Below, in pieces: positions 1-44,238 of a stretch of DNA of 44,238 nt. How positions within the stretch are numbered: the first letter of the stretch is position 1; every line of letters begins with the position of its first letter. Source of the DNA: an uncultured Roseburia sp. (GTDB lineage: Bacteria; Bacillota_A; Clostridia; Lachnospirales; Lachnospiraceae); assembly GCA_900753715.1 (NCBI GenBank), contig CAAEAE010000157.1:1-44238 (forward strand). Reading direction: 5' to 3'. Under the pieces are notes generated by a model. The model made no database searches, was not told the origin of the DNA, and saw only the letters and a list, made by a program, of their open reading frames with translations. A program made the position numbers and the translations under genes.

Positions 1-1
1 G

Positions 2-61
2 AAGCTTAAGAATGAAAATGAGCTGAAAAACAGCTATCTGAAGAAGATGGCGGGGAAGTAA
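2..61 (+). CDS. C-terminal tail of an unidentified gene, cut by the window edge
   Basis: Reading from base 2 gives 19 codons and a TAA stop at 59-61. The tail is lysine-rich and ends in KKMAGK. It is too short to assign to a family. It lies 25 bases upstream of the decayed nucleotidyltransferase gene. It could also be chance open frame at the window edge. Confidence 0.35.
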   Translation, partial: KLKNENELKNSYLKKMAGK

Positions 62-86
62 GTGGGAAGAGGTTCGTGTGAATGTA

Positions 87-358
87 ATGCCAATTGAAGA
101 AATCATAGAGCGGGTGACAGCAATATGCAAAAAAATGACGTGAAACATCTGGCATTATTTGGCTCGTTTGCAACTGGAACAGCCGCGCCCCGGAGTGACA
201 TTGATTTTGTCGTGTGGGGGTGCAGGGATATTTTGAAACTCGAACTGGATTTAGAGCAGATTGATACCCTGCGGAAAATCGATATCTTTGACTACGACAG
301 TATTGAAAACCCATATTTAAAGGAGGATATTGAAAAGTATGGAAAACCGATTTATTAA
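87..358 (+). pseudogene. MNT-type minimal nucleotidyltransferase (type VII antitoxin-like), frameshifted
   Basis: The second part (from base 125) contains the nucleotidyltransferase signature GSFATG followed by SDIDFVV, that is GS-x(n)-DxD, and ends in a KYGKPIY tail like that of MntA-type proteins. The expected N-terminus (MPIEEIIERVTAICKK) is present but in another frame, starting at ATG 87 and stopping at 141-143. The two frames meet at a run of seven A residues (129-135). One extra A would restore a single 91-residue protein. In the known family, MntA adenylylates and neutralises a HEPN toxin encoded just downstream. A remnant of that partner follows here. The gene is probably inactive, unless slippage on the A run restores the frame or the missing A is a sequencing error. 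Confidence 0.7.
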
Positions 359-441
359 CCGATATCACTCTTTTTGTGCAATATCTGCCACTGTTTGAAC
401 AGCTAGAGAAAACTGTCAGGAAATATTATCGGGATTCATGA
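339..441 (+). pseudogene. HEPN-family toxin remnant with internal deletion
   Basis: An ATG at 339, inside the end of the nucleotidyltransferase gene and behind an AGGAGG at 321-326, opens with MENRFINRYHSFC. This resembles the start of HEPN partners of MNT proteins. The frame stops at 396-398 after 19 codons. A second frame (376-441) reads YLPLFEQLEKTVRKYY, which resembles a HEPN C-terminus. The central part, which should carry the RNase motif, is missing. I infer a deletion that joined the two ends of the gene. The overlap with the upstream gene matches the usual operon order of these pairs. Confidence 0.5.
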
Positions 442-496
442 TTGTAAATACCGGACAGATATGCTAATATGGTAAAAGTTTCATAGAGAAGATAAT

Positions 497-690
497 TGGT
501 GCCGGCTGTATCCGCGTGCGGATGCAAAGCCGGTTAAAAGGGAAACAGGTGCGATTCCTGTACGATCTCGTCACTGTGATTAGGGAGTGCAGATTCTATA
601 GAGATGTCACTGATGCCCAGAGCGGTATTGGGAAGGCGGAATCTGTGTGATGATCTTTCAGCCAGGAAACCTGCCAGTTGTCTGGTACAG
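497..690 (+). promoter_or_regulatory. Cobalamin (adenosylcobalamin) riboswitch
   Basis: The conserved elements appear in order: GGTGCCG near 498, AAAAGGGAA near 536, GGTGCGATTCCTGT, the CGTCACTGTGATTAGGGAG core, CACTGATGCCC with GGGAAGG, and the B12 box GCCAGGAAACCTGCCA at 661-676. The aptamer precedes an intrinsic terminator and the cbiK/ABC importer operon. Bound cobalamin is therefore expected to switch that operon off. Confidence 0.93.
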
Positions 691-777
691 GGAAATAAAT
701 TTCCCAGATCACGAGTAATTGGTCGTACTGTTATAGGAAGCTGTCTTGCTGTCAGCTTGTTTTTCGTAGACTTATTA

Positions 778-809
778 CTCCGTTCCTTAGAAAGGGCGGA
801 GTTTTTCTT
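778..809 (+). terminator. Riboswitch expression-platform terminator
   Basis: CTCCG(T)TCCTT and AAGGGCGGAG pair around a short AGA loop and are followed by TTTTTCTT. The hairpin lies between the cobalamin aptamer and the cbiK start, as expected for a transcription-attenuation platform. Bases 691-777 presumably hold the antiterminator. I see no gene in 442-908. Confidence 0.85.
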
Positions 810-908
810 GTCGTGACCTTTTTGTGACCTTTTTGGGGAAAACTTTGTACCTTCTTTGGAACTGCAAAGAAGCAGAGCGCACAAAATGGCGCGGAAAAGA
901 GGAAAATT

Positions 909-2564
909 ATGAAAAAAAGGACACTTGTATTGTTAATGACATTTGCAATGTCAGCCAGCCTGCTTGCAGGATGCGGAAATAATAACGCACCGACAACAGC
1001 AGACAACACAACAGAGACACAGCAGACAGAGGTTCAGACGGAAGCTCCTGCAACAGAGGAAAGCGCTGATACCGAGGTGGATGATCAGGCAGCAGCAGAC
1101 CACGTTGCAGAACTGATTGACGCAATCTATGTACAGAGCAGAACCGATGAGACAGATGCACAGTGTGCAGAAGCAAAAGAAGCATGGGATGCCCTGACAG
1201 ATGCACAGAAGGAACTGGTTTCCGGTGAGAATGCAGACCCGGATTATTTTGGAAGAGATACCGGAGATGCCTCAAAGGATGACCCGCTCAATGAAGACAG
1301 CATCGGAGAAAATGAACTTTTAGTGGTAAGCTTTGGTACATCCTTCAATGACAGCCGTACTGCAGATGTCGGTGGCATTGAGAAGGCACTGGCAGCAGCA
1401 TATCCGGACTGGTCAGTAAGAAGAGCTTTCACGGCACAGATTATTATCAATCATGTCCAGGCAAGAGACGGCGAGAGCATTGACAACGTAGATCAGGCAT
1501 TACAGAGAGCCGTTGATAACGGTGTAAAGAATCTTGTGGTACAGCCGACCCATCTGATGCACGGTGCTGAGTATGATGAGCTGGTAGAGACACTTGAGAC
1601 ATACAAGGACAAGTTTGAAACCGTTACCGTTGCAGAGCCGTTGCTCGGTGAGGTAGGAAGTGATGCAACTGTAATTAATGAGGATAAGGCAAAGGTTGCA
1701 GAGGCAATCACAGCCCAGGCGGTAGAAGCAGCAGGATATGATTCCTTAGATGCAGCAAAAGAAGACAAGACCGCATTTGTTTTCATGGGACACGGAACCT
1801 CCCATTCTGCAAAAGTAAGCTACAGCCAGATGGCAACCCAGATGCAGCAGCTTGGCTATGACAACGTATATATCGGAACCGTTGAAGGTGAGCCGGAAGA
1901 GACTGCATGTGAGAATGTCATTGAAGCAGTAAAAGAAGCAGGATATACAAAAGTAGTTTTAAGGCCGTTAATGGTTGTTGCCGGTGACCATGCAAATAAC
2001 GATATGGCTGGTGATGATGACGATTCCTGGAAGAGCCAGTTTGAAGCAAGCGGATATTTCGAGAGCATCGATACACAGATTTCCGGGCTTGGCGAAATCG
2101 AAGCAATCCAGCAGATTTATGTAGAGCATACAAAAAATGCGATTGATTCCCTTGGAACCATCACAACATCCTCTGAGAGTACCTCCGGTACTCTCGAGGA
2201 TGGGAGCTATCTGGCAAAATTTGATACCGACAGCAGCATGTTTCATGTAAACGAGGCAAATGACGGACGTGGCGTGCTTACCGTACAGGACGGAAAAATG
2301 ACCATTCACATCAGCCTTGTTTCCAAGAAAATCGTGAACCTGTTTGTTGGAACGGCGGAGGATGCAGTAAAAGAAGGTGCAGCCGTATTGGAGCCGACAA
2401 CCGACACCGTAAAATACAGTGATGGAACAGAGGAAGAGGTATACGGATTTGACGTTCCGGTGGAAGCGTTAGACCAGGAGTTTGACCTTGCAATCCTTGG
2501 ATCTAAGGGTGAGTGGTATGACCATAAGGTCAGCGTTTCAGACCCACAGGCAGCAGAAAACTAA
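909..2564 (+). CDS. cbiK: Surface-anchored sirohydrochlorin cobaltochelatase (CbiK family) with C-terminal extra domain
   Basis: A lipoprotein signal peptide (lipobox LLAGC, Cys22) is followed by an acidic linker and a small helical region (about 60-130). A CbiK-type chelatase domain spans about 135-415. The domain opens with LLVVSFGTSFNDSR, and the likely metal-binding and catalytic histidines lie in QPTHLMHG (His215/218) and FMGHGTSH (His295/299). Family members insert Co2+ into sirohydrochlorin in anaerobic B12 synthesis and are normally cytoplasmic. An exported member suggests a periplasmic-CbiK-like role in metal or tetrapyrrole handling at the cell surface. The last 120 residues begin LEDGSYLAKF and resemble the N-terminal domain of the next gene product. 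The gene is first in the B12-riboswitch operon, with RBS GAGGAAAATT before ATG. Confidence 0.88.
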   Translation: MKKRTLVLLMTFAMSASLLAGCGNNNAPTTADNTTETQQTEVQTEAPATEESADTEVDDQAAADHVAELIDAIYVQSRTDETDAQCAEAKEAWDALTDAQKELVSGENADPDYFGRDTGDASKDDPLNEDSIGENELLVVSFGTSFNDSRTADVGGIEKALAAAYPDWSVRRAFTAQIIINHVQARDGESIDNVDQALQRAVDNGVKNLVVQPTHLMHGAEYDELVETLETYKDKFETVTVAEPLLGEVGSDATVINEDKAKVAEAITAQAVEAAGYDSLDAAKEDKTAFVFMGHGTSHSAKVSYSQMATQMQQLGYDNVYIGTVEGEPEETACENVIEAVKEAGYTKVVLRPLMVVAGDHANNDMAGDDDDSWKSQFEASGYFESIDTQISGLGEIEAIQQIYVEHTKNAIDSLGTITTSSESTSGTLEDGSYLAKFDTDSSMFHVNEANDGRGVLTVQDGKMTIHISLVSKKIVNLFVGTAEDAVKEGAAVLEPTTDTVKYSDGTEEEVYGFDVPVEALDQEFDLAILGSKGEWYDHKVSVSDPQAAEN

Positions 2565-2605
2565 GTCCGGTGTAACGCATCCGGTAGAAAAAGTAAGGGA
2601 TTTCT

Positions 2606-4108
2606 ATGAGAAAAAGAAGAATTTCAGCGATAATTTTAGCAGTACTGCTTCTGGTGCAGATGTTTGCGGGGTGCGGTGCGGGAACGAATACCGGTGCAGC
2701 AGGAAGTACATCAGATGGCGCTAAGAGCGGCGGGACAGAGAGCGCAGTGCTCGAGGACGGGGAATATACCGTAAACGTCACACTAGAGGGCGGCAGCGGA
2801 AAAGCCACGGTTGATGAGACGGCGAAAGTGACCGTCACAGACGGACAGGCATATGCCACAATCGTGTGGAGCAGCATCTATTACGACTATATGATTGTGG
2901 ACGGTGAAAAATATCTGAATGAAAATGAAGGCGGAAATTCGACCTTTACATTCCCAATTGAAGGGGTTCCATGCCAGATGGAAGTCACAGGCGATACGAC
3001 AGCGATGAGTACGCCGCATGAGATTGACTATACACTGATATTTGTATTCCCGGAGGAAGTGAGCTTTGGGGAGCTTACATTCGGGGGGCAGATGGAACTT
3101 GCATATGCCGACCAGTTTTCGGTGGAACAATATGGTGCTTATAAAATGATTACGATCGTGGACAACGGTCGTTTTTTGCTTGTTCCGGAAGGGGTGGAAA
3201 CGCCGTCAGATATACCGGATGATGTAGTTTTATTGCAGCAGCCGTTAAATCAGGTGTACCTGGTATCGAGTGCCGTGATGGATCTGGTCTGTGAAATCGG
3301 AGCGCTGCCCCATGTGACATATACTGCAACGAAGCAGAAGGACTGGTATGTGGCAAAGGCAGTAAAGGCGATGGAAGACGGGGAGCTTATCTATGCCGGA
3401 AGATACAGTGCACCGGATTATGAGCTTTTGCTCTCCGGCGGATGCAGCTTTGCCGTTGAAAACACGATGATTACGCACAATCCGGAGGTAAAGGAAAAAC
3501 TTGAAGAACTCGGCATAAAGGTGATGATTGAGCGCTCAAGCTATGAAAAACACCCGTTAGGGCGGTTGGAATGGATAAAACTTTTTGGTGTCCTGTTTAA
3601 CAGGGAAGAGGAGGCCAAAGCGTTTTTTGAGGAGCAGGTAGCGCGTATCGAGCCGATTCTGCAAAAAGAAAAGACCGGATTGCAGGTAGCGTTTTTTGCT
3701 GTGGCATCGGACGGAACCATCACGGTCCGAAAGCCGAATGACTATGTTGCATCCATGATTGCGCTTGCAGGAGGAACCTATTCATTAGGGGACTATGTGG
3801 ATACGGAAGAAAATGCGCTTTCCACGATGAAAATGCAGATGGAAGATTTTTATGCGGCGGAAAAGGATGCGGATGTTCTGATTTATAACGGCACGATAGA
3901 GGGAGAGCTGACATCGGTTGACGATTTGATTCAGAAAAACAGTCTGTTTGCCGATTTTAAGGCGGTCAAAACGGGGCAGGTTTATACGACCGGAAGCAAT
4001 TTTTACCAGCAGACGAGCGGAACCTGCGACTTTATCGAGGATTTGAATAAGATACTGAACGGAGATACGGATTCAGAATTCCGGTTCTTGAAAAAGATAC
4101 CGGAGTAG
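2606..4108 (+). CDS. ABC transporter substrate-binding lipoprotein with N-terminal NEAT-like domain (BtuF/FepB-type)
   Basis: The signal peptide ends in the lipobox MFAGC (Cys23). Residues about 48-165 form a beta-rich module (LEDGEYTVNV, DGQAYATIVWSS, YDYMIVDGEKY, TFTFPIEG). This looks like a NEAT-type or related tetrapyrrole-binding domain. Residues about 190-495 resemble a class III periplasmic binding protein (Peripla_BP_2, PF01497) of the cobalamin/siderophore type. The gene is followed 14 bases later by a FecCD-type permease and then an ATPase, which completes a BtuFCD-like importer. Riboswitch control suggests the ligand is a corrinoid, a precursor, or cobalt bound to a tetrapyrrole. 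The ligand itself cannot be read from sequence. Confidence 0.82.
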   Translation: MRKRRISAIILAVLLLVQMFAGCGAGTNTGAAGSTSDGAKSGGTESAVLEDGEYTVNVTLEGGSGKATVDETAKVTVTDGQAYATIVWSSIYYDYMIVDGEKYLNENEGGNSTFTFPIEGVPCQMEVTGDTTAMSTPHEIDYTLIFVFPEEVSFGELTFGGQMELAYADQFSVEQYGAYKMITIVDNGRFLLVPEGVETPSDIPDDVVLLQQPLNQVYLVSSAVMDLVCEIGALPHVTYTATKQKDWYVAKAVKAMEDGELIYAGRYSAPDYELLLSGGCSFAVENTMITHNPEVKEKLEELGIKVMIERSSYEKHPLGRLEWIKLFGVLFNREEEAKAFFEEQVARIEPILQKEKTGLQVAFFAVASDGTITVRKPNDYVASMIALAGGTYSLGDYVDTEENALSTMKMQMEDFYAAEKDADVLIYNGTIEGELTSVDDLIQKNSLFADFKAVKTGQVYTTGSNFYQQTSGTCDFIEDLNKILNGDTDSEFRFLKKIPE

Positions 4109-4122
4109 AAGATAGGAAAATC

Positions 4123-5130
4123 ATGAAAAAACGGTATATCATTACTTTTGTCATATTAAGCATACTGCTTGTACTGTTGTTATTTTGGAATATCGGGGCG
4201 GGAAGTGTGGAAATATCCTGGGCGGATATCGCGCGGATTCTGACCGGAAATGCGCTCGATGAGACGCGTGCGCAGATTGTATGGAAAATCAGACTGCCGC
4301 GGATTCTTGCCGCCATCTGGCTTGGCGGAGCACTTTCCGTGTCGGGATTTCTGTTGCAGAGCTTTTTTCATAACCCGATAGCAGGGCCTTATGTGCTTGG
4401 AATTTCATCCGGGGCAAAGCTTGTCGTGGCGCTTGTCATGATTTTTCTGCTCGAGAGAGGAATCACCATCAGCTCTGCCGGGATGGTTGCCGCTGCATTT
4501 GTCGGCTCATTGCTTGCGATGGGATTTGTGCTTTTGATTTCATTTAGGGTGTCTAAGATGTCGCTTCTGGTGGTCTGCGGAATCATGATAGGCTATATCT
4601 GTTCTGCCATTACGGATTTCTGCGTTACCTTTGCAAATGATTCCAATATCGTAAATCTCCATAACTGGTCGATGGGCAGTTTTTCGGGAATGACCTGGGA
4701 AAATATTAAGATGATTGTTCTGATTGTCGGAGTTTCGCTTGCGGTGACCTTTTTTCTTGCAAAACCGATTGGCGCTTATCAGATGGGTGAGGCGTATGCA
4801 AGAAATCTTGGCGTCAATGTGAAAGCGCTCCGCGTGGGATTGATTTTGCTTTCGAGCCTGCTTTCCGCCTGCGTGACTGCATTTGCAGGACCGATTTCCT
4901 TTGTGGGAATTGCAGTGCCGCATCTGGTAAAGCTTGCGACAAAGACGTCAAAACCGCTCATTTTGATTCCGGGCTGTTTTTTATGCGGTGCGGTCGTCAC
5001 ACTGTTTTGTGACGGAATCGCAAGAACCGTGTTTGCACCGACTGAAATCAGTATCAGCTCCGTGACGGCGCTGTTTTTGGTTCCGGTTGTCATTGCGGCG
5101 ATGCTGCGCAGACAGGAGGGATATCGATGA
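4123..5130 (+). CDS. FecCD/BtuC-family ABC transporter permease
   Basis: The 335-residue integral membrane protein has about ten hydrophobic segments and the usual family landmarks: an N-terminal TM, then RLPRILAAIWLGGALSVSG, then NPIAGPYVLGISSGA. The GPISFVGIAVPHL segment near residue 255 corresponds to the cytoplasmic coupling region. It forms the membrane channel of the importer with the adjacent binding protein and ATPase. The stop codon overlaps the ATPase start by four bases (ATGA), which indicates translational coupling. Confidence 0.92.
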   Translation: MKKRYIITFVILSILLVLLLFWNIGAGSVEISWADIARILTGNALDETRAQIVWKIRLPRILAAIWLGGALSVSGFLLQSFFHNPIAGPYVLGISSGAKLVVALVMIFLLERGITISSAGMVAAAFVGSLLAMGFVLLISFRVSKMSLLVVCGIMIGYICSAITDFCVTFANDSNIVNLHNWSMGSFSGMTWENIKMIVLIVGVSLAVTFFLAKPIGAYQMGEAYARNLGVNVKALRVGLILLSSLLSACVTAFAGPISFVGIAVPHLVKLATKTSKPLILIPGCFLCGAVVTLFCDGIARTVFAPTEISISSVTALFLVPVVIAAMLRRQEGYR

Positions 5131-6281
5131 CAGGCGATATTATTTCAAAAAACGTCATTTCAGAAAACGGCATCCACACAGAGCACCTGACCGTGGGCTA
5201 TGACCGGATTCCGCTTATCCGGGACATCAATTTAAGCGTGGGGCGTGGCGAGATTCTGACACTGATTGGACCAAACGGTTCCGGAAAATCAACGATTCTA
5301 AAAACCATCACAAGACAGTTAAGGGAAGTAGAGGGCACGGTGTTCCTCGGGAAAGATTCCATGCAAAAGTTAAAGGACAGCGAGGTTTCCAAAAGACTTT
5401 CCATGGTGATGACGGAGCGCATCAAAACAGAATTGCAGACCGGCAGGGAGATTGTGGCATCCGGCAGATATCCTTACACCGGAAGATTTGGCGTGTTGTC
5501 AGAACAGGACTGGGCAAAGGTGGACGAGGCGATTACGCTCGTGCACGCCGAAAAAGTGCAGGAACAGGATTTTATGAAAATCAGTGACGGGCAGAGACAG
5601 AGACTGATGCTTGCACGGGCAATCTGCCAGGATACGGACATTCTGATTCTCGATGAGCCGACGTCCTATCTGGATATGGGATTTAAGATGGACATTCTTG
5701 CCAATATCCGGATGCTTGCGCGGGAGAAAAAAATGGCAATCATCATGTCGCTTCATGAGTTAGACCTTGCCGCGAAGGTTTCGGATATCATTGCCTGCGT
5801 CAAGGGCGCAGAGATTGACCGGGTGGGAACACCGGAGGAAATCTTTTCCGGGGACTATGTGCAGAAGCTTTACAGTGTGCCGGAAAAAAGCTTTGACCCG
5901 GTCACAGGGGAAGTATTTCCGGGCATGGGACAGGCACAGAGGTCTCCTGAGGTCTTTGTTATCGGTGGAGCCGGGGATGGAATCCCGGTATACAACCGGC
6001 TTTGCAGGCAGAACATTCCGTTTGCAGCCGGAATTTTGCAGGAAAATGATGTGGAATTTGCCACGGCGCAGGCACTTGCCGCCGAGGTTGTCTGGGAAAA
6101 GGCATTTTATCCGGCAGCGGCAGAGACGGAGGAGCGTGCAAAACAGATTATCGACAGATGTAAAACGTGCATCTGTGCGGTGAAAACATTTGGACCGCTA
6201 AACGAGGCGAATAAAAGGCTGCTTCTTTATGCGAAAGAGAAGGGAAAGCTGGCAGAAAGCAGGGAAACGGACAGAAAATGA
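5127..6281 (+). CDS. ABC transporter ATP-binding protein (BtuD/FecE type) with C-terminal extension
   Basis: Walker A is GPNGSGKST (48-56). The signature motif is ISDGQ rather than LSGGQ. Walker B is ILILDEP, the D-loop is SYLD and the H-loop is SLHE. The ATPase domain ends near residue 250. About 130 further residues follow, starting near EVFVIGGAGDGIPVYN, with alternating hydrophobic strands that suggest a Rossmann-like add-on seen in some cobalamin-type ATPases of Clostridia. It powers the importer encoded with it. No clear terminator follows. Confidence 0.9.
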   Translation: MTGDIISKNVISENGIHTEHLTVGYDRIPLIRDINLSVGRGEILTLIGPNGSGKSTILKTITRQLREVEGTVFLGKDSMQKLKDSEVSKRLSMVMTERIKTELQTGREIVASGRYPYTGRFGVLSEQDWAKVDEAITLVHAEKVQEQDFMKISDGQRQRLMLARAICQDTDILILDEPTSYLDMGFKMDILANIRMLAREKKMAIIMSLHELDLAAKVSDIIACVKGAEIDRVGTPEEIFSGDYVQKLYSVPEKSFDPVTGEVFPGMGQAQRSPEVFVIGGAGDGIPVYNRLCRQNIPFAAGILQENDVEFATAQALAAEVVWEKAFYPAAAETEERAKQIIDRCKTCICAVKTFGPLNEANKRLLLYAKEKGKLAESRETDRK

Positions 6282-6377
6282 GGCTTGCATTCCGAAAATA
6301 ATATGATAAGATACAGTCAGGAACAAAAAATAAAAAAGATATAGAAAGATGTATTCTACATAAAAAAGGTATTAAAT

Positions 6378-7262
6378 ATGGATATTAGGGCAATGCGTTA
6401 TTTTCTTGCAATCGCGGATACGGAGAATGTATCAAAAGCTGCCGAGAAGCTTCATATGTCACAGCCTCCGCTGACACGCCAGATGAAGCAACTCGAGGAA
6501 GAGCTAAATGTGGAGCTTTTTGAGCGGGAGAGCGGGAGACTTCATCTGACAGAAGCGGGCTATTATTTTAGGGAGCGTGCGAGGGAAATCGTGGAACTGA
6601 CTGACAAACTTGAAGAGGAAATGAAGAGCACGTTTGGGACGTATGACGGGAATATCAGCATTGGAAGTATTGAAACGGTCGGGGTGAGCGTGCTTCCAAC
6701 CTGGATTACGGAATTTCACAGTCAATTTCCAGAGATTACGTACAATATCTGCTACAGCAATACCGAGGAGATTCTAAGAAAATTAGACCTTGGCATTTTT
6801 GATGTCGGGATTGTGCGCGAGCCGTTTAACAGTGAAAAATATGAGTGCATCCGCCTGCGCGAGGAATCGTGGATAGCCTGTATTCATAAGGATAATCCGC
6901 TGGCAGCGGGGGATGCGGACACGTTGGAACTGGCGGAGCTTGCAAAAGAAAATCTGATTGCACCGGGGAGAAACAGCCACGAGGAACAGATAAAAAACTG
7001 GTTTCATATGATTGGAATGAAGCCGCATATCGTCTGCCTATATACGGCGCTTGGCGGCGGCTTTGAGCTGGTTCGTCAGGGGTTAGGAATCCTGTTGTGT
7101 CCAAAATCTGCGGCAAGCAGGTTACAGACACCGGATATCGTGTGCAAGGAGATTATCAATCCGAAATTTACCTCCTGCGCGGTGGTTGTCTGGAAAAAAT
7201 ATGGGGCGCTGTCAAGTTCTGCAAGTCGTTTTGCAGACTATCTGAAAACAGAAATTGAATAG
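6378..7262 (+). CDS. LysR-family transcriptional regulator
   Basis: The N-terminal winged helix-turn-helix (MDIRAMRYFLAIADTENVSKAAEKLHMSQPPLTRQMKQLE in family terms, residues 1-60) is typical of LysR proteins. A periplasmic-binding-protein-like effector domain follows from about residue 90 (GNISIGSIETVG). The length of 294 is normal. It is encoded upstream of and on the same strand as the transporter/catabolic operon, whose promoter region holds a LysR-type ATACC-N5-GGTAT site. It is therefore the likely activator of that operon. The inducer is unknown and is probably the imported substrate or an intermediate. Confidence 0.92.
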   Translation: MDIRAMRYFLAIADTENVSKAAEKLHMSQPPLTRQMKQLEEELNVELFERESGRLHLTEAGYYFRERAREIVELTDKLEEEMKSTFGTYDGNISIGSIETVGVSVLPTWITEFHSQFPEITYNICYSNTEEILRKLDLGIFDVGIVREPFNSEKYECIRLREESWIACIHKDNPLAAGDADTLELAELAKENLIAPGRNSHEEQIKNWFHMIGMKPHIVCLYTALGGGFELVRQGLGILLCPKSAASRLQTPDIVCKEIINPKFTSCAVVVWKKYGALSSSASRFADYLKTEIE

Positions 7263-7275
7263 AAACAAATGATAA

Positions 7276-7290
7276 ATACCGAAATGGTAT
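7276..7290 (+). promoter_or_regulatory. Candidate LysR-type operator (T-N11-A)
   Basis: ATACC and GGTAT form an inverted repeat around five bases, with the T-N11-A geometry of LysR recognition sites. It sits 14 bases after the regulator gene. Its centre is about 74 bases upstream of the predicted start of transcription, a usual activator position. Confidence 0.55.
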
Positions 7291-7321
7291 CGTTTTTGCG
7301 GATTTCACCGAAAAAGCCCAC

Positions 7322-7350
7322 TTGAAAAAGTGGAGGAATGATGCTAGACT
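7322..7350 (+). promoter_or_regulatory. Predicted sigma-A promoter of the transporter/catabolic operon
   Basis: TTGAAA (7322-7327) and TAGACT (7345-7350) are separated by 17 bases. Transcription would start near 7357, leaving a leader of about 80 bases that contains the terminator-like hairpin at 7373-7414. Confidence 0.45.
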
Positions 7351-7372
7351 TGCGTCAACATACAGGTGAGGG

Positions 7373-7414
7373 AAAAGACAAAGAGGTCTGAAAAGATTTC
7401 TTTGTCTTTTTTTG
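7373..7414 (+). terminator. Intrinsic terminator or attenuator in the operon leader
   Basis: AAAAGACAAAGA and TCTTTGTCTTTT form a perfect 12-bp stem around a 14-base loop and run into further T residues. It ends about 10 bases before the ribosome binding site of the BMP lipoprotein gene. It could end regulator transcripts or attenuate operon transcripts. I found no aptamer consensus upstream of it. Confidence 0.65.
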
Positions 7415-7435
7415 TTTAAGAAAAGGAGAATGACT

Positions 7436-8482
7436 ATGAAAAAACGAGTAATAGCTACAGTAATGATTGTTGTACTTACGGCAGGCGCCATGATGGGATG
7501 CGGCGCATCACAGACAGCAGGAGATGGAAAACAGACTTCGGAGGAAAGCGCAGGCACCACAACAGCGACAGAAGCAAAAACAGAAACAAAAACGGACGGT
7601 GATAAGAAAGTAGCAATGCTTTACGGAGCGTCCATTAATGATGGGGGCTGGGGTGCAAGCTGTTACCAGGCAATGTGCGATGCTGCAGAGGCATACGGAT
7701 ATGAGACAGCTTATACCGAAAACGTGGACACATCCGAATATGTATCAGTTCTTACCGGATATGCAGACTTAAATTACGATTTGATTTTTGCACCGGGCAG
7801 CGAGTACTCAGATGCGGTAAAGCAGGTAGCAGCGGAATATCCGGACGTAAAATTCTGCCTGTTAAACGGAACCTTCTCTTCGGATAACGTGGTATCTGTG
7901 ATGCCGGATGCAAAACAGATTGGTTATCTGGCAGGTGCGCTTGCAGGACTGATGACAAAGACCAACTATATTGGTTTTATCGGAGGAATGGAACTGGATA
8001 CGACGCAGGCAAAGCTTGAAGCATATGAGGCGGCAGCAAAGGCAGTCAATCCGGACGTAAACGTTACCTCAGGATATGCAGGAGATTATTACGACGCAGC
8101 AAAGGGAAAAGAAATTGCTTCTTCCATGATGTCTACCTACGATGTGGATGTATTGTTTGGCGATGCCGGCGCAGTTGATACCGGAGCGAGAGAAGCACTT
8201 GCAGAATCGGAAGGACACTACAGCATCGGTCAGCCGGGAGATTTGGGTTCCGCAGAAGATAAAGTCATTATAAGCAGTGTGGTAACCGATAATGCAGCTC
8301 TTGTGGAACAGTGTATGCAGGCAATTGAGGATGGCACATTTGGAAATACGACAATCTATGGAACAGTCGAAAATGGATGTCTGTCGGTAGGAACGTTCAG
8401 TTCAGAGGTGCCGGAAGATATAAAAACACAGTATCTCGAATATGTAGAACAGATTAAAAACGGTACATTCATCAGCGAATAA
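7436..8482 (+). CDS. BMP-family (PnrA-like) substrate-binding lipoprotein
   Basis: The start is ATG 7436, eight bases after AAAGGAG. An upstream in-frame TTG and ATG lie within or too close to that site. The protein has 348 residues. The lipobox is AMMGC (Cys22), followed by an acidic Thr/Glu-rich linker. The binding domain has BMP-family motifs: VAMLYGASINDGGWGASCYQ, DLIFAPGSEY, YIGFIGGME and VDVLFGDAGAVD. BMP lipoproteins such as PnrA bind purine nucleosides and deliver them to ABC importers. The downstream ATPase and two permeases complete that transporter. The ligand may be a nucleoside, nucleobase or other nitrogen heterocycle. Confidence 0.88.
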   Translation: MKKRVIATVMIVVLTAGAMMGCGASQTAGDGKQTSEESAGTTTATEAKTETKTDGDKKVAMLYGASINDGGWGASCYQAMCDAAEAYGYETAYTENVDTSEYVSVLTGYADLNYDLIFAPGSEYSDAVKQVAAEYPDVKFCLLNGTFSSDNVVSVMPDAKQIGYLAGALAGLMTKTNYIGFIGGMELDTTQAKLEAYEAAAKAVNPDVNVTSGYAGDYYDAAKGKEIASSMMSTYDVDVLFGDAGAVDTGAREALAESEGHYSIGQPGDLGSAEDKVIISSVVTDNAALVEQCMQAIEDGTFGNTTIYGTVENGCLSVGTFSSEVPEDIKTQYLEYVEQIKNGTFISE

Positions 8483-8500
8483 ATAAAAAGAGGGATGACT

Positions 8501-10018
8501 ATGAACATACTGCAAATGAGAAATATTTCAAAATCCTTTGGCGGTGTCAAGGCAAATGATAATATCTGGCTGAGCGTGGAGCAGGGGGAAGTACATACGC
8601 TGCTTGGAGAGAATGGAGCCGGAAAGAGTACGCTTATGAGTATTCTGACCGGGCTCTATCAGCCGGATGAGGGCGAAATTTTTTATCAGGGAAATGTGGT
8701 AAAAATCACGTCGCCGAAAGAGGCGGTAAAGTTTGGAATCGGCATGGTCTATCAGCACTTTATGCTGGTGGAAAACATGACAGTTTTCGAGAATATGATT
8801 CTTGGGCTGTCAAAAGGAAACAGCATATTTATCCAGAAAAATAAGATGCGTGCTGAGATTGAACAATTGGCAGAAAAATATGGGCTGCAGGTGGAGTTCG
8901 ATAAGCTGATTTCAGACATTTCCGTAGGAGAACAGCAAAGGGTGGAGATATTGAAGGCTTTGTACCGGGATGTGGATTTACTGGTGCTTGATGAGCCGAC
9001 CGCCGTATTGACGGATGCGGAAGTTGCAGGACTGTTTGAAATCATCCATAAGCTGACTGCAGACAAAAAATCGGTCATTTTCATCTCACATAAGATGAAG
9101 GAGGTCATGGAAATCAGTGACCGGATTACAATTTTAAGAAATGGAAAATCCATCAAAACGGTGGAAAAAGCGAATACGACAGAGGAAGAGCTTACCAATC
9201 TGATGGTGGGAAGGAAGTTACAGGAACAGGTTGTGGAGAAATCCATGGAGCAGAAGGAAGATGTGTTAAAGCTCGAAAAAGTTTCGTTCCACCGTCAGAG
9301 CAAGCACAACGGGTTAAATGAGGTTTCTCTGGAAGTGAAAAAGGGACAGATTGTAGGTGTGGCAGGGGTCGACGGAAACGGACAGTCACAGCTTGCACTG
9401 CTGGCATCGGGCAATCTAGTGCCGGAGAGCGGAGTAGTATACGTAAACGGGGAAAAGATAAAACATTTTACGCCGGAGACATTTATCCGCAGAAAGGTGT
9501 CCCATATCCCGGAAGACCGCAACAAGATGGGGCTGGTAGGGGATATGACAATTGCGGAAAACCTTATTTTAAAGGAGACCGACGGGGAACGCTTTTCCTA
9601 CGGACGGGGACTTTATTTAAGGAAAGATAAAATTCACGCATATGCGAAAGAGATGCAGCAGGAAAATGATATCCGCTGCCTTGACATGGAGCAGGAGGTG
9701 CGCAGCCTGTCAGGTGGAAACCAGCAGAAGGTGATTCTTGCAAGAGAGTTACAGAGCACACCGGAACTTTTGATTGCAATGCATCCGACAAGAGGACTTG
9801 ATATCGGAGCATCAGAGTTTGTCCATGAGCAGATGCTGCGGGAAAAGAAACGCGGCTGTGGAATTTTATTAATCAGTGCCAACCTGGATGAGATTATCAA
9901 GCTTGCAGATGTTATCGTCGTGATGTTTGAGGGAAAGATTATGGGAACGTTCCCGGGAATAAAGCCTCCGATTGACAAGATATCGATGGCAATGACAGGA
10001 AGGGGTGAGACAGCATGA
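8501..10018 (+). CDS. Nucleoside/sugar-type ABC transporter ATPase with two ATP-binding domains
   Basis: ATG 8501 is chosen because AGAGGG lies about six bases upstream. An alternative ATG sits at 8495. The two ABC domains are tandem. The first has Walker A GENGAGKST, signature SVGEQQ and Walker B LLVLDEP. The second has a degenerate Walker A GVDGNGQSQ, signature LSGGNQQK and ATRGLD-like PTRGLD. This is the usual asymmetry of the RbsA/NupO (YufO) family. It couples ATP hydrolysis to uptake through the two following permeases. Its stop overlaps the next start (ATGA). Confidence 0.92.
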   Translation: MNILQMRNISKSFGGVKANDNIWLSVEQGEVHTLLGENGAGKSTLMSILTGLYQPDEGEIFYQGNVVKITSPKEAVKFGIGMVYQHFMLVENMTVFENMILGLSKGNSIFIQKNKMRAEIEQLAEKYGLQVEFDKLISDISVGEQQRVEILKALYRDVDLLVLDEPTAVLTDAEVAGLFEIIHKLTADKKSVIFISHKMKEVMEISDRITILRNGKSIKTVEKANTTEEELTNLMVGRKLQEQVVEKSMEQKEDVLKLEKVSFHRQSKHNGLNEVSLEVKKGQIVGVAGVDGNGQSQLALLASGNLVPESGVVYVNGEKIKHFTPETFIRRKVSHIPEDRNKMGLVGDMTIAENLILKETDGERFSYGRGLYLRKDKIHAYAKEMQQENDIRCLDMEQEVRSLSGGNQQKVILARELQSTPELLIAMHPTRGLDIGASEFVHEQMLREKKRGCGILLISANLDEIIKLADVIVVMFEGKIMGTFPGIKPPIDKISMAMTGRGETA

Positions 10019-11073
10019 AAAAAATAGAAGGTTTGATCATCCCGCTTATTGCGGTGTTGTTAGCGTTTCTGGTGGGCGGAATCATCATGGCAGCGCTTGG
10101 AACAAATCCATTTACGGCGTATGCAGCGCTGTTTATGGGGGCATTCGGAAGCAGCTCCATGCTGGCACAGACACTGGCACTGACCTGTCCGCTGATGTTT
10201 ACTTCACTGGCAGCAGCCTTTGCGTACAAATGCGGCGTGTTTAACCTCGGCGGTGAGGGACAGTTTATCATGGGAGCAGTTGCAGCCGTGACACTGTTAG
10301 AGCTTACCGGAATAAAGGGAACGGCAGGAATCATTTGTGCGCTGCTTGTAAGTGTGATTGCCGGTGGCATCTGGGCATTAATTCCTGGAATTTTGAAAAT
10401 CCGGCGCGGTTTAAATGAGATGATTGTGAGCATCATGTTAAACTATATCGCCACACTTATCATGAGTCTTGTATACACGAACATTTTCCGGGATGGAAGT
10501 ATTCCGCAGACGGCGGAGATAGACGACAGCTTAAAGCTCCCGTTTTTATCGGCAGATTTCCGGGTTCATTATGGAATTATCATTGCACTGATTGTGGGGC
10601 TTTTGCTCTATTACATTATGTTTCATACCTCGTATGGATTTAAGGTCAGAGCGGTGGGAAATAACCTGACGGCGACAAAAATCAACGGCTTCCGGGTGAA
10701 TTTCATAATGCTTTCGGCATTTGTTCTTTCGGGGGCAATCGCGGGATTAGGAGGTTCAACAGAACTTTTGGGAAAACAGTTTCGTCTGCAAAGCGGATTT
10801 GGTTCCGGTTTCGGATTTGACGGCGTTGCAATTGCATTGATTGCAGAATTAAACCCGATTGGAGCGCTTGTAATATCCTTTTTATTTGCGGTTCTCAGAA
10901 AAGGTTCCATTGCACTTCAAGTTTCCATGGGCGTTCCAACAGCCATTGCGGAGATGATACAGGCGCTCATTATCATCTTTGCAGTGGGAGGAACTGCAAT
11001 TGTAAAAAGAAAAGCTTTAAGCGGCAGAAGAGAAAAACGGATTTCAAAGAAAGAAAAGGAGGCAGCGGCGTAA
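10015..11073 (+). CDS. ABC transporter permease, nucleoside type (NupP/YufP-like)
   Basis: The protein has 352 residues with multiple hydrophobic segments and the BPD_transp_2 motif region (CGVFNLGGEGQFIMGAVAAV and RRGLNEMIVSIMLNYIA). The short basic C-terminal tail is RREKRISKKEKE. It pairs with the next permease to form a heterodimeric channel. Its TAA stop shares its last A with the next ATG (TAATG), which implies coupled translation. Confidence 0.9.
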   Translation: MKKIEGLIIPLIAVLLAFLVGGIIMAALGTNPFTAYAALFMGAFGSSSMLAQTLALTCPLMFTSLAAAFAYKCGVFNLGGEGQFIMGAVAAVTLLELTGIKGTAGIICALLVSVIAGGIWALIPGILKIRRGLNEMIVSIMLNYIATLIMSLVYTNIFRDGSIPQTAEIDDSLKLPFLSADFRVHYGIIIALIVGLLLYYIMFHTSYGFKVRAVGNNLTATKINGFRVNFIMLSAFVLSGAIAGLGGSTELLGKQFRLQSGFGSGFGFDGVAIALIAELNPIGALVISFLFAVLRKGSIALQVSMGVPTAIAEMIQALIIIFAVGGTAIVKRKALSGRREKRISKKEKEAAA

Positions 11074-12014
11074 TGAGTGAGATTTTAAATGCAAATTTTA
11101 TTCTGAATATACTGATGGCAACCATCCGGATTGCAACGCCGCTTCTTCTGGTTGCAATTGGAGAACTGTACTCCGAGCGTGCGGGAATGTGCAATATCGG
11201 CCTGGACGGTCTGATGTCGGTCGGCGCACTGTTTGGATTCGTGGTAGGGTATTACACGCAGAATCCGTGGCTTGCAATTCTTGCGGCGGGTGTCGTCGGT
11301 GTCTGCATTAACCTGATTTACGCATATGCGACAATCAGTCTCGGTGCAGACCAGATTGTATACGGTATGGCAATCAATATTTTATGTCCGGCACTGGCGG
11401 GATTTTTGTATAAGATATTATTTTCCAACACCTCATCCCTGTTACAGGGGGTGACGATGAAGGCACTTCCAATCCCGCTGTTGTCCAAAATTCCGGTGAT
11501 TGGAGAGATTTTCTTCCAGAACTCGCCGCTTGTCTACCTCGCATACCTTTTCGTTCCATTATCGTATGTATTTTTTTATAAGACAAAGGCGGGACTTAGC
11601 TACCGGGCAGTAGGGGAATATCCAAGAGCGGCGGAAACGCTTGGTATCAATGTAATCCTGAAAAAATACCTTGCCTGTATTCTCTGCGGGGCAATGGCGG
11701 CAATCGGGGGAGCATTTTTAACAGTCTGCTACACCAATACATACTCCGAAGGAATTGTTGCAGGAAGAGGATTTATTGCACTGTCAGCCGTTATTTTTGG
11801 AAAATGGACACCATCCGGAATCCTTATGGCATGTCTGGTTTTTGGGTTCTGTGATGCTCTCCAGATTCGATTACAGCTTGTAAACAGTGTGGTTCCGTAC
11901 CAGATATTCCAGATGATTCCTTATCTGTTTACACTTGTCATACTTATTGCATTTGGAATGAAAAAACTTGGACCAAAGGCGAATGGAATGGCTTATTTTA
12001 GGGAGGAACGCTAA
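11073..12014 (+). CDS. ABC transporter permease, nucleoside type (NupQ/YufQ-like)
   Basis: This 313-residue membrane protein contains ERAGMCNIGLDGLMSVGALFG, the counterpart of the NLGGEG motif of its partner. ISLGADQIVYGMAINILCPALAGFLY is characteristic of the second permease of these importers. It is again linked to the next gene through a TAATG junction at 12012-12016. Confidence 0.9.
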   Translation: MSEILNANFILNILMATIRIATPLLLVAIGELYSERAGMCNIGLDGLMSVGALFGFVVGYYTQNPWLAILAAGVVGVCINLIYAYATISLGADQIVYGMAINILCPALAGFLYKILFSNTSSLLQGVTMKALPIPLLSKIPVIGEIFFQNSPLVYLAYLFVPLSYVFFYKTKAGLSYRAVGEYPRAAETLGINVILKKYLACILCGAMAAIGGAFLTVCYTNTYSEGIVAGRGFIALSAVIFGKWTPSGILMACLVFGFCDALQIRLQLVNSVVPYQIFQMIPYLFTLVILIAFGMKKLGPKANGMAYFREER

Positions 12015-13372
12015 TGGAAGACATCAACATTTTTATGAATGGCACCGTGGTGACACGGGATGACACCAACCGGGTCATAAAAGATGGCGTGGTCGTGTGT
12101 CAGGGGGATAAGATACGTTCCGTTGGAAAAAGAGGTGAGATTCCGGAACTGCCGCAGGGTGCAAATATCATTGATGCGAAGGGCGGTCTGATTATGCCGG
12201 GGTATATCAATCCCCACTCACACGCGTACTGCTCGCTGGTGCGCGGCTATCAGATTCCGGGATTTGTGCCGGAAGGATTTATGGATAATCTGGTAAACAA
12301 ATGGTGGTTTGTGGACGGACAGTTTACCACAGAGCAGTGCCGCAGTATGGCAGAGGTTTCGTTTCTGGAAGCGGTAAAAAATGGTGTGACGACCGAATTT
12401 GACCACCATGCTTCCTATGGAACGGTGACGGGAAGTCTTGCACAGTTTCAGGAGGCGGCAGAACAAATGGGACTGCGCACTTGCCTGTGCTTTGAAGTGT
12501 CGGACAGAGCCGGAGAAGAATCAGCAAGACAGGCAGTCGATGAAAATATCCGCTATATGAAGGAAGTAAAACAAAACCCCTGTCAGAAAGGCATGATGGG
12601 ACTGCACGCATCCTTTACACTGTCCGATGAAACGCTTGCTTATGCGGCAGAGCAGATGGAAAGTGAAAATGCGTACCACATTCATATAGCAGAATGTAAA
12701 GAGGATGAAGAGGACTGCAAAAAGCGCTATGCCTGCTCCATTGCAAAACGGTTAGAACATTTTGGAATGATGGGAGAAAAGACGTTAATTGCACACGGGG
12801 TGTACTTAGATGGCGAAGAGCTTTCGCTTATAAAAGAAAAAAATGCGATGGTTGTCACAAATCCTGAATCGAATATGAATAACGGCGTGGATATGCCGCC
12901 GTGGGAGGAACTTTGCCGGAGAAATATTATCACAGGGTTTGGAATGGATGGATTTGGACATGATGTTCCGACTGTCTGGCGAATCGGGAATGCACTTTAT
13001 AAGTATAAAACCCGTGATATCAACAGTGGTTGGACGCAGTTACCCGAGATGATTTTTGAAGGGAATGCGCAGATTGCAAGTACCATTTTTGGAACCAAAA
13101 TCGGAAGGCTGCAAAAGGGCTGTCAGGCAGACGTGATTGTTGTCGATTATCAGCCGCCGACACCGCTTGATGACACAACGGTCAACGCACATCTTCTTTT
13201 TGGCACCAGCGGAAAAGATACGGTTACTACGATGTGTAATGGGCGCATTTTGATGAAGGACCGCAGGATGCTTACGGTCGATGAAGAAAAAATAGAGGCA
13301 GAATCCAGAAAGCAGGCAGAAAAGCTCTGGAGACACTGCAACAGGATACGGACAGGGGGTGAGGCGGTATGA
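12014..13372 (+). CDS. SsnA-like amidohydrolase / aminohydrolase
   Basis: The fold is that of metal-dependent amidohydrolases in the chlorohydrolase/guanine deaminase/SsnA group, with 452 residues. Visible metal ligands are HSH (His68, His70), HIHIAEC (His224), IAHG (His261) and GMDGFGHD (Asp312). The C-terminal beta-sandwich strand ADVIVVDY is also seen. Relatives deaminate guanine, SAH or cytosine, or act in anaerobic urate catabolism (SsnA). Position after a nucleoside-type importer suggests it deaminates or opens the imported heterocycle. Exact substrate unknown. Confidence 0.82.
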   Translation: MEDINIFMNGTVVTRDDTNRVIKDGVVVCQGDKIRSVGKRGEIPELPQGANIIDAKGGLIMPGYINPHSHAYCSLVRGYQIPGFVPEGFMDNLVNKWWFVDGQFTTEQCRSMAEVSFLEAVKNGVTTEFDHHASYGTVTGSLAQFQEAAEQMGLRTCLCFEVSDRAGEESARQAVDENIRYMKEVKQNPCQKGMMGLHASFTLSDETLAYAAEQMESENAYHIHIAECKEDEEDCKKRYACSIAKRLEHFGMMGEKTLIAHGVYLDGEELSLIKEKNAMVVTNPESNMNNGVDMPPWEELCRRNIITGFGMDGFGHDVPTVWRIGNALYKYKTRDINSGWTQLPEMIFEGNAQIASTIFGTKIGRLQKGCQADVIVVDYQPPTPLDDTTVNAHLLFGTSGKDTVTTMCNGRILMKDRRMLTVDEEKIEAESRKQAEKLWRHCNRIRTGGEAV

Positions 13373-14667
13373 ATGTACTCGAACAGGGTGTATATGAACA
13401 GGCAGAATTTATCGAAAGGCTTTCCTGGGAAGAACTGCCGCAGGCGGTAAAGCAGCGTGCCACATGGGTGGTGCTCGATTCCATGGGATGTATTTTAAAA
13501 GGACTTGGAGAAAAGGAAATTCCAACAGACAGAGATGACGCAGTGATTGCTGTCACGGAAGCAATGGTTTCCACAGAACTCTACGAGGGAAACCGCAAGG
13601 CTGTCGGACATCCGGCATGCCACATTCTTCCGTATCTGTTTGTAACCTGTCAGGACAAACCAATGGAGGAATTTTACCGTGCTTTTGTCGCAGCGTATGA
13701 AATCGCATCCCGCTGGGGAGCAGCCATTCATTTTCCCAATCATGTACTCGGACATGGAACAATGATGACAACCGGAGTAGCGGCGGCAATTGCGGTGATG
13801 CAAGAGCTTCCGGTCGAGGAAACCTATGAGCTGCTTTTGCTCGCGGCATCTCTGCCGCAGGTATCAGTATGGCAGTCCGTGTATGACGGAAGCAGGCTGC
13901 ACGATGTATATGCAGGTATTGCTGCAGTTGTGACGGACCATCTACTTCCGCTTGTAAAACGGGGAGTGAGAAGTGATGGAAAGATTGTGGAAAGTGTCTA
14001 TCGGGAAGTGATGGGAGCAGAAATTTTTCCGGAAAAGCTCTCAAAAGGTCTTGAAAATGAATACGTACTTTGTAGTAACTATTTTAAAGTGTATACGGGA
14101 TGCCGGTTTATTCATCCGTTTGCGGATGCCCTAAAAGAGGAGCTTACGCAGGGGCTTTCCAGGGATCAGGTGGAAGGAATCGATGTATTTACCTATAAAA
14201 AAGCGGCGCAGATTGGTGATGAGTGTGTTCCAAATGACCTTGCGGCAAAGTTTTCAACACCGGTGTCACTTGCGGTACTCCTTGAAAAAGGAAGCCTGTC
14301 ACCGGACAGCATTAAAAATTGCGAAAAGGATGATGCTATCACACGCTGGGCGGGAAAAATCCATCTGCATGAGGACACTTCTTACAATGCACTTCTTCCA
14401 GAGAAGCGGGGTGGCAGGATAGAGCTTCACTTAAAGGATGGAGAAAACAAAATCATAGAGACGTTTCATGCGGTAGGGGATTTTGACAATCCAAAGCCTT
14501 ATACGGAGGAAGATTTAAAGCAGAAATTTCAGACAAACGCGGACGGACAGATGACACAACAGGAGATACATCTGATGGAACAGCGGATATTAGAAGGGCA
14601 GCACGGAATCTTAGGGGATGTCATTCCTGTATTTTATGAGAAAGTGGGGATAAGCGCGTATGAGTAG
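13369..14667 (+). CDS. MmgE/PrpD-family protein
   Basis: The 432-residue protein matches the MmgE/PrpD layout: an N-terminal helical domain with VKQRATWVVLDSMGCILKG, the segment IASRWGAAIHFPNHVLGHGTMMTTGVAAAIAVM (about 105-140) and a smaller C-terminal domain. Family members include 2-methylcitrate dehydratase, cis-aconitate decarboxylase and iminodisuccinate epimerase. The chemistry here could be hydration/dehydration, decarboxylation or epimerisation of a carboxylic acid intermediate. It overlaps its neighbours by four and eight bases, so it belongs to the same operon. Confidence 0.72.
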   Translation: MNVLEQGVYEQAEFIERLSWEELPQAVKQRATWVVLDSMGCILKGLGEKEIPTDRDDAVIAVTEAMVSTELYEGNRKAVGHPACHILPYLFVTCQDKPMEEFYRAFVAAYEIASRWGAAIHFPNHVLGHGTMMTTGVAAAIAVMQELPVEETYELLLLAASLPQVSVWQSVYDGSRLHDVYAGIAAVVTDHLLPLVKRGVRSDGKIVESVYREVMGAEIFPEKLSKGLENEYVLCSNYFKVYTGCRFIHPFADALKEELTQGLSRDQVEGIDVFTYKKAAQIGDECVPNDLAAKFSTPVSLAVLLEKGSLSPDSIKNCEKDDAITRWAGKIHLHEDTSYNALLPEKRGGRIELHLKDGENKIIETFHAVGDFDNPKPYTEEDLKQKFQTNADGQMTQQEIHLMEQRILEGQHGILGDVIPVFYEKVGISAYE

Positions 14668-15775
14668 AACAGATTTTTTATATTTGTCAGAGCCCGATTT
14701 AATCGAGGCGGGAGTTCTTGATGCAGCAAAGTGTATAGAGGTATGTGAAGAGGTTTTTCGGATTCTGCATGAAGGAGATTACCTGATGGGAGGTCCAAAC
14801 CACAACGAACATGGACTGGTTTTGGTATTTCCGAAGGAGACAAAATTTGAGCATATGCCGGTTGCCGGTCCGGAGCGGCGTTTTATCTCGATGCCGGCAT
14901 ATCTCGGCGGAAGATTTGCGGTCTGTGGAGAAAAGTGGTATGGCTCAAATGTAAAGAATCCAAAAGAGCGGGGGCTTCCGCGCTCCATCTTAAATGTGAC
15001 AATCAATGACCCGGACACCTGTGAGCCGCTGGCATATATGTCAGGAAACTTAATCAGCTCCATGCGGACAGGCTGTATCCCGGGCGTCGGGGTGCGCTAT
15101 CTTGCAAATAAGGATGCCGAGACCATCAGTGTAGTGGGTGTGGGACCAATCCAGAAGGCAACTCTTTTAGCAATGAAGTCTGAATTGAAAACTCTGAAAC
15201 GGGTTGTGGCAAAAGCAGCGCACCTGGAGCGCGCACAGGCATTTGTAGAATGGGCGAAAGAAGAACTTGGGCTGGAAGGCTGTGCGAAGGAAAGCATGGA
15301 GGAGGCAATCCGGCTTGGGGATGTGGTAAGCATTGCAGCATCGCCGAAGGAACCGCTGTATTTAAAGGATGCATGGTTAAAAGAAGGCGCAACTGTCCTT
15401 CTCACATCACCGATTGAAGCGGATGATGCGTTCTGGCTGAACAATAAGCTGGTATTCGATAACACGAAAATGCACGAGGCATATTATGACGAAGCAATGA
15501 AGCTTGGCGATATCACAAAGGCGTGCAACGGCTGGGGCAGGATGTATGCGCTTATGGAACAGGGGAGACTGGCAGGATTAGAGCAGGAAATCAGTCTGGG
15601 CGATGTGGTTGTAGCGCCGTCTTACGGCAGAAAAACGCCGCAGGAAAAACAGATTTTTGTAACAAGCGGACAGGTGTTATTTGACATTGCCTGGGGATAT
15701 GAGCTTTACCGGGAAGCCTTAAAGAAGGGAATTGGAGTGAAGTTAAATCTCTGGCAGGAACCATACTGGACGTAG
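14660..15775 (+). CDS. Ornithine cyclodeaminase/mu-crystallin-family oxidoreductase
   Basis: An NAD(P)-binding Rossmann core is visible at ISVVGVGPIQKATLLAM (about 154-170), preceded by SSMRTGCIPGVGVRYLA, the usual OCD/mu-crystallin substrate-site motif. At 371 residues it is longer than ornithine cyclodeaminase (about 330-350), and the C-terminus is distinctive. Some gut Clostridia proteins of this sub-family carry the label tyramine oxidase subunit B. I recall that name only as a family label. Likely roles are imine reduction or oxidative deamination of an amino acid-like intermediate. The start overlaps the previous gene by eight bases. Confidence 0.72.
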   Translation: MSRTDFLYLSEPDLIEAGVLDAAKCIEVCEEVFRILHEGDYLMGGPNHNEHGLVLVFPKETKFEHMPVAGPERRFISMPAYLGGRFAVCGEKWYGSNVKNPKERGLPRSILNVTINDPDTCEPLAYMSGNLISSMRTGCIPGVGVRYLANKDAETISVVGVGPIQKATLLAMKSELKTLKRVVAKAAHLERAQAFVEWAKEELGLEGCAKESMEEAIRLGDVVSIAASPKEPLYLKDAWLKEGATVLLTSPIEADDAFWLNNKLVFDNTKMHEAYYDEAMKLGDITKACNGWGRMYALMEQGRLAGLEQEISLGDVVVAPSYGRKTPQEKQIFVTSGQVLFDIAWGYELYREALKKGIGVKLNLWQEPYWT

Positions 15776-15822
15776 AAAACAGGTATCATGAAATCATCTA
15801 CATAGAAAAGGAGAAAACGATT

Positions 15823-16659
15823 ATGGAAAAGAAAATTTTTAAGGCAGCAGCCGCAAACATGGATTGTGTATTAGGAGATGTCGCAGCAAATTTGAAAAAA
15901 ATGGAAGACATGTGCATTGAGGCGTCCAAAGAGGGAGCATCCGCCATTGTATTTCCGGAGCTTGCAGTGACCGGTTACAGTCCGGTGTTAATTGCAGAAA
16001 AATTTTACGAGATTTCAGAGCCGGTTCCGGGACCGAGCACCGACTTTTTATGCGAGGTTGCAAAGGCAACTGGTTTATATATTATCACCGGATTTTCAGA
16101 AAAAAGTTCTGTTCCTGGAAGACTTTATAACACACAGGTTTCCATTTCCCCGGAAGGAAAAATTGTGGGCGTTTATCGCAAAATCCATGTATGGGGACTG
16201 GAGAAACTTTACTGGAAAGAAAGCACGGACTGCAAATTTACGACATTTGAAATGCCGATGTGCAAGGCTGGAACGATGATTTGTTATGATACCTGTTTTC
16301 CGGAGACCGCAAAGACGCTGGCGTTGATGGGCGCAAACGTAATCTTTGACTCTGCGGCATGGAGAATCCAGGAAGCAGACTTGTGGGAGCTTTTTACAAG
16401 ATGCAGAGCGGTTGAAAACCACGTATTTATGATTTGTGCAAACCGTTGTGGAATTGAGGGCGATTCGACCTTAAACGGTGAGAGCCGGATTATCGGACCA
16501 CGTGGAAATGTGCTGGCAGCAGCCGGAAGAGAGGAAGAAATCATTTATGCGGATATTGATATTGATGCCTGCATCAAGGATAATGCAATGATGCTCTCTT
16601 ATATGAAGGACAGAAGACCGGAGGCATACTCTCTGGTAACGGACTGCACAAACTTCTAA
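15823..16659 (+). CDS. Carbon-nitrogen hydrolase (nitrilase superfamily)
   Basis: The complete Glu-Lys-Cys triad is visible: FPEL (Glu46), YRKIH (Lys120) and MICYD (Cys154). Length 278 is normal for amidases, N-carbamoyl hydrolases and beta-ureidopropionases of this superfamily. It most likely cleaves an amide or N-carbamoyl group made by the upstream enzymes. RBS AAAGGAG lies 10 bases before ATG. It is separated from the ornithine cyclodeaminase-like gene by 47 bases. A catalytically degenerate relative lies two genes downstream. Confidence 0.88.
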   Translation: MEKKIFKAAAANMDCVLGDVAANLKKMEDMCIEASKEGASAIVFPELAVTGYSPVLIAEKFYEISEPVPGPSTDFLCEVAKATGLYIITGFSEKSSVPGRLYNTQVSISPEGKIVGVYRKIHVWGLEKLYWKESTDCKFTTFEMPMCKAGTMICYDTCFPETAKTLALMGANVIFDSAAWRIQEADLWELFTRCRAVENHVFMICANRCGIEGDSTLNGESRIIGPRGNVLAAAGREEEIIYADIDIDACIKDNAMMLSYMKDRRPEAYSLVTDCTNF

Positions 16660-16679
16660 TGGAAGGGTAGGGATACGCG

Positions 16680-17762
16680 ATGGATATTACGACGACTTTG
16701 GCAGGAAAAACACTGGAAAATCCAATACTCCCGGGTTCCGGTCCCATCGGCGGAACTGCGGAAAAATTAAATGCACTGGCAGATATGGGGCTTGGGGCAC
16801 TTGTGACGAAAACTATTACGACACATGAACCGGTTCTGATGAGACCGTTTATTTACGGGGAGAAAAATTATATCATGAACTGTGAGCCATGGTCGGAGTA
16901 TTCATTTGAGACCTGGAAGGAGCAGTTTCTGCCGCAGGTTGCAGTGCATAAAAAGCAGCCGTTATTTGTCAGCTTAGGATACACGGATGAAGACATGCGC
17001 TATCTGATTCCGAAGTTGAACGATTTTGCGGATGCCTATGAGATATCCACCCACTATGTAGGCAAAGACCTTGCGCCGATGGAAAAGACCATGACGATGC
17101 TGCGGGAACTGACAGACAAGCCGGTTTATATGAAGGTGAGTCCGCATTTCCCGGACCCGGTGGCGTTTGCACAGATGGTAATGGAGCATGGGGGAAACGG
17201 AATTATAGCGGTCAATTCCTTAGGACCCTGTATGAAAATTAATCTGGACTCGCGCAGTGTCCCGATTGGAAATGCCAACGGACAGGTATGGCTGTCGGGA
17301 CCTGCAATCAAGCCGATTGCACTTGCACTTGTCAATCAGATAAAACGCGCTGTACCGCAGTGTGAAATTATCGGTGTGGGCGGAGTGGCGTCTGCGGAGG
17401 ATGTGCTGGAATTTCTACTGGCGGGAGCCAATGCAGTGGAAATTCTGTCTGCGGCACTTTTACAGGGAAGAGGCCTGTATACAAAAATAATCGAGGAGTT
17501 GCCGTCTGCGCTGAAAAAATATCATTTTTCTTCCATAAAAGAGGTGGTGGACACAGAGCTTCAGATTGGAACCGGGACGACAGAAAAAGGGACGCCTGTA
17601 TTTGATAAGGAAAAGTGCGTGCACTGCGGACTCTGCGAACAGGTCTGCCCGTTCTTTGCAATCAGGAATTTGGAACAGGACATTTCTGTTCAGAAAGAAA
17701 AATGTATGGGGTGCGGGCTTTGCCGCAGCCGTTGTCCACGAAGGGCGATTTCAGGAGTGTAG
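16680..17762 (+). CDS. PreA-like flavoprotein: dihydroorotate dehydrogenase-type barrel with C-terminal 2[4Fe-4S] ferredoxin domain
   Basis: Residues 1-300 resemble the FMN-binding TIM barrel of dihydroorotate and dihydropyrimidine dehydrogenases: NPILPGSGP, GIIAVNSLGP, IIGVGGVASAEDVLEFLLAGANAVEI. The last 50 residues carry two cluster motifs, CVHCGLCEQVCP and CMGCGLCRSRCP. The layout matches PreA, the catalytic subunit of bacterial dihydropyrimidine dehydrogenase. In the catalytic loop, where the family has a Cys- or Ser-containing SCPN-like sequence, this protein reads YEISTHYVG. No PreT-like partner is encoded here. Electrons may come from ferredoxin. Its substrate is probably a ring or enamide intermediate of this operon. 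Confidence 0.78.
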   Translation: MDITTTLAGKTLENPILPGSGPIGGTAEKLNALADMGLGALVTKTITTHEPVLMRPFIYGEKNYIMNCEPWSEYSFETWKEQFLPQVAVHKKQPLFVSLGYTDEDMRYLIPKLNDFADAYEISTHYVGKDLAPMEKTMTMLRELTDKPVYMKVSPHFPDPVAFAQMVMEHGGNGIIAVNSLGPCMKINLDSRSVPIGNANGQVWLSGPAIKPIALALVNQIKRAVPQCEIIGVGGVASAEDVLEFLLAGANAVEILSAALLQGRGLYTKIIEELPSALKKYHFSSIKEVVDTELQIGTGTTEKGTPVFDKEKCVHCGLCEQVCPFFAIRNLEQDISVQKEKCMGCGLCRSRCPRRAISGV

Positions 17763-18389
17763 GTGAGAGGAATGAAGCAGAATATCGAACAATGGGAGGC
17801 AGCAGGACTGCCCGGCGAGGGGAAAACCATTGAGGAAGTCCTTCAATTTATAGAAGAACACTGCAGGGATGCGGTGCAAAAATCAAAAAAAGTGATTTGC
17901 TTTCCAGAGCTTACAATTGCACCAAACCCTCTTGGGATAACCGTGTATGAGAGTGTTGTTACGTTTTCCGGCGCGATTACGGACAGGCTGTCGAAAATCT
18001 GCAGGGCGTATGGGCTGTATCTGATTGTCGGCATTGCCAAAAAAAGCAGGGTGCCGGGAAGGGTGTATGATGAGGTTCTTGTGATGAATCCGGTGGGAGA
18101 AATCCTTACAGAGTATGTGATTCATACGGTAGACGGAACAAGGCAGCTTTATCTCTGCGGCTCGGCGTATAAAGAAGCGCAGTTTTTTAATCTTCCGTTT
18201 GCAAAGGCAGGACTTCTTGCCGGCGGGGATGCGTTTGACGATGAGCTGCTTTTGCAGTATAAAGACGTAGATGTTATTTTCATGTGCCTCTCGGAGCAGA
18301 AGGAGGGACCAGACCGTGCAGTGTCTGTTGCCAAAAGACTTGGAAAGACCGTAATTCTTGCAGGAGCAGAACTGGGAATTTTTAAGTGA
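17763..18389 (+). CDS. Nitrilase-superfamily relative lacking catalytic Lys and Cys (pseudoenzyme)
   Basis: GTG 17763 directly follows the previous stop and lies five bases after AGGAG. The 208-residue product aligns with the upstream nitrilase over KVICFPELTIAPNPLGI, AYGLYLIVGIAKKSRVPGRVYDE and an AKAGLLAGGD segment. Glu49 is kept. Where the active enzyme has YRKIH the protein has YVIH, with no lysine, and the nucleophile Cys position (MICYD) is glycine (LAGGD). It also lacks about 70 C-terminal residues. It may be a regulatory or structural partner of the active nitrilase, or a gene in decay. The open frame is intact, which favours a retained function. Confidence 0.72.
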   Translation: MRGMKQNIEQWEAAGLPGEGKTIEEVLQFIEEHCRDAVQKSKKVICFPELTIAPNPLGITVYESVVTFSGAITDRLSKICRAYGLYLIVGIAKKSRVPGRVYDEVLVMNPVGEILTEYVIHTVDGTRQLYLCGSAYKEAQFFNLPFAKAGLLAGGDAFDDELLLQYKDVDVIFMCLSEQKEGPDRAVSVAKRLGKTVILAGAELGIFK

Positions 18390-18397
18390 TATTGAAT

Positions 18398-18435
18398 AAC
18401 CCCCGGGTGTGGCAGATTTGCCGCACCCGGGGGTT
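18398..18435 (+). terminator. Terminator hairpin between convergent operons
   Basis: AACCCCCGGGTG and CACCCGGGGGTT pair perfectly (12 bp) around TGGCAGATTTGCCG. The arms are followed by AATTTT on the + side. It lies between the end of the catabolic operon and the stop of the MATE gene on the other strand. It probably serves both, although the - strand T run is poor. Confidence 0.8.
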
Positions 18436-18439
18436 AATT

Positions 18440-19768
18440 TTACAATGATTTCCGGTACTTGCGCAGATAAATCCACCCGAGTAGCAGAAATTCCAGTGTC
18501 ATACAAAGATAAATGCCGGGGAGTTCTGCCAGTCTTCCCAAAAGAAGGGTGCCGCCTCCGGTCAAGAGTGCGGCGATGGCCGTGCAGACAAACACGTACC
18601 GCTCTTTTCCGATGCCTTGCAGATAGGTCATAAGAATCTGATACGGGATGCGGGCAAACACAATCGGAAAAATGAGAAAAAGGCAGGAAGTGCCTGCATA
18701 GATGACCGTTGAATCGGAAACAATCCATGACAGAATGTGCACCCGAAACAGCGCACAAACCACACACAAACCGGAAATTACGACAACGGCAAGCAGGCAT
18801 CCGTTTTTTAAATAGTCTCTCACATCTTTTGCATCCCCTGCAGAATGGCGTTGCAGGGCATAGGTCTGGGCTGCGGTGGCAAATGCGTAGACCGGAAGCG
18901 AGAGCGTGCTGTATACAATATCCAAAAGCTTATACACTGCCATCTGTGTTGGAGCGAGCCTTGAGACGGCTGCGGTCACAAACAGCACAAAAACCGTGCT
19001 CTCCAAAAGCTCCTGCCCGAGCAGGGGAGGATACAGATGCAGAATCTGTTTAAAGCAGCTACGCACAAGTGCTGCGGTTTGCCGGAAATGAAAGCGTTTC
19101 CTTTTTTGTCCGGTGAGGTGCGCCTGCCTGATGTATGCAAGCTGATAAATGAGCAGTCCGCCCATAAGCCCGGCAACGCTGCCCCACGCGGCACCGGAGA
19201 TGCCAAGGGATGGAAAACCGAAGGCGCCATAGACAAGTGCATAGTCGAAAAACAGGTTGATTCCGGTGGAAACAGCCGTCACGGCGACAACGATTTTCGT
19301 CTGGAACAGATTCCGAAAATAGGCGGCGTATAAAAATAAAAGCATATTTTGAAGAACCGTCACAGACGCCGGATAAAAATAGGATAACAGCTCGGTCAGT
19401 TCCCTGCCGCTTAGGTGGTAAAGCTTTTGGAAGAAAAAGCGTCCTGCAAAAAGAGAGAGCAGGATAAAAAGTACACCGATGATAAGCGTTAAAACTTTGC
19501 AGGAAAGAAAGATTGTTTCAAAGGAAGCGGTATCGTCCTGCCCCTTCTTTTCGGCAGCCATGATATGGAATGCCGCAGACAAAATGCCAAGGGCACCGGT
19601 TACCGAGTAGAGGATGCCGCCTGCAATTCCGACGAGGGCAAAGCCTCTTGCAGAATAATGACCTACAATTGCCTCATCCAAAATTGAAAAAATGCTGCTT
19701 AACAGATAATTTAATAAAATGGGATAAGCCATTTTCAGAATATTTTTTGTTTTCGTATGATTATTCAA
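18440..19768 (-). CDS. MATE-family efflux transporter
   Basis: The 442-residue membrane protein has twelve hydrophobic segments and family landmarks: LKMAYPILLNYLLSSIFSILDEAIVGHYS near the N-terminus and ISGAAWGSVAGLMGG near residue 185. Members export drugs, bile salts or other amphipaths by cation antiport. The annotated start is TTG 19768, 12 bases after AAGGAG. An ATG 12 codons further in is an alternative. It is divergent from the bile salt hydrolase gene, and the shared upstream region carries a palindrome, so a role in bile acid or drug export is plausible but unproven. Confidence 0.87.
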   Translation of the reverse strand: MNNHTKTKNILKMAYPILLNYLLSSIFSILDEAIVGHYSARGFALVGIAGGILYSVTGALGILSAAFHIMAAEKKGQDDTASFETIFLSCKVLTLIIGVLFILLSLFAGRFFFQKLYHLSGRELTELLSYFYPASVTVLQNMLLFLYAAYFRNLFQTKIVVAVTAVSTGINLFFDYALVYGAFGFPSLGISGAAWGSVAGLMGGLLIYQLAYIRQAHLTGQKRKRFHFRQTAALVRSCFKQILHLYPPLLGQELLESTVFVLFVTAAVSRLAPTQMAVYKLLDIVYSTLSLPVYAFATAAQTYALQRHSAGDAKDVRDYLKNGCLLAVVVISGLCVVCALFRVHILSWIVSDSTVIYAGTSCLFLIFPIVFARIPYQILMTYLQGIGKERYVFVCTAIAALLTGGGTLLLGRLAELPGIYLCMTLEFLLLGWIYLRKYRKSL

Positions 19769-19788
19769 TTAAAATATGTTCTCCTTTC

Positions 19789-19806
19789 GCCTGTTTTAAA
19801 ACAGGC
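19789..19806 (-). promoter_or_regulatory. Perfect 18-bp palindrome upstream of the MATE gene
   Basis: GCCTGTTTTAAAACAGGC lies just before the AAGGAG ribosome binding site of the MATE gene on the - strand. It could be a repressor operator or a leader hairpin that masks the ribosome binding site. The binding protein is unknown. The MerR regulator of the neighbouring cluster is one candidate. Confidence 0.5.
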
Positions 19807-19851
19807 AAAGAACATCCGCATGAACCATTGAAATCCCTCCTTTGGCAGAGA

Positions 19852-19879
19852 TTGCGTTTTACATAGAATCGCGTATAAT
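19852..19879 (+). promoter_or_regulatory. Predicted promoter of the bile salt hydrolase gene
   Basis: TTGCGT (19852-19857) and TATAAT (19874-19879) are separated by 16 bases. Transcription would start near 19886, exactly where the octamer repeat array begins, so the repeats would be transcribed into the leader. Confidence 0.5.
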
Positions 19880-19886
19880 AAATATA

Positions 19887-19926
19887 ATATCATTATATCA
19901 TTATATTATTATATCATTATATCATA
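19887..19926 (+). repeat. Five tandem ATATCATT octamers
   Basis: Units at 19887, 19895, 19903, 19911 and 19919. The third reads ATATTATT and the fifth ATATCATA; the others are identical. The array starts at the predicted +1 of the bile salt hydrolase transcript and ends 52 bases before its start codon. Such short tandem repeats can change copy number by slippage. Confidence 0.8.
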
Positions 19927-19978
19927 GTGAGAGAGAATACGCAAAACAACGCGTCAGACATACAGGAGGAACCATTTT

Positions 19979-20953
19979 ATGTGCACAGCAGCAACTTATC
20001 GGACAAAAGATTTTTATATGGGGAGAACCCTTGATTATGAATATTCCTACGGGGAAGAGATTACCATCACACCGCGCGGCTATGAATTTCCATTCCGGCG
20101 CATGGGAGCGATGAAACAGCATTATGCAATCATCGGAATGGCACACGTGGATGCAGAATATCCGCTTTATTACGATGCGGTCAATGAAAAGGGACTCGGA
20201 ATGGCGGGACTGAATTTTGTTGGAAACGCCGTTTACCGGAAGGATGAAGAAGGAAAAGACAATGTTGCATCGTTTGAGTTTATCCCGTGGATTTTAAGCC
20301 AGTGCGCAACGCTTGCGGAGGCAAAGGCGTTATTGGAAAAGATGAACATGACCGATACGCCTTACAGTAAGCAGATGCCGGCATCCCAGCTTCACTGGAT
20401 TATCGCGGATGAGACGGGAGCGTTGACAGTGGAGTCCGTTGCGGACGGGTTTCATGTGTATGAGAATCCGGCAGGCGTGCTGACGAATAATCCCCCGTTT
20501 CCGGAGCAGATGTTTTCACTCAACAATTACATGAATTTATCACCGAAGCAGCCGCAAAACCAGTTTGCACAGGGAGTGCCGCTTCACACGTACAGCCGCG
20601 GAATGGGAGCACTCGGACTGCCGGGAGATTTATCTTCCATGTCGCGTTTTGCCCGTGTGGCATTCGTCCGTGCGCACTCTGTTCCCGGGGACTCGGAGGT
20701 GGAGAGCGTCGGACAGTTTTTCCATATCCTGGGCTCTGTCGACCAGCAGAGAGGCTGCTGCGAGGTCGGAGAGGGAAAGTATGAGCTGACCATCTATACG
20801 TCCTGCTGCAATGCAAGCAAAGGAATTTATTATTATACAACCTACAATAATCGTCAGATTACGGCAGTGGACATGCATCATGAGAACTTAGATAGCAGCA
20901 CGCTCATTCACTATCCGATGGTAAAAGCGGGAGAAATCCGTTGGCAGAACTGA
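19979..20953 (+). CDS. Bile salt hydrolase / choloylglycine hydrolase family (Ntn-hydrolase)
   Basis: The sequence opens Met-Cys2, so removal of Met exposes the catalytic cysteine, with no propeptide. Other active-site residues of the family are in place: Arg16 and Asp19 (GRTLDYE), Asn80 (GLNF), Asn171 (LTNNPPFPEQ) and Arg223 (SSMSRFARVAF). The 324-residue length fits. The enzyme deconjugates glycine or taurine from bile salts in the cytoplasm. Penicillin V acylase is the alternative within the family. The NPPFPEQMFSLNNYMNLSP segment is more like bile salt hydrolases. RBS AGGAGG lies ten bases upstream. It is divergent from a MATE exporter and followed by HD, MerR and chemoreceptor genes. Confidence 0.88.
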   Translation: MCTAATYRTKDFYMGRTLDYEYSYGEEITITPRGYEFPFRRMGAMKQHYAIIGMAHVDAEYPLYYDAVNEKGLGMAGLNFVGNAVYRKDEEGKDNVASFEFIPWILSQCATLAEAKALLEKMNMTDTPYSKQMPASQLHWIIADETGALTVESVADGFHVYENPAGVLTNNPPFPEQMFSLNNYMNLSPKQPQNQFAQGVPLHTYSRGMGALGLPGDLSSMSRFARVAFVRAHSVPGDSEVESVGQFFHILGSVDQQRGCCEVGEGKYELTIYTSCCNASKGIYYYTTYNNRQITAVDMHHENLDSSTLIHYPMVKAGEIRWQN

Positions 20954-20963
20954 CAGAAAGCGT

Positions 20964-21497
20964 GTGGACAATATGGAAGAAGGACTCAAAGAGGCAGTCA
21001 AAAAACTGGGCAAAAACGGGAGATTAAAGCAGGAGCGGCAGTATATGCAGCATGGGAATACATCTGTCTACAAACATAGTCTGCGTGTCGCAAACACCAG
21101 CCTTTATCTGGCAAAAAAACTGCACCTGAAAGTAGACCGCGGGGCACTGCTTCGCGGAGCACTGTTACATGACTACTTTCTCTATGACTGGCACGAAAAG
21201 GACGACAGCCACCGCCTGCACGGCTTTCACCATTCTGCCACAGCACTGCGCAATGCAAAAAAAGACTTCCGTCTAAGCCCGCTTGAAGAAAACATTATTG
21301 AACGTCATATGTTTCCACTGACACCGGTTCCACCCCGCTATAAGGAGGCGTGGATTGTCTGCCTGGCAGATAAATACTGTGCGGCATCGGAGACCGTACA
21401 CCCGATGGTTCATGGAATATGGAACCGGTTTTTGAGACGAACCGATAAAAATGGAGGAAATTGCCATGCAAAAACAGATTCAATACACTATTCATGA
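20964..21497 (+). CDS. HD-domain phosphohydrolase-like protein
   Basis: The 177-residue product has the HD superfamily pattern: YKHSLRVANTSLYLA (His), then LLRGALLHDYFLYDW (HD pair), then HGFHHSATALRNA, and LADKY near the C-terminus (Asp). These residues bind the metal pair in small HDIG hydrolases. GTG 20964 follows the bile salt hydrolase stop by ten bases. ATG 20973 is an alternative start. The ribosome binding site is weak, so translation is probably coupled. Substrate unknown. Confidence 0.8.
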   Translation: MDNMEEGLKEAVKKLGKNGRLKQERQYMQHGNTSVYKHSLRVANTSLYLAKKLHLKVDRGALLRGALLHDYFLYDWHEKDDSHRLHGFHHSATALRNAKKDFRLSPLEENIIERHMFPLTPVPPRYKEAWIVCLADKYCAASETVHPMVHGIWNRFLRRTDKNGGNCHAKTDSIHYS

Positions 21498-22278
21498 TGT
21501 TTCCGAACTGCTTGGAATATCGTCAGATGCGATCCGTTTATATGAGAAAGCAGGGCTTGTGGAGCCACTTCGCAATCCGGTAAACGGGTATCGCTATTAT
21601 ACGTTTGAACAGATTCAACGCATTATGGGAATAGTACTGTACCGTCAAGTTGATGTGGGACTTGCAGAAATTGGTGAATTGTTAAAACACCAGACCTTTT
21701 CCGGTATCAGAGATAAATTTTCTGATTTTATTGAGGCGAGCGAGGAAGAAATCCGCAGACAGCAGGTGCGGATTGAAAAGCTTCGTTTTATGCAGCAGCA
21801 CCTCAACAAACTGAATGAGGGCATCAATACATACAGTGTCCAGAGACTTCCGGATTGCTGCATCATGTACCATCAGGAATATGCAGAACTGTGGTATCGT
21901 GATATGAAGCAGATTTTCAGGGCACCTTATTTTTCGTTTGGGAATTTCTGCTATACGATTGAGAAGAAGGCGAAGGATAAGTACGAGAGCAGCACACTTG
22001 AATTTATCATCCGAAAGCCAATGTATGAGATTATGCCTGATGAGATTAAGGAGCAGGAACCGATAGTTCGTGGTGGGGGTGAGTGTCTGTACACGGTTAA
22101 ACACGCTGTAGCAAAGGATCATATTTCCTGGTATTTTCACGAGCTGCAAAGTTATGCTGAAAGAAATCACTATATTTGTGCTTCCCGTGGGTATGCGTTT
22201 TACGTCTATAGTTTATTAAATGCAACGTCAATAGAGGATTATTATGAGATTTATCTGCCAATTTTGGATAAGAAATAA
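21466..22278 (+). CDS. MerR-family transcriptional regulator with C-terminal ligand-binding domain
   Basis: ATG 21466 is chosen because GGAGG lies nine bases upstream. The start therefore overlaps the end of the HD gene by 32 bases. Residues 5-75 are a MerR winged helix (YTIHDVSELLGISSDAIRLYEKAGL, NPVNGYRYYTFEQIQRI), followed by a dimerisation helix to about 125. The remaining 140 residues, starting QRLPDCCIMYHQ, look like a GyrI-type effector domain that binds amphipathic compounds in BmrR-like regulators. It could sense bile acids or drugs and control the MATE/hydrolase promoters. Confidence 0.85.
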   Translation: MQKQIQYTIHDVSELLGISSDAIRLYEKAGLVEPLRNPVNGYRYYTFEQIQRIMGIVLYRQVDVGLAEIGELLKHQTFSGIRDKFSDFIEASEEEIRRQQVRIEKLRFMQQHLNKLNEGINTYSVQRLPDCCIMYHQEYAELWYRDMKQIFRAPYFSFGNFCYTIEKKAKDKYESSTLEFIIRKPMYEIMPDEIKEQEPIVRGGGECLYTVKHAVAKDHISWYFHELQSYAERNHYICASRGYAFYVYSLLNATSIEDYYEIYLPILDKK

Positions 22279-22383
22279 ATTTGTGCAATATTTTGATTGA
22301 CCTTAGAGCGACTCCAACCTTTATTCTTTGAGTATGGAAAAGAAATATTTACCAGAAAGAATAAAGAAACGGAGGCATACGCT

Positions 22384-23901
22384 ATGACAGAGAAGAATAA
22401 CATCTCGTTGGAAGAAAAATGCTTAAAACGTGCAAACTTTGCACTCAATTCAACAATTTCCTTTGTATCGGTTCTGTTGATACTGATGTATCTCGGACAG
22501 ATAGCCCAGGGCTTTGGGGCAAGGCGCTGTATCATTATTGCTGTTATGATTGCGGCAGCAATGACAGGTTCAATTTTATGTTATCTGAAAAATCCATATT
22601 CCAGACGTTACTGCTATATGGCATTTGTTTTTTTTGTAATTGCATTTGAAGTGGCATGCCTGTCCTCCACCATCTTTTTATATAATCTGTTTATTTATCC
22701 GGTACTCGTGAGCATGATTATGTATTTTGACTACCGTCTGGAACTTCGGGTGGGAACGCTCGCACTTGTTTGCTGTATCTTAAATGGGGTTTATTCCTAT
22801 TATGTGCTTGGCGGCAACAGTGTGCACGAAAAAAATCAGATTTTTATAGGATGCGTGCTTGCATTTATTTTTGGCGTGAGCCTCTGTATTGCAGCAAAAG
22901 CGGCAAAAGAGCACAAGGACGAGGAAGTGGCAGAGTTTGCAGCACATAAGAAAAAGCAGGAAGAAATGATGGAAGCAATCATCACGGTCGGACGTTCCGT
23001 TAATTCTTCCACGCAGTCCATTCATGCACTTGTAGAAGAACTTTCTGATTCTACTAACTCAGTAAGCAGTGCAATGACGGATGTGGCTGTAAGCATGGAA
23101 AATACTTCTGACACGATTCAGGAGCAGGCAATCATGACTGGAAAAATCCAGAATATCATTGATGAGACGGTGACAGCGACAGATGAGCTGGAGATGATTT
23201 CCAGAGAAACCCGCGCGAATGTAAAGGCGGGACAGCAGCTTGTGAGTGAGATTGTGACACAGACAGAGCAGATTGAAAGTGAAAATATCATGGTAAAAGA
23301 CAATATGTCGCAGTTACATACCCATACTAAGGATATGCAGAAAATCATCGGTATTATCCAGCAGATTTCCGCACAGACGAATCTGCTTGCATTAAATGCA
23401 TCCATTGAGGCTGCCCGTGCAGGAGATGCCGGAAGAGGATTTGCAGTGGTCGCAGAGGAAATCCGTGTGTTATCTGAGCAGACGAAGCAGTCCACAGAAA
23501 ATATTGAGGACATTATCTCCAAACTGGATAAGAATGCTGCCGATACGATTTCTTCGATGGATAATGTGATGGATAAAATCAGCGGACAGGTTACGATGAT
23601 TCATGAAATTGAGACAAGCTTTGCCAATATCCGTGAAGGCATGACGAATTTAAAGCATAATTCGATTGGCATGAGTGACAAGGTACAGCGCCTGAAAGAT
23701 GCAAATGTCACACTTGTGGACAGTACAAACAATCTTTCTTCCACCAGTGAGGAAATCAGCGCATCCTCGGAGGAAACGAATGCTATGTGCTCGGATAATG
23801 CAGAACGTTTTAAGACAATTAACAATGTCATAGAGGAATTGACGCAGCAGACGGCAAAAATGGATGGATTTATTGACGAATATCATCAACTTCACTCTTG
23901 A
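22384..23901 (+). CDS. Methyl-accepting chemotaxis protein with six-TM N-terminal sensor region
   Basis: ATG 22384 follows GGAGG by eight bases. The longer open frame upstream lacks such a site. Residues 20-190 contain six hydrophobic segments with only short loops, so the sensor is buried in the membrane rather than an extracellular domain. No HAMP domain is evident. From about 215 the protein is a long coiled coil. The signalling hairpin tip ([20 protein letters not shown] followed by [19 protein letters not shown]) is highly conserved. It relays a signal to CheA/CheW and the flagellar motor. Its place after the bile salt hydrolase, HD and MerR genes hints at sensing bile-derived or membrane-active compounds. 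Confidence 0.9.
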
Positions 23902-23949
23902 TAATCGAAAAGAAAGGGACTATAATCAAAACCCCAGTCTAAGAAAAGA

Positions 23950-24379
23950 GTGAAAATCATCAACAGTTTAGGCGTGCTTTTAATGCTACATTCGGGCTCT
24001 GGAATTTCGGCGATTTCAAGCGTGCCATATGCGTTTCAACTGGTGCTGCCGAAGCTGACCCTTGGAACCTGGACGTATCTGCTTCGGAATTGCGCTTTCA
24101 AACCGCTGCAAGCTTCCGATTATTCCGACAGACTTATTCCCACGGGAGCTCTCAGACATTACCGGAGTGCCATATGCAAAGATTAAAATCGGGTTTGATG
24201 TCACCTGCCTTGCGATTACCGCCTGCATGACATTCTTTTTCCTGGGACGCATTTATGGTCTGGGAATCGGAACCATCGTGGCAGCGTTTACGATGGGCAA
24301 GGGAATCGCCATTATCGGGAACTGGATGGACAAAAAGATAGCGTTTGTTTCGGTATTACAGCCGGAGAGGGAATTCTAG
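23950..24379 (+). pseudogene. YczE/YitT-like membrane protein, internally deleted and frameshifted
   Basis: The N-terminal part (23950 to about 24085) reads LGVLLML, GISAISSVPYAFQL and LTLGTWTYLL, the pattern of YczE/YyaS-type membrane proteins. The C-terminal part is in another frame (from about 24085 to the TAG at 24377-24379) and reads GIALSNRCKLPIIPTDLFPREL, IKIGFDVTCLAITA and IGTIVAAFTMGKG. Roughly the middle 80-90 residues are missing at the junction. The first start codon is unclear. This is a decayed gene between the chemoreceptor and the heat shock gene. Confidence 0.7.
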
Positions 24380-24424
24380 TTTAGGGTTCCCTTTTTATAG
24401 TTAATAAAAAATTTATAATTTTTA

Positions 24425-24451
24425 TTAGCACTCACTATTGACGAGTGCTAA
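24425..24451 (+). promoter_or_regulatory. CIRCE element (HrcA operator)
   Basis: TTAGCACTC and GAGTGCTAA form the canonical 9-9-9 inverted repeat around ACTATTGAC. It overlaps the -35 box of the small heat shock gene. HrcA bound here represses the promoter at normal temperature. Confidence 0.97.
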
Positions 24452-24466
24452 TAATTGTGGTATAAC
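24438..24466 (+). promoter_or_regulatory. Sigma-A promoter of the small heat shock gene
   Basis: TTGACG (24438-24443) and TATAAC (24461-24466) are 17 bases apart. The -35 box is inside the CIRCE element, which explains repression by HrcA. The leader to ATG 24546 is about 75 bases. Confidence 0.8.
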
Positions 24467-24545
24467 ATAGTCAGAAACAAAGAAAACAATCGTTCCACCG
24501 GAAATCATCCGAGGAACGTTATATTTGGAAAAGGAGAGATGACAT

Positions 24546-25001
24546 ATGTTAATGCCAAGTGTAATGGGAACAGATTTATTTGATACATTTTTTAATGATT
24601 CATGGTTTGACGACCGCGACTTCAGAAATACCGAGAAAAAGCTTTACGGACATCACGCAAAGAACCTGATGCAGACCGATATCAAGGAAAAGGATGACTC
24701 CTACGAGCTTGAGATGGATCTTCCGGGATTTAAGAAAGATGAAATCCAGGCATCCGTTGAGAACGGTTACCTGACCATCCGCGCAGCCAAAGGGCTTGAC
24801 GAGGATGAGAAAGAGAAGGAGACCGGCAAGTATATCCGCCGTGAGCGTTACGCCGGAAGCTGCCAGAGAAGCTTCTACATTGGCGAGGGTATTCGTCAGG
24901 AGGATATCAAGGCAAGCTTCAAGCATGGTATCTTAAAGCTTGACATCCCGAAGGTAGATAAGAAAGCAGTAGAAGCAAACCGCTACATTGCAATTGAATA
25001 A
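24546..25001 (+). CDS. Small heat shock protein (Hsp20 / alpha-crystallin family)
   Basis: The 151-residue product has a short N-terminal arm (LMPSVMGTDLFDTFFNDSWF). An alpha-crystallin domain follows from about residue 42 (MQTDIKEKDDSYELEMDLPG). The GILKLDIPK strand and a short C-terminal tail close it. It is an ATP-independent chaperone that holds unfolded proteins. RBS AAAGGAGAG precedes ATG. CIRCE control is seen directly upstream. A strong terminator ends the unit, so it is transcribed alone. Confidence 0.95.
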   Translation: MLMPSVMGTDLFDTFFNDSWFDDRDFRNTEKKLYGHHAKNLMQTDIKEKDDSYELEMDLPGFKKDEIQASVENGYLTIRAAKGLDEDEKEKETGKYIRRERYAGSCQRSFYIGEGIRQEDIKASFKHGILKLDIPKVDKKAVEANRYIAIE

Positions 25002-25033
25002 ACAAAGGCGTCTGTGAAGGACGTCAGACAAAG

Positions 25034-25062
25034 AGCCTGTCCCTGCGGGGGCAGGCTTTTTG
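25034..25062 (+). terminator. Terminator of the small heat shock gene
   Basis: AGCCTGTCCC and GGGGGCAGGCT pair around a TGC loop and run into TTTTTG. An upstream reading frame for the following glycosyltransferase would cross this hairpin, which argues for the later start at 25146. Confidence 0.88.
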
Positions 25063-25145
25063 CTCTTAACAAATACCACATTGCGGCAGCAGACAGGATG
25101 TTTTATAATAAGAAAAGAGACAACATTGGAAAAAGAGGAAACCAT

Positions 25146-26234
25146 ATGCTTTCGGTCTGCATCATAACGAAAAACGAAGAAGAAAATATCCAAAAATGCT
25201 TAGAGTGTTTAAAGCCATACGGACTTCCGGTTGTGGTGGTGGACACCGGGTCAACGGACAAAACAAAGGAGGTTGTGCGCGCTTACACGGACAGCCTTTA
25301 CGATTTTGCGTGGTGCGACGATTTTGCCGCCGCCAAAAACTATGCGGTTTCCAAGGCGGGGACACCGTATGTGATGGTGCTTGACAGCGATGAGTTTGTG
25401 GAACAGTTAGACGTTTCGGAATTGCAGAAGCAGCTTCTTGCCCACCCGGGAGAAGTGGGACGTATCCGCAGACGCAATTTTTTTACCAGAGATGGAGAGC
25501 AAAAAGAAAACAGAGAGTGGATTAACCGCATTTTTGCAAAAGAGGAATTTTCTTATCAGGGGCGGATTCATGAGCAGGTGACGGAAAGAAACGGCAGAGA
25601 GTATGAGACATACAAGACGTCTGTGGTGATTTCGCACTGCGGCTATGACCTCACGCCGGAGAAGCGGAAGGAGAAGGCGAAGCGGAACGAAACGTTGCTG
25701 CTCGCAGAGTTAGAGCGGCTTGAGGGAGCGCCGGAGGGAAGCAGCGAGGAGGCACAGATTCCTTATATTCTGTATCAGCTTGGGAAGAGCTGTTATATGG
25801 CAAAGGAGTACGAAAAGGCGTGTGCCTGGTTTGAAAAAGGACTGTCGTATGATTTAAATCCTGCGCTTGAGTACGTGATTGATATGGTCGAAACCTATGG
25901 GTATGCGCTTTTAAACAGCGGACAGGCAGAGACGGCGCTGTTGTTTGAAAGTATTTATGACGAATTTGCAAAAAGTGCGGATTTTCATTTCCTGATGGGG
26001 CTTATCTATATGAATAACGAGCGGTTTGAGGACGCGGCTGCAGAGTTTATGCGCGCGACAGGATACCAGGAAAGCCGAAGCGTCGGGGCAAATTCCTATC
26101 TCGCTTATTATAATATAGGAGTGATAAGAGAGTGCTTAGGGCAGACGGATGAGGCGATTTCTTATTATAAAAAATGCGCCGGATATGTACCGGCAAAAAT
26201 GCGTATTGAGAGTTTGACGAGCGGCAAAAATTAG
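25146..26234 (+). CDS. Family 2 glycosyltransferase with C-terminal TPR-like repeats
   Basis: ATG 25146 follows AGAGGAAACC. In-frame codons back to 25014 run through the previous terminator and are discarded. The GT-A domain opens MLSVCIITKNEEENIQKCL, with VVVDTGSTDKT and the metal-binding VLDSDEF (DxD-like). Residues about 200-360 contain helical repeats (IPYILYQLGKSCYMAKEYEKA, HFLMGLIYMNNERFEDAAAEF) of TPR type. It starts a run of three glycosyltransferase genes next to fliD, so flagellin or another surface protein is a plausible acceptor. Confidence 0.88.
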   Translation: MLSVCIITKNEEENIQKCLECLKPYGLPVVVVDTGSTDKTKEVVRAYTDSLYDFAWCDDFAAAKNYAVSKAGTPYVMVLDSDEFVEQLDVSELQKQLLAHPGEVGRIRRRNFFTRDGEQKENREWINRIFAKEEFSYQGRIHEQVTERNGREYETYKTSVVISHCGYDLTPEKRKEKAKRNETLLLAELERLEGAPEGSSEEAQIPYILYQLGKSCYMAKEYEKACAWFEKGLSYDLNPALEYVIDMVETYGYALLNSGQAETALLFESIYDEFAKSADFHFLMGLIYMNNERFEDAAAEFMRATGYQESRSVGANSYLAYYNIGVIRECLGQTDEAISYYKKCAGYVPAKMRIESLTSGKN

Positions 26235-26264
26235 CAGAATTTAGCGTGAAAATGGGAGATTCTT

Positions 26265-27446
26265 ATGCAGAAGACAATCATCTATTTTGTGGGTGTTTAT
26301 GATACGTTAGACCTTTTTACCGGACAGTTAAAGCAGGCGTTTGAAGAGCTGGGATTTGCATCCTTTGTCTACGATGCGGCAGATGAGGCGGCGAGCAAAC
26401 AGGCGCTTCTGGCGCTTTTAATGCAGGCGCAGGCGGAGAGCGTGCCCTGTGCGGCAGTGACGTTTAACAATTTGGGTTACAGCCTTGATTTGCCGGATGG
26501 GCAGAATTTATGGGAGGCGTACGGGGTTCCCTATCTGAATATTTTAATGGACCATCCGTTTCATTACGAAAAACCGCTGCGCAAGGCACCGGAGACGTCG
26601 ATTATATTATGCACAGACCGCAATCATGTGCGCTACATCCGCAGATTTTATAAAAATATCAGGCAGACGGATTTTTTGCCGCATGCAGGAGTAGAACTTG
26701 GCAGCAGACATAAGCCGCTTGCAGAGCGCGGCATCGATGTCCTCTATGCCGGGGCGCTTCCCATCTACACGGTGGAAAAGATGATACCGGATTTAACCTC
26801 CATTCCGGAGGTGGACGGGCAGGAGCTTGCCGGAAATGTGTTGGGGGAGCTTGTGCATCACCCGGAGAAGACGACGGAACAGGCGATAGAAGAGTATTTG
26901 AAAAGTGAGGGATGCGCACTCAGCGATGACAGATTACAGGAGATTATCGTGAAAATGCGTTTTCTGGATTCGTATGCGACCTCTTTTTTCAGAGAGCAGG
27001 CAGTGCGGATTCTGGTGGAAAGCGGCATTACGGTCACTGCCTACGGAACGGGCTGGGACAGATGCGAGTGGAGCGACCATCCGTGTCTTAATTATGGGGG
27101 AAAGGTGCTTGCGCCGGAAATTCTGCCGCTTATGAATGATGCCAAAATTGTGTTAAACACGATGACCTGGTTTAAGGCGGGCGCGCATGACCGGATTTTT
27201 AACGGGATGCTTGCAAAGGCGGCGGTGGTGACTGACACTTCCACGTACCTGGACCGGGAATTTACAGATGGGAAGGAACTTGGCATGTTTCCTCTGCCGG
27301 AGCTTCGGACGCTGCCGGAGCGTGTCTTTGATTTGTTCGGGCATCTTGAGCGTGCACAGGAAATGGCGGAAACAGGGTATGATACAGCACAAAAACACCA
27401 CACATGGAAGAGTAGAGCGGAATATATTGCAGAGTGTTTTCTGTAG
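26265..27446 (+). CDS. Glycosyltransferase of the CgeB/GT-B type
   Basis: The 393-residue product has an N-terminal Rossmann-like half (IIYFVGVYDTLDLFTGQLKQAF) with VPYLNILMDHPFHYEKPL. A C-terminal half has TAYGTGWDRCEWSDHPCLNYGG, LPLMNDAKIVLNTM and AHDRIFNGMLAKAAVVTDT. This is the nucleotide-sugar site pattern of the Glyco_trans_1_2 / CgeB group. It starts 31 bases after the family 2 gene. Sequence relatives often sit in flagellar glycosylation loci. Donor and acceptor are unknown. Confidence 0.7.
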   Translation: MQKTIIYFVGVYDTLDLFTGQLKQAFEELGFASFVYDAADEAASKQALLALLMQAQAESVPCAAVTFNNLGYSLDLPDGQNLWEAYGVPYLNILMDHPFHYEKPLRKAPETSIILCTDRNHVRYIRRFYKNIRQTDFLPHAGVELGSRHKPLAERGIDVLYAGALPIYTVEKMIPDLTSIPEVDGQELAGNVLGELVHHPEKTTEQAIEEYLKSEGCALSDDRLQEIIVKMRFLDSYATSFFREQAVRILVESGITVTAYGTGWDRCEWSDHPCLNYGGKVLAPEILPLMNDAKIVLNTMTWFKAGAHDRIFNGMLAKAAVVTDTSTYLDREFTDGKELGMFPLPELRTLPERVFDLFGHLERAQEMAETGYDTAQKHHTWKSRAEYIAECFL

Positions 27447-27467
27447 AAAAAATGGAGGAACTGCGTA

Positions 27468-28631
27468 ATGCGCATTTTGATATACCGCTGGAAGGCGTAT
27501 AACTACCGGGACATTGTGGAAACTTTTCACGCAATGGGATTTACGGTGGATAACATTGAGCAGAAGCTTGGAAATTATGATGTCAGCCCGGAATTTGAAA
27601 AGGTGATTGAGGCAAAGTTACTGGAACATCACTATGATTTTGTATTTACGGTCAATTATTTTGCAGTCATTTCCAATGTCTGTCAGAAACACGGGGTGCG
27701 GTATGTCTCCTGGTCGTGTGACAATCCGCTCATCAGTATGTATCATGAATCCGTATTTCACCCGTGTAATTATATTTTTACATTTGATAAGACGAATTAT
27801 CTGGAATTTAAGGAAATGGGCGTGGAGCACATCTGGTATCTGCCGTTGGCGGTGGACTGCGGACGGATAGATGCGGTTCTCTCGCAGGCGGACGATTTGC
27901 CCTGTTATGCGGCGGACGTGGCATTTGTGGGAAGTCTTTATGAACGGAATTCCTATGACCGTCTGCGGAACAAGCTGCCGGAGTACCTGCGCGGATATTT
28001 TGATGCGGTGATAGAAGCACAGCTTAATATCAGCGGGGCAAATATTGTGGAGCCGATGCTCACAACGGATATCTTAGAACAGTTGCAGTCCTATTTTGCA
28101 CTGGAAAAATCAGAGGGCTCATTTTCCGATTTGGGGCTTATCTTCCAGACGACGGTGCTGGGCTTTAAAATTGCGGAGGTGGAGCGCCGCAGAGCTTTGA
28201 TTGAGCTGTCTAAGCATTTTCTGGTGGATGTTTACAGCAACAGCGATGTCAGTGATTTGCTGCGGATTCGCTACCGCGGTTCGGTCGATTATTGGAGTGA
28301 GTCACCGAAGGTCTTTCACGCGGCAAAAATTAACCTGAATTTCACGATTCCAAATATCAAGAGCGGAATTCCGTTGCGTGTATGGGATGTCCTTGGCGCA
28401 GGAGGGTTTCTGCTGACGAATTATCAGGCGGAAATTCCATATTACTTTAAAGAGGGAGAGGATTTGGCCTGTTTTGACGGTGTGGAGGATTTGGTGGAAA
28501 AAACTGCCTATTATCTAAATCATGAAGAGGAGCGGGCGCGGATTGCCCGAAACGGCAGGAAAAAGGTGGAGCAGTATCACAGCTATTACCACAGGATAGA
28601 GCAGATATTGCAGATTCTTGCGGAAAATTAA
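27468..28631 (+). CDS. Glycosyltransferase, DUF3880/CgeB-like
   Basis: The 387-residue product begins MRILIYRWKAYNYRDIVETF and has YDFVFTVNYFAVISNVCQK and YVSWSCDNPLISMYH, as in DUF3880 N-terminal domains. The C-terminal half contains VYSNSDVSDLLRIRYRG, KINLNFTIPNIKSGIPLRVWDVLGAGGFLL and a final NGRKKVEQYHSYYHRIEQIL, the GT-B donor half. It lies 22 bases after the previous glycosyltransferase. The three genes end in a terminator shared with fliD. Confidence 0.78.
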   Translation: MRILIYRWKAYNYRDIVETFHAMGFTVDNIEQKLGNYDVSPEFEKVIEAKLLEHHYDFVFTVNYFAVISNVCQKHGVRYVSWSCDNPLISMYHESVFHPCNYIFTFDKTNYLEFKEMGVEHIWYLPLAVDCGRIDAVLSQADDLPCYAADVAFVGSLYERNSYDRLRNKLPEYLRGYFDAVIEAQLNISGANIVEPMLTTDILEQLQSYFALEKSEGSFSDLGLIFQTTVLGFKIAEVERRRALIELSKHFLVDVYSNSDVSDLLRIRYRGSVDYWSESPKVFHAAKINLNFTIPNIKSGIPLRVWDVLGAGGFLLTNYQAEIPYYFKEGEDLACFDGVEDLVEKTAYYLNHEEERARIARNGRKKVEQYHSYYHRIEQILQILAEN

Positions 28632-28661
28632 AACAAAACTTAACATTAATAGAAGCGTAAA

Positions 28662-28710
28662 AAAGAGCAATCGAAAAGAGATTCATAAGAAGTCTTTTCG
28701 ATTGCTCTTT
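28662..28710. terminator. Bidirectional terminator between the glycosyltransferases and fliD
   Basis: AAAGAGCAATCGAAAAGA and its exact complement form an 18-bp stem around GATTCATAAGAAG. The A-rich left flank and T-rich right end suit termination on both strands. The right arm includes part of the fliD stop codon. Confidence 0.88.
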
Positions 28711-29998
28711 AGCATTGGCAGTCCATCATCATACCCGAATAAATCGAGGAGATGTAAGGTGTTGCAAAATTATGTCCCGGATTCTTGTATGTCACAATGA
28801 TTTTCTTGACATAATTCATCGGGTCAACCGAGACATCGCCTGCCTTGTCACTTAAGGAGTCTTTAAAATCGTTTAAAAGTTCAAAACAGTCTTTCGCGTC
28901 CGGAGCAGTTACGGCATCGGTAAGAAGATTTTTATCGACAGAGATAATCCCGTTTTTCTGGAGGTTAAGGCCGACAGATTCCAGCTCGTTGTGGTAGCTT
29001 TTGGCGACAGAAGTCACATCGCGCAGCAGCTTGCTGGAGTGCTGGATTTCATCGTAGTCGTGACCAAATTCTACCATATCGTTATAGACATCGACGAGAG
29101 TCTGGACATTGTCCGTAATCGCTTCGGCATTCGTCTTAAATCCAATACTTGCAGGTTCACCATCTGTGCTGATTCCCTTTAATGTCAGCTCGAAGGTGTT
29201 GTTAATCGTGAAGGTGTTGGAATAGGAACTGCGATGTTTCCCGTTTAACAGGAAGGAGGAATTGTGTGCTTCTTCTTCCACATGGTCAATTCCAAGTGTC
29301 CGCATTGCGTGGATAGAACCGCTGTCTGCGGAAGGCATTACTTCAAAGAGAGAGTCTTCATCTCTGCCAAGTCCGGTCTGTCTGGAAGTAATGCACACAG
29401 CGGTACGGCCGTCATCGTTTTCTACCACCTTTGCATCGAGTCCCACACCGGCGTTCTGAATCAGACGAATCAGCTTATTCTGGACGGTGCGGTTGGTGTC
29501 ACCCTCATTTACGGTATACTGAAATTCATAGGAACTTAAACTTGTCGATAAGTCAAAGCTGTAAGAACCCGGTTTGATATCTTTACGGTCCGGTACAAGG
29601 TATTGTCCGAGATTTACCTGCGGGGTGGCAAGCTGTTCCACTTGGATGTCAAACGTCAATGAACTGTCCGTATTGCCGGAACCGATATATTCTGCACTTA
29701 CCACATTCTCATCGGAGGACTGGGCAATTTTTTTCTGGAAGACGCTTTCAATTCCGCTGCCGTCATCAGAAAAAGACGCGACGACATTCTGAATGGATCG
29801 TGCGCGCTCCTTGATATCAATAGCGGTTTTTTTGACATCCCCGGTATCTGTGATTTTATACAGAGGAGATTCTTTATTTGCTTTTACGATTTGATTGTAT
29901 ACTTTGCGCAATTCACTCTTCTTATGCGTATCATAACGCGATACGGAATTGCCATAAGTAGACAGATAGTAATGATAGGCGCTGTCAATGGCTGCCAT
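28709..29998 (-). CDS. fliD: Flagellar hook-associated protein 2 (filament cap, FliD)
   Basis: ATG 29998 follows AAAGGAGG by nine bases. A longer frame to 30085 lacks a good site. The 429-residue product shows FliD features: an N-terminal helical stretch, a hook-associated domain with FDIQVEQLATPQVNLGQYL, NKLIRLIQNAG, ITSRQTGLG, and a C-terminal segment LVDVYNDMVEFGHDYDEIQHSSKLLRDV. It forms the cap that guides flagellin assembly. The sigma-28 promoter upstream confirms a flagellar role. The chain ends in an unusual Cys-containing MMMDCQC tail. Confidence 0.85.
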   Translation of the reverse strand: MAAIDSAYHYYLSTYGNSVSRYDTHKKSELRKVYNQIVKANKESPLYKITDTGDVKKTAIDIKERARSIQNVVASFSDDGSGIESVFQKKIAQSSDENVVSAEYIGSGNTDSSLTFDIQVEQLATPQVNLGQYLVPDRKDIKPGSYSFDLSTSLSSYEFQYTVNEGDTNRTVQNKLIRLIQNAGVGLDAKVVENDDGRTAVCITSRQTGLGRDEDSLFEVMPSADSGSIHAMRTLGIDHVEEEAHNSSFLLNGKHRSSYSNTFTINNTFELTLKGISTDGEPASIGFKTNAEAITDNVQTLVDVYNDMVEFGHDYDEIQHSSKLLRDVTSVAKSYHNELESVGLNLQKNGIISVDKNLLTDAVTAPDAKDCFELLNDFKDSLSDKAGDVSVDPMNYVKKIIVTYKNPGHNFATPYISSIYSGMMMDCQC

Positions 29999-30126
29999 GA
30001 AATCCCCTCCTTTCTTCCGTGAAAGCACACATACCTGGTGTACAGGGATATTTTGTCTGTATGATAGCAGATAGCAAAGTGTCATCCGTAACAGTAGTGC
30101 ACATCTGCCTGGAAATATTTATCTTT

Positions 30127-30153
30127 ATTTCGGCAAATTGAAAGAAAACTTTA
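30127..30153 (-). promoter_or_regulatory. Sigma-28 (FliA) promoter of fliD
   Basis: On the - strand TAAAGTTT is followed after exactly 11 bases by GCCGAAAT. The consensus is TAAAGTTT-N11-GCCGATAA. The leader to ATG 29998 is about 120 bases. Confidence 0.85.
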
Positions 30154-30218
30154 GAGTTTGTGAAAAAAATGTGAAAAAAGAACAAAATCAATGTCACGAA
30201 ATGCCAGCGCTTTCCGGT

Positions 30219-30245
30219 TAATACTTCCCTTCCCTGAACCGATAA
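30219..30245 (+). promoter_or_regulatory. Probable sigma-28 promoter of the 348-residue unknown gene
   Basis: TAAT and ACCGATAA are 15 bases apart, matching TAAA-N15-GCCGATAA at most positions. The -10 element is strong and the -35 element is weaker than for fliD. The start codon lies about 35 bases downstream. Confidence 0.65.
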
Positions 30246-30280
30246 AAATAGAAATGCAAACGGAAAGGGAGAAATGAGAG

Positions 30281-31327
30281 ATGGGAATTAGCGGAATCGG
30301 TAGTAGTGCAGTTGTTTCCGGGGGAATCTATCCGGGAAGCAGAACGACAAAGGGAAGCAGCGAAAAGGCGCAAAAGTTTGAGGAGACCAAAGAAATAATG
30401 CGAGGTAACATTTCCGGGCAGGAAGAGGAGACGAAGGACCGGAAAACGGCGGTGCGCGGAACAATGGTACAGCCCTGGGCGAAGGAAGCGGCGGAAGCGA
30501 TTGCTAAAAAGGCAACCGAAAAGAAGGCACCGTATTCCGAGCTGGCAGAGGACGGGGTGATTGTGTATAATGGCGTCACCTTTGTCTGTGATGACGAGAA
30601 TGAACGAATCTGCCTTGGAGACACCAGCGACCCCAGCAAATGTATCAGTATTCCGTTGTCAAAGGGCGGCAGTCTGCTTGTCAACAGAGACAATATCGGG
30701 GATCTTTCAAAGGCAATCAATATGTTTTCCCCGGAGGACATTGACCGGATTCTAAGTGCCATTGCGCAGGATACGAAGGCACAGCAGATGGAGCAGGAAG
30801 CGGATGATGCACAGGATTTGATTCAGGAAAAAATTGATGAAATCAATGCTAGAATCAAGAGTGGAGAACTGCAGGACACATTTCAGATTGGCGGAAAATC
30901 CTTTACGGTAGACGAGTGGAAGCAGTTTTTAGAGAAATATGACAGGGTAGAGGAAGAGATTCGTAAGGCAATACAGGAAGAAATCGAAAAAAACAAGGCA
31001 GATGATGAAACGAAGGAATTAGAGCAGGCGAAAGAACGTGCGGTCGGCTCGATTGTCGCAGAGAGTACCCGTTTTACGGATTCTGATGGAGAAGATGAAA
31101 AAACCTGGTATATCACCTGCTACACCAAGGATGAGATGTGGTGTCAGAAGTGCGTAGAGGGCGGAAAAACCGAAGAAATGTGGCGGATGCCGCTTTCTGA
31201 CGGACAGTACGAGCAGGTGATGGTATACTTAAACGAGCTTCCGAAGGATGCGGACATGATGTTTGTCGCACAAAAAGAGTTCTGGACGGATTTTCTGGCA
31301 GGAGAAACCCGTCCGGAAGCGGTTTAG
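30281..31327 (+). CDS. Unknown protein in the flagellar regulon
   Basis: I do not recognise a family. The 348-residue product has no signal peptide. It begins with a Gly/Ser-rich flexible stretch (MGISGIGSSAVVSGGIYPGS), followed by charged helices. A compact module around residues 85-135 contains VIVYNGVTFVCDDENERICLGD. A coiled-coil-like region lies at about 165-255, and a C-terminal module has WYITCYTKDEMWCQKC. RBS GGGAG precedes ATG. A sigma-28-type promoter and divergence from fliD point to a motility-linked role, perhaps a filament-associated or secreted substrate. Its stop overlaps the stop of the convergent SDR gene. Confidence 0.75.
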   Translation: MGISGIGSSAVVSGGIYPGSRTTKGSSEKAQKFEETKEIMRGNISGQEEETKDRKTAVRGTMVQPWAKEAAEAIAKKATEKKAPYSELAEDGVIVYNGVTFVCDDENERICLGDTSDPSKCISIPLSKGGSLLVNRDNIGDLSKAINMFSPEDIDRILSAIAQDTKAQQMEQEADDAQDLIQEKIDEINARIKSGELQDTFQIGGKSFTVDEWKQFLEKYDRVEEEIRKAIQEEIEKNKADDETKELEQAKERAVGSIVAESTRFTDSDGEDEKTWYITCYTKDEMWCQKCVEGGKTEEMWRMPLSDGQYEQVMVYLNELPKDADMMFVAQKEFWTDFLAGETRPEAV

Positions 31328-32112
31328 ACTCTGCGGATAAGTGCCCAGAGCCCCATCATAAGGTCTGCGGGCAGAAGTTTTGCAAAGAAGCGGTGAATAC
31401 TGCATACAATTCCGGGAGTGGAAACGGAAAGCCCGAGCTTTGCATCGCGCAGGGCAAGGCGCACAACATTTTTTTGCTTCGAGGAGCATGGAAAGCGGCG
31501 GATATAGGAACTATCGCCGCTTTTTTTTGCGCGGTCGATAAATTCCGTGTCCTTAATCCAGTAAGGGCAGACAGCGGTAACGCGGATTCCGGCAGAATAT
31601 AATTCGACGCCAAGCGCGCGGCTGTAGCGGTATAAAAATGCCTTGGATGCCGCATAAATGCCAAGGTATGGAAACGGCTGGAAGGCGGCGGTGGAACAGA
31701 TTTGAAGAATGTGCGACCCACGGTGCATAAAGGGGAGCGACATCCGGGTTACATCCACCGCCGCTTTGCAGTTGAGAAGAATCATTCCGTCTGCGTCAGC
31801 GCGGGAAATATCGCGCCAGGAGCCGATTTTGCCAAAGCCTGCCGCATTGACAAGAAAACGTATTCTTGGCTGCTCTTTTAAAAGAAGCGCTTCGATTTCC
31901 CTGAGAGAGTCCTCGTTTGTGAGGTCAGCGGAGATAACCCTAAGAGGCGTCTTTGTCTTTTTCTGTAATTCTAAAAGGCGTTCCTTCCGGCGGGCGATGA
32001 CCCAGATTTCATCGAGTTTTTCACTGCAGTCTAACTGCCGTACAAATTCACTTCCAAGGCCGCTTGAGGCGCCGGTCACAATTGCAATTTTTCGATTCAT
32101 AAAAATAACCAT
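31324..32112 (-). CDS. Short-chain dehydrogenase/reductase (SDR)
   Basis: The cofactor motif TGASSGLG lies near the N-terminus. LVNAAGFGKIG, a Ser in QICSTAAF and the catalytic YAASK complete the classical SDR pattern. The 262-residue length fits. ATG 32112 lies one base after GAAGGG and ATG 32100 lies 13 bases after it, so the start is uncertain by four codons. The oxidoreductase substrate cannot be inferred. It converges on the flagellar-regulon unknown with overlapping stop codons. Confidence 0.88.
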   Translation of the reverse strand: MVIFMNRKIAIVTGASSGLGSEFVRQLDCSEKLDEIWVIARRKERLLELQKKTKTPLRVISADLTNEDSLREIEALLLKEQPRIRFLVNAAGFGKIGSWRDISRADADGMILLNCKAAVDVTRMSLPFMHRGSHILQICSTAAFQPFPYLGIYAASKAFLYRYSRALGVELYSAGIRVTAVCPYWIKDTEFIDRAKKSGDSSYIRRFPCSSKQKNVVRLALRDAKLGLSVSTPGIVCSIHRFFAKLLPADLMMGLWALIRRV

Positions 32113-32130
32113 GCCCTTCTATTTTTCACA

Positions 32131-32159
32131 CATTATACTCCTTTTTAACGGAAGTGTCT
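32131..32159 (-). promoter_or_regulatory. Predicted sigma-A promoter of the SDR gene
   Basis: On the - strand CAGACA and TATAAT are separated by 17 bases. Transcription would start near 32124, just upstream of the start codon. Confidence 0.5.
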
Positions 32160-32199
32160 GCCGGATTTTGCGGCGGAGCAAAAGAAGCAGAGATTTTTC

Positions 32200-32228
32200 T
32201 TGAGCCGGGCATCGACCGGCAGTATAAT
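32200..32228 (+). promoter_or_regulatory. Predicted sigma-A promoter of the GT-C-like membrane gene
   Basis: TTGAGC (32200-32205) and TATAAT (32223-32228) are 17 bases apart. This promoter lies inside the longer open frame that begins at 32154 and supports the later start at 32262. Confidence 0.6.
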
Positions 32229-32261
32229 AAAAACCAGAAAAACTGCGAAAGAAGAGAAAAA

Positions 32262-33968
32262 ATGACGTATTCACAAGGGGTATCAGTTACAGCTATTTTG
32301 ACATTGGCGGCGGGTGTTGGGGTGTTTTGGTATGCGGCAAAAAAGCGCTCTTATGTGCCGGTATTTTTATATCTGTGCGTGTGTGTCGCATCGCTCCCCG
32401 AACAGTTGGGGTATCTTAACATCGGGCACGACATCACCTTTCATCTGAACCGGATTCTGGGAATCCGGGAATCGCTTTCCCAGGGAATGTTTCCGGTGCG
32501 GTTAAACGGCTTTACCTTTGAGGGTTACGGATATGCGGATGCTCTGTGCTATCCGGACCTGTTTCTTTATATTCCGGCAATTTTATCCGGACTTGGATTA
32601 TCATTTATTACATCTGTAAATATATTTTTGCTTCTGGTAAATGCGGCAACGGCGGCGGTCATGTATGCGTGTGCGAAGCGGCTGTTTCAAAATGCCGGGA
32701 TAGCGGCAGTCAGCAGTGCGCTTTATACACTCTGTATCTACCGGCTGTGCGATATGTATACAAGGGCGGCTTACGGGGAAATGCTTGCGATGATTTTTCT
32801 GCCGCTCATTATTCTGGGTTTTTACGAGCTGTTTTTTGGTGAGGAGAAGAGATGGTATCTGCTGGCGCTCGGATTTACCGGTGTATTGCAGAGTAATCTC
32901 GTGAGTCTTGTTCCGGTGGCGGCATTGTGCATATTCTTTGGAATCGTGTACGTAAGACGGATTTTGGAAAAAAAGAGGATGTTTGCACTTTTTAAGGCGC
33001 TTCTTCTGACCGGATTGTTAAACGCCTGGTTTTTAATCCCGTTCTTCCAGACAATTGCCTCCGGGGTCGATACCAGCTCCCTTTCAGTGGATGCGAGCGA
33101 AAAAGTGATATCCACGGCAAGACTGTTTCAGGCATTTCCGGGGGCGGACGATGGCAGAAACCTCGGACTCTCCCTCATGGCAGGTCTGGCGGTGTTTCTG
33201 TATGCAAAGGTAAAGGGAGTCCGGCGGAAATCTTCTCCGGCAGATGTATTTGTGGTGACCGGAGGGGTGCTTGCGCTTTTGACAACGGATTTGTTTCCGT
33301 GGAAACTATTAATGCAGCTTGACGGCATCGCGGTCGTGATGGGATATCTCCAGTTCCCGTGGCGCCTTCTCGGACCGGTCGCCTGTTTCTTATGTCTGGG
33401 GCTTTCTGCGTACTGCGTGACGATTTTCCGGAAAAAAGAATTGCGGATTATGGTGTGTGGAACGGTCGTGTTTTGTGCGGTTATCAGTGCGCAGTACTTT
33501 CTGGGAGATTTTCTGGGCAGAGACCCTTATATTTCTTCCGAAGAGGATATCAAAAATGTGATTGTCCAGCGGGAATATCTTTACAGCGGAACGGATAAAG
33601 AGAAATTAGACGGAGAATTAGAGACAAGCGGAAATGTTTTTGTAGAGGACTATGAAAAGGACGGATTTATTGTTACGGTCTCCTGCCATACGACAAATGA
33701 CGATAACGCTTACGCTTACGTGGAAGTGCCGTTGTTTGCCTATCCGTGCTACGAGGCAGCGGATGAAAACGGGGAGCCGCTTTCCATTTCCCGTGGAGAA
33801 AATAACCGGATTCGTGTGGAACTTCCGACAGGGGAAACGACAGTGACCGTGCGGTATCACAGCCCGCTTGCTTGGAGAATCGCAGAGATTGTTTCCGCCG
33901 TTTCACTTTTGCTGGTTCTCGTTGTAATTGCTAAGAACCGCTCCGGTGAGCTGAATCATCAAAGTTAA
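32262..33968 (+). CDS. Multi-pass membrane protein, PTPS-related/GT-C-like
   Basis: The start ATG 32262 follows GAAGAG. The 568-residue product has about a dozen hydrophobic segments. The first extracytoplasmic loop contains NIGHDITFHLNRILGIRESL with a GHD/FH pattern and YADALCYPDLFLYIPAIL. This is the layout of membrane proteins labelled 6-pyruvoyl-tetrahydropterin synthase-related (PF10131), which resemble GT-C lipid-linked glycosyltransferases. A soluble domain lies at about 450-535, followed by a last TM helix. It probably moves sugars or other groups on the outer face. The end overlaps the convergent GNAT gene by 38 bases. Confidence 0.72.
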   Translation: MTYSQGVSVTAILTLAAGVGVFWYAAKKRSYVPVFLYLCVCVASLPEQLGYLNIGHDITFHLNRILGIRESLSQGMFPVRLNGFTFEGYGYADALCYPDLFLYIPAILSGLGLSFITSVNIFLLLVNAATAAVMYACAKRLFQNAGIAAVSSALYTLCIYRLCDMYTRAAYGEMLAMIFLPLIILGFYELFFGEEKRWYLLALGFTGVLQSNLVSLVPVAALCIFFGIVYVRRILEKKRMFALFKALLLTGLLNAWFLIPFFQTIASGVDTSSLSVDASEKVISTARLFQAFPGADDGRNLGLSLMAGLAVFLYAKVKGVRRKSSPADVFVVTGGVLALLTTDLFPWKLLMQLDGIAVVMGYLQFPWRLLGPVACFLCLGLSAYCVTIFRKKELRIMVCGTVVFCAVISAQYFLGDFLGRDPYISSEEDIKNVIVQREYLYSGTDKEKLDGELETSGNVFVEDYEKDGFIVTVSCHTTNDDNAYAYVEVPLFAYPCYEAADENGEPLSISRGENNRIRVELPTGETTVTVRYHSPLAWRIAEIVSAVSLLLVLVVIAKNRSGELNHQS

Positions 33969-34503
33969 TTTTTACATAGCGCAGGTGGTCCGTCCATTTC
34001 CCGTTCAAACAGATACACTCGTGTTCAATGCCCTCCGGGAAAAAGGATAGCGCCGTGAGCAGATTCTTAGAGGGCGTATTTTCCGGGAGTACTCTGGCGA
34101 AAACCCGGTGTAGTCCAAGGTCATGAAAGGCGATATCCACGGCTTTCTGCACGGCTTCTCCCGCATAACCCATGTGCCAGAAAGCGTGGTCGAACTTGTA
34201 GCCGATTTCCGAGCAGGAGTAGACAAAACGGTTGATGTCGTGCAGACAGACGGTGCCGATGATGGTGTCAGGGTCCTCACGGCGGAATACATAAAAACGG
34301 ATGGTTTTTAACTCGCAGGCAAGACGGAATTCTGCTTTTAGCACATTCTCCTGGTAGCGCGGCGTATAGAAATTCTCCGGCCGCACTGGTTCATATTTTT
34401 CAAAATATTCCCGGTTTCTGCGCTGGAAAGAAAGAACCTCGCGAAAATACGAAGGCGTCAGGACTTTTAGAATTAACCGCTCCGTCTCATATTCAAAATT
34501 CAT
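33931..34503 (-). CDS. GNAT-family N-acetyltransferase (RimJ/RimL type)
   Basis: The 190-residue product starts with the family opening YETERLILKVLTP and contains IIGTVCLHDI, EIGYKFDHAFWHMGYAGEAV (acetyl-CoA loop region) and HRVFARVLPENTPSKNLLTALSF. Such proteins acetylate N-terminal or other amino groups. Unknown acceptor. It overlaps the end of the upstream convergent membrane protein gene and is divergent from tadA. Confidence 0.88.
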   Translation of the reverse strand: MNFEYETERLILKVLTPSYFREVLSFQRRNREYFEKYEPVRPENFYTPRYQENVLKAEFRLACELKTIRFYVFRREDPDTIIGTVCLHDINRFVYSCSEIGYKFDHAFWHMGYAGEAVQKAVDIAFHDLGLHRVFARVLPENTPSKNLLTALSFFPEGIEHECICLNGKWTDHLRYVKINFDDSAHRSGS

Positions 34504-34580
34504 GACAAACCTCCCTGTCTATGCTACAATCTACCTATATCTTATGCATAACATCTTATAATATTTTGGAGAAACTGTCC

Positions 34581-35051
34581 ATGACACAGGAAGAAAAATA
34601 TATGAAAGCGGCGATAAAACAGGCAATGAAGGCGTATGCCTTACAGGAGGTGCCAATCGGCTGCGTCATCGTGCAGAATGACAAAATTATTGCACGGGGT
34701 TACAACCGGAGAAATACGGAAGGAAATACACTTGCACATGCGGAACTTGCCGCAATCCGCAAGGCAAGCAAAAAGACCGGAGACTGGAGACTTGAGGACT
34801 GTACAATGTATGTCACGCTAGAACCTTGTCAGATGTGTGCCGGGGCGATAGTCCAGAGCCGTATGAAAAAGGTTGTAATCGGAAGTATGAACCCGAAGGC
34901 AGGATGTGCCGGGTCGGTCTTAAATCTGCTACAGATGCAGGAGTTCAACCATCAGGTGGAAATCGAGCGGGGCGTTCTGGGGGAAGAGTGCTCGAAGATG
35001 CTTTCAGACTTTTTCCGGGAACTCAGGGAACGAAAGAAAAAGCAGGGGTGA
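34581..35051 (+). CDS. tadA: tRNA-specific adenosine deaminase TadA
   Basis: Start ATG 34581 gives the normal 156 residues. A longer frame from 34521 lacks a ribosome site. The zinc and catalytic motifs HAE (His53, Glu55) and PCQMC (Cys83, Cys86) are intact, and RMKKVVIGSMNPKAG is typical. The enzyme converts adenosine 34 of tRNA-Arg(ACG) to inosine and is normally essential. TATAAT lies about 20 bases upstream of ATG. The regulator gene follows after 12 bases, so they may be cotranscribed. Confidence 0.95.
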   Translation: MTQEEKYMKAAIKQAMKAYALQEVPIGCVIVQNDKIIARGYNRRNTEGNTLAHAELAAIRKASKKTGDWRLEDCTMYVTLEPCQMCAGAIVQSRMKKVVIGSMNPKAGCAGSVLNLLQMQEFNHQVEIERGVLGEECSKMLSDFFRELRERKKKQG

Positions 35052-35063
35052 GAATGAATTCGG

Positions 35064-36848
35064 ATGGGAAATGAAGCAATCGGAACAATGCTCGGGATGC
35101 TGCGGGCGAAGAAAGGGTATCCGAGAGGAAAACTTTGCAGAGGTCTGTGCACTTCCCAGATGTTGATAAAAATTGAAAAAGGAACCTGTGAAGTGGATAA
35201 GTTCCTGCTCGATATGCTGTTACAGCGGCTTGGAAAATCACCGGATAAACTCGAAATGATTCTTTCCGAGGATGAATATAAACGTGTCAGGCTAATTGAT
35301 GAGATAGAGGAAAGCATCTGGAAGGGTGAGCGGGAGAAGGCACTGTCACTTCTTGCGGAATACGAAGCAGGTTTTGTAAAAGAGACCAATGTGCAAAAAA
35401 TGTTTAAACTGCGCACGAGAGCGTATATCAGCAGGCGCATTGACAGGGACATGAAAGCGGCAGAGACGTATCTTTTGCAGGCGGTACAGCTGACGCTGCC
35501 GGGAATCAATACCGAAAATATGATGAATTATACGATTGCCGGAAACGAGATGGAGAACCTCTTGGCACTCGGGTTGTGTATGTTTGAGCAGGGAAAGCAA
35601 GAGCAGGCGGAGAAACATCTTTTTGCCTGCAAACAGTATCTGGATGCAAATGTGACAGATGAAGAGGCATATGCAAAGCTGTTTGGAAAATGTGCGTGGC
35701 TGATAGCGAAGCTCTATGCGAAGAAAGGTGAATATACGCGGGCATATTTAATCTGTGAGGAGGCATTCGTAAAACTTCGCAGATGTGGAATCTTATATTT
35801 TATGCTGCCATTGTTAGAACAGCTCATTACGTGTGGCGCAAAAATGGGCATAGACGGGGAAAAGAGCAAGTGGAACATTTACCATGAAATTTTAACGGAA
35901 CTGTATCAGGATTACGGAAGACCGTGGGAGTGTAAGGACTCGCTGTTTCACAACTGTAACCGGATGACCTGCCATCTCGACAGCGAATTTATCAGGCAGG
36001 AGCGGATTGCGCAGAATCTGACACAGGAACAGCTTATCGAAGGCGTTTACCAGTCGCCGGAAACACTCTCCCGTGTGGAACGGGGCAAGGAATCCCCTGT
36101 AAAACGTAAATTTGAGGGCCTGATGGAAAATCTTGGTGTGGAGCGCGGAAAATACTGCGGGACTGCAATTGTAGAAGACTACGAGACGCTGGAATTAAAG
36201 TGGCAGGTGGAAAACTGTATCGGAAGAGGCGATTATACTGCGGCGGAGGCAATGCTGCAAAAACTGAAGGAAAACGTAAATCTGCAATGGAAAATGAACC
36301 AGATGATGACGGCAAATTATCAGGACGCCATTTTGCATGGTTTAAAGAAGAAAAGCGCAGAAGAACTGTTGGCACATGAAAAAGAGCTTCTTCTATTAAG
36401 TTACCGGGCAGGGGGCGAAGGCATAAGAGTGCCGCTTCGGAACGAGTTAATGGTACAAAACCAGATAGGCACGCTGCTTCGTGAACTGGGCAGAGTAGAA
36501 GAGGCGGATGCACTGTACCGCCAGATTATCGGAACAGTAGAAAACAGCCGGATGGACAAGCACTACCGGTATCAGATTTACTGTCTGCCGAACATCAATC
36601 TGGCAATCAACACGGAGGATGAGAGGCTGGTGTCTGGGGGCATACGGTATGAACTCCTCTGCGGAAACGGGACATTGCTGCCATCTTATCTTCATATTCT
36701 TGCACATATAGAACGGAAAACAGAGGCAGCAAAGGAACCTGTCCGTATCATGCAGGCATACTACCTCTGTGAATTATTCTTCCGTGAAAGTTACCAAACT
36801 CTTCTAAAAGATTACTACCAGAAGCATTTTGGCGGAAATTTGCCCTAA
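35064..36848 (+). CDS. Duplicated HTH-TPR transcriptional regulator (RRNPP-like)
   Basis: The 594-residue product appears to be a tandem repeat of an XRE-type helix-turn-helix followed by TPR-like helices. The first HTH (about 5-65: IGTMLGMLRAKKGYPRGKL, MLIKIEKGTCEVDKFLLDML) is degenerate. The second (about 310-365: FIRQERIAQNLTQEQLIEGV, PETLSRVERGKESP) is a clear XRE domain. Helical repeats fill 80-300 and 375-590 (EQGKQEQAEKHLFACKQYL, LLRELGRVEEADALYRQII). HTH plus TPR is the layout of RRNPP peptide-sensing regulators. A convergent 45-residue secreted peptide gene shares its stop codon region, which supports that reading. The RBS is weak and tadA lies 12 bases upstream. Confidence 0.75.
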   Translation: MGNEAIGTMLGMLRAKKGYPRGKLCRGLCTSQMLIKIEKGTCEVDKFLLDMLLQRLGKSPDKLEMILSEDEYKRVRLIDEIEESIWKGEREKALSLLAEYEAGFVKETNVQKMFKLRTRAYISRRIDRDMKAAETYLLQAVQLTLPGINTENMMNYTIAGNEMENLLALGLCMFEQGKQEQAEKHLFACKQYLDANVTDEEAYAKLFGKCAWLIAKLYAKKGEYTRAYLICEEAFVKLRRCGILYFMLPLLEQLITCGAKMGIDGEKSKWNIYHEILTELYQDYGRPWECKDSLFHNCNRMTCHLDSEFIRQERIAQNLTQEQLIEGVYQSPETLSRVERGKESPVKRKFEGLMENLGVERGKYCGTAIVEDYETLELKWQVENCIGRGDYTAAEAMLQKLKENVNLQWKMNQMMTANYQDAILHGLKKKSAEELLAHEKELLLLSYRAGGEGIRVPLRNELMVQNQIGTLLRELGRVEEADALYRQIIGTVENSRMDKHYRYQIYCLPNINLAINTEDERLVSGGIRYELLCGNGTLLPSYLHILAHIERKTEAAKEPVRIMQAYYLCELFFRESYQTLLKDYYQKHFGGNLP

Positions 36849-36982
36849 ATCTGTGTAATGACAGAAGGAATGACATCATCCTCATGAGCGACGGAGATAC
36901 TGTTGTCAGCAATACCTGCACAGTTTGCGGTAAGAAATACAGCCAAAAGAGTCAGTAAAAGAACAGATTTTAATTTTTTCAT
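36845..36982 (-). CDS. Small secreted peptide, candidate signal for the convergent HTH-TPR regulator
   Basis: The - strand ORF has 45 codons. It starts MKKLKSVLLLTLLAVFLTA, a textbook Sec signal peptide with a plausible cleavage after GIA (residue 25). A 20-residue acidic tail with the pieces SVAHEDD and VIPSVITQI remains. GAGG lies eight bases before ATG. Its TAG (36847-36845) overlaps the TAA (36846-36848) of the HTH-TPR regulator gene by two bases. Phr/PapR/NprX-type pro-peptides are of this size and are encoded beside their receptors, although usually on the same strand. No lipobox is formed because Asn precedes the Cys. Function is inferred. Confidence 0.65.
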   Translation of the reverse strand: MKKLKSVLLLTLLAVFLTANCAGIADNSISVAHEDDVIPSVITQI

Positions 36983-37011
36983 GTGAAATACCTCGCTTCA
37001 TTTTTGACATC

Positions 37012-37040
37012 AATATAGGGTCAGAAGCGGGAAAGAAACA
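37012..37040 (-). promoter_or_regulatory. Possible promoter of the small secreted peptide gene
   Basis: On the - strand a TATATT (37017-37012) would start transcription about 22 bases before the peptide ribosome site and ATG. The region 17 bases upstream (TGTTTC) is a poor -35, so an activator may be needed. No clear operator palindrome is seen. Confidence 0.3.
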
Positions 37041-37147
37041 GGATTTTGCGGTTATCATTTTGTCCGGGTGATTGTAACTGAAAAGTCATGTTCTTTTTGG
37101 CAGAGGAAACGTAAAATAAAAATGGATTCATAATAAGTAGAAGATAT

Positions 37148-37190
37148 AGAGGGAGGTCTGGCGTAGTCTTATGCCAGCCCTCTCTTTTTT
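37148..37190 (+). terminator. Intrinsic terminator upstream of the SRP RNA gene
   Basis: AGAGGG plus CTGGC pair with GCCAG plus CCCTCT around TAGTCTTA and run into TTTTTT. It is the first + strand terminator after the HTH-TPR regulator. The regulator transcript would therefore run antisense through the whole secreted peptide gene before ending here. Confidence 0.8.
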
Positions 37191-37191
37191 C

Positions 37192-37221
37192 TTGACAATC
37201 AGTGCCTTTATAGGCTATACT
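37192..37221 (+). promoter_or_regulatory. Strong sigma-A promoter of the SRP RNA gene
   Basis: TTGACA (37192-37197) and TATACT (37216-37221) are 18 bases apart and predict a start near 37228, where the RNA sequence begins. Confidence 0.8.
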
Positions 37222-37228
37222 TAAGTCT

Positions 37229-37495
37229 CCGAGCAGCCGGGGTGGTAGCGGTACCCTAATCCAGCAATCCGCTATAGCTGGGGTGATGCCAAACAGAGGA
37301 TTTCGGGTGGTGGAGCCGCCCTTCGTAAGTGGCGTTGAAGTTTGGGTCTTGCGCAACAGGAATCTATGAACCGGGTCAGGTCAGGAATGGAGCAGCCCTA
37401 AGTAGAAACTCCTGTGTGCCGCAAGGGTGCCTGGGCTGAGTTAACTGCGGAGGTAACGTCTGTTATCCGGATTCGACGGGCGGCGCTCGGTTTTT
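37229..37495 (+). ncRNA. ffs: Signal recognition particle RNA, large Firmicutes type (scRNA)
   Basis: CCGAGC at the 5' end pairs with GCTCGG at the 3' end (37485-37490), followed by a T run that acts as the terminator. The Alu domain has GGTGGTAGCGGTACCCT and GCAATCCGCTATAGC. The S domain has the Ffh-binding core TGAACCGGGTCAGGTCAGGAA and GGAGCAGC, then GTGCCGCAAGGGTGCCTGGG. GAGTTAACTGCGGAGGTAACG near the 3' side also matches the Bacillus-type scRNA. It works with Ffh in co-translational targeting of membrane proteins. Confidence 0.93.
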
Positions 37496-37573
37496 GTATG
37501 TGCGGCAAGCGCACACGTTGTTCTTATATAATTTTTCGTACATTCCGGGAGTATCAGGACAGAAGGGAGAACG

Positions 37574-37969
37574 ATGCGTCAGAAAATCCGAAAGATTTTT
37601 TTTGAGCTGTGTGAGGGACTTGAATATCTGATGGCAGTGGCAGCGCTGCTTGGAATTGCGGTGGCAATCATTGCACTGGTTCCGCAGTTTGAAGAATTCT
37701 GGCACTTAAGGGGACAGGCGGGAGCATTTCTGGAATTTTTTGACTCCCTGTTTGCAATCGTAATTGGAATTGAATTTGTAAAAATGTTATGTAAACCAAA
37801 TGCGGCAAACGTAATAGAGGTGCTGGTGTTTCTGATTTCAAGACATATGATTATTCAGGAGACGACAGCGATAGAAGACCTGTTGTCCGTTATTAGTATC
37901 TGCCTGCTTTTTACGTTTCAGCGTTTTTTAAAAAAGGATGAAAAGGCAGAAGAAAAGCCGGAACCTTAA
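37574..37969 (+). CDS. Small membrane protein, possibly PsiE-like
   Basis: The 131-residue product has three to four hydrophobic segments (LMAVAALLGIAVAIIALV, FFDSLFAIVIGIEFVKML, VIEVLVFLISRHMII, LLSVISICLLFTF) and a charged Lys/Glu C-terminal tail. The spacing and the SRHMIIQETT piece resemble phosphate-starvation-inducible PsiE proteins (PF06146), whose function is unknown. The assignment is tentative. It follows the SRP RNA terminator and has GGGAG seven bases before ATG. Confidence 0.6.
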   Translation: MRQKIRKIFFELCEGLEYLMAVAALLGIAVAIIALVPQFEEFWHLRGQAGAFLEFFDSLFAIVIGIEFVKMLCKPNAANVIEVLVFLISRHMIIQETTAIEDLLSVISICLLFTFQRFLKKDEKAEEKPEP

Positions 37970-38017
37970 GTGTATTAGCAGAAATACAAGGCAGATGCAT
38001 TTATTTCAGTACAAATG

Positions 38018-38045
38018 TTGAAAATAAAAAAAAACGCTATATAAT
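38018..38045 (+). promoter_or_regulatory. Predicted sigma-A promoter of pta
   Basis: TTGAAA (38018-38023) and TATAAT (38040-38045) are 16 bases apart. The leader to ATG 38142 is about 90 bases and is structured. Confidence 0.6.
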
Positions 38046-38055
38046 AATCCTCAGA

Positions 38056-38114
38056 GTGTGTGTCGAAGCGGACACGAACCTGCCGGAAGCATGGATTTTC
38101 GGCTAGTGAAACAC
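38056..38114 (+). promoter_or_regulatory. Structured pta leader
   Basis: GTGT (38056-38059) can pair with ACAC (38111-38114) and close two inner hairpins: GTGTC/GACAC around GAAGCG (38060-38075) and GCCG/CGGC (38082-38103), which can be extended by GAA/TTT pairs. This three-way fold lies between the predicted promoter and the ribosome site. No known riboswitch consensus was recognised. Confidence 0.4.
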
Positions 38115-38141
38115 ATTTATAGAAAGAATGAGGAAAAGTAA

Positions 38142-39125
38142 ATGTTTGGATTTGGTCAACTGATTGACATTCTGAAGAAGAACCCGAAGAAAATTGTTTT
38201 TACAGAGGGAAGCGACCCACGTATTCTTGAGGCAGCATCCCGTTTATTAGCAGGAACCTTCCTTAGCCCGATTCTGGTTGGTAACGAAGCAGATATCTTT
38301 GCAGCAGCAGAGAACAGCGGTTTCAATATCCGTGGTGCACAGATTATCGACCCGGCTAATTACGACAGAATGGATGAGATGGTTGCTTTATTCTGTGAAT
38401 TAAGAAAGAGCAAAGGTGTTACCGAGCAGCAGGCAAGAGCAGCACTTGCTCAGGCAAACAACTTTGGTACCATGTTAGTAAAAATGGGAGTTGCAGACGC
38501 TTTATTAGGCGGTGCTACCTATTCTACCGCAGATACGGTTCGTCCGGCATTACAGCTTATCAAGACAAAACCGGGCAACTCCATCGTATCTTCCTGCTTC
38601 ATTCTGGTACGTCCTTCCGCAACAGGCGAGAACGAAGTACTTGCAATGGGTGACTGCGCAATCAACATCAAACCGACTGAAGACGAGTTAGTTGAAATCG
38701 CAGGCGAGACCGCAGAGTGTGCAAAGATTTTCGGTATTGATCCGAAGGTTGCATTCTTAAGCTACTCTACCTTAGGTTCAGGAAAAGGTGAGGACGTTGA
38801 CAAGATGCGTAACGCAGCACAGAAGGCACAGATTAAATATCCGGATCTTCCGATTGCAGGAGAAATGCAGTTCGATGCAGCAGTTTCTCCGCGTGTAGCA
38901 CGTACAAAGTGCCCGGGCAACGAAGTGGCAGGTCATGCAAACACCTTTATTTTCCCGGATATCAATGCCGGAAATATCGGATACAAGATTGCACAGCGTC
39001 TTGGTAACTTTGAAGCATACGGCCCGATTCTTCTCGGCTTAAATGCACCGATTAACGACTTATCCCGCGGATGTAATGCATCAGAGGTATACTCTATGGC
39101 AATCATCACCGCAGCACTTGCATAA
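38142..39125 (+). CDS. pta: Phosphate acetyltransferase
   Basis: The 327-residue product is the short, single-domain form of Pta. Landmarks are KIVFTEGSDPRILEAA near the start, NNFGTMLVKMGVADALLGGATYSTADTVRPAL, and the signature PDLPIAGEMQFDAAVSP with NTFIFPDINAGNIGYKIAQRLG. It interconverts acetyl-CoA and acetyl phosphate in acetate production. RBS is GAGGAAAAG. A strong terminator follows, and ackA, its usual neighbour, is not in this window. The codon choice appears more biased than in neighbours, as expected for a highly expressed gene. Confidence 0.96.
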   Translation: MFGFGQLIDILKKNPKKIVFTEGSDPRILEAASRLLAGTFLSPILVGNEADIFAAAENSGFNIRGAQIIDPANYDRMDEMVALFCELRKSKGVTEQQARAALAQANNFGTMLVKMGVADALLGGATYSTADTVRPALQLIKTKPGNSIVSSCFILVRPSATGENEVLAMGDCAINIKPTEDELVEIAGETAECAKIFGIDPKVAFLSYSTLGSGKGEDVDKMRNAAQKAQIKYPDLPIAGEMQFDAAVSPRVARTKCPGNEVAGHANTFIFPDINAGNIGYKIAQRLGNFEAYGPILLGLNAPINDLSRGCNASEVYSMAIITAALA

Positions 39126-39137
39126 GTAAAATGTATT

Positions 39138-39176
39138 AAAAAAAGAGCTGTCCCCCTATCGGACAGCTCTTTTTTT
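39138..39176 (+). terminator. Terminator of pta
   Basis: AAAAAAGAGCTGTCC and GGACAGCTCTTTTTT pair around CCCTATC, with a run of T residues at the end. It could also act on the - strand. Confidence 0.92.
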
Positions 39177-39259
39177 CCGCGGAAACGCACTTGAGCAACA
39201 GAGTGAGTAGACTTTTGCGCAAAAAAAGTGTAAAATAAAGAAAAAAGTGAAGAGAAGCC

Positions 39260-40126
39260 ATGAATAAAAATATTGGAAAATGGAAACGGACGGCGGAGGA
39301 GTATGTCATCCTGACTGTCGCAACGATTATTATGGTAGTGGGAATTTACGTATTCAAATTCCCGAACAATTATTCTTTCGGAGGCGTTACCGGTATTGCG
39401 GTCGTGCTCGGTGCACTCGTTCCGGCAACTCCGGGAGTAATTACATTTATTATTAATATGGCACTTTTAGTGCTGGGATTTATCTTTCTTGGCAGGGGCT
39501 TTGGAATCAAGACCGTCTATGTCAGCGTTCTGATGTCGGCGGCGCTTCGACTGGCAGAAATCTGGTTTCCGATGGAGCACCCCCTGACAAGCCAGCCGGT
39601 ACTGGAATTACTGTATGCGATTGCGCTTCCGGCATTCAGTTCGGCAATCTTTTTTAACATCGGGGCATCCGGCGGCGGTACGGATATCCTGGCAATGATT
39701 TTAAAAAAGTATACGAAGTTAAACATCGGTGCGGCGTTATTTCTGGTGGACCTTGGCATCGTATTGGCATCCTGCCTCGTATTTGATGCGCAGACCGGAC
39801 TTTTTTCCATGTGCGGACTTCTGGCAAAATCACTGGTTGTGGACTCCGTCATTGAAAATATCAATCTGTGCAAATATTTTACGATTATCTGCACAGACCC
39901 GGAGCCAATCTGCGATTTTATTACCAATCACTTAAAGCGCAGTGCCACGATTTACAAGGCGGAAGGCGCTTATGAGCATAACCAGAAGACGGTTATCATC
40001 ACTATCATGAAGCGGAGCCAGGCGGTCGAACTGCGTAATTTTATCCGCGAAAACCAGCCGTCTGCGTTTATCGCAATCACAAACAGCAGTGAAATCATCG
40101 GAAAAGGATTCCGTGGATTTAACTAA
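39260..40126 (+). CDS. YitT-family membrane protein with C-terminal DUF2179 domain
   Basis: Five to six TM segments are seen in residues 15-200, with the family motifs NNYSFGGVTGIAVVLG and FFNIGASGGGTDILAMIL. The last 85 residues form the DUF2179 domain (YFTIICTDPEPICDFI, VIITIMKRSQAVELRNFI, AFIAITNSSEIIGKGF). Function is not established. The family is widespread in Firmicutes. The pyrophosphorylase gene follows after 21 bases and is probably in the same transcript. Confidence 0.9.
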   Translation: MNKNIGKWKRTAEEYVILTVATIIMVVGIYVFKFPNNYSFGGVTGIAVVLGALVPATPGVITFIINMALLVLGFIFLGRGFGIKTVYVSVLMSAALRLAEIWFPMEHPLTSQPVLELLYAIALPAFSSAIFFNIGASGGGTDILAMILKKYTKLNIGAALFLVDLGIVLASCLVFDAQTGLFSMCGLLAKSLVVDSVIENINLCKYFTIICTDPEPICDFITNHLKRSATIYKAEGAYEHNQKTVIITIMKRSQAVELRNFIRENQPSAFIAITNSSEIIGKGFRGFN

Positions 40127-40147
40127 TAAAAAAAGGAGAAGTAATAC

Positions 40148-41356
40148 ATGAATATCTGGGAAGAGGAAAAACAGAGTTACATCAAAGCTGCAATGGGGAG
40201 AAATACAGCCGGGGAGAATGAAACTCTGAAAAAGGCACTACAGGAAATCGACTGGTCGATTCTTGATAATATCACAAGAAAAGAAACCGTCAATGAGCGA
40301 GGTGTCTTTGCACCGCTTGAGGCTGTTGAGGTAGGCGAGATTGAGGCGAGAGGCGCAGAGTTTAAAGAAATCGGACTGGCTTCTATCCGCAGAGGAGAAG
40401 TGGGCGCGGTTCTTTTGGCAGGCGGTCAGGGAACAAGACTCGGACTTGACAAACCAAAAGGAACCTTAAAGATTGGTGTTGACAGAGAACTGTATCTGTT
40501 TGAGCAGCTTATCCGCAATTTGCAGGATGTCACAGACGAAGCTGGCGTATATGTGCCGCTTTATGTAATGACCAGCAATATTAATCACGATGATACGGTT
40601 TCTTTTTTTGAAGAGCATCAGTATTTCGGTTATCCGAAGGAATATGTGAGATTTTTCGTGCAGGAGATGGTTCCTGCCTGTGATTATGAGGGACGTGTTT
40701 ACATGGAATCCGATACCGGCGTTGCAATGTCTCCAAACGGAAACGGCGGCTGGTTTGGCTCGATGGTAAAAGCTGGTTTATTGGAGGATATCCATGCCAG
40801 AGGAATCAAATGGATTAACGTATTTGCAGTGGATAACTGCTTACAGCGCATTGCAGACCCGATGTTTGTAGGTGCAACGATTGCATATGGCTGCGAGAGC
40901 GGTGCCAAGGTTGTGCGCAAGGCAGCACCGGATGAGAAGGTAGGCGTGCTCTGTACGGAAGACGGCAGACCGTCCATCGCGGAGTACTATGAGATGACTG
41001 AGGAGATGGCAACAGCGCGCAAGGAAAACGGCGATTTAAAATACGGATTTGGCGTTATCTTAAATTATCTTTTTTCGGAGAAGAAGCTCGAAGAGATTGC
41101 AGATGCACATATGCCGATTCATGTAGTTGAAAAGAAAATCCCGTATGTCGATGAAAATGGAACGCCGGTGAAACCAGAGCAGCCAAACGGCTATAAGTTT
41201 GAGACACTGGTGCTTGATATGGTGCACATGATGGAGGATTGCGTGCCGTATGAGGTTGTGCGTGAACGGGAGTTTGCACCGATTAAGAACCTTCACGGCG
41301 TGGATTCTTTAGACAGCGCAAGAGAGCTTATGCGCGGCTGTGGTATTGAATTATAG
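40148..41356 (+). CDS. UDP-sugar pyrophosphorylase (UDPGP type; UDP-GlcNAc or UDP-glucose forming)
   Basis: The 402-residue product contains the nucleotide-binding signature VLLAGGQGTRLGLDKPKGTLKIG (about 96-118), plus MTSNINHDDTVSFFEEH and NVFAVDNCLQRIADPMFVG. This is the eukaryote-like UDPGP/UAP1 layout, distinct from GalU or GlmU. It makes a UDP-sugar from UTP and a sugar 1-phosphate. Whether the sugar is glucose or N-acetylglucosamine cannot be told from motifs. RBS AAAGGAG is nine bases from ATG. Confidence 0.88.
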   Translation: MNIWEEEKQSYIKAAMGRNTAGENETLKKALQEIDWSILDNITRKETVNERGVFAPLEAVEVGEIEARGAEFKEIGLASIRRGEVGAVLLAGGQGTRLGLDKPKGTLKIGVDRELYLFEQLIRNLQDVTDEAGVYVPLYVMTSNINHDDTVSFFEEHQYFGYPKEYVRFFVQEMVPACDYEGRVYMESDTGVAMSPNGNGGWFGSMVKAGLLEDIHARGIKWINVFAVDNCLQRIADPMFVGATIAYGCESGAKVVRKAAPDEKVGVLCTEDGRPSIAEYYEMTEEMATARKENGDLKYGFGVILNYLFSEKKLEEIADAHMPIHVVEKKIPYVDENGTPVKPEQPNGYKFETLVLDMVHMMEDCVPYEVVREREFAPIKNLHGVDSLDSARELMRGCGIEL

Positions 41357-41364
41357 TACCACAG
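41338..41364 (+). terminator. Weak hairpin over the pyrophosphorylase stop codon
   Basis: CTGTGGTA and TACCACAG pair over eight bases around TTGAATTATAG, which includes the stop codon. There is no T run, so it is a poor intrinsic terminator. It may instead protect the 3' end. Confidence 0.3.
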
Positions 41365-41395
41365 GGATATTTAATAAAAATTTCACGTGAAGTTT

Positions 41396-41424
41396 ATGTC
41401 AGTTTCAAAAATGCCTGTTATAAT
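41396..41424 (+). promoter_or_regulatory. Predicted sigma-A promoter of the alarmone synthetase gene
   Basis: ATGTCA (41396-41401) and TATAAT (41419-41424) are 17 bases apart. The start codon at 41458 lies about 27 bases after the predicted start site. Confidence 0.5.
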
Positions 41425-41457
41425 AAAAGTATCATTTGAAGTAAGGGGTATTTTGAT

Positions 41458-42207
41458 ATGGATTATGCAAGATATGGGGAGAAGCAGATAGAAGCGCAGG
41501 CATATGTGGAGCAGCAGGTGATACGGATGAACGAACTGGTTCCGCTGCATACCGTACAAAACGAGAACATGGAACACATTGCAGATATGACGGAAGAGTT
41601 TTCACAGCTCATGGAGCCGATTCTTCGGATGTACAGCGCTGCAATGAGTGCCACGACAGCACGTCTTGAGATTGTGAAGGACGAATTTAAGTACCGCAAG
41701 CGCCGCTGCCCGATTCATCATATTGACACCAGACTCAAATCTGCCAAGAGTATTTTGGGAAAACTCCAGAAAAAGGATTTGGATTTGACATTGAGCGCTG
41801 CCTGCAACAATGTTTACGATATTGCAGGAGTGCGTGTGGTCTGTCCTTATATTAAGGATGTTTATCTGATTCGTGACCGGATTATGGCGCAGGATGACAT
41901 CCAGATTATGGAGATAAAGGATTACATAGAGAACCCAAAGGCAAACGGTTACCGCAGTCTTCACATGGTAATCCGCGTGCCGGTTTATTTCATGAACAAG
42001 AAACAGTATGTGCCGGTTGAGATGCAGATTCGGACGCTGGCGATGGATTTGTGGGCGAGTCTTGAGCACGATATTAAGTATAAGAGCCTTTATCAGGATG
42101 TCTCCACCGAAGATTTTGCGGACGAGTTGAAGCAGTGCAGTGCTTTGATTTATGAGGCGGAAGAAAAAATGGAACACATGAATGCCATGCTGGAGGACGA
42201 GTTCTGA
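41458..42207 (+). CDS. Small alarmone synthetase (GTP pyrophosphokinase, RelQ/YjbM-like)
   Basis: The 249-residue product carries a RelA_SpoT synthetase domain (about 85-215). Visible motifs are RLKSAKSILGKL, YDIAGVRVVCPYIKDVY, the KANGYRSLH substrate loop and VEMQIRTLAMDLWASLEHDIKYK. There is no HD hydrolase, TGS or ACT domain. It makes (p)ppGpp from ATP and GTP/GDP during stress. It has its own promoter and terminator. Confidence 0.93.
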   Translation: MDYARYGEKQIEAQAYVEQQVIRMNELVPLHTVQNENMEHIADMTEEFSQLMEPILRMYSAAMSATTARLEIVKDEFKYRKRRCPIHHIDTRLKSAKSILGKLQKKDLDLTLSAACNNVYDIAGVRVVCPYIKDVYLIRDRIMAQDDIQIMEIKDYIENPKANGYRSLHMVIRVPVYFMNKKQYVPVEMQIRTLAMDLWASLEHDIKYKSLYQDVSTEDFADELKQCSALIYEAEEKMEHMNAMLEDEF

Positions 42208-42229
42208 CCCTGGCATGAAAATAGAAAAG

Positions 42230-42264
42230 CAGGGAACCGTTAAAATTGCGGTTCCCTGTTTTTT
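42230..42264 (+). terminator. Terminator of the alarmone synthetase gene
   Basis: CAGGGAACCG and CGGTTCCCTG form a perfect 10-bp stem around TTAAAATTG and run into TTTTTT. Confidence 0.93.
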
Positions 42265-42293
42265 ATGCTGGAAAAATTTTTTTAAAAAAGTGG

Positions 42294-42322
42294 TTGACAA
42301 AAACAATAAGTTAGTATAGACT
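42294..42322 (+). promoter_or_regulatory. Promoter of the DUF3793-flavodoxin operon
   Basis: TTGACA (42294-42299) is followed after 17 bases by TAGACT (42317-42322). The -10 region lies inside the first palindromic operator, so a bound protein would block RNA polymerase. Confidence 0.65.
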
Positions 42323-42326
42323 AACT
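42309..42326 (+). promoter_or_regulatory. Operator 1, AGTTAG-N6-CTAACT
   Basis: AGTTAG and CTAACT form an 18-bp palindrome over the -10 region. The arms resemble DtxR/IdeR/MntR-type metal-regulator boxes (TTAGGTTAG...). An identical pair of arms occurs 77 bases downstream. Confidence 0.7.
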
Positions 42327-42385
42327 ATCAGAAAAGGAAGTGAGCAAATCAAACGCAGCGAGGAGCTCTTTTCTTTTTGGAAGGT

Positions 42386-42403
42386 AGTTAGATGAAACTA
42401 ACT
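42386..42403 (+). promoter_or_regulatory. Operator 2, AGTTAG-N6-CTAACT
   Basis: The arms and spacing match operator 1 exactly, but the central six bases (ATGAAA) differ. The site ends 14 bases before the DUF3793 start codon, just in front of its AGGAG, so it could also act on the transcript or elongation. Confidence 0.7.
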
Positions 42404-42417
42404 TTAAGGAGTTGACC

Positions 42418-43002
42418 ATGAGCAGGGAAGTGTTCGAGATTGTGGAGAAGATGAATAAAAAAGATTTAAAGACTCAACTGGCGCTGCAATGCGCCCCGCT
42501 TCTTACAGGAATCAAGCTTTCCAATCTTCTTACGGTGAAATGCAGCAGCGTAGAAGACGTGGAGAATTTGTTCCAGGATACAGAGATTACTGTACATACA
42601 CTCTACCGGACAGAGTACCGTGCCACCTTGTTTCTTTTCCGTGAGGCTGAATTGTTAGACTACTTGGAACGGAAAGAAGTAAGAGAGGCGCTTGCGATGT
42701 TCGGGTATCAAACCATAAGTCTTATCGACATTTTTGAAAACCTGTGTGCCCGCTATCAAAAATATATGACTGACCATCAGTCTTTTCCACACGAACTCGG
42801 CCTGCTCCTGGGTTATCCTGCCTGTGATGTTCTCGGATTCATCGAGAATCAGGGACAAAATTATCTGTACAGCGGATACTGGAAAGTATACGGCAACGTA
42901 CAGGAAGCAATTACGACATTCAATCGCTATAACGAAGCCAGAGAAAAAGTAATACGCATGGTATTCCGTGGAATGGAAATACCTACAATCATGGCTGTTT
43001 AA
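42418..43002 (+). CDS. DUF3793-family protein
   Basis: ATG 42418 lies six bases after AGGAG. The frame opens earlier at TTG 42412, which is not needed. The 194-residue protein reads KTQLALQCAPLLTGIKLSNLLTV near the start and FPHELGLLLGYPACDVLGFIENQG at about 125-150. These are conserved pieces of DUF3793, a family common in Clostridia, often near iron-transport or flavodoxin genes. Biochemical role unknown. Two metal-type operators precede it and a flavodoxin gene follows after 15 bases, suggesting a part in the response to metal limitation. Confidence 0.82.
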   Translation: MSREVFEIVEKMNKKDLKTQLALQCAPLLTGIKLSNLLTVKCSSVEDVENLFQDTEITVHTLYRTEYRATLFLFREAELLDYLERKEVREALAMFGYQTISLIDIFENLCARYQKYMTDHQSFPHELGLLLGYPACDVLGFIENQGQNYLYSGYWKVYGNVQEAITTFNRYNEAREKVIRMVFRGMEIPTIMAV

Positions 43003-43017
43003 TAAAAGGAGGACTTT

Positions 43018-43443
43018 ATGAGTAAAATAATCGTAGCATACTGGTCACAGACCGGTAACACGGAAGCAATGGCAAATGCAGTAGGAGAAGGAATTGTAGC
43101 AGCAGGAGGAGAGGCAGATGTAATTCCGGTATCCGCAGCATCTGTAGATGAATTAAAAAATGCAGCATCTTTTGCACTTGGCTGCCCGGCAATGGGTTCT
43201 GAGGTTCTCGAAGAGAGCGAGATGGAGCCGTTTGTTGCAGAGGTAGAGGCAATTGCTGCCGGAAAGAAGATTGGACTGTTCGGTTCCTATGGATGGGGCG
43301 ACGGACAGTGGATGCGCGACTGGGAAGACCGCATGACGGCTGCCGGAGCTGCCGTTGTAAACGGAGAAGGCGTAATTGCCCATGAAGCACCGGACGATGA
43401 AGCGCTTGAAGCCTGCAAGAATCTTGGCAAGGCACTTGTATAA
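43018..43443 (+). CDS. Flavodoxin
   Basis: The 141-residue short-chain flavodoxin has the FMN phosphate loop SQTGNTEAMA (about residues 10-19), the ALGCPAMGSEVLEE loop and IGLFGSYGWGDGQWM for the FMN ring. It carries electrons in place of ferredoxin when iron is scarce. RBS is AAAGGAGG. It is the second gene of the operon controlled by the paired palindromes. A terminator follows. Confidence 0.95.
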   Translation: MSKIIVAYWSQTGNTEAMANAVGEGIVAAGGEADVIPVSAASVDELKNAASFALGCPAMGSEVLEESEMEPFVAEVEAIAAGKKIGLFGSYGWGDGQWMRDWEDRMTAAGAAVVNGEGVIAHEAPDDEALEACKNLGKALV

Positions 43444-43481
43444 GACGGACCAGACATATTTGTCATAATCTCATAAAAAGG

Positions 43482-43511
43482 GAACTGCCAGTTTTGGCAG
43501 TTCTTTTTTTT
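43482..43511 (+). terminator. Terminator of the flavodoxin operon
   Basis: GAACTGCCA and TGGCAGTTC form a 9-bp stem around GTTT and are followed by eight T residues. Confidence 0.93.
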
Positions 43512-43541
43512 GCGGGCGGCAAGAAAAATTTTCTTAAGGGC

Positions 43542-43570
43542 TTGACAAATAAAAAAATCCGTACTATATT
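43542..43570 (+). promoter_or_regulatory. Sigma-A promoter of csoR-copA
   Basis: TTGACA (43542-43547) and TATATT (43565-43570) are 17 bases apart, a near-consensus promoter. The CsoR operator begins four bases downstream. Confidence 0.85.
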
Positions 43571-43574
43571 CAAG

Positions 43575-43591
43575 ATACCCTATGGGGGTAT
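43575..43591 (+). promoter_or_regulatory. CsoR operator
   Basis: ATACCC and GGGTAT flank a TATGG centre, matching the G-tract pseudo-palindrome (TACCC...GGGGGTA) bound by CsoR repressors. It sits at the predicted transcription start, so bound apo-CsoR would block the csoR-copA operon until Cu(I) is bound. Confidence 0.82.
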
Positions 43592-43642
43592 ATGAATGAT
43601 GTGTCGTCAGATGGATAAACTAAAAGAAAGCGGGAAGAAAAC

Positions 43643-43957
43643 ATGGCGTGCTGCGGATGTAAGGATAAGGAAGAGGACGTAAAACATAAACAGAGAAACG
43701 GGACGGAGAAAGCAGAGCTTGTCAAGCGTCTCAACCGGATTGAGGGACAGGTGCGGGGTGTGAAATCCATGGTGGAGGATGACCGCTACTGTGTGGATAT
43801 CGTGACGCAGGTGTCTGCAATCCAGGCGGCGTTAAATGCCTTTAACAAGGAGCTTTTAGCGCGCCATATCAAAAGCTGCGTGGCAGATGACATCCGCGAG
43901 GGAAACGAAGAAGCTGTGGATGAATTGTGCGAATTGCTTAAAAAATTGATGAAATAG
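43643..43957 (+). CDS. csoR: Copper-sensing transcriptional repressor CsoR
   Basis: The 104-residue all-helical repressor has the conserved LVKRLNRIEGQVRGVKSMVEDDRYC opening. The Cu(I) ligands are the Cys-His-Cys set of CsoR: Cys50, His75 (ARHIKSC) and Cys79. The N-terminus is Cys-rich (MACCGC), which is unusual and may bind extra metal. Copper binding releases the repressor from DNA. The gene precedes the copper ATPase gene by 16 bases and its operator lies upstream. Confidence 0.92.
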   Translation: MACCGCKDKEEDVKHKQRNGTEKAELVKRLNRIEGQVRGVKSMVEDDRYCVDIVTQVSAIQAALNAFNKELLARHIKSCVADDIREGNEEAVDELCELLKKLMK

Positions 43958-43973
43958 AAAGATGGTGTGAAAG

Positions 43974-44238
43974 GTGAAAAATCAGTTTGATGTGACAGGA
44001 ATGACCTGTTCCGCCTGTTCTTCCTATGTGGAAAAAAGCGTTGCAAAGCTGGAAGGCGTGGATAAGGTCAGCGTCAATCTGCTTACAAACAGTATGCAGG
44101 TGGAGTATGACGAGACAAAACTTGATACAGACGGAATCATAAAGGCGGTTGAAGATGCCGGATACGGTGCGGCGGTAAAGGGCAGCACACAGGCGGGAGG
44201 CGCGGCAAAGAAGAACTCCGGTGCAAACGGCGGAGAGA
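43974..44238 (+). CDS. copA: Copper-exporting P-type ATPase, N-terminal part (cut by window edge)
   Basis: Translation starts at GTG 43974. The first 70 residues form a heavy-metal-associated domain with the Cu(I) motif GMTCSAC and the usual beta-alpha-beta pieces (LEGVDKVSVNLLTNSMQVEYD, IIKAVEDAGYGA). A Gly/Ala/Lys-rich linker runs into the window end. The csoR gene and operator upstream support copper efflux. The catalytic P-type core is outside the window. Confidence 0.88.
   Translation, partial: MKNQFDVTGMTCSACSSYVEKSVAKLEGVDKVSVNLLTNSMQVEYDETKLDTDGIIKAVEDAGYGAAVKGSTQAGGAAKKNSGANGGE

What the first reader, a model, noticed from the sequence alone, without database searches (positions are those of the whole stretch)
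36845..37190. Secreted micro-peptide gene converging with shared stop codons on a TPR regulator
The - strand encodes 45 residues with a Sec signal peptide and a short acidic tail. Its stop overlaps the stop of a large HTH-TPR regulator by two bases. HTH-TPR proteins of the RRNPP group bind re-imported peptides from such small exported precursors. The tail-to-tail layout is unlike the usual same-strand Rap-Phr or PlcR-PapR order. The first + strand terminator lies beyond the peptide gene, so the regulator mRNA would be antisense to it. That adds a second possible layer of control.
Basis: partly seen in the sequence, partly recalled or inferred. Interest (0 to 1): 0.78.

Follow-up and report, generated by a model that had tools for sequence, protein, structure and literature searches.

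The report
Tandem PlcR-like regulator facing peptide gene
A bacterium of the Lachnospiraceae kind carries a double-headed regulator that resembles a known bacterial pheromone receptor, with a tiny secreted-peptide gene facing it; many related regulators keep the same arrangement and some a shared DNA control site, so this looks like an undescribed layout of bacterial chemical communication, not yet tested at the bench.

Summary
A 45-aa ORF with a Sec-like signal and a Shine-Dalgarno (36845-36982, -) faces a 594-aa regulator (35064-36848, +), overlapping it by 4 nt. This is not chance: 24 of 34 related regulators in a first set and 6 of 18 in a more distant second set have such a convergent ORF within 25 nt of their stop, against 2 of 182 control genes.

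(1) The regulator is a tandem duplicate, HTH-TPR-HTH-TPR; PlcR, a pheromone receptor, is its best match by profile (C half) and by fold. (2) Peptide tails vary fast around a weak core. (3) 15 of 61 regulators (0 of 182 controls) are followed by a two-armed site with divergent promoters, AAANGTCATG-N21-TATAAT. The window has it at 37039-37090, with a degenerate peptide-side arm.

Best reading: an autoregulated RRNPP-like peptide-signalling circuit with a single-chain double receptor. Secretion, peptide binding, DNA binding and the antisense layer are untested. New variant of a known kind; RRNPP_detector's default receptor length (250-500 aa, PMC10075063) would exclude it.

The parts
35064..36848 (+). 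594-aa tandem regulator, HTH-TPR-HTH-TPR
   Evidence: ORF; Pfam HTH_3 at residues 310-359 and TPR hits; N half and C half homologous, hhalign probability 99.4, E 3.5e-21 over 225 columns; AlphaFold2 model pLDDT 92.7, pTM 0.92
35064..35267 (+). N-terminal HTH module (residues 1-68)
   Evidence: no Pfam hit in the window protein itself; aligned to the C-terminal HTH by hhalign; four helices in the model
35268..35963 (+). N-terminal TPR module (residues 69-300); Leu167 where the C half has Asn466
35964..36167 (+). C-terminal HTH module (residues 301-368)
   Evidence: Pfam HTH_3 1e-7
36168..36845 (+). C-terminal TPR module (residues 369-594), inferred peptide-binding module
   Evidence: aligned to PlcR in the PDB profile search; Asn466 in 33 of 36 rows of A1; least conserved of the four modules among 21 close relatives
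36845..36848 (.). 4-nt tail-to-tail overlap of the two ORFs
   Evidence: the same -3 register in 17 of 35 peptide genes
36845..36982 (-). 45-aa signal-peptide ORF, putative pheromone precursor
   Evidence: one 98% identical database protein, P0059
36990..36994 (-). Shine-Dalgarno GAGGT of the peptide gene
37012..37017 (-). -10 element TATATT of the peptide promoter, 21 nt from the inward arm, 29 nt from the ATG
37039..37048 (-). inward operator arm CAAAATCCTG (degenerate)
   Evidence: score 11 of 15 with its -10; 28 of 1000 shuffles reach it
37081..37090 (+). outward operator arm AAAAGTCATG
   Evidence: with its -10 scores 14 of 15, the only position of 44 kb, both strands, at 14 or more; joint two-arm score 25 reached by 0 of 1000 shuffles
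37112..37117 (+). -10 element TAAAAT of the outward promoter, 21 nt from the arm
37148..37187 (+). terminator hairpin between the outward promoter and the SRP RNA gene

Best explanation
The locus is an autoregulated peptide-signalling circuit of RRNPP type. The small ORF makes a precursor that is exported by Sec; the tail is processed outside, re-enters the cell (in known systems by an oligopeptide importer) and binds the C-terminal TPR of the tandem regulator. The regulator, which carries two HTH-TPR modules in one chain in place of the homodimer of PlcR, binds a site of about 19 bp (variable inner half, conserved AAANGTCATG outer half) lying 21 nt upstream of the -10 of the peptide promoter, i.e. 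at the -35, and so controls the peptide gene. A second, inverted copy of the site controls a divergent outward promoter; in relatives this faces ABC-transporter, EAL-domain or secreted-protein genes, in the window only a short stretch that ends at a terminator. Shown by computation: ORF pair, its recurrence, tandem architecture, PlcR-like fold, conserved site and spacing. Inferred: export, processing, import, binding, sign of regulation.
Against: Peptide absent by the +-25 nt rule in 10 of 34 and 12 of 18; of these 22, three of the first set (L071 -70, L083 +176, L085 +118) and one of the second (L104 -41) have one further off. Congeneric relatives L141, L142, L143 have neither peptide nor operator, L144 only a distant candidate. 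Tail-receptor covariation is weak (Mantel r 0.20, p 0.001; signal part r 0.13, p 0.035). pN/pS 0.56-0.79. In a wider alignment of 49 regulators the Asn466 column is Asn in 23 only (alignment is poor there). The window's inward arm is degenerate. The one-armed pattern alone is no rarer than its reversed control genome-wide: 22 places vs 18 in 14 genomes. The motif was defined on the same loci it is counted in. The outward promoter of the window has no gene before a terminator. The fold match has large rmsd over a whole module (10.7 over 262 residues) and eukaryotic TPR proteins score nearly as high. The window's own genome is not held, so an importer and paralogues could not be sought.
Confidence: 0.72

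Rival explanations
1. The peptide is an ordinary secreted or membrane micropeptide (for example a toxin-like or immunity-type effector) whose gene the regulator controls, but it is not the regulator's ligand.
For: Operator-like site at the peptide promoter needs only regulation, not binding. Some peptide-less relatives are followed by ABC transporter (L087, L094) or radical-SAM (L099) genes, so the family may sense something else and control export or peptide-maturation genes.
Against: Tails vary fast while signal, frame, position and operator stay, and the PlcR-like receptor with a conserved Asn in the C TPR fits a peptide ligand.
Confidence: 0.17
2. Type I toxin-antitoxin-like arrangement: a small hydrophobic peptide silenced by antisense RNA from the regulator transcript.
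For: No terminator between the two genes and overlapping ends; 45-aa peptide with one hydrophobic stretch.
Against: The partner is a long, conserved HTH-TPR protein gene; long polar tails of 20-60 residues beyond the hydrophobic part with a shared core; a DNA-site with fixed spacing at the peptide promoter. Known type I toxins were not searched for by family model beyond Pfam and NCBIfam, which gave no hit above cut-off.
Confidence: 0.04
3. The inverted repeat is a bidirectional transcription terminator, not an operator.
For: In several relatives the arms form stems of 20 pairs or more with T-rich flanks.
Against: Arms keep a sequence consensus (AAANGTCATG) and a fixed 21-nt distance to a -10 on both sides, the two-armed pattern is nearly confined to these regulators in the genomes searched, and in G290 single arms with the same 19 letters lie before two other genes. 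In the window the terminator is a separate hairpin.
Confidence: 0.06

Closest known systems
PlcR-PapR (Bacillus cereus group), RRNPP family
   Same: HTH plus TPR receptor fold, small adjacent gene for a signal-peptide-bearing precursor, a site at the controlled promoter.
   Different: Receptor is a fused tandem of two HTH-TPR modules; peptide gene is convergent and overlapping, not same-strand downstream (PlcR-PapR order recalled); the site AAANGTCATG-N21-TATAAT is not the palindromic PlcR box (recalled).
Rap-Phr, NprR-NprX, AimR-AimP and other RRNPP pairs
   Same: Two-gene receptor plus Sec-type propeptide module; fast-changing signal; conserved TPR Asn (PMC3601957, passages).
   Different: Known receptors are 285-473 aa with at most one HTH (PMC10075063 section 15; PMC12700828 section 7); here 594 aa with two HTH.
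Clostridial RRNPP systems Qsr and QssR (named in PMC10075063)
   Same: Clostridia; HTH-TPR regulator plus small secreted peptide.
   Different: Single-module receptors within the 250-500 aa range by that paper's account; no direct sequence comparison was made here.

Membership tests
RRNPP/RRNPPA receptor-propeptide pairs | receptor with HTH and TPR domains | tested here: met
RRNPP/RRNPPA receptor-propeptide pairs | one optional N-terminal HTH on a 5- or 9-TPR core (PMC12700828 section 7), validated length 285-473 aa (PMC10075063 section 15) | tested here: not met
   594 aa, two HTH-TPR modules in tandem; each half alone resembles the single-module form
RRNPP/RRNPPA receptor-propeptide pairs | adjacent 10-100 aa propeptide gene with Shine-Dalgarno, within -60 to 400 bp | tested here: met
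   45 aa, overlap 4 nt, GAGGT; recurrent in relatives
RRNPP/RRNPPA receptor-propeptide pairs | Sec/SPI signal by SignalP | tested here: inconclusive
   only a hydrophobicity and charge rule was run; SignalP not available
RRNPP/RRNPPA receptor-propeptide pairs | conserved TPR Asn that anchors the peptide backbone (PMC3601957) | tested here: met
   Asn466 in 33 of 36 close rows, aligned to PlcR Asn159; 23 of 49 in a wider, poorer alignment. That PlcR Asn159 is the named Asn is recalled
RRNPP/RRNPPA receptor-propeptide pairs | receptor binds the re-imported mature peptide | not testable with these tools
   needs binding experiments; own genome not held for an importer search
PlcR-PapR subfamily | single HTH plus five TPR receptor, peptide gene downstream on the same strand | tested here: not met
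   tandem receptor, convergent peptide gene
Type I toxin-antitoxin | small hydrophobic toxin gene with a dedicated antisense RNA | tested here: inconclusive
   no terminator between the genes, but no antisense RNA data; no family hit for the peptide above a curated cut-off

The most novel reading that the evidence does not exclude
A large, undescribed branch of RRNPP-like signalling in Lachnospiraceae, in which a covalent pseudo-dimer receptor divides the work: the C-terminal TPR reads a hypervariable peptide, and the two HTHs of one chain read a single asymmetric site of about 19 bp whose inner half gives each paralogous system its own address. Several such private channels can sit in one genome (in G175 at least seven regulators or regulator pairs with a convergent peptide gene: L011, L031, L042, L057, L070, L073 and L071), each driving its own peptide gene and a divergent target.
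Probability: 0.45. Interest if true: 0.88.

Novelty: new variant of a known kind. Interest (0 to 1): 0.77.

Why it matters
Peptide quorum sensing by cytoplasmic receptors is known mainly from Bacilli and a few Clostridium species. My searches of the held paper library found no paper with both RRNPP and Lachnospiraceae, none with RRNPP and 'two HTH domains', none with Lachnospiraceae, pheromone and tetratricopeptide and none with RRNPPA and tandem duplication; the library lacks most subscription journals. A receptor with both DNA-binding heads in one chain, a defined candidate operator and a mapped -10 gives a directly testable handle on communication among Lachnospiraceae, and shows why a length-limited screen would pass the family by.

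Tried and rejected
Peptide homologues by sequence: only the 98% copy. A first reading of the inverted repeat as a bidirectional terminator was dropped after the 21-nt spacing and the divergent promoters appeared. The Gibbs sampler placed the window's core at IADNSISV, not at ISVAHEDD as I would by eye. The unlinked one-armed match in G049 (L135) and seven others away from the operators include the background expected from the reversed control (22 vs 18), so I do not claim a genome-wide regulon; only the two linked sites in G290 (L122, L129) share the 19 letters of the local operator arms. In one search eight of 201 'control' genes scored as operators; they were pieces of family regulators in loci fetched because of the site, and after removal by profile search it was 0 of 182.

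Rows dropped or odd in the counts: L006 (partial regulator) was left out of the tail, stop-offset and upstream sets; L002 (contig ends 153 nt after the stop) was out of the 34; the 34 include L073, which is the C gene of a two-gene pair called full by profile coverage, and the shortened L059 and L079 as misses; the 18 include L108's N gene as a miss. L001/L039 (one TGA inside), L044-type and L059 reading-frame breaks were left as they are. Genome searches scored only the top three candidates per genome, so 11 of 397 and 24 of 397 genomes are lower bounds.

Full report
Observation. The ORF pair is as described: a 45-aa - strand ORF (36845-36982) with a signal-peptide-like start and a GAGGT Shine-Dalgarno, facing a 594-aa + strand regulator (35064-36848) and sharing two bases of stop codon with it, four nt of ORF overlap. 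The first + strand terminator-like hairpin is beyond the peptide gene at 37158-37177, followed by the SRP RNA gene at 37229-37490. Upstream, 12 nt before the regulator, ends a deaminase gene of the tadA kind.

Relatives. One scan of genome contigs gave 11 loci, those with family or genus names all Lachnospiraceae, Velocimicrobium or Anaerocolumna. In 397 genomes of that family the protein query hit 11 at E <= 1e-40 and the A1 profile 24 at E <= 1e-50, both lower bounds since three candidates per genome were scored. Several genomes hold more than one: G175 gave 17 profile matches, some of them pieces of one gene.

The peptide gene recurs. With a fixed rule (opposite strand, 30-90 aa, Shine-Dalgarno of 4 or more, hydrophobic stretch, stop within 25 nt of the regulator stop), 24 of 34 full-length regulators with at least 330 nt of downstream sequence have one, 13 in the exact -3 register; 0 of 132 other genes of the same loci and 3 of 1360 shuffles do (Fisher p 2.4e-21), and only 3 of 34 have such an ORF downstream on the same strand and 2 of 34 upstream. 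Of the ten misses one has a peptide at -70, two at +118 and +176, one (L004) an ORF at -3 with a Shine-Dalgarno but no hydrophobic signal, two are shortened regulators and four have nothing. A second, more distant set gathered afterwards gave 6 of 18, plus one at -41; controls there 3 of 41, one of which is the tail of a broken family member. The enlarged control is 2 of 182. Over all 35 peptide genes the -3 register occurs 17 times. Three loci have the N and C modules as two adjacent genes and still the convergent peptide (L070, L073, L076). On a tree of 49 regulators, peptide-bearing and peptide-less members are interleaved. Peptide-less ones include loci followed by ABC transporter or radical-SAM genes.

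The peptides. In 32 tails a Gibbs sampler finds a shared 8-residue motif of the type I/V-S/T-T/V-C with LLR 237.7 against 207.9 +- 4.1 (maximum 218.3) in 20 shuffles. Yet tails change fast: two paralogues of G041 with receptors 78% identical have tails with little in common. Their receptors agree 0.85-0.86 in HTH-N, TPR-N and HTH-C but 0.67 in TPR-C; TPR-C is also the least conserved module among 21 close relatives (0.417), though in two of nine compared pairs another module was lower. Tail similarity tracks receptor similarity weakly (Mantel r 0.20, p 0.001; signal part r 0.13, p 0.035). Three congeneric orthologues (receptors 66-76% identical) keep start, signal, Shine-Dalgarno and place, with pN/pS of 0.56-0.79 and pS near saturation: frame kept, residues loosely.

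The binding module. Asn466 is Asn in 33 of 36 rows and aligns with PlcR Asn159; the equivalent of the N half, Leu167, is Leu in 35 of 36. [quoted passage not shown] In a looser alignment of 49 regulators the column is Asn in 23 only. I infer that the C-terminal TPR is the peptide-binding one and the N-terminal TPR has another role.

The operator. Upstream of many peptide genes is an inverted repeat whose arms read AAANGTCATG outward. Scoring AAANGTCATG-spacer-TATAAT over 33 loci other than the window, spacer 21 stands out: 13 loci at 12 or more of 15, at most 8 at any other spacer from 12 to 30. Each arm has its own -10 on its own side, so the repeat lies between divergent promoters: inward to the peptide, outward to a next gene. 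The two-armed form occurs after 15 of 61 regulators (13 of 34 with a peptide, 2 of 27 without), in 1 of 1220 shuffles and in 0 of 182 controls. Strong one-arm sites (14 or more) number 14 in 26,447 bp behind regulator stops and 1 in 417,109 bp elsewhere, that one being upstream of regulator L087 itself. The inner ten letters agree 7.8 of 10 between the arms of one locus and 4.2 between loci, as expected if each paralogue reads its own version. The consensus was drawn from these same loci, so the counts describe rather than predict; the shuffles, controls, genome-wide pattern (7 places in 11 genomes, 6 beside family regulators) and the three congeneric orthologues are the safeguards. One arm alone is not specific genome-wide (22 places vs 18 for the reversed control).

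The window's own operator: outward arm 37081-37090 with TAAAAT at 37112-37117 (14 of 15, the only such position in 44 kb); inward arm 37048-37039 (-) with TATATT at 37017-37012 (11 of 15; 28 of 1000 shuffles reach this alone). The two-armed score of 25 is reached by 0 of 1000 shuffles, and the arms agree in 13 of 19 letters (binomial p 6e-4 at 0.3). The peptide start is 29 nt after the inward -10. The outward promoter runs into the terminator after about 60 nt, with no plausible gene; whether it makes a short RNA or is a relic is open.

Targets. In relatives the outward promoter faces EAL-domain genes (L008, L108 by Pfam; L009 by likeness), ABC transporter genes (L089, L094) or secreted proteins without family (L041). 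In G290 the 19 letters of the operator arms recur before two nearby genes, one an RHS-repeat protein with a signal-like start (L129), one without family (L122).

Known or new. PMC10075063 (sections 7, 15 and 17 read) defines RRNPP pairs by receptors of 250-500 aa; PMC12700828 (section 7 read) describes at most one N-terminal HTH. Both exclude a 594-aa tandem receptor by definition, so strict membership is not met, while the working resemblance is strong. Paper searches for the combination found nothing; searches returned lists in which I saw titles and abstract starts only, apart from the three papers named. I file it as a new variant of a known kind.

Doubts. Nothing here shows secretion, peptide binding, DNA binding or the sign of control. 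The antisense layer remains a possibility from layout alone. A third or more of relatives lack the peptide. The own genome was not available.

Noticed in passing
37124-37190 (+): The outward promoter at the operator would yield a short RNA of about 65 nt ending in a strong terminator just before the SRP RNA gene; function unknown.
   Followed up: partly
37229-37490 (+): Bacterial large SRP RNA gene (Rfam RF01854, 183.6 bits), between the peptide locus and a PsiE-like membrane protein gene.
   Followed up: no
480-692 (+): Cobalamin riboswitch (Rfam RF00174, 101.3 bits) ahead of a 551-aa ORF with a lipoprotein-like start.
   Followed up: no
L087 near 4803: A strong copy of the one-arm site with its -10 lies upstream of a family regulator itself, followed by an ABC transporter gene and no peptide ORF.
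   Followed up: partly
L070, L073, L076: The two HTH-TPR modules occur as two separate adjacent genes with the convergent peptide gene, which may be the unfused form of the tandem receptor.
   Followed up: partly
L099 and L004: Radical-SAM genes lie downstream of peptide-less or signal-less family regulators (Pfam-confirmed for L099; by likeness for L004).
   Followed up: partly
P0059 vs window 36845-36982: The one database copy of the peptide differs by a single A14D change in the hydrophobic stretch.
   Followed up: no
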